Shown here: one piece after another, positions 1 through 52,656 of the stretch
Position numbering within the stretch: position 1 is the stretch's first letter
How the letters are laid out: every line of letters begins with the position of its first letter
NCBI GenBank assembly: GCA_016182615.1
Contig: JACPGF010000100.1
Coordinates: forward strand, 1-52,656
Reading direction: 5' to 3'
DNA length: 52,656 nt
Origin: Ignavibacteriales bacterium
GTDB taxonomy: Bacteria; Bacteroidota; Ignavibacteria; Ignavibacteriales; Ignavibacteriaceae
Notes under the pieces: generated by a model
The model's input: the letters and a program-made list of their open reading frames with translations, nothing else
Told to the model about the DNA's origin: nothing
Database searches by the model: none
Program-made: the position numbers and the translations under genes

Positions 1-1210
1 GCGACATGTTCGCGAGGAACGCGGATTTTAGTTTGTTTAACTGTGTCTCTTTCTCGTAAGCCCTGCGCAGGTTTTCTTCGTGCAGCAACTGATCGGTAAT
101 ATCGGTAAGGGCAATTATATACAATCGTTCACCCGTCAGGCTCTCATCGGTATAGGTCATTTTCACCTGATAGATATGTTCCTTCAAAATATCATTGTAC
201 TGGAACGAAATCTGCTGCTTTTGCGAGTTCTCGAATCCGTTAACGCTTATGCAAATTTCAGAATACAGGTCATCACTAATAATAACTTCAAGAGGCCCGT
301 TTATAGCATTTTCTTTTTCAACATCAAACATCGTGAAAAAGTTATCATTAGCATTTTCAATCAGGTATTCGCCTTCATGCGGCCGGATAATTAGCAGTAC
401 ATCTGATATATTGTTAATAATGGAACGCTGCCGTTTTTCAGACTCTTCGATAATTGTGTTCTTTTGGATAAAGCCCGTTATATCGTGGGCGGTCATAATA
501 AAACTTTGGGCATCGGAATAAGTATAGCTAACAGGGTTTAGATGCAGCTCTTTGTACCATACGTTGGAAGTATCACAGATAACCTGTCTCCACGAGCTTT
601 TATTTTCAAAAGCATACGAGAGGCCGCTCTGCGCGCCGGGGTTTAGATAACCTTTAAGTATATCCGGTAAATATGCATTATATAATTCATCAATTCTTTT
701 ATCCAGAATATCTTCGAATGATCTTGTGGCGTAGGTAATGCGGCCTGTTCTATTCAAAACCAGCACAGGAATGTCGCCGTAATCTAAAGCATTATGCAGG
801 ATGTTAATCCTGTTTTCAAATTGCCGCCGCTCTACAGAAGAACTAAATACCAAAAACAGATATTCACCGGCATCGATGATAATACGCTCGATATCAACCA
901 GATACCCTGACATTTCGCCGGAAACATTATTCTTTACCGAGGCCTCAACTTGAATTGCACGGTACTTACTTTTAACAAGGTTATTAACCATCACCGCTAT
1001 TGACGGCTCCGATAACAGCCCTTCCACGGAAACACCATCTGCAATCCCAAACTCGTGCACAAATGCGTTGGTTGCATATACAATTAATCCTTCATCGGTT
1101 ACAACAACTAAAGGTTTTGCCCCGGGCAATTCCTCGAGTAATTTAAACTCCTGAAGTGTCTTGAACGAATTTTGCATACCTGCATTTGTTATGTCTAAGA
1201 AAGTGCTCAT
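1..1210 (-). CDS. multi-PAS sensor histidine kinase, 3' end truncated by window edge
   Basis: Minus-strand ORF not in the track because it is open at the edge: starts MSTFLDITNAGMQNSFKTLQEFKLLEELPGAKPLVVVTDEGLIVYATNAF (PAS-like) and reaches ...EKETQLNKLKSAFLANMS at the edge, the usual lead-in to a HisKA H-box. Confidence 0.75.
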   Translation of the reverse strand, partial: MSTFLDITNAGMQNSFKTLQEFKLLEELPGAKPLVVVTDEGLIVYATNAFVHEFGIADGVSVEGLLSEPSIAVMVNNLVKSKYRAIQVEASVKNNVSGEMSGYLVDIERIIIDAGEYLFLVFSSSVERRQFENRINILHNALDYGDIPVLVLNRTGRITYATRSFEDILDKRIDELYNAYLPDILKGYLNPGAQSGLSYAFENKSSWRQVICDTSNVWYKELHLNPVSYTYSDAQSFIMTAHDITGFIQKNTIIEESEKRQRSIINNISDVLLIIRPHEGEYLIENANDNFFTMFDVEKENAINGPLEVIISDDLYSEICISVNGFENSQKQQISFQYNDILKEHIYQVKMTYTDESLTGERLYIIALTDITDQLLHEENLRRAYEKETQLNKLKSAFLANMS

Positions 1211-1875
1211 TTCGTATATTCGTTTATCATCAACTTTTCCAATTGCACTACGGGCTCTTCACCCGTAAGTACTGTTTTTTTAGGTACCGGCATCTGCAAC
1301 ACTTTTTCCGCGATGCCCATTACTCCCACCAAGATGTTAAGCAATTCACTTTCAATATTTCTGTAAATACCATCACTCCACTGAAACTCGGGGATGGCGC
1401 TAAACGGCAGCGGATGATGCCTGCTATCTGCTACCGACCTGTCAAAAAAAGTTTTTACCGCGGGTAAAGGCTGTATCTCGTATTCATCAACCGAAAGGGC
1501 CGCTACCCGCTCCACACCTGCCAGCAGTGTGGCCTGAATCTGTTTATTGTCCAGATAAAAATAATCACATATCCTAAAATGCTGTTTGCCGGGCAATACT
1601 ATATGGTGTTCGTCAATTTCGGTAAAAAAATCAACGGTATCCACCATAAAATGAAATTGCAGTTTTTCCTCCCCCGCCCTTTTCAGGCTGCGGAGCTGCC
1701 ATTTTATCCGCTGTAAAAATTTTGCAGCGGGAGAGAATTCAGCCGAGTCGTGAGGGAAACCGCGGTTTGCCTCGTACGCCTGATGCAGAAATTTTTCGAA
1801 AGCGGCGCCCTTGCGCGGCTTCTGCTTCATTAAAAAGCCGCTGTCAACGTTTGAAATTCTCTCTAAGGTATACAT
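1207..1875 (-). CDS. hypothetical protein in flagellar/phosphorelay cluster
   Basis: 222-aa ORF, ATGA overlap with downstream PAS kinase; no family recognised. Confidence 0.7.
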   Translation of the reverse strand: MYTLERISNVDSGFLMKQKPRKGAAFEKFLHQAYEANRGFPHDSAEFSPAAKFLQRIKWQLRSLKRAGEEKLQFHFMVDTVDFFTEIDEHHIVLPGKQHFRICDYFYLDNKQIQATLLAGVERVAALSVDEYEIQPLPAVKTFFDRSVADSRHHPLPFSAIPEFQWSDGIYRNIESELLNILVGVMGIAEKVLQMPVPKKTVLTGEEPVVQLEKLMINEYTK

Positions 1876-1892
1876 CGGTATATCTCGCCGGA

Positions 1893-2558
1893 TTATTCTT
1901 TATCGTTCAGTTTAATCATACTCAAATCGTTTGCATATTTAATAACTTCCGGGTTCTGAATGTTTTTCAGGGCTTCAACAGCGCTTAAAATCCGCTCCAT
2001 CGCCCCGTCCATCAGTTCAAAATCGTCATTAAATTTTATCAGGTTCATTTCTTGCAGTTCCATTTTAAGGTTCTGCAATGTAATACCAAGACTGCTTAAC
2101 GGATTGTTCAACTGATGCCCGATAGTGCACGCGAGCTGAATGATTGCCCTTTGATGCTCTATACTGCGCAATTCGGTTTGTAAATTAAAAATCCGTATGC
2201 CTGATCGGATACGCGCTATCAGCTCCTGATTTTCAACAGGTTTAACCAAAAAGTCATCAGCTCCAACATCAAGGCCTGTTACGCGGTCTTTTAACGAGGA
2301 GCGGGCAGTCAGCAATATAAAATAAATCGACTTGTAGTTTTCGTTTTGTTTTATCTTTGTGCACAAGGTCAAGCCATCCATCTGCGGCATCGTCCAATCG
2401 GCAATAATTAGTTTAGGCGAAAATTCCTCAACCATTTTAAGGCCTTCCAGCCCGTTGGTAGCAGTTATTGCTTCGAAATTGTTTTTAAGAAGTGAGCGCT
2501 CAAGAATAAATCTTGTATCAACATCATCTTCTACTATTAAAACCCGGTCACGTTCCAT
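1893..2558 (-). CDS. response regulator (REC) fused to a histidine-kinase dimerisation (DHp) segment, no ATPase domain
   Basis: REC core RVLIVEDDVDTRF...LIIADWTMPQMDG...VKPV; then H-box-like IGHQLNNPLSSLGITL; ORF ends without HATPase motifs. Confidence 0.8.
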   Translation of the reverse strand: MERDRVLIVEDDVDTRFILERSLLKNNFEAITATNGLEGLKMVEEFSPKLIIADWTMPQMDGLTLCTKIKQNENYKSIYFILLTARSSLKDRVTGLDVGADDFLVKPVENQELIARIRSGIRIFNLQTELRSIEHQRAIIQLACTIGHQLNNPLSSLGITLQNLKMELQEMNLIKFNDDFELMDGAMERILSAVEALKNIQNPEVIKYANDLSMIKLNDKE

Positions 2559-2955
2559 GTTTATTCACTGTCAGTTTTTGAATTTTAGACAACAAGTCAT
2601 TAAAATCAGTAATTGGCTTCAGGATATAATCATCGGCACCACTTTCAACAAGCAAATCTCTGCCATTAATTTTATTCTGATAGGCCGTAACTAACAGTAC
2701 CGGCACTTGTGAAGTCTTTTTATGTTCTTTTATTATCCTCGAAAGTTGAACACCGTCAACTTTCTCATTGTTCAGGTATGTGTTTTTCAAATTGATATCC
2801 AGAATAACAAGGGATATTTCTCTTGCATCCAGAATCGATAAAAACTCATCACCGTTATCGGTAACTGTTATCTCAAAAGCAGTTCTTCTAAACAAATAGG
2901 TATAAAACTGCTGTGTAAACGGATCATCTTCCATGATGAGTATGTACTCTTTCAT
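2548..2955 (-). CDS. response regulator receiver protein
   Basis: MKEYILIMEDDPFTQQF...LVILDINL...GADDYILKPI. Confidence 0.85.
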   Translation of the reverse strand: MKEYILIMEDDPFTQQFYTYLFRRTAFEITVTDNGDEFLSILDAREISLVILDINLKNTYLNNEKVDGVQLSRIIKEHKKTSQVPVLLVTAYQNKINGRDLLVESGADDYILKPITDFNDLLSKIQKLTVNKHGT

Positions 2956-3743
2956 TGTGCACCTGGGTATTTTACAACGATACTAATTCTTCTGTTAACT
3001 AAATCAAACGGATCGCTTGGATTTTTCAGTTTCTTATCAGCAAATCCTCGAATTTCAATTATATTAGCCTCTTGCAGCCCGCCTGCCTGCAAAGCCCGCC
3101 TTGCACTGTTGGCCCGGTCTGCGCTCAGCTCGTAATTGGTATAACCGGTTGCACCGTTTTGAAACGGATGCGCATCGGTGTGGCCTTCTATAACTACCTT
3201 ATTATTCAGTTTACCAAACTGCTCTCCCATTGCTTTCAGAAGGTTTTGTGCCTTTATATTCAAGCGGCTGGTACCAATTTCAAAAAACACATCGTTCGAA
3301 GATTCCAGCAGCTCGATACGTAAACCCTCCGGGGAGATTTCCATTGTTACAAATTTTGCAACTTCCTTAAATTCCGGGTTTTTCTCAATCTCCTCAACTA
3401 TTTCTGCACCCGCCTTTTCAAGCTTCAATTTTTCTATTTCAGCCTTAACTTTCTCATCTGTTTCGCCATCAGTTTTTATGCCCGGCACAACTTTTTCTTT
3501 GCCGCCAACCACCCCAACACCTTTACCGGTTCCGAAACTGATAGGATCTTTAAAGTAATTTGCTACCTGCTCACGCACCTCGTTCCCCTGGCTTAAAATC
3601 CAAAGCACGATAAACAGAGCCATCATCGCGGTAACAAAATCCGCGTAAGCTACTTTCCAGGCACCGCCATGATGCCCGCCGTGGCCTTTTTTGCCCTTTT
3701 TAATGATAACCGTGGCATCAGATTTTCCGCCTTCGCCAGCCAT
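2952..3743 (-). CDS. motB: flagellar motor protein MotB (OmpA C-terminal domain), stator pair 1
   Basis: WKVAYADFVTAMMALFIVLWIL TM/Asp motif plus OmpA-like VVIEGHTDAHPF...LSADRANSARRAL. Confidence 0.9.
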   Translation of the reverse strand: MAGEGGKSDATVIIKKGKKGHGGHHGGAWKVAYADFVTAMMALFIVLWILSQGNEVREQVANYFKDPISFGTGKGVGVVGGKEKVVPGIKTDGETDEKVKAEIEKLKLEKAGAEIVEEIEKNPEFKEVAKFVTMEISPEGLRIELLESSNDVFFEIGTSRLNIKAQNLLKAMGEQFGKLNNKVVIEGHTDAHPFQNGATGYTNYELSADRANSARRALQAGGLQEANIIEIRGFADKKLKNPSDPFDLVNRRISIVVKYPGAQ

Positions 3744-4600
3744 TACTCTTTTTTACCTCTCAAGTATGCCTCTAACTCCGAAAAAGAAGGCCGAGCCTCA
3801 GAAAAAATAGTCCTGCGGGCAATTTCAACTGCCACAATAGGGGGGTTTCCTTTTGCATAAGCCACAATAGCAGACTTAATAGTAACAAGATACCGCACTT
3901 CGCCTTCAAGCATGTGCTCGATATTCGCAGCCAAAGGGCCAACAAATCCATAAGACAAGAGTACACCCAAAAATGTTCCTACCAACGCAGCCGCCACGTG
4001 GTGCCCAACTTTTTCAGCACCATCATTAATACTGCCCATAGTTACAATAATACCAAGCACGGCAGCAACAATACCCAAACCGGGCAGTGCATCACCTACT
4101 TTATTAAGAAGAGCCGGGATAGGGTGAGACTCCATTTCGAATGTTTCTATCTCAGTATCCATCAACGATTCAAGTTCATACGGCGGAACTCCACCCGAAA
4201 GCATAACTTTCAGGGTATCGCAAAAAAACGACATCGCCACCGGATTCGCGACGAACTTTTTATTTTTTGAGATGATTTCACTCTCTTTCGGCTTTTCAAT
4301 ATGCTTTTCAATAGCAAGCAAACCATCACGCTGTGCAACAAGAAACAGTTCATAAAACGATTTCAGCAGCTCAAGGTTGTCTTTTTTACTCTCGTGTTTT
4401 GCAGCCAAGGCTTTCGGAATAGCGCCTATCATCTTTTTAATAGTTGCCATTGGTGCAGAAATAAGCAAACTACCGATAACGGCTCCGCCGATGGTAACAA
4501 ACTCCGATATCTGCAACAATACCATTAAATGACCACCAGCCATGGTAAACCCGACAACTACACCAACAAGTACAACTATTGCTCCAATTATAATTAACAT
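3743..4600 (-). CDS. motA: flagellar motor stator protein MotA, stator pair 1
   Basis: MLIIIGAIVVLVGVVVGF...PALLNKVGDALPGLGIVAAVLGIIVTMGSI...ALVGTFLGVLLSYG. Confidence 0.9.
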   Translation of the reverse strand: MLIIIGAIVVLVGVVVGFTMAGGHLMVLLQISEFVTIGGAVIGSLLISAPMATIKKMIGAIPKALAAKHESKKDNLELLKSFYELFLVAQRDGLLAIEKHIEKPKESEIISKNKKFVANPVAMSFFCDTLKVMLSGGVPPYELESLMDTEIETFEMESHPIPALLNKVGDALPGLGIVAAVLGIIVTMGSINDGAEKVGHHVAAALVGTFLGVLLSYGFVGPLAANIEHMLEGEVRYLVTIKSAIVAYAKGNPPIVAVEIARRTIFSEARPSFSELEAYLRGKKE

Positions 4601-4609
4601 ATATCTCTG

Positions 4610-5335
4610 TTATTCTTTGGTTTGTAATTCGAGTTTTTTTAACAATTGCATAAGCTTTTCATATTGCAGCTCAACGTACATCCAGTCCGTATCGGTAAAA
4701 ACATCACGCCGCTCGATGTCGGCTGCAAGGGCACTTATTTCAGGAAGGCCGACGGTACTGCCGGAGCCTTTCAGTTCGTGCATAGCAGCTTTCAGTTGCC
4801 GCGAGTTTCTTGTTTTTAATGCAAGCAGCATATCGTTCTTTTTTTTAGCCAACGATGCAAAAAATACTTTCAGCAGTTGCTGCTGCATGTCCTTCTTTTC
4901 ATCATCAGATAATAGCTTTACTACTTTATTCTGTTCGATGAGCTTTTCGCCGAGTACCTCGTTAACAAACTTGATGACCATATCTTTTTGCAACGGTTTA
5001 GAAAGCACCTTATCCGCACCTGCTTCAATTGCTGCCAATACATTGCGCCTGTCGGTATTTGCACTAATAACAATAACCGGGATGTCCTTTATTTCCTGCA
5101 AAACCTTTTTTACCTGTAACATTTTCAGCCCGTCAAAATTGGGCATCATCAAGTCAAGAAAAATAAGGCTCGGTTTCCACTCAACCGCCTTTTGCAGTCC
5201 TTCAAGCCCGTCAACGCAAGTCATCACCTCGATGGCATACTCTTCAAAGAAATGCTTCAAGGTTGTAAGTATTACATCCGAGTCGTCAACAATTAGTACA
5301 CGCAGGTTTTTAGGATGTGCTTCAAGCGCCTGCAT
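4610..5335 (-). CDS. response regulator with C-terminal HPt domain
   Basis: REC LRVLIVDDSDVI...LIFLDLMMPNFDG...LSKPL plus HPt motif MHELKGSGSTVGLPEISALAADIE. Confidence 0.85.
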   Translation of the reverse strand: MQALEAHPKNLRVLIVDDSDVILTTLKHFFEEYAIEVMTCVDGLEGLQKAVEWKPSLIFLDLMMPNFDGLKMLQVKKVLQEIKDIPVIVISANTDRRNVLAAIEAGADKVLSKPLQKDMVIKFVNEVLGEKLIEQNKVVKLLSDDEKKDMQQQLLKVFFASLAKKKNDMLLALKTRNSRQLKAAMHELKGSGSTVGLPEISALAADIERRDVFTDTDWMYVELQYEKLMQLLKKLELQTKE

Positions 5336-5576
5336 CTTTTTTAACTTTATTAAGTTTTAATCCTACCAAGTCAGCAGTTGTTACCGCTTTGCTCACTTCA
5401 GCCGCTTCAAGGTTTTTGGTTTTAATGTTTTCGTATAATTCATCGCGAAGGATTTTAACATTCGCCGGGGCATCTATCCCTATTTTTACCTGTGTTTCAG
5501 ATATGGCAACAACATGTAAAACAATATCAGAGCCGATTCTGATTTTTTCTCCAAGTTTTCTGGTTAATACTAGCAT
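5322..5576 (-). CDS. csrA: carbon storage/translational regulator CsrA
   Basis: MLVLTRKLGEKIRIGSDIVLHVVAISETQVKIGIDAPANVKILRDELYENI. Confidence 0.95.
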   Translation of the reverse strand: MLVLTRKLGEKIRIGSDIVLHVVAISETQVKIGIDAPANVKILRDELYENIKTKNLEAAEVSKAVTTADLVGLKLNKVKKDAGA

Positions 5577-5585
5577 GCCATACCC

Positions 5586-5969
5586 CTAATTCTCTATAAA
5601 CAGGTGATAATCGATAGGGTACCGGTCGTTATCATAAATTTTCTGATAACCGGTTTTCTTCTCTTGATTAATATAAACGGGAGCCTTGAGGTTTATAGTA
5701 ACATTTGCAGGGTCTTTATCTAATCGGACAATGCCAAATGCTTCATAATCATCAGCCTCGGCATAGTCACCAAAAATAAGTCGCGCGGGAAAAAGCGGAA
5801 ATACGATTTCCGGCTCTTCCACCGATGTTAACCAGTAAAACAAGCCGTCTTCCTGGCTTACCAACAAATATTTTTTGAGTGTCTCGAATCCGATTATGCC
5901 TTCGGTAAATTGCATAACCATGGATTCATCGAATTCGATTTCACCAAATTGATACGTGTTAATTTTCAT
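5586..5969 (-). CDS. fliW: flagellar assembly factor FliW
   Basis: MKINTYQFGEIEFDESMVMQFTEGIIGFETLKKYLL; start placed at 5969 rather than 6044 because GGAGGA lies just upstream. Confidence 0.9.
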   Translation of the reverse strand: MKINTYQFGEIEFDESMVMQFTEGIIGFETLKKYLLVSQEDGLFYWLTSVEEPEIVFPLFPARLIFGDYAEADDYEAFGIVRLDKDPANVTINLKAPVYINQEKKTGYQKIYDNDRYPIDYHLFIEN

Positions 5970-6120
5970 TGTCTGGTATCCTCCTCCATGAGAATATGAT
6001 TTTAGCGAATAATTTTGTAATGACTGACTAATGAGAAAAATCACTAATTTTCATTACATAATCGGAAAAAAGACGGAAAGTGTTTACCCTAGCATCCCGT
6101 TTTTTACCGTTTTTTGTGAT

Positions 6121-6846
6121 TTATTTTAAAATTACAATGTCAACTCTTCTATTATTTGCTCTGCCGTCAACAGTTTCGTTGCTTGCTACCGGATGATACT
6201 CCGAATATCCGACAACCGAAACCCTTCCGGGCTCTAAACTTTCTTTCGACATGAGATAATAACCTGTATTGGTTGCTCTTTCAACACTTAAATGCCAGTT
6301 AGAAGGAAAGGCACCATTAGCAATTGGAACATTATCGGTATGCCCTTCTATCCTAATATCATTTTTAAGGCTCTGCAATATACTGCCAATTTTATGAAGA
6401 ATAATTTTTGAATACTCCGATAACGCCGCATCGCCGGACCTGAACAAAATATCATCCAGTATGCGTATCGTTATACCGCGCTCGTTCGAGACCAGCTTTA
6501 TCGACTTACTTAATTTTTCCTCGTTTACCACATCTTCCAATTGCTGCTGCAGTCTTTGGAACGGGTCAACACCCTGGTTGGCCATCTGCGCGTATGCCGG
6601 GTTAGCGGTATTGCCACCGGGTTTGTAAATTTTTGTTGAATCGACTGCGCCAAAATAATTACCAGCAGCTTTAACTACTTTACGGTATTTCTGCAAATCC
6701 ACATTCGATGATGAATATAACAGTATAAATAAACCGAGAAGAAGCGTTATCAAATCGGCATACGTTATTATATAGCGGTCGGAGTCACCCTCGCCGCCAT
6801 ACATGTGCTCGTCTTCGTTATCTAACCGAGCAGGGGATTTCCCCAC
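6121..6846 (-). CDS. motB: OmpA/MotB-family stator protein, stator pair 2
   Basis: DRYIITYADLITLLLGLFILLYSSSNVD plus OmpA-like IRIEGHTDNVPI...LSVERATNTGYYL. Confidence 0.88.
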   Translation of the reverse strand: MGKSPARLDNEDEHMYGGEGDSDRYIITYADLITLLLGLFILLYSSSNVDLQKYRKVVKAAGNYFGAVDSTKIYKPGGNTANPAYAQMANQGVDPFQRLQQQLEDVVNEEKLSKSIKLVSNERGITIRILDDILFRSGDAALSEYSKIILHKIGSILQSLKNDIRIEGHTDNVPIANGAFPSNWHLSVERATNTGYYLMSKESLEPGRVSVVGYSEYHPVASNETVDGRANNRRVDIVILK

Positions 6847-7540
6847 TGTGCAGGGCCAGAACTCCTTCCAGCGAAACCTCCATCAGATGCTTCTCTTCGA
6901 TGTGACATTGTTTTAGCTTATCGCCTATTGGTAACCAAAAAATATTTGCACTAAAAACGCCCCAGAGCGTTGCTATAAACGCCGAGGCAATACTATGAAT
7001 TAACTGTGTCGGGTCGTTGCCCGCGTTTGCCAGAGTCATAATAAGACCCATGACCGTACCTAAAATACCCATCGTGGGGGCATAGCCTCCCATCTTGGTA
7101 AAGATAAAAATATTACCCAGGTGCCGCTCCTGCATAAATTTCATTTCGGCACGAGCCATTATCTCTATACTTTCCGCGTCTGAACCATCAAGCATGTAAC
7201 GCAGCATTTTCCGGGTAAAATAATGCTCGAACCGGTCAATTTCCTTTTCAATTGAAAGCAGTCCGAACTGCCGTACTTTAATTGAAAGGTCAACAAAATC
7301 ATCTACTAATACACGTGTATTGTATTTTTCGGGCAAATATGCCTTTTTAATCAATACAAAAATCATTAAAAACTTATCCATGCCAAAGCCAATAATAACC
7401 GCGGCAAAGGTTCCTCCAAAAACAATAAGCATTGCAGGCCCTAAAAATAACGCCCGTAAACTACCGCCTTCAAATATGAATGAGCCGAATATCGCAAATA
7501 TCCCGAGTATTAATCCGTTAATGGATCCCGCTTTTCTCAT
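6818..7540 (-). CDS. motA: MotA/TolQ-family stator protein, stator pair 2
   Basis: GSFIFEGGSLRALFLGPAMLIVFGGT...YAPTMGILGTVMGLIMTLAN...FIATLWGVFSANIFWLPI. Confidence 0.88.
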   Translation of the reverse strand: MRKAGSINGLILGIFAIFGSFIFEGGSLRALFLGPAMLIVFGGTFAAVIIGFGMDKFLMIFVLIKKAYLPEKYNTRVLVDDFVDLSIKVRQFGLLSIEKEIDRFEHYFTRKMLRYMLDGSDAESIEIMARAEMKFMQERHLGNIFIFTKMGGYAPTMGILGTVMGLIMTLANAGNDPTQLIHSIASAFIATLWGVFSANIFWLPIGDKLKQCHIEEKHLMEVSLEGVLALHSGEIPCSVR

Positions 7541-7542
7541 AC

Positions 7543-8778
7543 TTATAAATAATCCAACAATGATTTAGGCAGCAGCATGGCTGATGTTTTATAGAGTAAA
7601 TCCGTTGAATACTGCGCGGATTGCATCTCTATTGCCGCTTTGGCCACATCAACGTCATTTTCTTTACTCATAAGGGTTTCCAACTGCAGTTCCTGTGTTT
7701 GCATCATTTCCGCCATCGAGTCCATACGGTTTTGCATACCGCCGGCATCGGAAAGTTTTTGCAGTATATGCGCGTCGAAATTTTGTATCAGCGCAACCTG
7801 CTCGTCGGTTGGTTTAAGCCCCGAGGCGAGCCTTTCTTTAACTGAACTGAGAACGTTCAGAATATTGGCCTTTTGCGAGGTGCTGCCTTGCAAAGCAGAA
7901 GTGCTTCCTTCAGTCATACCCGTCGGGTCTATCAAAAAGCTCACTTTTGCCGTAGGCAGATCAACCGCTATTTTTGCAGGTGCGGCTCCACCCAATGTCT
8001 TTAGCTCACCGGTAGTTGCATCAAATGCCATCTGGCTTGTGCCTGAGCTAATCGCGTTATTTTGCGAGTCCCGCACTTCGTACTGCATGGTGTATTGCTG
8101 TGCGGCTGTTTTGGTGTAGGTCATTTGTACCGTGTATTCTTTACCAAGCGCATCGGCTACAACCTGCGAGTTTTGCAGCGTGGAACCAACAGCAGCATTT
8201 TTATCAAACGATCCTTTTTGGCTCACAACGGGATAAAATAATTCTTCACCGCTGATGTTAATTTTTTGTTCTGCACTGTTTGCTATTTTAATTTTTTGGT
8301 CACCGCCCAGGCCGTTGCTTACGCCGTACCATGATGCAGTGGCAAACGGTACCGATGAAGTTGCCGTTCCCGCGAACAAGTGTTTTCCGTCCAGATCGGT
8401 ATTCGCGTACTGTAATATCGATTTAAGAGCCGTATCAATTTTTTGTGCATACGAGGGCAGCATATCTGAATTTCCGGCATTATTGGCCGACGTAATTTCG
8501 GTTAAAATGTTCTGCACTTCGCTTTGCATGCCTTCCATCGCGGTAATGCCCGACTTCAGGAAATTGTTCCCGTTGTCGATATTCTTCGTGTATGTGGTAA
8601 TATCACTTAACTGGTTTTGGAACCGTGTAACCCGGGCTGAACCCAACGGGTTGTCCGATGGCTTTGAAATAGATTTTTGTGTAGCCATCTTCGTCTGCAA
8701 ATCGCTCAGTGTTTTTTTCGAGCGCGTCAGATTATCAATAAATGTTTGCTGCAAATAGCGGTCTGTTACTCGTATCAT
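7543..8778 (-). CDS. flgL: flagellar hook-associated protein 3
   Basis: MIRVTDRYLQQTFIDNLTRSKKTLSDLQTKMATQKSISKPSDNPLGSARV, flagellin-like N- and C-termini, next to flgK. Confidence 0.9.
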   Translation of the reverse strand: MIRVTDRYLQQTFIDNLTRSKKTLSDLQTKMATQKSISKPSDNPLGSARVTRFQNQLSDITTYTKNIDNGNNFLKSGITAMEGMQSEVQNILTEITSANNAGNSDMLPSYAQKIDTALKSILQYANTDLDGKHLFAGTATSSVPFATASWYGVSNGLGGDQKIKIANSAEQKINISGEELFYPVVSQKGSFDKNAAVGSTLQNSQVVADALGKEYTVQMTYTKTAAQQYTMQYEVRDSQNNAISSGTSQMAFDATTGELKTLGGAAPAKIAVDLPTAKVSFLIDPTGMTEGSTSALQGSTSQKANILNVLSSVKERLASGLKPTDEQVALIQNFDAHILQKLSDAGGMQNRMDSMAEMMQTQELQLETLMSKENDVDVAKAAIEMQSAQYSTDLLYKTSAMLLPKSLLDYL

Positions 8779-8780
8779 TT

Positions 8781-10139
8781 TTATACCACGTTTAGCAATG
8801 TTTGAAACATATCGTTTGCAGTTTTAATTAGTTTAGCTGCTGCATCATACGAACGCTGATATTTAAGGATATTTACCATTTCCTCATCTACCGAAACACC
8901 TGAATAACTTTCCTTCTGGCTCTGTAACTGCGAAAGCACCATCGAAGAAGAATCCGCTGTCTGCTCGGCATTCTCTATCGAGGAGGCGAGGGTATTTACA
9001 AAATCGGCATACATCTCCGGCATCGTTTGGCCGTCGGTATTTTTAGCATTCTTCAGTTCAGCAATCTGTACTGCAATCGAATTATTACCCGTGCTTCCAT
9101 CTGAAGAAAGTGCAAGATTTTTTGCATTCTCAAGTATTTTACTATTTATCTTTATAACACCATTCTGATAGCCGGAAAAGAAGTCGATCCCGGTTTCAGG
9201 CGGCGTACCAAGACTGTGCCCTTTCGAATGTAAACTGTTTACTTTTTCAATCAATGTCCCGGCCATCGTGTCAAGCTTTTTAAGCATATCCGGTATGGTG
9301 CTGCTGTATAATTGTGTTACCGCGCCAAGTTCTCCGCCATTAACTGCTAAGGTAGCCGCGCCATCGGCTGTTTGTATCTTAAGCGCGTTGCCGTCAACGG
9401 CAACTTTCAACTCCTCGGCAACAAATCTGTCTGCTGCAAGCATGCCGCCAATGGTAATCACCGCCATATTATCTTTGTCAATGGTGGCGCTGATATTGGC
9501 AATCTGGCTCATCGCCTGAACAACTTCATCACGCTGATCAAGTAAATCATTCGGGGTGCCTCCCGACATCGAGGCTTCGTAAATTTGTTTATTAAGCGTG
9601 TTAATCTGCTTTATTTGCGCGTTAATAGTCTTTGTCATCGACTCTGCATCAGAGCGTAAATCCGGTTTCAGGCTTGCAATACCTTCGTAGATATTCTGGA
9701 ATTTTGAAGCCATCAACTGTGTTTTCTGTACAACATTTTGCCTGAGTGAAACAGATTCCGGGTTAACCGATGCATCAGTCCATGAATTAAAGAATTGGTT
9801 CATCAATGAATTAAGCCCTTGATCACCCGGTTCGGAGAGAGATGACTCAATCTGCTGAAGATAGGTTGACTGTTTCGAATTATAATTGTATTGATTATTG
9901 TACGTCCGTATCTGCGAGTCGGTAAGCATGTTCTTTACCCGCTGTACGTCTTTTAGTATCACTCCTGAACCAAGGCTGTAATTGGCATTCCTGTCTGCAA
10001 GATCCGGTGATAAAACCGCCCTCTGCCTTGAGTAGTTTGCATTGCCAGCGTTGCTGATGTTATTCGATGTAACGCCTAACGCCTGCTGATAGGTGGTTAA
10101 AGCCCGGCTGCCTATATTAAGTAGTTTGGTAAAGCTCAT
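8781..10139 (-). CDS. flgK: flagellar hook-associated protein 1
   Basis: LLNIGSRALTTYQQALGVTSNNISNAGNANYSRQRAVL...VSVDEEMVNILKYQRSYDAAAKLIKTANDMFQTLL. Confidence 0.93.
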   Translation of the reverse strand: MSFTKLLNIGSRALTTYQQALGVTSNNISNAGNANYSRQRAVLSPDLADRNANYSLGSGVILKDVQRVKNMLTDSQIRTYNNQYNYNSKQSTYLQQIESSLSEPGDQGLNSLMNQFFNSWTDASVNPESVSLRQNVVQKTQLMASKFQNIYEGIASLKPDLRSDAESMTKTINAQIKQINTLNKQIYEASMSGGTPNDLLDQRDEVVQAMSQIANISATIDKDNMAVITIGGMLAADRFVAEELKVAVDGNALKIQTADGAATLAVNGGELGAVTQLYSSTIPDMLKKLDTMAGTLIEKVNSLHSKGHSLGTPPETGIDFFSGYQNGVIKINSKILENAKNLALSSDGSTGNNSIAVQIAELKNAKNTDGQTMPEMYADFVNTLASSIENAEQTADSSSMVLSQLQSQKESYSGVSVDEEMVNILKYQRSYDAAAKLIKTANDMFQTLLNVV

Positions 10140-10140
10140 G

Positions 10141-10599
10141 TTATACTTTTCTGTCTATCAAAGTTTGCCGGTGCCGTAAGGCCATTATACCCGCGATGGT
10201 TTCCGAGTAAAACTTGCGCAGGTGTGTTAGCAAAAACATGTTCTGCTTGTTAATTTTTGAGATATTCTCAACAACCGTCCTTGTTTCCGTTTCCAGTTCC
10301 AGTAATTGCTGCCGTTCATCTGCCGATGTTTTTCCGGCGAGTATTTCACTGAGCTTTCGTCCTGTTCTTGCATTATACTGAATGCCAAAATGCCGCAGGG
10401 TATCTGATATAATAGTAAAACGTTTCTGTTCTGCCATTCTGATGGCTGCCATAAGCTGTTCTTCGCGCTGAAGTACGTTGGCAAATTCCTCGTTATTCGA
10501 AGCAATCAGCTCACGCTTTTTATCTTCTGCAACTGCCAGCAATTGCTGTAACTGTGCCAGTTGTACCCGGTATAATTCAATTAGCTCGTGCAAGTTCAT
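10141..10599 (-). CDS. flgN: FlgN-like flagellar export chaperone
   Basis: Small coiled-coil protein MNLHELIELYRVQLAQLQQLLAVAEDKKRELI between flgJ and flgK. Confidence 0.7.
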   Translation of the reverse strand: MNLHELIELYRVQLAQLQQLLAVAEDKKRELIASNNEEFANVLQREEQLMAAIRMAEQKRFTIISDTLRHFGIQYNARTGRKLSEILAGKTSADERQQLLELETETRTVVENISKINKQNMFLLTHLRKFYSETIAGIMALRHRQTLIDRKV

Positions 10600-11416
10600 C
10601 TGTGCTCCTAAAGTGTTCGAAGTATCCTAAAACCCGCTGTACGTATTGCTGCGTTTCCTGAAACGGGGGAACTCCATTATATTTATCAACATTGCCCGGA
10701 CCTGCATTATAAGCCGCCAAAGCCAGTTTAACGTTTCCGTCATATTTATCCAGCAATCCGGATATGTATTTACTGCCGCCGAAAATATTATCGGCAGGGT
10801 TCCATACATTCCTGACTCCCATATCTTGGGCAGTGGAATCAATAAGCTGCATTAATCCTTTCGCGTTTGCTTTCGATAAAGCCTTATCATTGCCTGCAGA
10901 TTCTGCAAGGATAATCGATTTGATAATATCTTTATCGACTCCAAACTGTTGTGAAGCCTTTTCGATAATTGACCCGTATTGCTCAACTCTGTTTAACGAA
11001 CTCTTACTGGGCTGAATGGCAGCCCCTGTGCCGGTATCATGTAAAGGTTTCAAGCCCTGAAAAATTTTTTGTGCCTTTGCTTCTGGCAGTTCTTCGCCGG
11101 TAATTGACCGGTAAATTTTTTCCGCTATACCCATACCGCGCGATTTTGTTATGAACTCTGACATGTTCGACTGGAATAAAGTATCATACACTTCTGCTCC
11201 CGAACCTTCTCCTTCGCCTGCACCTAATAGCCCGGTTTCTCCTTGCGACATACTCTTCAGCATCATCTGCGTTAACAAACTTTCAAAGTCCCTCGAAGCC
11301 TGGGCGAGCTGCTCCTTCTTATCCGCGGGATAGCCCTTTCCCTTTACTTCCGCGGGAGTATCAAGGTGTTTCAGGTTTGTTAGTTTTAGTTGTACTTCGC
11401 CGGACATAATATTCAT
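10577..11416 (-). CDS. flgJ: FlgJ-type rod-binding domain fused to SLT lytic transglycosylase
   Basis: N-term ASRDFESLLTQMMLKSM...; C-term SIILAESAGNDKALSKANAKGLMQLIDSTAQ...LALAAYNAGPGNV. Confidence 0.88.
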   Translation of the reverse strand: MNIMSGEVQLKLTNLKHLDTPAEVKGKGYPADKKEQLAQASRDFESLLTQMMLKSMSQGETGLLGAGEGEGSGAEVYDTLFQSNMSEFITKSRGMGIAEKIYRSITGEELPEAKAQKIFQGLKPLHDTGTGAAIQPSKSSLNRVEQYGSIIEKASQQFGVDKDIIKSIILAESAGNDKALSKANAKGLMQLIDSTAQDMGVRNVWNPADNIFGGSKYISGLLDKYDGNVKLALAAYNAGPGNVDKYNGVPPFQETQQYVQRVLGYFEHFRSTDELARAN

Positions 11417-12516
11417 TACATTATTACCAATTCAGCAGTTAGTGCGCCAGCCTCTTTTAAGGCTTGGAAAATAGCGATTATATCACGGGGCGAAACTTTA
11501 AGCGAGTTAAGCGCCGCTGCAACTTCTTGTACATTGCTCGCACCGTTTATCGAGACAACTGAGTTCGAATCCGAATCCTCTACCGTTGGCACCAGATTAT
11601 TAAACAACACGGTCTGCCCGTTCGAAAATGCATTGGGTTGCGAAACACCCTGATTCGATTTTATATTAATTTTAAGATTCGCGTGTGATATGGTTACCGG
11701 TAATATCCTAACGTTACTGCCGGCAACAACCGTTCCGGTGCGCTCATTAAGCACTACCTTGGCAATTGCATCCGTTAACACGCCAATGGTTTCTACTTCG
11801 GCCAGAAAGGATGTTAGTGTTGACTGCTTATCAGCAGGGATTAGTATCCGTACTTCGGAGGCATCAACCGCGCTTGCTATCTGGCTGTTATATTTCAAAT
11901 TGATTGCATTCATGATATTTGCTGCGGTTGTAAAATCCGGTTTGCGTACCAGAATACTTACAGCCGTTGTATCCATAGAACTGCCGTTAGCCAGTGGCTC
12001 CTGCATAACACCGCCGCCGGGTATCCGGCCGCTCAGCGCGTGATTTTTTGCAACCCGTCCGCCGCTGCCCGTATTAATGTCATATCCGCCAATGGATATT
12101 GAACCTTGGCACATTGCATACACAGTACCGTCTTTGCCCGAAAGCGGGGACATTAAAAGTATTCCGCCCATCAGGCTGGTTGCATCTCCCATCGAAGATA
12201 CACTTATATCAAATTCGCTGCCCGATTTTAGATAATTATTAATGTTGGCAGTTATCATTACAGCCGCGATATTTCTTGTCCGCATGTTAACATCCGGAAC
12301 CGTAATCCCGAACCGTTTTAACATACTGGTTACCGATTGCATGGTAAAAGTCGAGCGGTAACTGTCTCCGCTTCCGGCTAACCCGACAACAAGTCCATAT
12401 CCGATAAGTTGTTCGGTTTGCACGCCTTTAAAATAGGCCACATCTTTTATCCGCTGCGCGCCTAAACGCGGAACAATAAAACAGGCAAGCAGCAATCCGA
12501 TAATTAGTTTTCTCAT
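11416..12516 (-). CDS. flgI: flagellar P-ring protein
   Basis: RIKDVAYFKGVQTEQLIGYGLVVGLAGSGDS...NIAAVMITANI. Confidence 0.95.
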   Translation of the reverse strand: MRKLIIGLLLACFIVPRLGAQRIKDVAYFKGVQTEQLIGYGLVVGLAGSGDSYRSTFTMQSVTSMLKRFGITVPDVNMRTRNIAAVMITANINNYLKSGSEFDISVSSMGDATSLMGGILLMSPLSGKDGTVYAMCQGSISIGGYDINTGSGGRVAKNHALSGRIPGGGVMQEPLANGSSMDTTAVSILVRKPDFTTAANIMNAINLKYNSQIASAVDASEVRILIPADKQSTLTSFLAEVETIGVLTDAIAKVVLNERTGTVVAGSNVRILPVTISHANLKINIKSNQGVSQPNAFSNGQTVLFNNLVPTVEDSDSNSVVSINGASNVQEVAAALNSLKVSPRDIIAIFQALKEAGALTAELVIM

Positions 12517-12525
12517 GGTCTTAGC

Positions 12526-13098
12526 CTAAAATAACCAGTGGAATAATTTTGTAACCAGGCCTGGCTTTTGTGCACTATCTATCATGCCCTGTCCTTCAAA
12601 AATAATTTCGGCCTCGGTAATATTATAAGAATAGACAACATTCTCAGACGATATATCAGTTGTCCGGACAACACCTTTTATATGCACTATCTGTTCTTCT
12701 CCGTTAATAACAATTTTTCTGCTGCCGCGTATGCGGATATTCCCATTGCTTAAAACCGAATCGATAGTTGCGCTTATTTTTGTTGTAACTACCCCGTAAG
12801 ATTTTGTGCCGCCTGAACCATTAAAACTGTTGCCCGAATTGAGCGCGAGGGAATTGTTGGGGATAGGAGTCTTGCCTACTTCGAGCGAAGACCCGAAATT
12901 AATGCCGCTGCTTCTGCCCGATTTGGTTTCTGCCTGATTACTTGCCTGTGAAGATTCCATTACATAAATAGTAATTGCATCTCCCAAGCGGTTCGCTTTA
13001 AAATCGGAGAACAGCGAAGCTGCCGCGTTGCGTTTCATATCCTGCGCAACAAGGGTGCAGGACACAATCAATACTATTACTGCAAATTTCATTTTCAT
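12526..13098 (-). CDS. flgH: flagellar L-ring protein
   Basis: SLFSDFKANRLGDAITIYVMESSQASNQAET...GNIRIRGSRKIVINGEEQIVHIKGVVRTTDISSENVV. Confidence 0.93.
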   Translation of the reverse strand: MKMKFAVIVLIVSCTLVAQDMKRNAAASLFSDFKANRLGDAITIYVMESSQASNQAETKSGRSSGINFGSSLEVGKTPIPNNSLALNSGNSFNGSGGTKSYGVVTTKISATIDSVLSNGNIRIRGSRKIVINGEEQIVHIKGVVRTTDISSENVVYSYNITEAEIIFEGQGMIDSAQKPGLVTKLFHWLF

Positions 13099-13101
13099 AC
13101 A

Positions 13102-13764
13102 TTACTCAAGAATTTTTACTCTGCTTCCGGATTCAACAATTGCTTTAAATACTTTTTTATCTTTAGATACAACACGAATCGTGCCACCGGCATAGCCATT
13201 TTCACGGGCGGTAACAGTCAAGGAAACCTCTGCAGCACCCACGGTAATATACCCTGTAAGCTGGTCGCCATACTTTACCAGGGGCCGCTCGCGCATCATA
13301 TTTTGTGTTAAAATAACGCCTTCGTTAATATGCATGGCTGCAACGGCTTTATCAAATTGGAAGTTTTTGCTGGCCACATCGCCTTTTACTTTGGTAATCT
13401 CTTTGTTCTCTAACGCAAAATCAGCCGCCTGAAGTTCAGAACTTACGTTTACCGGCCTTTTAGACACCCATACATCGGCAAATACTCGCAATTTAACCGA
13501 CAAAACAGAATGGAAAACAGATTTACTTGATGAATTGAGTATTATGGGGATATAGGCAAACCCTGAGTTAACTATGCAGGGTTTCGATTTGTCAATTTGT
13601 AGTTTTGTTGTTCCTTCAGGAACTCCGGCGGGATATTGGATGGAAACAATTTCTATGTTGGTGTATTGTTTCAATTCGTTCTCAAGGTATCCCTTTACCA
13701 GTGCATCATAATCCGTTGCCCCGGTAAAGAGAAACAATAAGAATGAAAACAGAAAAAAGGCCAT
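13102..13764 (-). CDS. flgA: flagellar P-ring assembly chaperone FlgA (SAF domain)
   Basis: INEGVILTQNMMRERPLVKYGDQLTGYITVGAAEVSLTVTARENGYAGGTIRVVSKDKKVFKAIV, next to flgH. Confidence 0.85.
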   Translation of the reverse strand: MAFFLFSFLLFLFTGATDYDALVKGYLENELKQYTNIEIVSIQYPAGVPEGTTKLQIDKSKPCIVNSGFAYIPIILNSSSKSVFHSVLSVKLRVFADVWVSKRPVNVSSELQAADFALENKEITKVKGDVASKNFQFDKAVAAMHINEGVILTQNMMRERPLVKYGDQLTGYITVGAAEVSLTVTARENGYAGGTIRVVSKDKKVFKAIVESGSRVKILE

Positions 13765-13766
13765 TA

Positions 13767-14567
13767 TTAGCCACGTTTCAAATTATTAGCCATTTGCATC
13801 ATATCCTCCACCGTTTTTACCGTCTTGGAGTTAATTTCATACGCGCGTTGCGCGGTAATCATGGCAACCATTTCTTCAACGATATCCACGTTTGAAGCCT
13901 CGGTAAATCCCTGATGCACCTCGCCAAAGCCATTGGACGCTGGGCTGCCAATCAAAGGCAGACCGGATGCCGGAGTTTCCTGGTACAGGTTATTGCCTAA
14001 GGCCAACAAGCCGCCGGGATTAACGAATTTTACTAATTCCATATTCCCTACCTCAAGCACATTGCCGTTATTCTCAACTAAAGAAACCTGGCCGTCTTTG
14101 GTTACCTGTACCTGAGCGGTATCAGCGGTAACTTTAATACCAGGCTCAACGGAGTAACCGCTGGCTGTTACAATGGTACCTTCCGAAGATATTTTGAATG
14201 AGCCGTCACGGGAGTAAACCATCGAACCATCGGGCTTTCTGATCTGAAAGAATCCTTCGCCCTGTATAGCAAGATCCATCTGGCTGCCTGACTCATGCAA
14301 ATCTCCCTGCGAAAACATTTTTTGTGTTGAAGAGAGCTGCACACCGTTACCTACCTGAACTTTCATGGAGGTTTTTTCGGTTACGCCCGGGAGTTCTGCG
14401 TTAAGCGGGTTGGCCGCTACTTCCTGGTACATCAAATCTTCAAATTCAGCACGGTTTTTCTTAAAACTATTGGTGTTCAGGTTAGATATATTATTTGCAA
14501 TAACCTGAATATTAACCTGCTGTGCATACATTCCTGAGGCGGCTGTTCTTAGTGCTCTGGTTGGCAT
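13767..14567 (-). CDS. flgG: flagellar distal rod protein
   Basis: MPTRALRTAASGMYAQQVNIQVIANNISNLNTNSFKKNRAEFEDLMYQ. Confidence 0.95.
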   Translation of the reverse strand: MPTRALRTAASGMYAQQVNIQVIANNISNLNTNSFKKNRAEFEDLMYQEVAANPLNAELPGVTEKTSMKVQVGNGVQLSSTQKMFSQGDLHESGSQMDLAIQGEGFFQIRKPDGSMVYSRDGSFKISSEGTIVTASGYSVEPGIKVTADTAQVQVTKDGQVSLVENNGNVLEVGNMELVKFVNPGGLLALGNNLYQETPASGLPLIGSPASNGFGEVHQGFTEASNVDIVEEMVAMITAQRAYEINSKTVKTVEDMMQMANNLKRG

Positions 14568-14581
14568 GATACATTTCCTTT

Positions 14582-15292
14582 CTAATAAACTCTTCCGACT
14601 TCGGCTGCTTTACCGAGGCTGGTATCAAAAAATCCGATAATTTTTTGTGTTGCTTCAAAATCTTTGTTTAACATAATCATAGACTGCATCTCGATAATGG
14701 GGCTCACGTTCGATTCCTCGATATAGCCCTGGCTTATCTTGTAGTCCGCTTCACTTGCTTCGTCAAATTCAGTTCCCTCGTACCTGAAATCCTGTGTATC
14801 TGTCCTGAGCATGTTTTCCTGGGTTTTTACCGTTCCAACCATTAGTTTGTCAACGGTCATATCGCCCATCATTATTTCGCCGTCCTTGGTTACTTCAATA
14901 TTCTTCTTTTTGTCAATTAAAGCCTCGTAAAGGTTAATTTCTCCCTTTGTTCCAAGTACTTTTTTACCATGCGAATTAACAAGATATCCTTCTTCGGAAA
15001 TATGAAAGCGCCCGTCACGCGTCAGCTCCTTTCCCTTTTCTCCTTGCAGAACGAAAAAACCGCTGCCCCGCATGGAAAGATCAAGCGTATTGTTCGAGGC
15101 AACAACGTTGCCTTCGGAAAAATCGGTTAACTGTTTGTAGTTTTTACCCTGTTCGCGGGTAAGTATCTCAGAAAAGGGCAGCTGCCGTTTATACCCAATC
15201 GTGTTAAGATTGGCAAGGTTATTTGCCACAATTTCGATGTTTTGTGTTTTATAGTTAAGATTCCGTGCTGCCTGATAAATTGCTTTTACCAT
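14582..15292 (-). CDS. flgF: flagellar hook-basal body protein, FlgF-like
   Basis: AARNLNYKTQNIEIVANNLANLNTIGYKRQLPFSEIL...GYIEESNVSPIIEMQSMI; paralogous to flgG. Confidence 0.82.
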   Translation of the reverse strand: MVKAIYQAARNLNYKTQNIEIVANNLANLNTIGYKRQLPFSEILTREQGKNYKQLTDFSEGNVVASNNTLDLSMRGSGFFVLQGEKGKELTRDGRFHISEEGYLVNSHGKKVLGTKGEINLYEALIDKKKNIEVTKDGEIMMGDMTVDKLMVGTVKTQENMLRTDTQDFRYEGTEFDEASEADYKISQGYIEESNVSPIIEMQSMIMLNKDFEATQKIIGFFDTSLGKAAEVGRVY

Positions 15293-15308
15293 TGTAAACT
15301 CTTGCTCG

Positions 15309-15515
15309 TTATTTTACGTTTCCATGAATCGTTTGTGCAATCAGCGTATTAATCCGGTGCATTTTAGCGTTAGTTTTGTCCGAGAGCATCTTAGCCACGG
15401 CTTCTTTCAAAAAGCCGCTGCCTTCCCGGCCTCGTTCAAATGCAAACTCTGTTATAGCTTTAGCAACCACCTGATTGGAATAACGGCCTTCTTGACCCGG
15501 CTGATATTCTATCAC
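15309..15515 (-). CDS. small hypothetical protein of flagellar cluster
   Basis: 68-aa ORF packed between flgF and the next gene; no confident family. Confidence 0.55.
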   Translation of the reverse strand: MIEYQPGQEGRYSNQVVAKAITEFAFERGREGSGFLKEAVAKMLSDKTNAKMHRINTLIAQTIHGNVK

Positions 15516-15517
15516 GT

Positions 15518-16642
15518 TTATACCGTTACGTTAACTGATGCCTGAGAAAACTGAGCAAAACGCGTACCAGAATAAAATTTCCAGAAAGCAGAGATATTAG
15601 TCTCGTCAAATAGTTCCATCGCACGCTTTAAAACGTCATTTGGAAGTATCCAGGAGCTTTGTGAGCACTCGATGTGCAGTGAGGGGTGTTCATACATGCC
15701 GCGAACGTAAACCGGGTCTTGTTTTTTGGTGCCGGTTATATCGACACTCAGCCTGTAAGAATGTTCGTCTTCAGCACTGTGGTTGTGTATGTGCAGAAAA
15801 TATTCCGCATCTTCCCTGATAATCAGGAAGGAAGGGTAAATTTTGAAGAAATTATATACGGATTTTTGCAGCGTATATTCTACAAGATTATCAATAAATG
15901 CTTCATAGGCTTGTTTTCCGCCACCCGCTACGGCAGCAGCAACTTCTTTTAACCTGAATATCAGGTCAATTATTTCTTTTTCAGGGGATACATTCTTTGG
16001 CGGCTTAGCTTTTACAAGAACTGCATGTACCGTTTCTGCTATCCCTAGAGGGTATTTAACCGAAGGAAGGGTCACCGTAACAAAACGGAATATTTCCTTC
16101 ATTACTTCCTGGATAGAACGCTGGAAAAGTTCTTTAACCGAGCTGCCGCTATCCTCTAACTCCTGAATGGGAATCATAGACAGAGCCACGACTAACTGCA
16201 TCTGCATCGGGTCGGGGTGCAGCATCTGGTCTTCTGCTTTGTCCAGTATCCATTCCAAGCGCGATTTAATTACCGGTTTCTTTTTCCCAACCAGCTCAGA
16301 AGTAATTTCTTCTGCCAGTTTACCGCTTAACCCCAGCCGTTTAACCAATCCCGCGGCAACCGTGTTGTTTGCCCTTCCCGAATGCAGAACATCTGCCTGC
16401 AGCGTAAAGGGTTTTTGTTTAAGAACCTTTGCCAAAAATTCGTCGCCTTTAAGCAATGCCATTGGCAGTGCAGCCTGGAAAACGTTACCGTCAACCAATA
16501 ACTTAAACTGCCCATTCAGCCGTTCAAGCACTTTTACCAGCACAATACTGTTCTCTGCCGGTAAAACAGCGTTTTTAATGGTTGAGGCATCTAACCTGAA
16601 AACTCCTGATGCGGCTGCTGAAGCATTTACTCCCGAAATCAT
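15518..16642 (-). CDS. hypothetical protein, possibly hook-length-control (FliK)-like by position
   Basis: 374-aa ORF in tight operon; resemblance to FliK is positional and weak. Confidence 0.6.
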   Translation of the reverse strand: MISGVNASAAASGVFRLDASTIKNAVLPAENSIVLVKVLERLNGQFKLLVDGNVFQAALPMALLKGDEFLAKVLKQKPFTLQADVLHSGRANNTVAAGLVKRLGLSGKLAEEITSELVGKKKPVIKSRLEWILDKAEDQMLHPDPMQMQLVVALSMIPIQELEDSGSSVKELFQRSIQEVMKEIFRFVTVTLPSVKYPLGIAETVHAVLVKAKPPKNVSPEKEIIDLIFRLKEVAAAVAGGGKQAYEAFIDNLVEYTLQKSVYNFFKIYPSFLIIREDAEYFLHIHNHSAEDEHSYRLSVDITGTKKQDPVYVRGMYEHPSLHIECSQSSWILPNDVLKRAMELFDETNISAFWKFYSGTRFAQFSQASVNVTV

Positions 16643-17151
16643 CAGTTGCTCCCTGCCATATTTTGCAAGCGGATTGCAAGCTCAAGCTCACCGGCACCAA
16701 CATTCATTTTCTTTGCCTGATGGTTTAACTCTTCCTGCGTTTTAATAAGCGTTAACTGGCAGGTTACTTCGGTACGAAGCTTTGCAAACTCTTCTTTGGT
16801 CATTTTGCGCCGTTGGGCTGGTTCAGCTTTGATTTTTGGAGCCGGAGTATCTTTTGCTACAACCTGCCGTTTTTTAACTAAATAGTAACGAACAATCAAT
16901 CCACCGGCAATTATTTCTGCAAGAGCAAAAAGCAGTACAAACATATTCTCGGGAATTCCGGAACCAGCTTCCTGTGCCTTTGTGTTTTCTACGGGTTGAG
17001 TAGTGCTTACCGGATTAACTTTTTCCGATTGTACTTTCTGTATCTGTTTTTGCACCAGTGCATTCAGGTCCACTGAATCCTGCGTGCTTTGTGCCGAAAG
17101 GAAACCGGTAAATGAAAGTAATATGCAGAGTGTTTTCAACATCTGTATCAT
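16642..17151 (-). CDS. single-TM hypothetical flagellar-cluster protein with signal peptide
   Basis: Start reset to 17151 (MIQMLKTLCILLSFTGFLSAQ), ATGA overlap with upstream gene; TM FVLLFALAEIIAGGLIVRYYLVKK. Confidence 0.65.
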   Translation of the reverse strand: MIQMLKTLCILLSFTGFLSAQSTQDSVDLNALVQKQIQKVQSEKVNPVSTTQPVENTKAQEAGSGIPENMFVLLFALAEIIAGGLIVRYYLVKKRQVVAKDTPAPKIKAEPAQRRKMTKEEFAKLRTEVTCQLTLIKTQEELNHQAKKMNVGAGELELAIRLQNMAGSN

Positions 17152-18455
17152 CGTAATTTTCTCCTTATGGGAAAACGTAACATAATTGTTGAACCATCCT
17201 GGCCAGCTGACTCGATTGTACACGTTCCTTCGTGCTTGTTCATTAAATTAGTTATAATCCGAAAATTTAAATTTTCTATTTTCAGCCGGCTTTTCTCTTT
17301 CGAAGCCAGTGCTTCCAGATTTGCCGTGTTGATAATACGTACCATTACCGCTTCATCATCAACGCTTGTCTGCAGCACTATGCCGCCCGATTCGCGTAAA
17401 AATGATTTTACCAGGCCAAATACGTTTGCCAGTATCTGATAGATATAGTTGCTATGGCTTAGTACCGGTGGCAATGTATCTTCCAGATTGAGTACACACT
17501 CTATCCCAAGATTATCAAGGGATGTCCGTACTAACTGGTGATAGTCGTTAATTATATCATTAAGATTACATGGCAGAATTGTTATGTTTTTCTGGTTTAA
17601 CTCGGCAAATTTTACCAGCCGCCTGATTGTTTGCTGAATTTTCGAGACCTGATTTTTAATCCTTCCCGAAATTGAAGCGTTGCCTTCATCATCAGAGATT
17701 AAATCTGCCGCGCTGACTATAACCTGTAAAGGTGTGCCAATATCTTCTAGGATACCGCCGGTCATTTCGCCAACAGCCGAAAGCCTGAAATCGTTGGATA
17801 ACTTAGCCTGATAGGTTTGTATTTCGGAGTATGAATGATTAAGTTTATCACGCAGCGTATTAATTTCAATTTTAGTTAAACCGGCACGGGCAATCATTTT
17901 TAACGCGTCTTTTTCGAATTTTCCGAGAAAATCCTTGCGGATCGGGGTAAAAATGGCAAAAACACCGGCTCTTCTCGAGCCGTCGAACTGCGGGATAATA
18001 ATTGCATTAAGTGACGCGCCATTTTGATTATAGGCGCTTAACATCGGAAAGACTACCGTTTCGCGGGTTTCGAACATATCATCCAGGATACCTTCTTTCC
18101 AGTATCTGTTAACCGAAACGACATATTCTGCCGCGGGTATCAGTTTATATGGATGGAGTGATGCACCTGATGTATCAAAATTAAATAACGCGGCTTCTTT
18201 AACCGGTATTACCTTGCGCAGTGCCTGTTTCAACAATTCAAGCATTTCTATCGGGTCGGTTAAAACGGCTATATCATCTTCGAACTTGGTAAACAACTCC
18301 GTCATGAATCCGTACTTTTCAGGTACAGCTGCTTCTGCTTTCCGTAACCGTGAGCCGCTCTGCCAGGAACGGTTCGAGCCGGAAGCATTATTATTTGCTG
18401 CCAGAACCTGGTATAACGGTACGATATGAGCAGTGTTTTCTTTAAGGAGTCGCAT
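17148..18455 (-). CDS. GAF-domain histidine kinase-like protein with degenerate catalytic motifs (candidate pseudokinase)
   Basis: Kinase-like layout, but SAVGEMTGGILEDIGTPLQVI has no H-box His; ATP-lid GSTIMLRFP kept, other boxes poor. Confidence 0.75.
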   Translation of the reverse strand: MRLLKENTAHIVPLYQVLAANNNASGSNRSWQSGSRLRKAEAAVPEKYGFMTELFTKFEDDIAVLTDPIEMLELLKQALRKVIPVKEAALFNFDTSGASLHPYKLIPAAEYVVSVNRYWKEGILDDMFETRETVVFPMLSAYNQNGASLNAIIIPQFDGSRRAGVFAIFTPIRKDFLGKFEKDALKMIARAGLTKIEINTLRDKLNHSYSEIQTYQAKLSNDFRLSAVGEMTGGILEDIGTPLQVIVSAADLISDDEGNASISGRIKNQVSKIQQTIRRLVKFAELNQKNITILPCNLNDIINDYHQLVRTSLDNLGIECVLNLEDTLPPVLSHSNYIYQILANVFGLVKSFLRESGGIVLQTSVDDEAVMVRIINTANLEALASKEKSRLKIENLNFRIITNLMNKHEGTCTIESAGQDGSTIMLRFPIRRKLR

Positions 18456-18466
18456 ACTATTTAATA

Positions 18467-19351
18467 TTAATATTTAATGAGCTGAATTTCTTCGTCAAGA
18501 ATAGGTTTATAACCTTTTATAAACGAACCAAGTTGTTCGGGGGTTGTAAAACCATATTTTTTCATAACTTCTTCATCTAGTTCAATATCCTTGTCCCATG
18601 TAATCTTGCCCTCTTCCAGCATGTTCACGGCATAATCTGCCAAATGCACTACAGCGGTCAGTTCTGGATTGATAACAGCAGAAACCGGATCGTGATGAAA
18701 CTGAATTACTTCGCATAACGCGGGAGGCAGATTCCATTTTTCGCCTAAAAAGCCGCCAACATCCTGATGGGTTAAACCAAGATGAAATGCTTCGGCTTCC
18801 AGAAAACGCAGTCCCTCGTTATTAACACTATTAATAATGTTAAGAAACATCGAATGGAGATATTTGTGAATAACAGGGATGCCTAAATCGTGCAGCAAGC
18901 CGCCGACAAATGCTTCCCCGGAGTTTCTCATTCCATTATCCGCGGCAATTTTACGCGCGGTACCACCTACCATGTACGAATGTATCCAAACGTTTTTATA
19001 ATTCAGGTTAACATCGCTCTTGTTTTTAAAAGCTTCCATTAACGAAAGGGCAACAACGATATTTTTTGTATCCTTGTAGCCAATTACCAGCAGGGCAAAG
19101 TCGATGGTTGAAACTTTTCTCGGCAGTCCGTATAAGGCTGAGTTTGCAATCGAGAGTATCCTTGATGCAAGCCCCTGGTCTTTACCGATAAGCCTGGCTA
19201 AAGCCGCGGTTGAGGTCGAGGGGTCATCGAGCAAACGGGATGTCTCGAACATAATTTCAGGAATTGCGGGTAATGAATATATATTCGCGAGAATTTTCTC
19301 GGTTTTTCTTCTTTTTTCCACATCTATTGTTAAATTCAGTGACGTTGGCAT
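18467..19351 (-). CDS. HDOD domain protein
   Basis: LPAIPEIMFETSRLLDDPSTSTAALARLIGKDQGLASRILSIANSALYG...GLLHDLGIPV. Confidence 0.9.
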   Translation of the reverse strand: MPTSLNLTIDVEKRRKTEKILANIYSLPAIPEIMFETSRLLDDPSTSTAALARLIGKDQGLASRILSIANSALYGLPRKVSTIDFALLVIGYKDTKNIVVALSLMEAFKNKSDVNLNYKNVWIHSYMVGGTARKIAADNGMRNSGEAFVGGLLHDLGIPVIHKYLHSMFLNIINSVNNEGLRFLEAEAFHLGLTHQDVGGFLGEKWNLPPALCEVIQFHHDPVSAVINPELTAVVHLADYAVNMLEEGKITWDKDIELDEEVMKKYGFTTPEQLGSFIKGYKPILDEEIQLIKY

Positions 19352-19362
19352 GATAACTCCGC

Positions 19363-20238
19363 TTATATAGCTTGTAAAATTTCTAATTGTTCCATGAACT
19401 GATGCTGATAGCTGTTTATGAAAGCAGCAAAATACTCTTCGTTACCCAAACGCAGGGTGGTTAAAACCGAAGGGTCGAAAGCATAGTTCTCATCCCATAA
19501 AAACTCACCAATATTGAGCTTACTCGTCATATAATCGGTTACATGTACCAGCGAAGTTAAAATTTTATGTTCATTCGAAAGTGATGGCTCGTGATGGCAC
19601 CCGACAACTTCTGCTAACACTGCCGGAAGATTCCAGCGCTCAACAAGCAATTTGCCGATTTCCTGATGGTCTAATCCCAACGCCTCTATTTCGGCTTCTT
19701 TAAATGTCAAGCCTTTTTCTTTTACGGATTCTACGATTTGTTTGTATTCTTTGGGGAAAAATTTATTTACAATGGGGATGCCTAAATCGTGCAGCAGCCC
19801 GGCGGTAAATGCTTCACCTGAAACATGATAGCCCAAATCGTCCGCGATGCGTTTTGCAGCGGTTGCCATCATAATAGAGTGCAGCCAGAATTTTTTCCGG
19901 TCAAACATTGCACTGTCTGCCCCGCCAATGGAGTCCATAAGCGAAAAGGCGACAACGATGTTTTTAATGTGATTAAAGCCAAGAATAATGATGGCAAAAT
20001 CGATAGTTGAAACGCGGCGGGGAATACCATACAAAGGAGAATTTGCAACCGCAAGTATTTTGGTTACCAATCCCTGGTCTTTGCTGATTACTTCACCCAG
20101 ATTCGAGGCACTGGCACGCGGGTCTTCGATAACCCGGTTAACTTCCTCGATAATAAAGGGCAGTGCTGGCAGCGTGTACGCATTGCCCAGCAGCTTAATG
20201 TTTTTTTCTCTTTTGTTTTGGATAGCTTGTTCAATCAT
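19363..20238 (-). CDS. HDOD domain protein (paralogue of neighbour)
   Basis: LPALPFIIEEVNRVIEDPRASASNLGEVISKDQGLVTKILAVANSPLYG...GLLHDLGIPI. Confidence 0.9.
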   Translation of the reverse strand: MIEQAIQNKREKNIKLLGNAYTLPALPFIIEEVNRVIEDPRASASNLGEVISKDQGLVTKILAVANSPLYGIPRRVSTIDFAIIILGFNHIKNIVVAFSLMDSIGGADSAMFDRKKFWLHSIMMATAAKRIADDLGYHVSGEAFTAGLLHDLGIPIVNKFFPKEYKQIVESVKEKGLTFKEAEIEALGLDHQEIGKLLVERWNLPAVLAEVVGCHHEPSLSNEHKILTSLVHVTDYMTSKLNIGEFLWDENYAFDPSVLTTLRLGNEEYFAAFINSYQHQFMEQLEILQAI

Positions 20239-20851
20239 GATAATTCGCCACAGTTAGTTTTAGTTTTTCGATTACTCTGGTATGTATTTGCGAAACCCGT
20301 GAAATGGTTACATTCAGCAGTTCGGCTATTTCTTTGTATGAAAGGCTCTCGTAATAATAAAGGCTGATAATAAGGCGCTCGCGCTCTGGTAATTGTTTTA
20401 GTGCTTGTATCATAATAGTCCTCAATTCAGATTTGTCTAATTCCATCTCGGGGGTATCGTTGTCATCGGGGATAAGCTCATATAACTGTGAGCCTTCTTC
20501 ATCATTGTATTGTTCGGTAAGTGAAAATGTTTTAGCAAACTGCTTTCTTTTGGCACCAACCATGGATTTTGCATGGATTTTGCGCAATTCATCAAGGATC
20601 TTACCTTTAATACGGGGAATGGCATAGGTTTCAAATTTGGTACCATAAGCAGGGTCAAAGCGTTCAATCGCTTCACTTAAACCTTCAACGCCTATCTGAA
20701 AATAATCGTCTTCATTCACAACGGTCTGCGAAATTAAATGCGACCGCTGTATAACGTAATGCACCAGATTGGTGTACTGCATGATGATGCGCTGTTTTAC
20801 GCCTACATCAGGATTACGTTTATATTCCATCCATAGAAGTTCGTTATTCAT
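20231..20851 (-). CDS. fliA: RNA polymerase sigma factor, FliA/WhiG (sigma-28) family
   Basis: EDDYFQIGVEGLSEAIERFDPAYGTKFETYAIPRIKGKILDELRK...LPERERLIISLYYYESLSYKEIAELLNVTISRVSQIH. Confidence 0.93.
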   Translation of the reverse strand: MNNELLWMEYKRNPDVGVKQRIIMQYTNLVHYVIQRSHLISQTVVNEDDYFQIGVEGLSEAIERFDPAYGTKFETYAIPRIKGKILDELRKIHAKSMVGAKRKQFAKTFSLTEQYNDEEGSQLYELIPDDNDTPEMELDKSELRTIMIQALKQLPERERLIISLYYYESLSYKEIAELLNVTISRVSQIHTRVIEKLKLTVANYHD

Positions 20852-21101
20852 CGTTTTCGTTTCCTAATAAATTGTCTGCTTGTCTGCGTCCTTTTTCTTC
20901 AGAAGCTTTGTTAATAGCTCTAATAAAAGTAAGTGCTAAAATGCCCGCCATGGTTGTCACAACGGCAAAAATCACAAATGACCGCAAAAACGTCTGACCA
21001 ATGCCTAACCCGAGCTGACTAAAAAATATCAGCGACAGGGAAAACACTAACAATCCAAATTCTAAAACTATTTTATTCATTACTCTAACATCTTTTTTCA
21101 T
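20844..21101 (-). CDS. small membrane protein of flagellar cluster
   Basis: Two hydrophobic segments; ATGA-type overlap with fliA; second Met at 21080 is an alternative start. Confidence 0.6.
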   Translation of the reverse strand: MKKDVRVMNKIVLEFGLLVFSLSLIFFSQLGLGIGQTFLRSFVIFAVVTTMAGILALTFIRAINKASEEKGRRQADNLLGNENDE

Positions 21102-21105
21102 TATA

Positions 21106-21123
21106 AAGCAAATTACATACCAA
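21106..21123 (-). promoter_or_regulatory. candidate sigma-54 -24/-12 promoter for the flagellar cluster
   Basis: Minus strand TTGGTATGTAATTTGCTT: GG-N10-GC, close to TTGGCACG-N4-TTGCW. Confidence 0.4.
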
Positions 21124-21270
21124 AAGATTCGCTACAGCATGGTACTAAAAAAGCTTTATTCCCGCATAAAATCGCAGTATTTCAACAACCCGCCTTTTGC
21201 TTTTGGTTACTATTAGCCAATTGATGGAGAACTAAACTATTTGAAAATTAATTCGATAATAACTTGATTA

Positions 21271-21486
21271 CCGGTTTACCAATCGGCGGAAGAGGTTTTC
21301 CGGTGGGTAAACTGTTTTGCCCAGCCTTCAGACCGGGTGAGAGAGCCTATAAAAGCGAAGAATCTTCTACGGCGCAACCCGCTAAAGAGCGGGTCTGGCT
21401 TATGGAAAGCCCTCTGAAGCGGGGCTCAAGCTCAATGACATAAACGTCATTAGCAATATTTCTACTTAATAGAACTTCCATATTGC
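21271..21486. other. densely structured intergenic region (candidate ncRNA/riboswitch or palindrome cluster)
   Basis: Helices read from sequence: 21272-21280/21306-21314, 21287-21292/21297-21302, 21326-21332/21413-21419, ACCCGCT-AAAG-AGCGGGT 21377-21394, AATGAC-ATAAAC-GTCATT, GCAATAT-TTCTA/TAGAA-ATATTGC. Confidence 0.5.
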
Positions 21487-21663
21487 TACAAAACCCTTAC
21501 CCTGCTCTATGTAAACCCTGAATCTCGTCTCCCAATCCCATTCGGACACGCGGAGATGTTTCCCTATTTCGAGTACACTCTAAAAAGCCATTTTCGCATC
21601 GGTTATAGACTAAAATCGAGACAAAAAGTATTGTTCTATAGCTTTACACACCAGATTTATTTG

Positions 21664-23703
21664 TTAATTATACAACTGCCACACAATACCAAGCCTTATT
21701 CCGCGGCGGGGCATAGGATAATACGCGGTAAGATAATACATCCGGTCCAGAATGTTTTCCCAGGTAAAATAAACAATTGCCCTTTTCTTTATCTCACCAG
21801 CCATAAAGTACGAAAGGTCCGCGTTAGCTGCCACGGCAGCAGTGCCAACTTTTTGATATGTTGTATTAAAGAATAAATCATACGCAAGCGGGGTAAATTG
21901 CGAGAAAAACCGCGCATTCAGCCCTGTTTTTATCACCAGACTCGAATCGAAGTGCACATTACAATAATATATACCCGCCTGACCGGATAAAAGTGGTATT
22001 TCGGCACTCTTTCCCGTTTTATTCTGTGCTATAAATCCCGAAAGCGAACCTTCGATACTGAGATACCCGATTTTTTTTATGCCCGAAAATGCAATGCCCG
22101 ATGCTTCAATTTTATCTTCGCTCACGGTTAGTTTACTTATGGAGTTTTTTTCGGCAACCAGCAGATCCCTTTTCCCAACTGCATCAGCCGAACGGTAATG
22201 GTACACCGATAGATAATACTGCTCACCTGGTGACACAGCATACTCAAGCCTGCCTTCGGCAACCGTAAATGTTGTTTTATCTTTCGCCCAGAACCCCTTT
22301 TCGCGTTGAAAAGCTGCCATCCCCGCGTACACGGAAATACCCTTGAAGAGGGTTACATTTACATCGGCACCGGCTCCCGGCAGAGTATTGTTATTGCTAC
22401 CGGCAATTTTTGCAAATACCGAGGGTTGAATGCTCCGTTTTGGAAAAAACGTTGCACTGCCTGAAAGATACCATGCCCTGTATGTCGGGTTACCTGTGTA
22501 AAAAGTATCGCGCCCTGTTGAGTTTTCAATACCCTCGTTTACAGAAACAATCAATTCATCTGTTATAAGTTCATGCTGTAATTTCAGCCCGGCGGTTTTT
22601 ACGCTCTGATTTATAGACATGCGGCCTGGCGAACCTAAAGTGTCCTCAGCATTCATCCGGAATTTGGAAACACTTTCACGACCGTAAACGACTAACTCGT
22701 TATAGAAATTTTCGCTATACAAGTATCTAGCGGAAAACGAGAGGGCATTCTGGAATGTACTATAGTATCTGTCGGGTGTTGCTATAGGTGCTAAAATCTC
22801 ATCATATAATACTTCATCGGGTTTCTTGTATAGTCCTTTAATGGAATCCATATCCACTCCTCCAAATAATCCCGGGGCAAATTTGGCGAAACGGTACGTG
22901 GCTCCCAAGGTAAGTTTTTTACTGAGCGGATACATTAATTGTACTGATGCCAGCCATGAACTGCTCCCCGAGGCGGCATACCCTTCATCTTTTTTCCGGT
23001 TGCTTACTTCCAATGCAAAATACAGCTTCTTAAAAAACATTTGCTGCTGCCTGAAATCGAAAAACCCTTCCAAGAACGGTGCCTGAAAATATTTTACCCT
23101 TGTATAGGGCACACCCGAAATGCCCGATGTACCAATTGCATGTAACGAAACCGGATTGTTTAGCGGACCGTATAAAAATCCGCGGCTCAAGGGCGGCAAT
23201 TCAATCTTTTCAACACCTTCACCCTGCATGTAATTTAAGTTAAATATACCGCTTGACCTGTTGTTTGCAAGCTCGCCATCTTCAAAAGCACTTATCATCC
23301 CGTTACCCAACCCGTACAGCAGCACTTCTTCCGGCTGTCCGGAGGTTCCGAGAGATCTTTTGAATGATAAACCTGAACTGCCCAAAAAATCGGCAAAATA
23401 CCGGTAATCGTTCCAAAGGAATGTACTATCTGTTATAACCCTGCTCTGTTGTGCAAACTGTTTTTGCTGTTGAAACCGGACGGTGTCTATAACTGCTTTC
23501 TTCTTGGTAGTATCGGTTGCAACATTAGAGGCTTTACCTGCCAGGCTGTCAGTTCTCTGTAGAATCCTGAGGGAATCTATGACTGGTTTTTTCTTCGTAC
23601 TGTCGGTTGCCGCCGCCGCGGTTTTATCGGTAATGCCGCCGCTTTGCCCCTGCGCGAACAGGGACAGGCAAAAAACAATTATGATAATTTTATAAATGTA
23701 CAT
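21664..23703 (-). CDS. outer-membrane beta-barrel protein with TonB-receptor-plug-like N-terminus
   Basis: Signal peptide, plug-like EEVLLYGLGNGMISAFEDGELANNRSSGIFNLNYMQGEGVEKIELPP, many alternating strands. Confidence 0.7.
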   Translation of the reverse strand: MYIYKIIIIVFCLSLFAQGQSGGITDKTAAAATDSTKKKPVIDSLRILQRTDSLAGKASNVATDTTKKKAVIDTVRFQQQKQFAQQSRVITDSTFLWNDYRYFADFLGSSGLSFKRSLGTSGQPEEVLLYGLGNGMISAFEDGELANNRSSGIFNLNYMQGEGVEKIELPPLSRGFLYGPLNNPVSLHAIGTSGISGVPYTRVKYFQAPFLEGFFDFRQQQMFFKKLYFALEVSNRKKDEGYAASGSSSWLASVQLMYPLSKKLTLGATYRFAKFAPGLFGGVDMDSIKGLYKKPDEVLYDEILAPIATPDRYYSTFQNALSFSARYLYSENFYNELVVYGRESVSKFRMNAEDTLGSPGRMSINQSVKTAGLKLQHELITDELIVSVNEGIENSTGRDTFYTGNPTYRAWYLSGSATFFPKRSIQPSVFAKIAGSNNNTLPGAGADVNVTLFKGISVYAGMAAFQREKGFWAKDKTTFTVAEGRLEYAVSPGEQYYLSVYHYRSADAVGKRDLLVAEKNSISKLTVSEDKIEASGIAFSGIKKIGYLSIEGSLSGFIAQNKTGKSAEIPLLSGQAGIYYCNVHFDSSLVIKTGLNARFFSQFTPLAYDLFFNTTYQKVGTAAVAANADLSYFMAGEIKKRAIVYFTWENILDRMYYLTAYYPMPRRGIRLGIVWQLYN

Positions 23704-23885
23704 GGAAACTCAATTTTAATAAACGCGAATATTTGTCCTAGCCAGAATTAAGAGAGCTTATTCACCAAACTTTTCTGATATCTACAATAAAATAGAAGAA
23801 AGTTTTTCGTAGTAAAAGCAAGTTTAAGAAAAATCCCCGATAATTTGTATTTTATTAACAGTCTATTTTACTATTTGGAGTTTAC

Positions 23886-24392
23886 ATGAAACATCTCGTA
23901 ATAGCTTGCATGGTTTTATTCGCCACGGCAACAATAATTTTCGCGCAGGATCCCGCGGCTTTAACCGGAAGAAAAGCCCCCGACTTTAAACTCGAAGATA
24001 TCGACGGGAACATTGTTGGGCTGAAATCTTCACTCGGCAAAGGACCGGTTCTGATAAGTTTCTGGGCAACTTGGTGCAAACCATGCATGGAAGAAATGGT
24101 TGAAATCCAAAAAATTTATGATGAGTTTAACCCCAAAGGATTAACTCTTTTCGCTGTTTCCACAGACAATGAAAAAAGCGCTGCAAAAGTGAAGCCCCTC
24201 GTTAAATCAAAAAAATACACGTTTACCGTGCTGCTCGACCCGAACTCTGATGCCGCCAGAAAATATTACGCGCAGGCAATACCTTTTACCGCGCTCATCG
24301 ATAAAAACGGCACTATTGTTTACACGCACATGGGATACAAAAAAGGTGATGAAATTACCCTGAGAAAAAAACTGAACGCATTGTTGCCATAA
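23886..24392 (+). CDS. TlpA-like thioredoxin-family protein
   Basis: GRKAPDFKLEDIDGN...LISFWATWCKPCMEEM...IPFTALIDKNGTIVYTHMGY. Confidence 0.9.
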   Translation: MKHLVIACMVLFATATIIFAQDPAALTGRKAPDFKLEDIDGNIVGLKSSLGKGPVLISFWATWCKPCMEEMVEIQKIYDEFNPKGLTLFAVSTDNEKSAAKVKPLVKSKKYTFTVLLDPNSDAARKYYAQAIPFTALIDKNGTIVYTHMGYKKGDEITLRKKLNALLP

Positions 24393-24398
24393 TATTTT

Positions 24399-24424
24399 AA
24401 AGCGCGGTTTTACAGCCGCGCTTT
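24399..24424 (+). terminator. Rho-independent terminator
   Basis: AAAGCGCGG-TTTTACAG-CCGCGCTTT perfect 9-bp stem then T-rich. Confidence 0.75.
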
Positions 24425-24460
24425 TCCATTTCCCCCTTAAAATTAACAACACTCATTACT

Positions 24461-26011
24461 ATGAAAAATATTTTTTTCTTTTTGCTTTTCCTGTCAACAA
24501 CGCTCATCTTAGCTCAGGATGAGATGCCTAAAGCCAATCTTCCCGAGGGACTTGGTATTTCCAATCAGCTTAAATATTCCAACGACATTAATACCGACCG
24601 GGAAATATTTGAAAACTGGTTAAACCTTGACTACACGTATGGAATATTTACCACGGGCATTCGCTTTGATATTTTCCAGCCGGTAAACTTCAGCACCAAT
24701 TGGAGCGGAGCCAAAGAACGGTATTCAGATATCGGGTTCAAATATATTAAAGCCGAATTAGGCGAAGCTGATGCCGGTATGGAACTGACAGTCGGCAACT
24801 ACTATGCACTTTTCGGCAGGGGCATGGTGCTTAAAAGTTACGAAGACCGGAACCTGCGCGAGGATAATAACCTGCAGGGTGTTAAAATAAAAGCACGGTA
24901 TCATAACCTTACCGTTACCGCGCTTTCTGGAATGCCGGAAAATAAATCAGGAGACAGAACCGATATTTTACACGCCGCCGATTTTGAATACCGCATAATG
25001 AAAGACTTGAAGACCGGCTTCTCACTCGCATCAAACCAGAAACAGGGGCAGATAAAGTCCACCACCACCCTCTATGCGTTCCGCGTGCAGCCTTCCTTAC
25101 CGTTTGGCGATGTATATGTTGAGTATGGCATTAAAAAAGATGAGGACGAAAAACAGGAAAACTTTGCCGGAAAAGAAAGTATCACAGGCAAAGCATTTTA
25201 CGGCAATCTTAACATGTATGAAGAAGGTTTTAGTTTAAGCAGCGAGTATAAATATTATGACAATTTTTCGTTTACTACAGGCAATGGCAGCGTAAGCTAC
25301 AATACGCCGCCCGCGACGCGCAAAGACTACACCTACCTGTTATTAAACCGGCACACCGTTAGCCTTGATGCCGCCAACGAAAACGGTTATTTAATCGAAG
25401 GCTCATATCAGTATGCAGAGGGTTCTTCATTACTCATTTCTTATGGTTTAACTAATACCTTACCCGCGTGGTCTTTGTACCAACGGAGTGTCCGGAAAGA
25501 TGCCCCCGCGCCTGCAGGATTAAAAACATTCACGCAAATGCGCGAAGTGTATTCACAAATTGCACACCACTTTAACGACAATTTGACTATTACCGGTATA
25601 TTTGGTTATAACGAGGAAAGTAAAGACAGCACAAAAAATATTACCCCTATCATCGACTGCAAATATTATCTCGATGAGATTAACACCTTCCGGCTGATTA
25701 TAGAACATCAATATACAACCGAAAGAAAAACCGGCGAAACATTTTACACGGATGCAGTGCTTATCGAATATCTGCGCTCACCGTCTTTTTCTGTTTCACT
25801 GCTTTCAGAACTCGAAACAAAAGAGCCGACAAAAGGCAACATGGTTAGGAAAATGTGGAACATGGTGCAGTTCGGTTATCAGATTGGCGAGCACACGGAC
25901 TTAAACCTCCTTTTCGGTTCACGGCAGGCTGGTACAATATGTATTGGCGGTGTTTGCAGGTATGAACCCGAGTTTAGCGGTGTAGAACTTAAAATGATGA
26001 CACGGTTTTAA
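24461..26011 (+). CDS. outer-membrane protein (DUF6029-like), hypothetical
   Basis: Signal peptide MKNIFFFLLFLSTTLILA; YYALFGRGMVLKSYEDRNLREDNNLQGVKIKARY; beta-rich. Confidence 0.65.
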   Translation: MKNIFFFLLFLSTTLILAQDEMPKANLPEGLGISNQLKYSNDINTDREIFENWLNLDYTYGIFTTGIRFDIFQPVNFSTNWSGAKERYSDIGFKYIKAELGEADAGMELTVGNYYALFGRGMVLKSYEDRNLREDNNLQGVKIKARYHNLTVTALSGMPENKSGDRTDILHAADFEYRIMKDLKTGFSLASNQKQGQIKSTTTLYAFRVQPSLPFGDVYVEYGIKKDEDEKQENFAGKESITGKAFYGNLNMYEEGFSLSSEYKYYDNFSFTTGNGSVSYNTPPATRKDYTYLLLNRHTVSLDAANENGYLIEGSYQYAEGSSLLISYGLTNTLPAWSLYQRSVRKDAPAPAGLKTFTQMREVYSQIAHHFNDNLTITGIFGYNEESKDSTKNITPIIDCKYYLDEINTFRLIIEHQYTTERKTGETFYTDAVLIEYLRSPSFSVSLLSELETKEPTKGNMVRKMWNMVQFGYQIGEHTDLNLLFGSRQAGTICIGGVCRYEPEFSGVELKMMTRF

Positions 26012-26014
26012 CAA

Positions 26015-26041
26015 AAAGGGCTGCGGAAACAGCGGCTCTTT
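26015..26041 (+). terminator. Rho-independent terminator
   Basis: AAAGGGCTGC-GGAAACA-GCGGCTCTTT, 10-bp stem using two G-U pairs, T-rich tail. Confidence 0.6.
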
Positions 26042-26108
26042 TCAACTTCAACATTGCGTTTCAACGATTGAAAGACTGCAACTTCTTTAAAAACAAGCGG
26101 TTACAGCC

Positions 26109-26131
26109 CCCTCTCCTTACGAAGGAGAGGG
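26109..26131. repeat. palindromic hairpin CCCTCTCCTT-ACG-AAGGAGAGGG
   Basis: Perfect 10-bp inverted repeat in intergenic DNA, followed by GGGAGGTGAGGT. Confidence 0.55.
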
Positions 26132-26199
26132 CGGGAGGTGAGGTGTCTTGCTGTATAATAATATACAATAAACTTGCACTGTTGCCGCGTAATTTGGGT

Positions 26200-28341
26200 T
26201 TAATTTTTACCCGGCAGGGATATAATAAAAGTGCTGCCCTTTCCGATAGTACTTTCAACTCTGATTTCCCCCTTGTTGATTTTTACCAGTTCACTTACTA
26301 TCGACAACCCGATTCCCGTGCCTTTTTCGCCCCGGGTACCTATAGTTGAAAATTTAGAGCCCGGTGAAAACAGCTTGTGCAGATGTTCCGCCGGGATACC
26401 GGCTCCGGTATCTATGACGCGTATCTCAACATGTTCGGCTTTCTTTTTGGCGGCTATTGTTATTTTCTGCCCGTTGTCCGAAAATTTAATCGCATTCGAC
26501 AGCAGGTTCCTTAATATGGAGTATGCCATTTGCGCATCGGCAAAAACCAATAGTTTTTCATCCACATCTATAGCTATCTCTATGCCCTTGTTGGTTATTG
26601 CCTGCTGCAGCAACAGCACGGCATTCTGCGCGATTTCATACAGGTTAACCAGCTCCGGTTTGTAGGTAAGGTTGCGCGATTGTACTTTTGCCCATTCGAG
26701 CAATCCCTCGAGGAGTTTAAACAATTCCTTGATCGTTGTATCTATGTTGCCAATATACTGCTTACGCATCTCATCGGGCAAATCGTTATAATCTTCTTTA
26801 AGAATTTCGGTGTAACCCAAAAGTCCGATAAAGGGGCTGCGCAAGTCATGCGCGATAATCGAGAACAGTTTATCTTTGGTTGTATTAGAGTATGCTAATT
26901 CCTGTTTAATTTTCTGTTCGCTTTTGTACTTAAAGAATATGTACGTGATAAATCCTAAAACCAGTGCTAAGCCGGACCAAAGCAGATAAATCTGCATGTT
27001 CTTTTTTTCTATTTCCAACTGCTGTATTTTTTGCCGGTTGGTAAGCTGAACAATTTCCTTTTCCTTTATTTCACTTTCATACCGGTTGGTAAGCTGAGAT
27101 ATCCGCTCTGTTTTCGAGCGCCCTTCTATCGAGTCTTTAAGGGACACGAAAAGTTTGTAATAGCGCAATGATGACGAGTAGTTTCCCTTTGCTTCGTTTA
27201 TTTTTGCGAGTTCCTCGTAACAAACACGCACAATATCTTTCATATCGTTTTTAACGGCAATCTCAAGGCTCATTGCAATATAATTAAGCGCCTGTGGTAT
27301 TTTGTTCTGTTTGATAAAAACAAGGGCAATTTGCTTGTAATTATCGCTTATCCCGTAAATGTAACGTATTTCCTTGCGTATTTTAACCGCTCTGCCAAAG
27401 TATTGCAGCGCCATATCGTACTGCCCCTGTTCGTAATACACATGACCAATTTCGCTAAGGGTAAAAGCAATACCCGGCACATCATTAGAAGATTGTTTCA
27501 TTTCAAGCGATTTTGTCAGCGACTCGATTGCTTTTTCGTACTGTTTCAATCCGGCATACGCGAAACCGATATTGCTGTACGCCCGCCCCAAACCATACTT
27601 ATCATCAACCGAACGGGCTATGGCAAATGCTTTTTGCGAGTATTCAAGACACCGCTTAAAATCGCTTATCTCGTAGTAAAAACGGGCAAGGTTATTTATC
27701 GTGGTCACCCGGTCAAAAGGTTCTCCGAGTTGGTCACGAATTGACAGGGCTTTCAAGAAAAAATCGTTACACTCGCTGTAGTCACCCGATTTCCAGTAAA
27801 TGAGCCCAATATTATTATAAGCCCGCCCCAGTTCCGTGGCATTACTTAATTCTCTGGCCAGTGCAGCCGCTTGTTTATAATTACTGAGCGCACCCAAAAA
27901 ATCGCTTTTCCGCCACAAGGTAAGCCCCATATTGTTATAAGCCATCGGGAGCAAATCACGCATATTCTTTTGTTCAATTAGACCAAAAGCTTTGTTATAA
28001 CAAGCAAGGGATGAATCTATTTTATTCCTAAGGAAGTGGACGTAACCGATATTAAGCAGGGCAGTGGCTTCACCACGGTCGTATTTTAGCAATGCTGCTA
28101 TTGTAAGAGCTTTTTCAGCGTTCGATTTTGCCTTCTCGAAATTTTCCCGGTGAACATAATAGATGGCATTGTTAAGTAAATCAACTTTCCGGGGGCCGGC
28201 AGATTGCGCAATTGCCGTCTCCAGACTGTCGGGAGATGCCTGATGATTGTGCGAACTAATTTTTGCATGCGCGGCAAACGCGGTAATACAGCACAAAAAA
28301 GCAATCCGGAAAGCACTACGAGCAAATTTTAATAATAGCAA
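26200..28341 (-). CDS. TPR-repeat sensor histidine kinase
   Basis: Several TPRs (ATALLNIGYVHFLRNKIDSSLACYNKA, RAYNNIGLIYWKSGDYSEC), TM, H-box LFSIIAHDLRSPFIGLLG, GAGIPAEHL, GTGIGLSIVSELVKINKG, GKGSTFIISLP. Confidence 0.92.
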   Translation of the reverse strand: MLLLKFARSAFRIAFLCCITAFAAHAKISSHNHQASPDSLETAIAQSAGPRKVDLLNNAIYYVHRENFEKAKSNAEKALTIAALLKYDRGEATALLNIGYVHFLRNKIDSSLACYNKAFGLIEQKNMRDLLPMAYNNMGLTLWRKSDFLGALSNYKQAAALARELSNATELGRAYNNIGLIYWKSGDYSECNDFFLKALSIRDQLGEPFDRVTTINNLARFYYEISDFKRCLEYSQKAFAIARSVDDKYGLGRAYSNIGFAYAGLKQYEKAIESLTKSLEMKQSSNDVPGIAFTLSEIGHVYYEQGQYDMALQYFGRAVKIRKEIRYIYGISDNYKQIALVFIKQNKIPQALNYIAMSLEIAVKNDMKDIVRVCYEELAKINEAKGNYSSSLRYYKLFVSLKDSIEGRSKTERISQLTNRYESEIKEKEIVQLTNRQKIQQLEIEKKNMQIYLLWSGLALVLGFITYIFFKYKSEQKIKQELAYSNTTKDKLFSIIAHDLRSPFIGLLGYTEILKEDYNDLPDEMRKQYIGNIDTTIKELFKLLEGLLEWAKVQSRNLTYKPELVNLYEIAQNAVLLLQQAITNKGIEIAIDVDEKLLVFADAQMAYSILRNLLSNAIKFSDNGQKITIAAKKKAEHVEIRVIDTGAGIPAEHLHKLFSPGSKFSTIGTRGEKGTGIGLSIVSELVKINKGEIRVESTIGKGSTFIISLPGKN

Positions 28342-28604
28342 AATCTTCTTTTCTTTTAATATAACGGGTAATTACTACCCTACACTCCTTAAACGCATCC
28401 TTGCATTAACAATATTTTACATCCAAGAGCGAAAACTAAAAAAAAGAAAATTAAAAACGTGTAAAAAAAGTCACAAACCGCTGTTTTCAAAGGGTATTTC
28501 AATTGCCCCCCGGTTTATTTTATGGTTCATGGCGGCTTTTAACAGCACAAACAAGTGATTTGCCAAAGATGGAATTGCTTATGGAGTTCTGGGGCAGTGA
28601 TATT

Positions 28605-28823
28605 AAATCGAACAAATTTCGAAAAACTAAAAAACAAGCGTACAAAAACGTCGCAATCTCGGTATTTTTTTCTAATAAAAAACCCCCGTAATCTCATCAG
28701 GGCACCCGCCCAACTAACCCCACCCATTTTAACACTTTTACAATTACAACACATCCAATTTATCTAACTGCCCACTCCGGTAACACTGAGAGCACCGGTT
28801 TCCTAATCCGCGAAACAGAAGAT
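28605..28823 (+). pseudogene. degenerate copy of tRNA-Arg promoter region and tRNA, D-loop region interrupted
   Basis: CAAATTTCGAAAAACTAAAAAACAAGCGTACAAAAACG matches upstream of tRNA at 37672; ACCCCCGTAATCTCATCAGG and GAGAGCACCGGTTTCCTAATCCGC resemble tRNA 5' end and anticodon arm. Confidence 0.65.
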
Positions 28824-29235
28824 AGTTTTTGTGCTTTGAGGCTGAGTTGTTGTATCTTTTCATTTAATTTCCATGTATCCCCGTAAGCCAAAGGGCTTGT
28901 ATATCTGCAAATAATAGTTATCTTCTTCTTAATAGTGCTTTCTTTAGCTAAACGGTGCCTGACGGTTAAAAAAAAGGAATTTGTGGAATTTGCAGAGAAC
29001 CTGCTGTTAGTATTCCCGAAATAAACCTGCCGTATATAAATATGACCGATTTGTGTTCGTTAAAGACAAGTACCTGTTCAATTTGTGTGTTACGTAATTA
29101 AACATATTCCTGCATTTCTCCCATTCTACTGAGAGTGGCAAATTTCTATCCGGTTCGCCGCATTGGTATGTAAGGCGTATATGCGATACGTATTCTTTTT
29201 ATTGCTAAATCTAAATGTGTTTTCAGAGGAAAGCT

Positions 29236-32200
29236 ATGTATCGTCTTATCCGTTTTTTTGTATTTGCATTTTTTTTTACTGCAATTGCCCACGCGCAGGG
29301 CAATGCACTTGTTTTTAACGGGACAAGTAATTACGTCAGTGTTCCGAATTTTTCGTGGCCGGCCGGCGGCCCGGTAACGATTGAATTTTGGAACAGGGTC
29401 AATGCCGGTGAAATTCAGGCTTCTCTTGCATTTCGAATCGGTGATAGTTCCACTAGTAATATTGTTTCTGCCAGCGTCCCTTGGTCTGATAGAGTTATCT
29501 ATTGGGACTATGGTGCTAATTCAGGAAACGGGCGATTAACGGCGGGTTACAATTCTCAAGTGAACAGATGGGTACACATTGCATTGGTTTCTGAGGGAAA
29601 TTCAGGAAACTTCCGCGGTATTTATATTGATGGATTTCTTGCTGCCTCTTCGGCTTCCTCCGATGGGCCAGACATTCCTTTAACCGGTTTGCACATCGGA
29701 GGTTTGCCTTCAGTTGCCTACCACAAAGGAAGAATCGATGAATTCCGTGTATGGAACGTGGCTAGAACACAACAACAGATTCAAAGCACTTATCAAACAA
29801 CTTTAACAGGCACCGAAGCCGGATTGGTTGGATACTGGAAATTCGATGAAGGTTCTGGTAATACTTCGGCCGATGCCAGCGGTCACGGCAATACCGCCAC
29901 CCTCATTAATTCGCCCACATGGAGTTCCTCCGCTGCACCTTTGCGTATAACTCAGACAGGCAATATTGCATTTAATAACTCAACCGGTACACAGGCCGGT
30001 GTTAGCTGGACAAGCGGCAACGGAAATTACCGTGCTGTTTTTGTGCGGTCAGGTACAACCGGCAGTGTTGCGCCGGTAAACGGCACGACATATTCGGCAA
30101 ATGCAACATTTGGCTCGGGTTCACAGGTGGGTACATCGGGCTGGTATTGCGTTTACAATGGTGCGGGAAGCAGTGTTACCATCACTGGTCTGACAAGTGG
30201 CGCAGAATACCGTGTGGCGGTTTGCGAGTATTTCGGATCGGCAGGGTATGAATATTATATGAATGCAGCTGCTGCCGGTAATCCGGCAAATGCGCCTATT
30301 TATTACAGTTCTGCACCCGCTGTTTCTACTATTAGTCCTAATCTTAATGAAAACAATGTTATTACCAACCCGGCAATTAGCGCAACTTTTGATCAGATAA
30401 TGAATACCGGCACCTTAAACGCGCAGACCATTCTTGTTTATGGATCGGTTTCGGGCAAACACACCGGAACAATTGCTTTCAGTAATGCCGACAAAACATT
30501 TACATTTTCACCAGGTATTCCATTCAAGTATGGTGAAATCGTAAACGTAACACTGACAAATGCTATCCAAAACATCAATGGCACTGTGCTGCCAGCGGGA
30601 TATCACCTGCAGTTTACCGTTAAAGCAAAACTGGCACCTGCTTCTTTTACCCGGGTTTCGCAGGCAGGCACACATGTTTATCCCTCTGGCATTGTCGCGG
30701 CGGATTTTAATGGTGACGGTAATACCGATATTGCAACACCAAATCAGCCGTCTTTGGACGTATCAATTCTTTTAAACAATGGGAGCGGTGTGCTTACTGA
30801 AACCTCACGGCCTGTGCCGGGAAATCAGCCGGGTAAAATGATTAGCGGGGATTTTGATGGTAACGGAACGATCGATTTGGCTTTAACACTTTTAGGAGGG
30901 CAAGCAGGAACCGGACAAATTGGCATTCTTTCAAATAATGGGAGCGGTATATTCTCACTCCTCTCCACTTTACTCTTTGGTCTGGGCTCATCCGAATTGG
31001 CTGCGGGAGATTTTGATGGCGATGGCGATCTGGATATTGCCGTAACATATTATGCAATTAACGGGGTTTATATACTTATCAATAACGGAGCGGGAACCTT
31101 TTCTCTGGTCTCGACCGTTTTAGCAAACTATTCATCCGACAGGGCAATTGTTGCCGGTGATTTTAATCTGGATGGTACCATAGATCTTGCTCTCGGAGAC
31201 TATGACTACTACTCGGTAACAGTGCTTAGCAATAATGGATATGCCGGATTTACCCGTATAGATCCATCATCAGCGGGTACTTACCCTACCGTACTGAGCA
31301 TGGCAGACTTTAATGGAGACAGACTGCCGGATTTAGCCATAGCAAGAGACAACAATCAATCTATCTCCATCTTGTCAAACGCGGGCAACTTTAGCTTTCA
31401 GAACGGGTCGCCAATTTCTGCATCAAACCAGCCTCGCTCGCTTTCTTTTGCTGATTTTGACGGTGATGGAGCTTTGGACTTGATAGGGGGCGATAATTCA
31501 AATTCCTATAACCTTTTCAAGAACAACGGGCTGGGTACGTTTGCCTTGTTTTCATCCGGGCAGTTAGGATCTCAAAGCCCGGGATGGGTTACTTCAGCAG
31601 ATTTCAATAATGACGGCGCGATGGATTTTGCTTTGGCATCGTCGTTCACGGATAGTGTTCATATAATGGTTAATACTTTTACTCAGGCGGGTAATATTAC
31701 ATTTACAAATACTCAGGCGGCACAAACAACTATTAATTGGTCTAACGGTAACGGCAGCAGGCGCGCTGTTTTTGCCTCACGGAGTACTTCGGGAAGCCCG
31801 GTTCCGGTAAACAATACGACCTATACTGCGAATACTGTGTATGGTTCAGGAATGCAGATTGGCTCCACAGATTGGTATTGCGTTTATAATGGCACAGGTA
31901 CATCTGTTACGGTAACCGGCCTTGCTATTGAAGACAGCTCCCGTTTTGCAGTTTGCGAATATTTAGGTGCAAATGGAACGGAAACGTACTTTACCACACT
32001 AGGCACGAATAACCCTAAAAACCTTAAAACGGTAACAACACAGGCCGGGAACATAACATTCGCCAATACCGGTGCGGCACAAACAGACATTACATGGATA
32101 AACGGCAACGGCAGCTGGCGCGCTGTATTTGTTTCTCACAGTACTGTAGGAAGCCCGGTTCCGGTTAACAATATAACCTATACCGCAAATACTATGTTTG

Positions 32201-32454
32201 GTTCAGGGACACAGATCGGCTTAAGCGGCTGGTACTGCGTTTATAATGGAACGGGAATAACGGTATCGGTAACCGGTCTTGCGATAGGTGACAGTTCCCG
32301 TGTTGCTGTTTGTGATTACATGGGGACGGATGGCGCGGAAACATATTTTACAACAACTGGAACAAACAATCCTAAAAATGTAGGGACTATTACTACACAG
32401 GCCGGAAACATTGCATTTGCCAATACCGGTGCGGCCAAAACAGATATTACCTGA
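29236..32454 (+). CDS. giant secreted surface protein, N-terminal part (signal peptide, LamG, repeat, Big_5-like, FG-GAP/VCBS, tandem repeats), ending at in-frame TGA
   Basis: Start at 29236 with AGAGGAAAG upstream (track start 29215); LVFNGTSNYVSVPNFSWPAGGPVTIEFW; ADFNGDGNTDIATPN repeats. Confidence 0.88.
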   Translation: MYRLIRFFVFAFFFTAIAHAQGNALVFNGTSNYVSVPNFSWPAGGPVTIEFWNRVNAGEIQASLAFRIGDSSTSNIVSASVPWSDRVIYWDYGANSGNGRLTAGYNSQVNRWVHIALVSEGNSGNFRGIYIDGFLAASSASSDGPDIPLTGLHIGGLPSVAYHKGRIDEFRVWNVARTQQQIQSTYQTTLTGTEAGLVGYWKFDEGSGNTSADASGHGNTATLINSPTWSSSAAPLRITQTGNIAFNNSTGTQAGVSWTSGNGNYRAVFVRSGTTGSVAPVNGTTYSANATFGSGSQVGTSGWYCVYNGAGSSVTITGLTSGAEYRVAVCEYFGSAGYEYYMNAAAAGNPANAPIYYSSAPAVSTISPNLNENNVITNPAISATFDQIMNTGTLNAQTILVYGSVSGKHTGTIAFSNADKTFTFSPGIPFKYGEIVNVTLTNAIQNINGTVLPAGYHLQFTVKAKLAPASFTRVSQAGTHVYPSGIVAADFNGDGNTDIATPNQPSLDVSILLNNGSGVLTETSRPVPGNQPGKMISGDFDGNGTIDLALTLLGGQAGTGQIGILSNNGSGIFSLLSTLLFGLGSSELAAGDFDGDGDLDIAVTYYAINGVYILINNGAGTFSLVSTVLANYSSDRAIVAGDFNLDGTIDLALGDYDYYSVTVLSNNGYAGFTRIDPSSAGTYPTVLSMADFNGDRLPDLAIARDNNQSISILSNAGNFSFQNGSPISASNQPRSLSFADFDGDGALDLIGGDNSNSYNLFKNNGLGTFALFSSGQLGSQSPGWVTSADFNNDGAMDFALASSFTDSVHIMVNTFTQAGNITFTNTQAAQTTINWSNGNGSRRAVFASRSTSGSPVPVNNTTYTANTVYGSGMQIGSTDWYCVYNGTGTSVTVTGLAIEDSSRFAVCEYLGANGTETYFTTLGTNNPKNLKTVTTQAGNITFANTGAAQTDITWINGNGSWRAVFVSHSTVGSPVPVNNITYTANTMFGSGTQIGLSGWYCVYNGTGITVSVTGLAIGDSSRVAVCDYMGTDGAETYFTTTGTNNPKNVGTITTQAGNIAFANTGAAKTDIT

Positions 32455-34131
32455 CGCGGCACCACGGGAAGCCCGGTTCCGGTTAACAACACGACCTACA
32501 TCGCAGATACATTGTTTGGCTCCGGCTCGCAGATTGGCCAAAGCGGGTGGTACTGCGTTTACAATGGAACAGGAACAACGGTAACGGCAACCGGACTTGC
32601 AATTGGTGATAGTTCCCGTGTTGCTGTTTGCGAATACATGGGCACAAACGGGGCGGAAACTTTTTTTACTACACCGGCAGCGGATAACCCAAAAAACATA
32701 AAAACCATTACAACACAGGCCGGAAACATTGCATTTGCCAATACCGGTGCGGCCAAAACAGATATTACCTGGATAAACGGCAACGGCAGCAGGCGCGCGG
32801 TTTTCATCTCACGCGGCACCACGGGAAGCCCGGTTCCGGTTGACAACACGACATACACCGCGGATACGGTATTTGGCTCAGGCACTCAAATCGGCTCATC
32901 CGGTTGGTATTGCGTTTATAATGGAACAGGAACAACGGTTTCAGCAGCCGGATTAGCCATCGGCGACAGTTCCCGTGTTGCGGTTTGCGAATACATGGGC
33001 GCAAATGGCGCGGAAACATATTTCACTGCAACAGGTACAAATAACCCTAAAAACATAAAAACCATTACAACACAGGCCGGAAACATTGCATTTGCCAATA
33101 CCGGTGCGGCCAAAACAGATATTACCTGGATAAACGGAAACGGCAGCAGGCGCGCGGTTTTTGTTTTACACGGTACCACGGGAAGCCCTGCCCCGGTAAA
33201 CAACACAACATACACTGCCGATACGGTATTTGGCTCAGGCACTCAAATCGGCTCATCCGGTTGGTATTGCGTTTATAATGGAACAGGAACAACGGTAACG
33301 GCAACCGGACTTGCCATTGGTGACAGTTCCCGGGTTGCGGTTTGCGAATACATGGGCGCTAATGGTGCCGAGACGTTTTTTACTACAACGGAAGTGAATA
33401 ACCCAAAAAATGCCGGGACAATTGCAACACAGGCGGGAACCATAACATTTGCAAATACCGGTGCAGCGCAAACGGATATCAACTGGTCAAACGGTAACGG
33501 CAGCAGGCGTGCAGTTTTTGTCAATCATGGCACTTCAGGAAGTCCATTGCCGGTAAACAATATAACATATACGGCGGACACAGTATTTGGCTCAGGCACT
33601 CAGATTGGCTCCACCGGCTGGTATTGCGTCTATAATGGCACCGGGGTGTCTGTTATCGTAACGGGGCTTCCCATCGGTGACAGTTCACGCGTTGCGGTTT
33701 GTGAATATTCGGGCGCTGATGGTGCAGAAAAATTCTTTACGACGACTGGAACAAATAATCCCCAAAATGTGGGAACCATTGCATTACAAGCCAGTGGAAT
33801 AACATTCGCGAATACCGGTGTGGCTCAAACTGATATCAGCTGGTTAAACGGCAATGGCAGCAGGCGTGCAGTTTTTGTTGCAAACAGTGCCACGGGAAGC
33901 CCATTACCGGTAAACAACATAACATACACAGCCAGTACTGCTTTTAGTTCGGGCACACAGATTGGTTCAAGCGGCTGGTATTGCGTTTATAATGGAACGG
34001 GGACTACCGTTGAAGTAACGGGGCTTACGGTTGGACAAACCTACAGAGCATCTGTGGCTGAGTATATTGGCGCAGATGGAGCTGAACAATATTTTACAAC
34101 AACCGGACAAAACAACCCTGCAAATGCACCG
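31672..34131 (+). repeat. tandem array of seven 357-bp (119-aa) units, third unit 318 bp
   Basis: Equivalent points at 31672, 32029, 32386, 32704, 33061, 33418, 33775, 34132: spacing 357 except 318 for 32386-32704. Confidence 0.93.
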
Positions 34132-37100
34132 GCAATAAACATCCCTACTCCTGTCGGAAATGCCATTAGTTTTATGAGACTTACGTCGTATCTTAACATA
34201 CCTTCTTTTTCATGGGCTGCAGGAGGACCTATAACGATTGAGTTTTGGAATTTTGTTACCAATGTCGATTTGCAGGATTTACCTGCTGTTAAAATCGGGA
34301 ACGGCACATTGGGAAATACAGTAGCCGCGTATGTACCCTGGCTTGATCGAAATTTGTATTGGGATTATGGTGACCCTAATAACTCAGGCCGCATTGCAGC
34401 TAATTACCAATCATACATGGATCAATGGACACATGTTGCATTAGTCTCCGGGGGTAACGCAGGTAGTTTCCGTGGTATATACTTAAATGGTGTTCTTGTT
34501 GCCGCGATCGGGGCTTCTGACGGTCCGGATATTGCATTGACCAATTTGAAAATCGGTGGAGCAAATAATGCTTATTCTCATACTGGCAACATGGACGATT
34601 TCAGGATTTGGAATACGGTCCGCTCACAGGCAGAAATACAGGGCAGTATGAGCACAACACTTGCAGGCACCGAGCCGGGTTTAATGGGATACTGGCGGTT
34701 TGACGAAGGTGCCGGATTAATTGCTAACGATGCCACGCAGCATAATAATTCCGGCACTTTAACTAATAATGCTAATTGGGTTGTACCCTCAACAGCGCCG
34801 ATTAATGCAGGCATGAATCAGGCATTTAATGTAACTTTTACGGATGTCAATTGGAGCAGCACAGCTATTGCATGGAAGAATGGAAATGGGAGCGCACGGT
34901 CTGTTTTCATGTTTCATGGCAATGAAGGGACACCGGTGCCCGAAATAAATACCGTGTATACAGCAGACAGCAGTTTTGGCAGCGGAACGCAAATAGGCAG
35001 CAGCGGGTGGTATTGTATTTATAATGGTGCCGGTGAAAGAACAACAGTTCATGGATTATTACCGGGTGAAATATACCGCGTTGCAGTTTGCGAGTATTTA
35101 GTTTCCGGACCAAACAAGCAGTTTTACACCAGTAACGCTACTAAAAATCCTGCAAATGTTTCAACAGTAAGCAAGGTGCAGGCAAGCGCCATAATGTATT
35201 CAAATGTGCAGTCAACTCATCTTAATATTAGTTGGACCAGGGGCAACGGTACAAGAAGCGCGGTTTTTGTTCAACAGGGAATTAACGGCTCGGCTTTACC
35301 GGTTTATTTAACAACGTATAATGCTGGCAGCATTTTTGGAACAGGAACCCAAATTGGCACTTCGGGATGGTATTGCGTCTATAACGGAACGGGGACCAAT
35401 GCCAGCATCTCCGGATTAACCCCCGGACAGATATACCGTTCGGCTGTTATGGAATATTTGGGTGACAACGGCCGGGAATTTTATAATACCGATAGCGCCC
35501 TGAATAATCCGGCAAACTCACCGTTGCTATTTACGGTAATAAACAAGTATCCCGCACCAAATGCACAAAGCATCGCGCCCAACACCAATATCTCGGCAAC
35601 TCTTAACAAAGCGTTGAACCCTGATTCGCTCAATTCCGGGACTTTCGTTGTGTACGGATCCCTTTCCGGCAGGCACGACGGCAATATCGCCTTGGATATA
35701 AGCGGTACCTCATTTACTTTTACCCCCGCTCACAACTTTATAAAAGGCGAGTTAGTCACTGTCTCGCTCACATCATCAGTTAAAAGTGCCGAAGGCGGCT
35801 ATTTAAGCAATGGGCAGCATTGGATGTTTTCTATTAAGCCGGAAACAACAACCGCCGATTTTTCAACGGCAGCAGCCGTTTCGACAACAATCCAAAGTAC
35901 ATCCGGATGTTCAGGCGATTTTAACACGGATGGACTCGTCGATTTCGCCACGGTGAGTTTTTTCAACAATAGTATCTCAATATTTTTAAATGGCGGGAAC
36001 GGCGGCTTCACGGAAACGGTTATAGCCGACCCTTACCCGGCTCCAGCCGGGATTGTGGCAGCCGATTTGAATAATGATGGCAAGTTGGATTTGGCAGTTT
36101 CCGGGTTAAACAATTATCTTACCGTTGCCTGGATGAACAATGGCAGCGGCGTTTTTAGCAGCGGCTCGGTAAACAACACAGGAGGAAACTGTTATGGCAT
36201 CGCAGCAGGCGACATCAGCGGTGATGGCATATCCGATATTATTGTCGGCAACTCGAATAATAAAACATTATCAATTCTTATCAATAACGGCAACGGTACT
36301 TTTACCACATCGGTACAGGCAACATCCGGCGACCCGCGGGGACTCGCTATTTCCGACGTGAACGCGGATGGAAATTTGGACGTTATCGCGACAAACTTCA
36401 GCGATGGAGCTGGAACTATAAACAATACCCTGGATGTTTTTATCAATTCCGGAAATGGCAGTTTAACATTATCAGGCACTCCATACACGGGCAGCGGGCC
36501 GTTTTCCGTGGCAACCGGCGATTTTAATAATGACGGTTCAATTGACCTTGCAACGGCTAATTATGGTGCGGCAAGTATTTCAATCCTGCTGAACAACGGC
36601 TCGGGAACATTTACCCAATCTTCAGCAGTTTCAACAGGCAGTTTTCCGTATCATATTGCATCCGCGGATTTTAACGGTGATGGAGCCATGGATCTTATGG
36701 CAACAAATTACGGATCATCAACGGTTTCGGTTTTTACAAACAACGGCAGCGGTGTATTCCTGCAAAATTTTTCACTAGCTGCCGGGGCGTCTCCGTTTTT
36801 TTCGCTGCCGGTTGATTACAATAATGACGGCATAATAGACATTGCCGCGTTCAGTGGAAATAGTAATGAAATTTTCTTTTACCCGAATTTATCCGCGCCA
36901 TTACCTGTTGAACTGGTTTCATTTACAGCGTCTGCACGCGGCAGAAGTTTGCTGCTTGCATGGGAAACCGCAACAGAAGTTAACAACTCGGGATTTGTAA
37001 TAGAACATCTGGGCGGAATAGACAGCAGCTATTTTACAACCGGCGGTATCAAATGGAAGACGATTGGTTTTGTTGCAGGCGCCGGGAACTCGAATGTAAA

Positions 37101-37494
37101 AAAAGAATACGCTTACACCGATGTTAATCCGGTCAACGGGAAAAATTATTACCGCTTAAAGCAAATTGATAACAACGGCTCATTTTCATACTCGGACACC
37201 ATCGAGGCGGTTTATGGTAATGCACCACGCGAATTTTTATTAACACAGAATTATCCCAACCCCTTTAACCCCTCAACGGTTATCACTTTCACCGTTCCGG
37301 CCAATGGCCGTGCAACCTTGAAAATATATAATACCTTAGGACAGCTTGTGACTGTTTTATTGGATGGGGAAGTGGAAGCGGGTACGTATAATTATGTTCA
37401 GTTCAATGCCGTTAATCTTGCCACCGGGCTGTATTTTTCTCGTCTGGAATGGAACGGCAAAGTGCAATTAAAGAAAATGTTGTTTATCAAATAG
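32455..37494 (+). pseudogene. in-frame continuation of the giant surface protein gene after the TGA, ending in a T9SS C-terminal sorting domain
   Basis: Same frame as 29236-32454, no other stop; track ORF uses an internal TTG; C-term FLLTQNYPNPFNPSTVITFTVPANGRATLKIYNTLGQLV...LKKMLFIK. Confidence 0.75.
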
Positions 37495-37515
37495 CATTAA
37501 AAAAGCTCACCTAAC

Positions 37516-37536
37516 CGCTTAGCCCGGTTAAGCGGG
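37516..37536 (+). terminator. hairpin downstream of giant gene, possible terminator
   Basis: CCGCTTA-GCCCGGT-TAAGCGG just after the stop; no clear T-tract. Confidence 0.35.
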
Positions 37537-37671
37537 GAGTAGCTGTTTCACAAACCGTAAAATCTTATTCTTTACTGAAGAAGTGGCCGCACTAAACAAA
37601 TTTTGAAAAAGAAAAAAACAAGCGTACAAAAACGCTGTATTTTCCGTATTTTTGCACAGTCATAAAATTAT

Positions 37672-37745
37672 GCCCTCGTAGCTCAGTAGGATAGAGCGTC
37701 GGTTTCCTAAACCGCAGGTCGGAAGTTCGAATCTTCTCGAGGGTA
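37672..37745 (+). tRNA. tRNA-Arg (anticodon CCT)
   Basis: GCCCTCG TA GCTC AGTAGGATA GAGC G TCGGT TTCCTAA ACCGC AGGTC GGAAG TTCGAAT CTTCT CGAGGGT A folds as cloverleaf. Confidence 0.93.
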
Positions 37746-38159
37746 CTACCCACACTAAAACGATATTACATCCAAGTCGGAAGTTCTCCCAAAGGGACGC
37801 TTCGCGGATTCTTCCCGAGGATACCACCCAACCATATTCAAATGTTATCTGCGACATGGGGAGCATAGGTTTTCTCAATCAGACGCGGCACTTCGTTAGT
37901 TGAATCTTCTTTTCTCAAAAATGAATTTGCAATCCCTCACGATTCTTTGGAGCGGGTTTAAATGTGGCTCTTCTTAATTCGCCGTAAAGCACAATCAGTG
38001 AAATCCTCCCGGAAAACTATTTTTTGTGCATCCCAATTGCAAAATCATTCCGGCAGCCCGGTAATTACAAGTCAATTCATTCCACTGCATGCTAGCAGGT
38101 GTTTAAGAAAGACATTTCAGGCCTGCGTTTGCCCAACCAGTACATGCTTCTTTAATACT

Positions 38160-38645
38160 TTACAATTTCTCTTTGTTGTAGGTAACTTTTTCAATCGTTA
38201 ATTTCAATGGCTTTACATCAGTCCGCACTTTACCCTCAATATATTCACTTTTAACCGCCTGCACATCAAACGAAACGGATAACAGTGACCGCTCTTCATC
38301 CAGTGTGTAGGAGCAGGTGCCTGCATTGACCGAGTAATTGTTCATTATATTCGCGAGACCCTCCGGGAATATGCTTAGGGTGAAAGCGTCCTGTGTTGGT
38401 GAATAATCCAGAGTACTTTCCTTTGTACCTTTTACTTTATCATAGTAAAGATCAAAAGTGAACTCCATGGGTTTCTGCTTACCCATTATAGTAAATACTT
38501 TCACTTTCATCATGTTTTCAACTAAAACTGCGGTATGAATGTCCGCCTGAAAACTATTCCCGTCAAACTCAATTGATGCACTCGCCGTATCCTGTGAAAA
38601 CAGGGGAACCATAGCACACAACATTAAAATAATGATCAGTTTCAT
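38160..38645 (-). CDS. secreted hypothetical protein
   Basis: Signal peptide MKLIIILMLCAMVPLFSQ; 161 aa. Confidence 0.65.
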   Translation of the reverse strand: MKLIIILMLCAMVPLFSQDTASASIEFDGNSFQADIHTAVLVENMMKVKVFTIMGKQKPMEFTFDLYYDKVKGTKESTLDYSPTQDAFTLSIFPEGLANIMNNYSVNAGTCSYTLDEERSLLSVSFDVQAVKSEYIEGKVRTDVKPLKLTIEKVTYNKEKL

Positions 38646-38881
38646 ATCTTTTGCCTTCTTTTTCCTTTATAACAAACACATGTTTATGGTAACCAAAAAC
38701 TGGTAGAAAACCTGCATCAAATAACCCGGAGAAATCTATCCTATCCATTCCAACCTTAATTTGCTCCTAAAATTTTTTACTTGTTTAACTTTAATTCTAC
38801 GGCTCCGCCCCACGTAAAAAATACTTACACGGCACAAGCAACCGGCATTCCCACTGATGATTTTTCCCTATTGTTAAAAGT

Positions 38882-40174
38882 TCACTTTAACACTTCAAGC
38901 TTTTTTGTCTGAATAGCACCCCCAGCTTTTAATTGATAGAAATATATTCCGCTCGATAAACCATGAGCTGAAAAGTTAACCGTGAAATTTCCCGCGCCCT
39001 TTTCCTCGTTGACCAATTCACTGACTATGTTTCCGAGAACATCAAACACGCGCAACTGTACGTAACTTTTTTCCGCAACAGTATAAGTAATTCTTGTTGA
39101 CGGGTTAAATGGGTTTGGATAGTTCTGCTCCAACTGGAATTTTCTTCCGGCAATTTCTTTTTTATCTTCAATAGCGGTAATTGGTGAAGAGCTGTAGATA
39201 CCGTTATTCTGCGGCTTCGCACCATCGTTATTGTAGAGATAGAGAGTATTACCGAGAGCTGCGACCCATGTACCTGTTACCGCGGCATTAATCAGGGGCA
39301 GCCCGGTGTTTGGTATCGTTACCCATTGTGACCCGGCATCACTTGATTTATAAACTGTCAGTGTACCCGTCATAAAATCATGCAGGCCAAGCACGGCAAT
39401 GTTTTGTAACGGTAAAACAAATTTTGCCATTTGAAACGTGAGCGGCGAGGGGAGCCCATTCTTCTTCGCAGCCCACGCGTTGCCTGCACTGTTAAGTGTA
39501 TAAATACCATCCCCCGAAGTGAGCCCGTAAACCGTACCATTAACAGTAGAAGCACCGGTTACAAACAAGCCGCCTGCATTTACCGTAGCCCACGTTGCAC
39601 CTGCATCGGTTGAAACTAATGAGCCCGCCCCGAGGAGAGTAACGACATACACGTTGTTCAATGCAGCAAACCCGGTTTGGTTTTTTCCTGTTGAACCGTG
39701 TAGTATTTCTACTGGCCACGTTAGGCCGCCATCGGTTGACTTGTACGTTGAGCGCCGGTTGGAAACCGCGTACAAATTGCCACCTTCTTCAACCAGACTG
39801 ATAATAGCCCCGTTCCCGGTAACTGCCGCAATACGCGAGCGCTCAGCCCATGTTACGCCATCATCCGTTGATACATAGAATAAATATGCCGTGCCGCTTG
39901 ACTGTTTTGTTACAGCCATTATCTCGTTAGCCCGGCTTAATATAAAATAGACATCGTAGGGGAACTGTGCGGCTATGCTTGTCCATGTGCTGCCGTTATC
40001 CGTGCTCCTGTTAATCTTAAAACCATTACTCGATCCGAGATGAAAAATGATATTTTTGTATGTGAAAATTTTTCCCGATAGACCCAAATCAGTATTGTTT
40101 ACTTTTTGCCATTGCGCCAATACACTGCCCGTTAGTATAAACGCGGCAAATGCTATAACTATCCACTTCCTCAT
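38882..40174 (-). CDS. BNR/sialidase-like beta-propeller protein with T9SS sorting domain
   Basis: STDNGSTWTSIA, STDDGVTWAER, STDGGLTWPVE, STDAGATWATV repeats; FQLEQNYPNPFNPSTRITYTV...QTKKLEVLK. Confidence 0.85.
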   Translation of the reverse strand: MRKWIVIAFAAFILTGSVLAQWQKVNNTDLGLSGKIFTYKNIIFHLGSSNGFKINRSTDNGSTWTSIAAQFPYDVYFILSRANEIMAVTKQSSGTAYLFYVSTDDGVTWAERSRIAAVTGNGAIISLVEEGGNLYAVSNRRSTYKSTDGGLTWPVEILHGSTGKNQTGFAALNNVYVVTLLGAGSLVSTDAGATWATVNAGGLFVTGASTVNGTVYGLTSGDGIYTLNSAGNAWAAKKNGLPSPLTFQMAKFVLPLQNIAVLGLHDFMTGTLTVYKSSDAGSQWVTIPNTGLPLINAAVTGTWVAALGNTLYLYNNDGAKPQNNGIYSSSPITAIEDKKEIAGRKFQLEQNYPNPFNPSTRITYTVAEKSYVQLRVFDVLGNIVSELVNEEKGAGNFTVNFSAHGLSSGIYFYQLKAGGAIQTKKLEVLK

Positions 40175-40688
40175 GGATTTCCTTTATTTGTTGTGTGATT
40201 TTTTGATTTGATAGTAACATGAAAAGATAAAAATTAAATAGTAAGTTGCCAAAATATTCTGACCATAAATACTGTAAATACTGGGGAATGTGGGCTTTAA
40301 GACAAAAATCACACAAAATGCACAAACTGGCACTCAGCGAAAACGGTTTTTATTTACCCCCGGAACAGGTAAACATGAAACACCCGTATTGAATAGTAAT
40401 CTAAAAAAATAATGACGGGGCATTAAACGTATAAATTTTTACATTGGTGATCTCATTGAAAAGTGCGTGAACCATTTTTGAATAAATTACTGTACAGCAT
40501 GTAAGTATTCCGAAAAAAGAATTTTCAATAGAAAACAGTTATGCAATTTTTTTGGGTTTTGTAATCGTAGGTTGCCGTTTGTGTATAAGTTTTTCCGTTT
40601 GATAGAATTATGCGGATAGAACAGGAGTTTATTATTAAAATTCAATCTGAAATAATTAGAATAAGAAACTCAAAATTTGGATTTCACC

Positions 40689-41492
40689 ATGTACCATTGT
40701 ACACGCTACTTTTTTATATTTTTTACCATGTGCTTTGTTTCGCTGTTTGCTGAGCAGCGTTTATCGGGAACTGCATGGCTGGCCGAAAAACACAAAACAT
40801 ATAATGTGTTTTTTACTGAAACCGGAAAAGCAAGTTTGCCTGAAAATCTCGGTTTTATCAACAACGGCATTTTTTCCGTAGTCAATTTTTTTGGTAATCC
40901 TTTCCCCAATAAGTTCGATTTCTTTATTCACCCCGACAGAAACTCTATAGACAGTACGTGGCAAGTGGAGTGGAAAATGCCTGATTTCAAATCAGAATGC
41001 TGGATGGTGGCAAGCGGTGTTGCAACCCGGCTTGACATAATTTTACCACAGACGTGGGACACAACTTCTTGCGAGCACCGGTACGCGAACGCGATGGAGA
41101 CACAAAAGTTGATTACCCATGAATTGGTTCATGTGTTTCACGGGCAGTATAACATTAGTCCCGATTTCAGCGATGTTGATGGTATTGATTGGTTTGTTGA
41201 GGGCTTAGCAACCTATGCTTCCGGCCAGTGTGATTCTGCCCGGATGGCTCAAGTGAAAAAGGCTGTTACAGATAGCAAGGCACCCGGCGTTTTAGATAAA
41301 TTCTGGACAGGTAAATTACGGTATGGCCTCTCGGGCAGTATGGTAATGTACCTTGACAGAACCTATGGTAGAAAACAATTAATCGAATTGTTGCGGCACA
41401 ACAAAAAAGAGGCATTACTTTCCGCGCTTAACATTACTGAAGAAAACTTATTGATGAATTGGAAAGGATTTGTCAGTCAGTTTGCGCGCTGA
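40689..41492 (+). CDS. secreted metallopeptidase-like protein
   Basis: ITHELVHVFHGQYN HExxH-type motif followed by DWFVEGLATYASG; start moved from TTG 40677 to ATG 40689. Confidence 0.75.
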   Translation: MYHCTRYFFIFFTMCFVSLFAEQRLSGTAWLAEKHKTYNVFFTETGKASLPENLGFINNGIFSVVNFFGNPFPNKFDFFIHPDRNSIDSTWQVEWKMPDFKSECWMVASGVATRLDIILPQTWDTTSCEHRYANAMETQKLITHELVHVFHGQYNISPDFSDVDGIDWFVEGLATYASGQCDSARMAQVKKAVTDSKAPGVLDKFWTGKLRYGLSGSMVMYLDRTYGRKQLIELLRHNKKEALLSALNITEENLLMNWKGFVSQFAR

Positions 41493-41513
41493 TCTCATAA
41501 CCCTTGGAATGAT

Positions 41514-41810
41514 TTATTCATGTGCAATCCCTTGAAATCTAAAAACGGGGTTGTGCAGGTATTCTTGCGCTTCAACCATCATACCGGTTCTTATAAAATT
41601 TTCATTGAGCAGGTGAACAAATCCTTGATGAGATTTTGAGTCTTTGCCTATGACAGCCAATAAAGCACGCGCACTATTGAGAGTTGAGTAATACAGATTT
41701 GAGCCTGCTTCAAGAACCAACTTTTCCCGGTAACATAATTCCACAGCTTTAATTTTATTCCCTGCTTTTTCCATCCTATGGATAACCAACTGTTTCTGAT
41801 CTTCATTCAT
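41514..41810 (-). CDS. HEPN-domain protein, apparently truncated
   Basis: AGSNLYYSTLNSARALLAVIGKDSKSHQGFVHLLNENFIRTG is HEPN-like but ORF ends before the usual C-terminal helix. Confidence 0.65.
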   Translation of the reverse strand: MNEDQKQLVIHRMEKAGNKIKAVELCYREKLVLEAGSNLYYSTLNSARALLAVIGKDSKSHQGFVHLLNENFIRTGMMVEAQEYLHNPVFRFQGIAHE

Positions 41811-42145
41811 AACACAACTCCCTCCCGGTCAATGTTCCCGAAAAAGGGATAAAATCCGCTTACTTTATTGAACAGATTAACATTTTGCAACATTATCGAG
41901 AAAAAAAAGCCATAATGATACATAAAATCGAAAGAGAGATTATTAACAAAATCTTCATCAGGCAATGTCGGATCTGCCTTCAGAAGTATCATGATGTCAA
42001 CAGCAGAGTCTTCACGGAAATCACCTCTGGCATATGAGCCATAGAGAATAATATTCTCTATATTCGCTCCAAAATGATTTGCTATAGCAATCTTTAACAA
42101 ATCGAGAGTTGTCTTTAATTCTTTTGGTGTAATTATTTCTGACAT
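41807..42145 (-). CDS. MNT-type nucleotidyltransferase (antitoxin-like)
   Basis: IILYGSYARGDFREDSAVDIMILL; ATGA overlap with HEPN ORF. Confidence 0.78.
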   Translation of the reverse strand: MSEIITPKELKTTLDLLKIAIANHFGANIENIILYGSYARGDFREDSAVDIMILLKADPTLPDEDFVNNLSFDFMYHYGFFFSIMLQNVNLFNKVSGFYPFFGNIDREGVVL

Positions 42146-42339
42146 CGGCGAAACAAAATTGTTAATTATAGCTTCAAAGTAGTAAAACTTTTAGGCTTTG
42201 GCAATGTTTTCCTCCAAACCGTTGCACTATGAATGCAAACACTTGCCTTATTTTTTTTATTTTCCATGCTATAATCCCTTGAATTCTGAAAATGGAGTTG
42301 TACATTTAAAGCTTGCATAAAAAGTTACTTTAAGGAGCA

Positions 42340-43236
42340 ATGGAAAACGGTAAAGAATTCAGATTGCTTTCATTCTACAAATATGTTCCGGTTAAAAATC
42401 CGGCAGAGCTACAGGGCACGCTTCTGCAATATTGTATGGATGAGGGCATTCGCGGAAAGATATATGTAGCCGAAGAAGGTATTAACGGTAATATATCGGC
42501 ACCTATTGAAAAAGCACGTGCATTTAAACAATTCCTTCGTTCGGATGAGCGTTTTAGTGATGTATTGTTTAAGGAAGATGATATAGAAAATTTTGTACAC
42601 CCGAAAATGTTCGTGCGTATTAAAAAAGAACTGGTAAACTTGGGTCTGTCAAAAGTATCACTTGCCAATGGCGGCAAACGGCTTTCACCCGAAAAGTTAC
42701 TGGACTTTTATTCATCGGGTAAAGAGTTTGTTATAATAGACACCCGCAATACATACGAAAGCAGAATCGGGCATTTCAAAAATGCCCTCACGCCTGGAAT
42801 GACCAATTTTAGGGAATGGGAAAAAGTTGTTGACACACTTGAGGATTACAAAGATAAAACAGTAGTAACCTACTGTACCGGCGGCATCCGCTGCGAGAAA
42901 GCCTCTGCCTACATGGTTGAGCGCGGGTTTTCTGATGTCTATCAGTTGGATGGCGGCATTATCACCTATGTAAAACAACTGCCCGATACCGTTTGGGAAG
43001 GCGGTGTATTTGTTTTTGATGACCGGAAGGCTCTTGAACCTAATACACGGGAAGAACTAAAATATACTGCCGCGTGTCATCACTGCCTGAAACCGACCGC
43101 GCATTATATCAATTGTCATAATTTAGATTGCGATAAAATAATTGTTTGCTGTCATAACTGCACGGAAGAGCATCAATACTGTTGTTCTGAAGATTGCAAA
43201 ACAGCAATGAGAAAAAGACCGAAAATTTATCCATAA
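42340..43236 (+). CDS. trhO: tRNA uridine(34) hydroxylase, rhodanese family (YceA/TrhO)
   Basis: IYVAEEGINGNISAP...FKEDDIENFVHPKMFVRIKKELV...VVTYCTGGIRCEKASAYMVERGF. Confidence 0.92.
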   Translation: MENGKEFRLLSFYKYVPVKNPAELQGTLLQYCMDEGIRGKIYVAEEGINGNISAPIEKARAFKQFLRSDERFSDVLFKEDDIENFVHPKMFVRIKKELVNLGLSKVSLANGGKRLSPEKLLDFYSSGKEFVIIDTRNTYESRIGHFKNALTPGMTNFREWEKVVDTLEDYKDKTVVTYCTGGIRCEKASAYMVERGFSDVYQLDGGIITYVKQLPDTVWEGGVFVFDDRKALEPNTREELKYTAACHHCLKPTAHYINCHNLDCDKIIVCCHNCTEEHQYCCSEDCKTAMRKRPKIYP

Positions 43237-43253
43237 GCCGGAGGAGCTTATTT

Positions 43254-43763
43254 ATGATTGAAGGCACGACTCATTTTTCAAGAAAAGAACTCGTCTTTTC
43301 CTGGATCTCGTCTGTACTTATTGCAGCCGTTGGCTTGTATATTATACTCAACCGCGGGGAGTATTCATATCTGGATTATTTTGCCCTTATTATTCACGAA
43401 GCAGGCCATTTTCTGTTTGGATGGGGCGGTGAGGTTATAATGATGATGGGAGGAACACTTATACAGCTTATTGTGCCGGGACTGTTAATCGTGTTCAGTA
43501 TTTTTAACCGGTTTAAGTATTTCATGCAGGTTTCACTGTTCATATTGTTGCACAACCTGATAAACATAAGCGTGTACGCCGGTGATGCGGCTGAGCAAAA
43601 ACTGCAATTATTTGGACCTCCCGGAGCTAAACATGATTGGAATTTTTTATTAACCCGTTTTAACGCTTTGGAATATGCCGGTGATATTGCTTCGGGTTTT
43701 GTAGTGCTTGCATGGATAACGCTTGTTTTGCTTTTGTTTGTGCCCCTTTGGCTAAGAGATTAA
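43254..43763 (+). CDS. multi-TM protein with HEAGH motif (M50-like)
   Basis: Start at 43254 with GGAGGA upstream; YFALIIHEAGHFLFGWGG, several TM segments. Confidence 0.65.
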   Translation: MIEGTTHFSRKELVFSWISSVLIAAVGLYIILNRGEYSYLDYFALIIHEAGHFLFGWGGEVIMMMGGTLIQLIVPGLLIVFSIFNRFKYFMQVSLFILLHNLINISVYAGDAAEQKLQLFGPPGAKHDWNFLLTRFNALEYAGDIASGFVVLAWITLVLLLFVPLWLRD

Positions 43764-43817
43764 AATTACTATTTGCTTTATTTGTTTTTTGTTGATTAAG
43801 GATTCGTTGTATTACGC

Positions 43818-44663
43818 ATGCGTTTAATGTTCATATTTCTGCTCTCTTCAGTTGTGCTTTTTGCCCAGTACGATACACTTAAAACCACTTACCCCGACGG
43901 AACAGTTAAAGAACTTTTCCCCCGGTATCAAAAAAGACTCGAGGGGACAGCAAGGTTCTATTACGAAACCGGCTTATTGCGCGAAGAGCGGAACTATCAG
44001 GCCGGGAAGGTTGACGGTTTGGTGAAACAATACGACAGCCTTGGAAAACTGAGCATAACATTTACCATCGAGAACGGTAAACGCGAAGGGCCTTGTACTT
44101 ATTTTTCGCCTGATGGCAGTTTGCTTAAAGAAATATTTTACGTTAACGGGCAAATAGAAATTCCGGATACAACGGGTATCCCCGCAGATGAAATAGAGCA
44201 GGTCGCGCAAATTCAGGCTCCACCGGCAGCAACAGAAAACGGAAACACCATCGCCAAGGAGCGCCATGTGATGATACCGGCACTTGCACCACAAGATACT
44301 ATTGCGCAGTTGCTTGCGCGCGATACACTGTTTGTTGATATGACCATACCCGCGAACCCCGTTTTAGCCCGGTTATCCATCGCTCCTTCACCCCGTATCG
44401 GGTGGCAGGCATTGCAAGAAAAGGTTGTTTTTCCAAAATATGCTATAGAAAAAGGTATATCCGGAAAAGTACGTATAAGAGCAATGATAAACACAAGCGG
44501 TGATGTGGTAAGGAATGAAGTTGTACAAGGACTCGGTTTCGGCTGTGATGATGCTGCCCTTATTGCTGTTTACTATACCCGCTTTTTTGCCGGCGAAGTA
44601 AACGGGAAACGAAAATATTGCGAACTGATTTTTGACATCGACTTTAGAAAACCGATGCAATAA
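43818..44663 (+). CDS. MORN-repeat protein with TonB C-terminal domain
   Basis: YPDGTVKELFPRYQKRLEGTARFYYETGLLREERNYQAGKVDG; VVFPKYAIEKGISGKVRIRAMINTSGDVVRNEVVQGLGFGCDDAALIAV. Confidence 0.82.
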   Translation: MRLMFIFLLSSVVLFAQYDTLKTTYPDGTVKELFPRYQKRLEGTARFYYETGLLREERNYQAGKVDGLVKQYDSLGKLSITFTIENGKREGPCTYFSPDGSLLKEIFYVNGQIEIPDTTGIPADEIEQVAQIQAPPAATENGNTIAKERHVMIPALAPQDTIAQLLARDTLFVDMTIPANPVLARLSIAPSPRIGWQALQEKVVFPKYAIEKGISGKVRIRAMINTSGDVVRNEVVQGLGFGCDDAALIAVYYTRFFAGEVNGKRKYCELIFDIDFRKPMQ

Positions 44664-44758
44664 AAAAAGTTACAACTTTAGCTGTTGTTGTTTCGCTTGA
44701 CAGAAATACTCAATGGGTTAATATTCTGTTATTGCCAAAGTTGTATTAATTACTATTG

Positions 44759-45145
44759 TTACGCAAAATTGGGCTAAAGCCCAGTGCGGGTGGGTGTGGG
44801 ACTAGTGATCCCCCGGTTTACCCAAGGCCACCAACGGAGTTATGGGATAAATCCGGGGGCGATTGTAATAAGCTGCATTTGATACTTGTAATTTGTTTTT
44901 TGTTTTGCCCTTGTTGATGATTGAGCCATTTTGTTTTGCTGCAATTATACGCGAAAGTTGATTTAAAATTGCCCCCGGATTTATCCCACTGCTATCTGTT
45001 GGTAGGCATTGGGTAAACCGGGGGAGAAAATTGAAACAACTCGAAACAGGCTTTAGCCACTTACCTGTTATTTTTTGATAAATCATTGACCAATTGCTGA
45101 CAAAATCAATTTGGTTTGAGCCATACTTTAGCCCAAATTGCGTAA
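44759..45145. mobile_element. nested palindromic MITE-like or REP-like element
   Basis: Outer inverted repeats TTACGCAAAATTGGGCTAAAG (44759-44779) and CTTTAGCCCAAATTGCGTAA (45126-45145); inner ~55-bp inverted arms 44810-44864 and 44968-45024. Confidence 0.65.
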
Positions 45146-45285
45146 AGTGATAGGATAAAGCGAAATGGACTTCTGTCCAATCTGATAGATTTATTATTAC
45201 TGGGCTGTATTATTTTCCGTTTAAGATATCTACAATTTTAATTACCATAGATATGTTTATACAACTGGCAAAATAGAGAACACAG

Positions 45286-46224
45286 ATGAAATACTTATTT
45301 GTTTTTGCATTAACAACCATACTGGTTTCCATTTTTCCAAGAATTGTTCTTTCTCAAAGCGAGCAGTTTGACTTATGGAAAGATACCATTCCCGGAGCAA
45401 TTCAAATATCCGGAGCCCATGAAGATACACTGTTCATGGAGAACGGAATCCGTATTAAAAATGTTGTTTTGCCCACGTTAACCGGCTACTTTCCTGATAC
45501 CGCACTTGCAACAGGAGCGGCTATAGTGATATGCCCGGGCGGCGGCTATGAGCGGCTGGCAATCTCCCATGAAGGTTATGATGTTGGGAAATGGTTCGCG
45601 CTTCGTGGCGTTGCAGCTTTTGTTTTAAAATACCGCTTGCCTGCTGATTCAATTATGCACAACAAAAGTGTTGGCCCATTAATGGATGCACAGGAAGCAA
45701 TCCGCACGGTCAGACGGAATGCCAGCCGCTGGCATATAAACCCCCATTTGATTGGTGTTATGGGTTTTTCTGCCGGTGGCCATCTTGCCGCAACTGCCTC
45801 AACTCTTTATGCAGATTCCGTTTACGCGAGTGATGGCCAAAGCGCACGGCCTGATTTTGCTGTTCTTGCCTATCCGGTTATTTCAATGAATGACAGTATC
45901 ACCCATAAAAAATCGAAACTAAATCTTTTAGGCAGCAATCCTGCATCAAATATTGTTGCCCATTACTCGGCTGAATTGCAGATAACTCCTCGAACACCGC
46001 CAACATACATCATTCATTCATCCGATGATACATCCGTACCGGTTGAAAATACATTGCGGTATTATAAAGCATTAAGGCTTCATGCAGTTGATGCGGAAAT
46101 GCATATCTATAAAACCGGTGGTCATGGGTATGGCTTAGTGGGAAAAGGCGGCGAGGAGAGCAACTGGACTAATGACTTGCAAAAATGGCTTGTTGCAAGA
46201 AAAATTGCAGTGCCTGTACAATAG
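45286..46224 (+). CDS. alpha/beta hydrolase, acetyl-esterase/BD-FAE-like
   Basis: IVICPGGGYERLAISHEG...INPHLIGVMGFSAGGHLAAT...IHSSDDTSVPVENTLRYYKAL...TGGHGYGL. Confidence 0.88.
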   Translation: MKYLFVFALTTILVSIFPRIVLSQSEQFDLWKDTIPGAIQISGAHEDTLFMENGIRIKNVVLPTLTGYFPDTALATGAAIVICPGGGYERLAISHEGYDVGKWFALRGVAAFVLKYRLPADSIMHNKSVGPLMDAQEAIRTVRRNASRWHINPHLIGVMGFSAGGHLAATASTLYADSVYASDGQSARPDFAVLAYPVISMNDSITHKKSKLNLLGSNPASNIVAHYSAELQITPRTPPTYIIHSSDDTSVPVENTLRYYKALRLHAVDAEMHIYKTGGHGYGLVGKGGEESNWTNDLQKWLVARKIAVPVQ

Positions 46225-46375
46225 ATATCCGGCCGATGCCGATGAAAAGGAATCTTCCCGGGAATGTTGCGGGCAGCATTATTGCACTTGCATATTATAG
46301 AAAATTAACGGTTCCAGTCTTTGCCTCTATACGTTATGACTTTGAAGTTATTTACTTTTTAACCGGCTGTTTATA

Positions 46376-46444
46376 AAGCCCCGGAGGGGCTTACTGTCTG
46401 TAGAAAAAACATATCCCCAAGGAACCCGCGCACCATAGGTGTGC
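46376..46444. repeat. pair of small hairpins, possible interspersed repeat
   Basis: AAGCCCC-GGA-GGGGCTT (46376-46392) and GCGCACC-ATA-GGTGTGC (46428-46444). Confidence 0.45.
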
Positions 46445-46762
46445 ACTATTTACAAATATAAAATTGCTTTGATTCACGGAGAAAACAATTCATTGTCGAC
46501 TCCGGTTTACCCGACGAAGCAACAATACATGGGTGAAGTATGCCTGCTATATAATCGGACTGCCTTTGACAAAGAAAAAGAAATGCCGTGGGGTGTGGAA
46601 GTTCGGAACGAAATAGATTCGAGTTTGCACGACCATACTAAAAATGGAAGAATACAAATTTATTTTCTCCAATTTATTGATAAGTTACCTCCCCACTTTT
46701 TCTCTCGTGGTTATTGCGTATGGGTAATTGCCAATAATTCAAAATTCATACTTTATAATTAA

Positions 46763-46788
46763 AAAGGGCTGCCAACCGGCAGCCCTTT
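46763..46788. terminator. bidirectional Rho-independent terminator
   Basis: AAAGGGCTGCC-AACC-GGCAGCCCTTT perfect 11-bp stem next to the minus-strand gene end. Confidence 0.85.
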
Positions 46789-46816
46789 AAATTACTAACA
46801 GTTACAGTAAATGTTT

Positions 46817-48502
46817 TTACAGGTTATATCCAAAACCAACCCTGAGGGCAAAATCCGGGAACCCGAAAATCATTGTGCTTATGGTAACACGGTCAAAAAC
46901 CGAGTATTCTTTTGATAGTGCAATACCGGTCGGGAATGGCGTGTTTAGTGCATCCCTCATCGATTTTGCATCTTCGAGATTATTAAATCCGTCTGCAATG
47001 CCGTCACCCATCATAAATCCGCCTTCAACACGGTAGTGTGGGTTTTTGTATTTAACTTTGGCTTTAAATGCCTGTTGCAATAACTGGAAGATTAATCCGT
47101 CAAAGTCAATAAATAGTCTTGGGATGGCGATAAGGTAACCCCAACGTTTTAATGTATCCGGTAATTGTACATCAACCGAGAACTTCGTCCCCATGTTAAG
47201 ATCCTTGCCCATTTTATATCCGGCAAATTTGAAAGAGAACTCATCAAGATATTTTACCAGATTCAAGCCAAAAGTAAACCGGCCGACTTTTGCATCTGCG
47301 CCCAAAGTTAGCGAAGATGGATAAACTGTTTCAGCTTCATCGCTAAACTGATTTGTTGTCTCCGAAGTCATATTAGGTTTTTCAAGCTGTAGTTTATCAT
47401 AATCGATACGCAGGTTATCACCGACGTCATTTCCGGCAGAATCTTTCTTTTCGGTTCCCATTGCCCGGCCGATAAGAAACTTTGGTTGATAGCCCTTGTT
47501 AATAAAGTTTTTGTCCTTCATCTTGAATCTTGGCACAATATCCAAAACGGCAACAAAGTTATAACGCTCGTAACTCTGCACAACACCTAATCTAAAGCCC
47601 CAGCCGTCTGTTTTATAATTTCCTCTGGCTCTCCAGTAAAAATCATTCGACTCTCCGGCTTCACGGTTGATGTTAATATCATTGGGGTCATTAAAATGGT
47701 ATTCCAGTTTTTTCTTGATAACCATCATACCGTCTATTTGCAGGTTAAGATTAAGGTATTCACTAACTTCGTACCTGTTTAATGAAAAACCAACGGTTGT
47801 TTTACCATAGGCCGTATTTAATACTTCGGAGGCCAAACCGATACTCATCATGTTGACATTAAAACCAAAGTTGTAAGCAAAGTTTGTTGTCAGTGGCATA
47901 TCGATTGACATGGACTGCCCGCCAATATTTTTATCCTGCGATATTTTCATCCGTGCATCAGACAGTAAAAAATCTACGGCAAATTCTATTGGATACGTTA
48001 CACCAAAACCCATGATGATTTTGTCTGTTAAGGGTACCGCTAAGGCGAATGAGCCAAACTTTGAGTTCTGACCGAATTCAAATTCGTTAAATTTTGAATC
48101 TACCCTGTTCGTTTTTCCGGCATTCGGAGTAAACTGAAATGCTGCCTTTTTATCGGTTAAAAAATCACTCGTCGATTCCGAAACACTTTTATTCAATTCT
48201 TTTGTCATATCAAGGCCAAGAGCACTTGTTGATATGGCAAACTTATTATCGAAATAGAAAACAGGAGATTTCATTAACCCTATTTCTGCCGGATTGGTAA
48301 AGATGCTTGCAGGTCCGTAACTGATGCCCGGGGCAATAACACGCCCGAAACCACCGGCACCCTGCCCGCCGCCCATGGTATTGATACTGGATAGCAGGCT
48401 CAAGTTAATCTTTCCACCGTACCAGTACACCATTTTGGGTTTGTCTTCTGCCAGTAAAGCAGCTTGTAACAACATAAGTAAAACGATAAAATATTTTTTC
48501 AT
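46817..48502 (-). CDS. outer-membrane protein, hypothetical
   Basis: Signal peptide MKKYFIVLLMLLQAALLA; GFGRVIAPGISYGPASIFTNPAEIGLMKSPVFYFDNKFAIS; terminal aromatic strand. Confidence 0.7.
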   Translation of the reverse strand: MKKYFIVLLMLLQAALLAEDKPKMVYWYGGKINLSLLSSINTMGGGQGAGGFGRVIAPGISYGPASIFTNPAEIGLMKSPVFYFDNKFAISTSALGLDMTKELNKSVSESTSDFLTDKKAAFQFTPNAGKTNRVDSKFNEFEFGQNSKFGSFALAVPLTDKIIMGFGVTYPIEFAVDFLLSDARMKISQDKNIGGQSMSIDMPLTTNFAYNFGFNVNMMSIGLASEVLNTAYGKTTVGFSLNRYEVSEYLNLNLQIDGMMVIKKKLEYHFNDPNDININREAGESNDFYWRARGNYKTDGWGFRLGVVQSYERYNFVAVLDIVPRFKMKDKNFINKGYQPKFLIGRAMGTEKKDSAGNDVGDNLRIDYDKLQLEKPNMTSETTNQFSDEAETVYPSSLTLGADAKVGRFTFGLNLVKYLDEFSFKFAGYKMGKDLNMGTKFSVDVQLPDTLKRWGYLIAIPRLFIDFDGLIFQLLQQAFKAKVKYKNPHYRVEGGFMMGDGIADGFNNLEDAKSMRDALNTPFPTGIALSKEYSVFDRVTISTMIFGFPDFALRVGFGYNL

Positions 48503-48513
48503 GGTGTATGCTC

Positions 48514-49491
48514 CTAGAAAACCAAACCAATGGTGATGCGATTAGAATTAGCCAGTGTTTCCATCACACTGGTATAGTCGAACGAAATTCGGTAGCCTTT
48601 AACTTTAAAGCCAAAACCGGCACCGAACATGAACTTTTCATCATCGATATCATTAACCGTGTTCTGCAAACCGGCACGGACATTCAGAAACTTGAAGAAG
48701 CGGACTTCCGCTCCGCCCCTGATACGGTTAAATACGTCTTTAGCAAACGAGGGCTGGTAATCTGCTGTTACAACCATATCCTCGTTTATCACGTACGAAG
48801 TACCAATCATTGCTTCCATCGGCACATTTTCCGTGTATTTCCCTTTGGCTTTCGCATCGGGATTTTCAACTTTCGAATCCCATGATACCGGAGAGAACAC
48901 GTCACGCAGCATCATGCCGATTTTTATCTTTTCATGAAGCTGGTACATTACTCCCAAATCGAAACCGAAGCCATTGGCCTTGCCGGTTACCTGATTCAAG
49001 ACACCCGTGTTAAACTCAGCTGGATCAAAAACCTGATAGTCCGAAAGGTTGAGAGTGTTATTGCCAAATGACGCCCTGCGGTATTTCAGGTTCATACCAA
49101 CCGTTACCGGTCCGGTAACCCGCCCGTAACCTACAAGCACAGTTAACTCGGTAAGTGCTTCATCACCCGATGAAATAACTGCAATACCGCCGCCCTGCCG
49201 TGCGCCGTCAAAATTGAGGGGCATTCCATAGGAGGCCATATTGTATTTTACCAGGCCATAAATTTTTGCAAAATTAAAAGTTGCCTGTTTCTCTTTAATA
49301 TCTGCCAATCCCGCGGGATTGAAAAATAATGCATCAACATCATTTGCCAAACCGGTAAAGGCACCGCCCATCGCGGTAGGCCGGGCACCAATTCCAACAT
49401 CAACAAACGCTGCGGTGATAGATGACTGCTGGGCAAACACGCTCAGCGAGAACAAGCATCCAAACAGCAAAACGATTATTTTTGATTTCAT
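48514..49491 (-). CDS. PorV/PorQ-family outer-membrane protein
   Basis: Start reset to 49491; AAFVDVGIGARPTAMGGAFTGLANDVDALFFNPAGLADI. Confidence 0.85.
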   Translation of the reverse strand: MKSKIIVLLFGCLFSLSVFAQQSSITAAFVDVGIGARPTAMGGAFTGLANDVDALFFNPAGLADIKEKQATFNFAKIYGLVKYNMASYGMPLNFDGARQGGGIAVISSGDEALTELTVLVGYGRVTGPVTVGMNLKYRRASFGNNTLNLSDYQVFDPAEFNTGVLNQVTGKANGFGFDLGVMYQLHEKIKIGMMLRDVFSPVSWDSKVENPDAKAKGKYTENVPMEAMIGTSYVINEDMVVTADYQPSFAKDVFNRIRGGAEVRFFKFLNVRAGLQNTVNDIDDEKFMFGAGFGFKVKGYRISFDYTSVMETLANSNRITIGLVF

Positions 49492-49519
49492 ATATTTACC
49501 TTTTTCTTTCAAAATCGCT

Positions 49520-52500
49520 TTATTTTACCAATACAACTTGAATCAACTTGTTTACCGTGCCTGTTGGGTCCTCGGCCGATACCTGAATGATATATCTGCC
49601 GTTAAGCGCTGTCTTACCATCATCGGTTTTTCCATCCCAAAGGATCTCCATCATTTTGCCTTTTTTTGCCGACCCGTAGAGATTCGGGTACAGTTGTTCA
49701 GACCGCATTAAATGACGCACTAATTCTCCACGCAGGTTAAATATCCGTATGTTAACACTTGCACTGCCCTGCTTGGATGATAACTTGAACCCGATCTTCA
49801 GCGGTGCAACCTCGGGTGAGAACGGGGATGGCAGTACTGCTAGTTTAGTAATACCCAAATCTTCGTTTGCTGCAAGCACAGAGTATTCGCCAAACTCGGT
49901 AATATTTGCTTTCAGCGCACCTGCACCACTTGGTTCAGATCCCGGTACAAGGCTCCATTGGTTCTGCTCAAAGTTATAAAATCCCATTGTCCGGTTCCCT
50001 TCGAATAACGCTAACGAGTTATCAACGGGTATTATCAATACTGCAGGATTTGTTAATTTGTTATTTGGTAACGCTTGATCTGCATCATACGCTATTGGGT
50101 ATTGCGTGTTTTGCACGATATACGACATGTCTCCGCTAACAAAATATTTCTTCCCTGGTCCAAACTGCTGTTTGTCCAAAGTTACCCGTATTGGAATAGC
50201 TACGGAGTTTGGTACTATCGCTAAAGTCATTCCCATTTTATCGGTAAGAATAACGTTTGAGTTTTTGTCGATATCGGCATACACTTTAACGTCAGTCGAG
50301 CCTTTTTTATTACTTATCTTATCGCTGGCAGTTACCGTTATAGTACCGATAAATGTAGTGTCGGCCGGTTTATATAAACCTGTCGAATCAATTGATCCGG
50401 CCCCCGATGGTGTTACAGACCATGTCAATCCTGTACCAAGCGTAACCGACTTTTTGGAAGTATCAATCCCCGAATAGCTGAATTGATATCCCTTCGATTT
50501 GTTGCTTAACTCGGTTATACCGCTGTTTACCAACACTTCTTTTAATACAACTTGACCAACAATAAAGTCCGCCGGCTGTCTGACAAGGTTGCCCTTCAAG
50601 TTACCAACTGCCGATAAGCGGTAATTGCCATCTTTAGCAGTTGCAAGTATTTTTACCCGTACAAGCGTTAAATCGTTCGTTTTCGGGTATGTCACTTCAA
50701 AGGCTGTCGAATCAATACCTTCGAGTTTAAGTGTTCCGGCCGGGGTGGCACCCTGAAACGAAGCATTGAGCGAAACATTTTTTCCATCCCTTGTAACAAG
50801 ATTAAACTCATACGTATCCGATTTACGTACCGTGATACCATTAAGTGACGGGCTGAATGCGATTGAACTTAAAATACCTGAAGCTTCCGGCTTTATCGTG
50901 TGAACAGGACTTGTGTAAACAATTCCCGCCGATGTTGCATTTGCTGTAATAAAGTAGGATACCTCATCGGTTTTATTTAATGCAGGTATCGTTTTTGTAT
51001 AAGTTGAATCCGTTGTCGATAACGCCATTGTATATTGCTGATACGTTCCGGAAGCACCTTGTTTAACATGAAGGGTTGCTGTAGTCGGAGTCAGCACAAA
51101 ATACTTCAAGTCGAATTTCGTATCTTTTGATGCGTCTATCGAAACCAACGGTGTAAATTTGTACCGTAATGGGATAGTAACCGGAAGCGCCTGGCTTTCT
51201 GCTAAAGCAATTTTTAACAGCGTGGTATCCGGAATCAAATATTCATCAATTGCTATATTCAACTTGTAAATACCACTGCTGAGTTTTTCAAATGTGCTTA
51301 TCTTGCCATCTTTATCCGTTACTTTTTGCGAGGCTGCTCCATCCGGTTTAATAAACGAAACAGTTGCACCCTGCAAGCCAACAACGCCGTTCGTAACCGT
51401 TATATTTATTGTTCCGCTCGGTAAAACAAAATTGGGAACCGTAATATTAGAAGTTACTTTTGCTGTATCAATTCTTACGGATTTTGTCTGGCTTGCAACA
51501 TCCGTACCGCTGATACTTACTTTGTATATTGTTGTATCCGAGGATTTAACATTAACCGGAAGATTGCTAAACGAATAAATTCCGTTTGCATCTGTCGTAT
51601 CGACAAAAACACTCGAGGATGTTGCGGTAACGAATACACCTTTAATAGGTGTTGTACCAAAAAGCACTTTACCACTTAATCCTACATACGCCGGAGTTAC
51701 CGTAATGCTAGCCGTGGTAACTGCACCTGCAACCGTAACAGCAACAGGTGTTGATTCGAAACCTTGCAACGAGGTGCTTAGTGTTGCAGCACCTGCAGCC
51801 AGAGAGTCGAATATAAATTCGCCCACTGAATTAGTAATTTTAATGAGCTGGCCGGAAGAACTATTCCTGAACACAACCGGAACATTTGCCTGACCGCCGC
51901 CAGTCCTTTTATTGACAACTTTTCCTTCTAATCTTGAAGTATTAGCGGTAATCGTAAATGTTTGTGTTGCCTGTGCACCGGTGTTTACCCGAACAGTATT
52001 TTGTACTGGGCTTGATGTAAAGCCTGATTTTACAGCACTAACCACATAATCTTTATTTGCCGTAACATCATTAAATGTTACAATACCCGTTGCATCGGTT
52101 TCACCAAAATACTGGTCATTGTTATCCGAGGATACCGCGCTGACACGGACACCTTTTTCGGGGCTTCCTGAAAGTGTTACTGTTACTTTCATCGAGCCGA
52201 CATTTTGTGTGGCTTCGAATACGAGTGAATCGCTTGTTGCTTCCTGACCCAATGTTAATGTCCGCGAATCCGGTGAGAACGTAAAACCCGCTTTACGGGG
52301 AGTTACTTTATAGACTGCTGCTGCCAGATTTTCAATAGAGAATGCACCGGTTGAAGACGAAGTGGTGTTATAGGTTTGCTTGGTTGCTGTATCAACAACC
52401 GCAACACTTGCGCTACTGGTCTTTACACCGCCGCGCACTTTCGATTTTGATATTTTTACAATCAGGTTAACCGGATCAATACTGCTGACACCCTTTGGAA

Positions 52501-52656
52501 CAAAAAATGTTGCATCAGTGTTCGAGTAACCTTCTTTAAAGATATTTGTTGCTAATGTGTATTGAGCATTTGAGCTCATGTTTGAGAAAGAAAATGCACC
52601 TTGCGCATCTGTTGTTGCAGACTGAGTGACACCGCCTGAAATTATTGATACCGAGA
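49520..52656 (-). CDS. large surface protein with carboxypeptidase-regulatory-like/Ig repeats and C-terminal FlgD/T9SS-like domain, 5' end beyond window
   Basis: Frame open to window edge (SVSIISGGVTQSATTDAQGAFSFSNMSS...); repeats of G.V...T..G.Y.F..L; C-term SVNIRIFNLRGELVRHL...WDGKTDDGKTALNGRYIIQVSAED. Confidence 0.82.
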   Translation of the reverse strand, partial: SVSIISGGVTQSATTDAQGAFSFSNMSSNAQYTLATNIFKEGYSNTDATFFVPKGVSSIDPVNLIVKISKSKVRGGVKTSSASVAVVDTATKQTYNTTSSSTGAFSIENLAAAVYKVTPRKAGFTFSPDSRTLTLGQEATSDSLVFEATQNVGSMKVTVTLSGSPEKGVRVSAVSSDNNDQYFGETDATGIVTFNDVTANKDYVVSAVKSGFTSSPVQNTVRVNTGAQATQTFTITANTSRLEGKVVNKRTGGGQANVPVVFRNSSSGQLIKITNSVGEFIFDSLAAGAATLSTSLQGFESTPVAVTVAGAVTTASITVTPAYVGLSGKVLFGTTPIKGVFVTATSSSVFVDTTDANGIYSFSNLPVNVKSSDTTIYKVSISGTDVASQTKSVRIDTAKVTSNITVPNFVLPSGTINITVTNGVVGLQGATVSFIKPDGAASQKVTDKDGKISTFEKLSSGIYKLNIAIDEYLIPDTTLLKIALAESQALPVTIPLRYKFTPLVSIDASKDTKFDLKYFVLTPTTATLHVKQGASGTYQQYTMALSTTDSTYTKTIPALNKTDEVSYFITANATSAGIVYTSPVHTIKPEASGILSSIAFSPSLNGITVRKSDTYEFNLVTRDGKNVSLNASFQGATPAGTLKLEGIDSTAFEVTYPKTNDLTLVRVKILATAKDGNYRLSAVGNLKGNLVRQPADFIVGQVVLKEVLVNSGITELSNKSKGYQFSYSGIDTSKKSVTLGTGLTWSVTPSGAGSIDSTGLYKPADTTFIGTITVTASDKISNKKGSTDVKVYADIDKNSNVILTDKMGMTLAIVPNSVAIPIRVTLDKQQFGPGKKYFVSGDMSYIVQNTQYPIAYDADQALPNNKLTNPAVLIIPVDNSLALFEGNRTMGFYNFEQNQWSLVPGSEPSGAGALKANITEFGEYSVLAANEDLGITKLAVLPSPFSPEVAPLKIGFKLSSKQGSASVNIRIFNLRGELVRHLMRSEQLYPNLYGSAKKGKMMEILWDGKTDDGKTALNGRYIIQVSAEDPTGTVNKLIQVVLVK

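Follow-up and report, generated by a model that had tools for sequence, protein, structure and literature searches.

A 39-nt shortfall and an in-frame TGA in the FN3-like repeat array of a giant T9SS-type surface protein gene from an Ignavibacteriales short-read draft genome

Type A cargo proteins of the T9SS combine a signal peptide, adhesin-like beta-rich modules and a sorting domain, and T9SS cargo needs prior Sec export. Surface proteins built from tandem FN3-like repeats are described from Bacteroidota and Ignavibacteriales, and ordinary nonsense-broken genes or pseudogenes carry one stop in a frame whose remainder is intact. Repeats are also the places where short-read assemblies break; with the MEGAHIT k-list of 21, 29, 39, 59, 79, 99, 119 and 141, repeat-broken contigs terminate in maxK overlaps (PMC10914622). 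The window, that is, the whole stretch of 52,656 nt that was analysed, corresponds to bases 1-52656 of contig C253; the assembly is a short-read draft of 489 contigs, 89.8% complete, of which ~1.5 Mb was sampled in stretches. Base 52657 starts a run of 60 Ns, and the end of the window is a scaffold gap inside this contig; many contigs hold N gaps of variable length, with runs of 3 to 98 in contigs other than this one.

The gene at 29236-37494 is an ordinary gene for a giant modular T9SS-exported surface protein of an uncultured Ignavibacteriales-type bacterium. The ORF tool starts the frame at ATG 29215; the likely start is ATG 29236, which has an AGGA core upstream. The modules follow the order signal peptide, LamG, FN3-like unit, Big_5, FG-GAP repeats, array, the same modules again and sorting domain (Table 1). 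The Pfam matches of the upstream part are Laminin_G_3, Big_5 and FG-GAP_3 repeats, and those of the downstream part are FG-GAP_3, Big_5, a weak fn3 (E 1.8e-5) and Por_Secre_tail, the last of which scores above the cut-off with both PF18962 and TIGR04183, as T9SS cargo does. Taken from 29215 to 37494, the gene is internally duplicated, with LamG, FN3-like unit, Big_5 and FG-GAP set flanking the seven-unit array on both sides; 29296-29949 and 29953-31659 match residues 567-785 (50%) and 909-1473 (39%) of the downstream ORF, respectively.

Table 1. Features of the giant surface protein gene (window positions) and nonsense codons in five other genes of the same genome (label and position).
Feature	Position	Strand	Basis or remark
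Apparent Sec signal peptide MYRLIRFFVFAFFFTAIAHA	29236..29295	+	read from the sequence without a signal-peptide program
Laminin_G_3 (ConA-like) domain	29317..29784	+	Pfam PF13385, E 1.2e-19
Outlying FN3-like unit, ~50% identity to array units	29941..30294	+	
Big_5 Ig-like domain	30310..30618	+	PF13205, E 6.8e-12
FG-GAP/VCBS-type repeats, limits approximate	30640..31660	+	PF13517, six stretches
Array of seven 119-aa FN3-like units, unit 3 short by 39 nt	31672..34131	+	
Unit 3, 318 nt vs 357; lacks the conserved post-Trp segment of all other array units	32386..32703	+	
In-frame TGA created by junction 32453/32454	32452..32454	+	
Second LamG-like domain, 50% identical to the first	34153..34809	+	29296-29949 vs downstream-ORF residues 567-785
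Two further FN3-like units	34795..35520	+	
Second Big_5 domain	35533..35832	+	PF13205, E 1.5e-11
Second FG-GAP repeat set, limits approximate	35850..36900	+	PF13517, six stretches
T9SS type A C-terminal sorting domain (Por_Secre_tail)	37252..37479	+	PF18962; TIGR04183
SIR2_2 protein, L162:5633-9244	L162:6305		in-frame TGA inside domain
Peptidase_S9/BD-FAE	L210:13896		TAA
Glyco_transf_4	L193:4162		TGA
Glyco_transf_9	L237:3770		TAG
OstA_2	L217:3138		TAG

A previous sequence-only reading proposed that the array is broken by an exact loss of 39 nt whose junction itself makes a TGA, and that everything after the stop remains in frame to 37494, sorting domain included. This reading of the sequence was right, because the array units are spaced by 357, 318, 357, 357, 357 and 357 nt, the stop lies on the junction, and the 1,679 codons that follow it hold no other stop. 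The TGA is codon 1080 of the frame starting at 29215, and the truncated product has ~1,072 aa if translation starts at ATG 29236. Two details of that reading need amendment. The truncated product was said to lack its export signal, and it does lack the C-terminal T9SS sorting domain but retains the apparent Sec signal peptide, so that the two signals do not stand on one polypeptide as the gene is assembled, the TGA lying between them. The downstream ORF was said to have only an internal TTG start; TTG 32512 is indeed its first start, but ATGs 32638 and 32995 are also in frame.

To the left of the junction, 59 nt (32395-32453) recur unchanged in units 4 and 5; to its right, 31 nt (32454-32484) recur unchanged in unit 4. 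The breakpoints have no bases in common and show no microhomology, and neither a hairpin nor a direct repeat that could have caused a deletion was found there. Units 3, 4 and 5 (31672-33417) are built as mosaics in which stretches of 89, 77 and 59 nt are identical, and this pattern points to gene conversion or unequal crossover among the units.

The 119-aa unit was modelled as a beta sandwich (AlphaFold2, pLDDT 81), and the top Foldseek matches of the model are FN3 domains (Tencon, monobodies), with weak E-values of which the best is 2.3e-3; the units are thus predicted to have the FN3 beta-sandwich fold. The 13 missing codons correspond to the conserved post-Trp segment (NGNGSRRAVF) and the third predicted strand, residues 30-37, and according to the model the deletion takes out a core beta-strand. 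Because a conserved core strand is lost, the deletion is damage and not a designed off-position, and readthrough of the stop would still leave a unit 3 unable to fold in the normal way. A profile search found 198 homologous units in 81 translated frames, 80 of them besides this gene, and a stop is present in unit 3 alone, with none in the 197 other units found by the profile. Loci of Bacteroidota and Ignavibacteriales commonly carry such units, and the best relative within the family, contig 249 of genome G032 (CAIMOS010000249.1, an Ignavibacteriales MAG), is a single open frame of 2,389 aa. Near-identical DNA from the same species or a close strain was sought in 58 relatives, which gave only short matches of 67-80%, while a scan of a contig database returned homologs and no strain-level copy, and a scan of viral contigs returned one distant homolog. 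Since the dN/dS of the units before and after the break is ~0.10-0.17, the array was under purifying selection. With no second stop downstream, no more than ~78 neutral substitutions (1.6% of sites) can have accumulated since the break, at 95%, which indicates that the break is either very young or not real.

We infer, as the somewhat more probable explanation, that the 39-nt shortfall of unit 3 is an assembly or consensus error, and we favour it over a genuine recent null allele. The central FN3-like array would have been misassembled or wrongly called in the short-read draft, one unit would have lost 39 nt where the identical stretches of units 3, 4 and 5 meet, the junction would read TGA by chance, and the gene in the living cell would probably be a single open frame. 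The flanks of the junction, of which the 59-nt one occurs three times and the 31-nt one twice, are repeats long enough to confuse assembly, and junctions flanked by identical repeats are the textbook point of failure of short-read assembly. A full-length unit 3 resembling unit 4 would share with it ~129 exact nt, which exceeds the longest exact repeat found away from contig ends in the ~1.4 Mb sampled (104 nt). In the same sample, the longest exact repeats of all, 141 and 119 nt, all lie at a contig terminus, and both lengths belong to the MEGAHIT k-list (PMC10914622), a match from which we infer that the assembler was MEGAHIT; literature searches on its default k-list, differently worded, gave nothing direct. 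The 59-nt run also equals one k of the list, which for one of eight values has a chance of ~6% and counts as weak evidence for an assembly error. On the other side, no k of the list matches the 31-nt run, the junction has no Ns or ambiguity, a k of 141 could in principle resolve a repeat of 129 nt, and a de Bruijn assembler needs some read or gap-filler to create a new junction.

The assembly is error-prone elsewhere. In five ordinary genes a Pfam domain is interrupted by one nonsense codon (Table 1), an uncalibrated count from the sampled sequence of this genome; the SIR2_2-domain protein among them is likely a defence gene. SprA, the single-copy translocon of the T9SS, is found in the genome but, as assembled, is split by a frameshift near C313:4025 (L291-L293) into two frames, 1503 and 852 aa long, whereas in nearly all of 30 relatives it is one frame of ~2,250-2,420 aa. 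The exceptions are G048 (2125 plus 217), G015 (1,472 aa, perhaps cut by the contig end), G011 (fragments) and G006 (none found). The genome has a very large cargo set: the T9SS sorting domain is matched at least 150 times, counting the matches that were scored. As these need an intact SprA, the break in it is more easily understood as error than as biology: a true loss of SprA is unlikely, and a sequence error in it is likely.

A genuine loss-of-function allele is the main alternative, and we regard it as somewhat less probable than an error. It supposes a recent illegitimate deletion of 39 nt, lacking microhomology, during or after the homogenisation of units 3-5; as part of the same tentative reading, the cell would be left with a periplasmic fragment of ~1,072 aa or no product at all, and decay of the gene would have just begun. 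The clean junction agrees with this, exactly this stretch has recombined recently, as the mosaic identity of units 3, 4 and 5 shows, and the bound on neutral substitutions given above fits a young break. The many other T9SS cargo genes mean that the loss of one could be tolerated, and a real loss of SprA would also account for the decay of cargo genes, which would then be free to degenerate. Against it stands the fact that other genes of the assembly are broken as well, including that single-copy translocon, which suggests sequence error, and that the site is precisely where repeat assembly is known to fail.

Of the three options that the sequence-only reading had listed, the null allele and the assembly error are therefore kept, the latter favoured, and the ON/OFF surface protein falls for want of a mechanism of recurrence. 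In that third option, the unit with the stop is the OFF allele and recombination among near-identical units turns the gene ON; a crossover in the tract common to units 3 and 4 would in fact remove the stop along with a 318-nt repeat and keep the frame. Such a crossover is one-way, however, and costs a unit, the deletion wrecks a core strand of the domain, and none of the 197 other homologous units found bears a stop. Phase variation calls for a recurring and reversible change, and the junction has no microhomology, slippage tract or invertible segment, nor is there a donor copy or cassette elsewhere in the genome. Since nothing lets the loss recur, no donor copy exists and unit recombination only removes the stop in one direction, we regard a switch as very improbable and the break as almost certainly not a regulated ON/OFF device; literature searches on phase variation through in-frame losses of this kind gave nothing direct. 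Marginally less credence still goes to the version in which this giant T9SS adhesin-like protein has a real OFF allele that persists at some frequency in the population and is resolved when near-identical FN3-like units recombine; if it were true, array length and expression would change together.

That the TGA is read through or recoded to give a full-length product deserves hardly any credence: it falls where the conserved Trp codon is expected, and a C comes after it, which is known as a leaky context, but TGA is a normal stop in this genome, because 105 of the 512 long frames in the sample end in TGA and prfB, encoding RF2, is present with 517 bits, and a product read through would still lack 13 core residues in unit 3. 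Just as far-fetched is the notion of two independent genes, the downstream ORF having its own start, since TTG 32512 and ATG 32638, although in frame, open in the middle of a beta-sandwich unit with no signal peptide for the prior Sec export that T9SS cargo needs, and no SD-like core was found upstream of TTG 32512, ATG 32638 or ATG 32995, all of which lie inside FN3-like units.

The finding comes down to a broken gene of an ordinary kind within a short-read draft. Its main value is as a caution: a stop in a tandem-repeat surface gene of such a draft calls for a look at the reads before it is taken for a switch or a pseudogene. If the deletion is real, the organism tolerates being without one of its many T9SS cargo proteins. 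Compared with T9SS type A cargo (PF18962/TIGR04183), the gene has the same sorting domain, apparent signal peptide and adhesin-like beta-rich modules, and differs in that the two signals sit on separate frames as assembled. It resembles the FN3-like tandem-repeat surface proteins of Bacteroidota and Ignavibacteriales in its 119-aa units, whose predicted fold matches FN3 at weak E-values, but it matches Pfam fn3 only weakly and one of its units lacks the third strand. As in an ordinary nonsense-broken gene or pseudogene, there is one stop and the rest of the frame is intact, whereas the stop arises here from an in-frame loss of 39 nt and not from a point change. With the short-read repeat breakage described for maxK contig-end overlaps (PMC10914622), the draft shares its contig-end repeats of 141/119 nt and the locus shares a junction between repeat-identical stretches, the difference being that here the bases are continuous and the small loss lies inside a repeat and not at a contig end.
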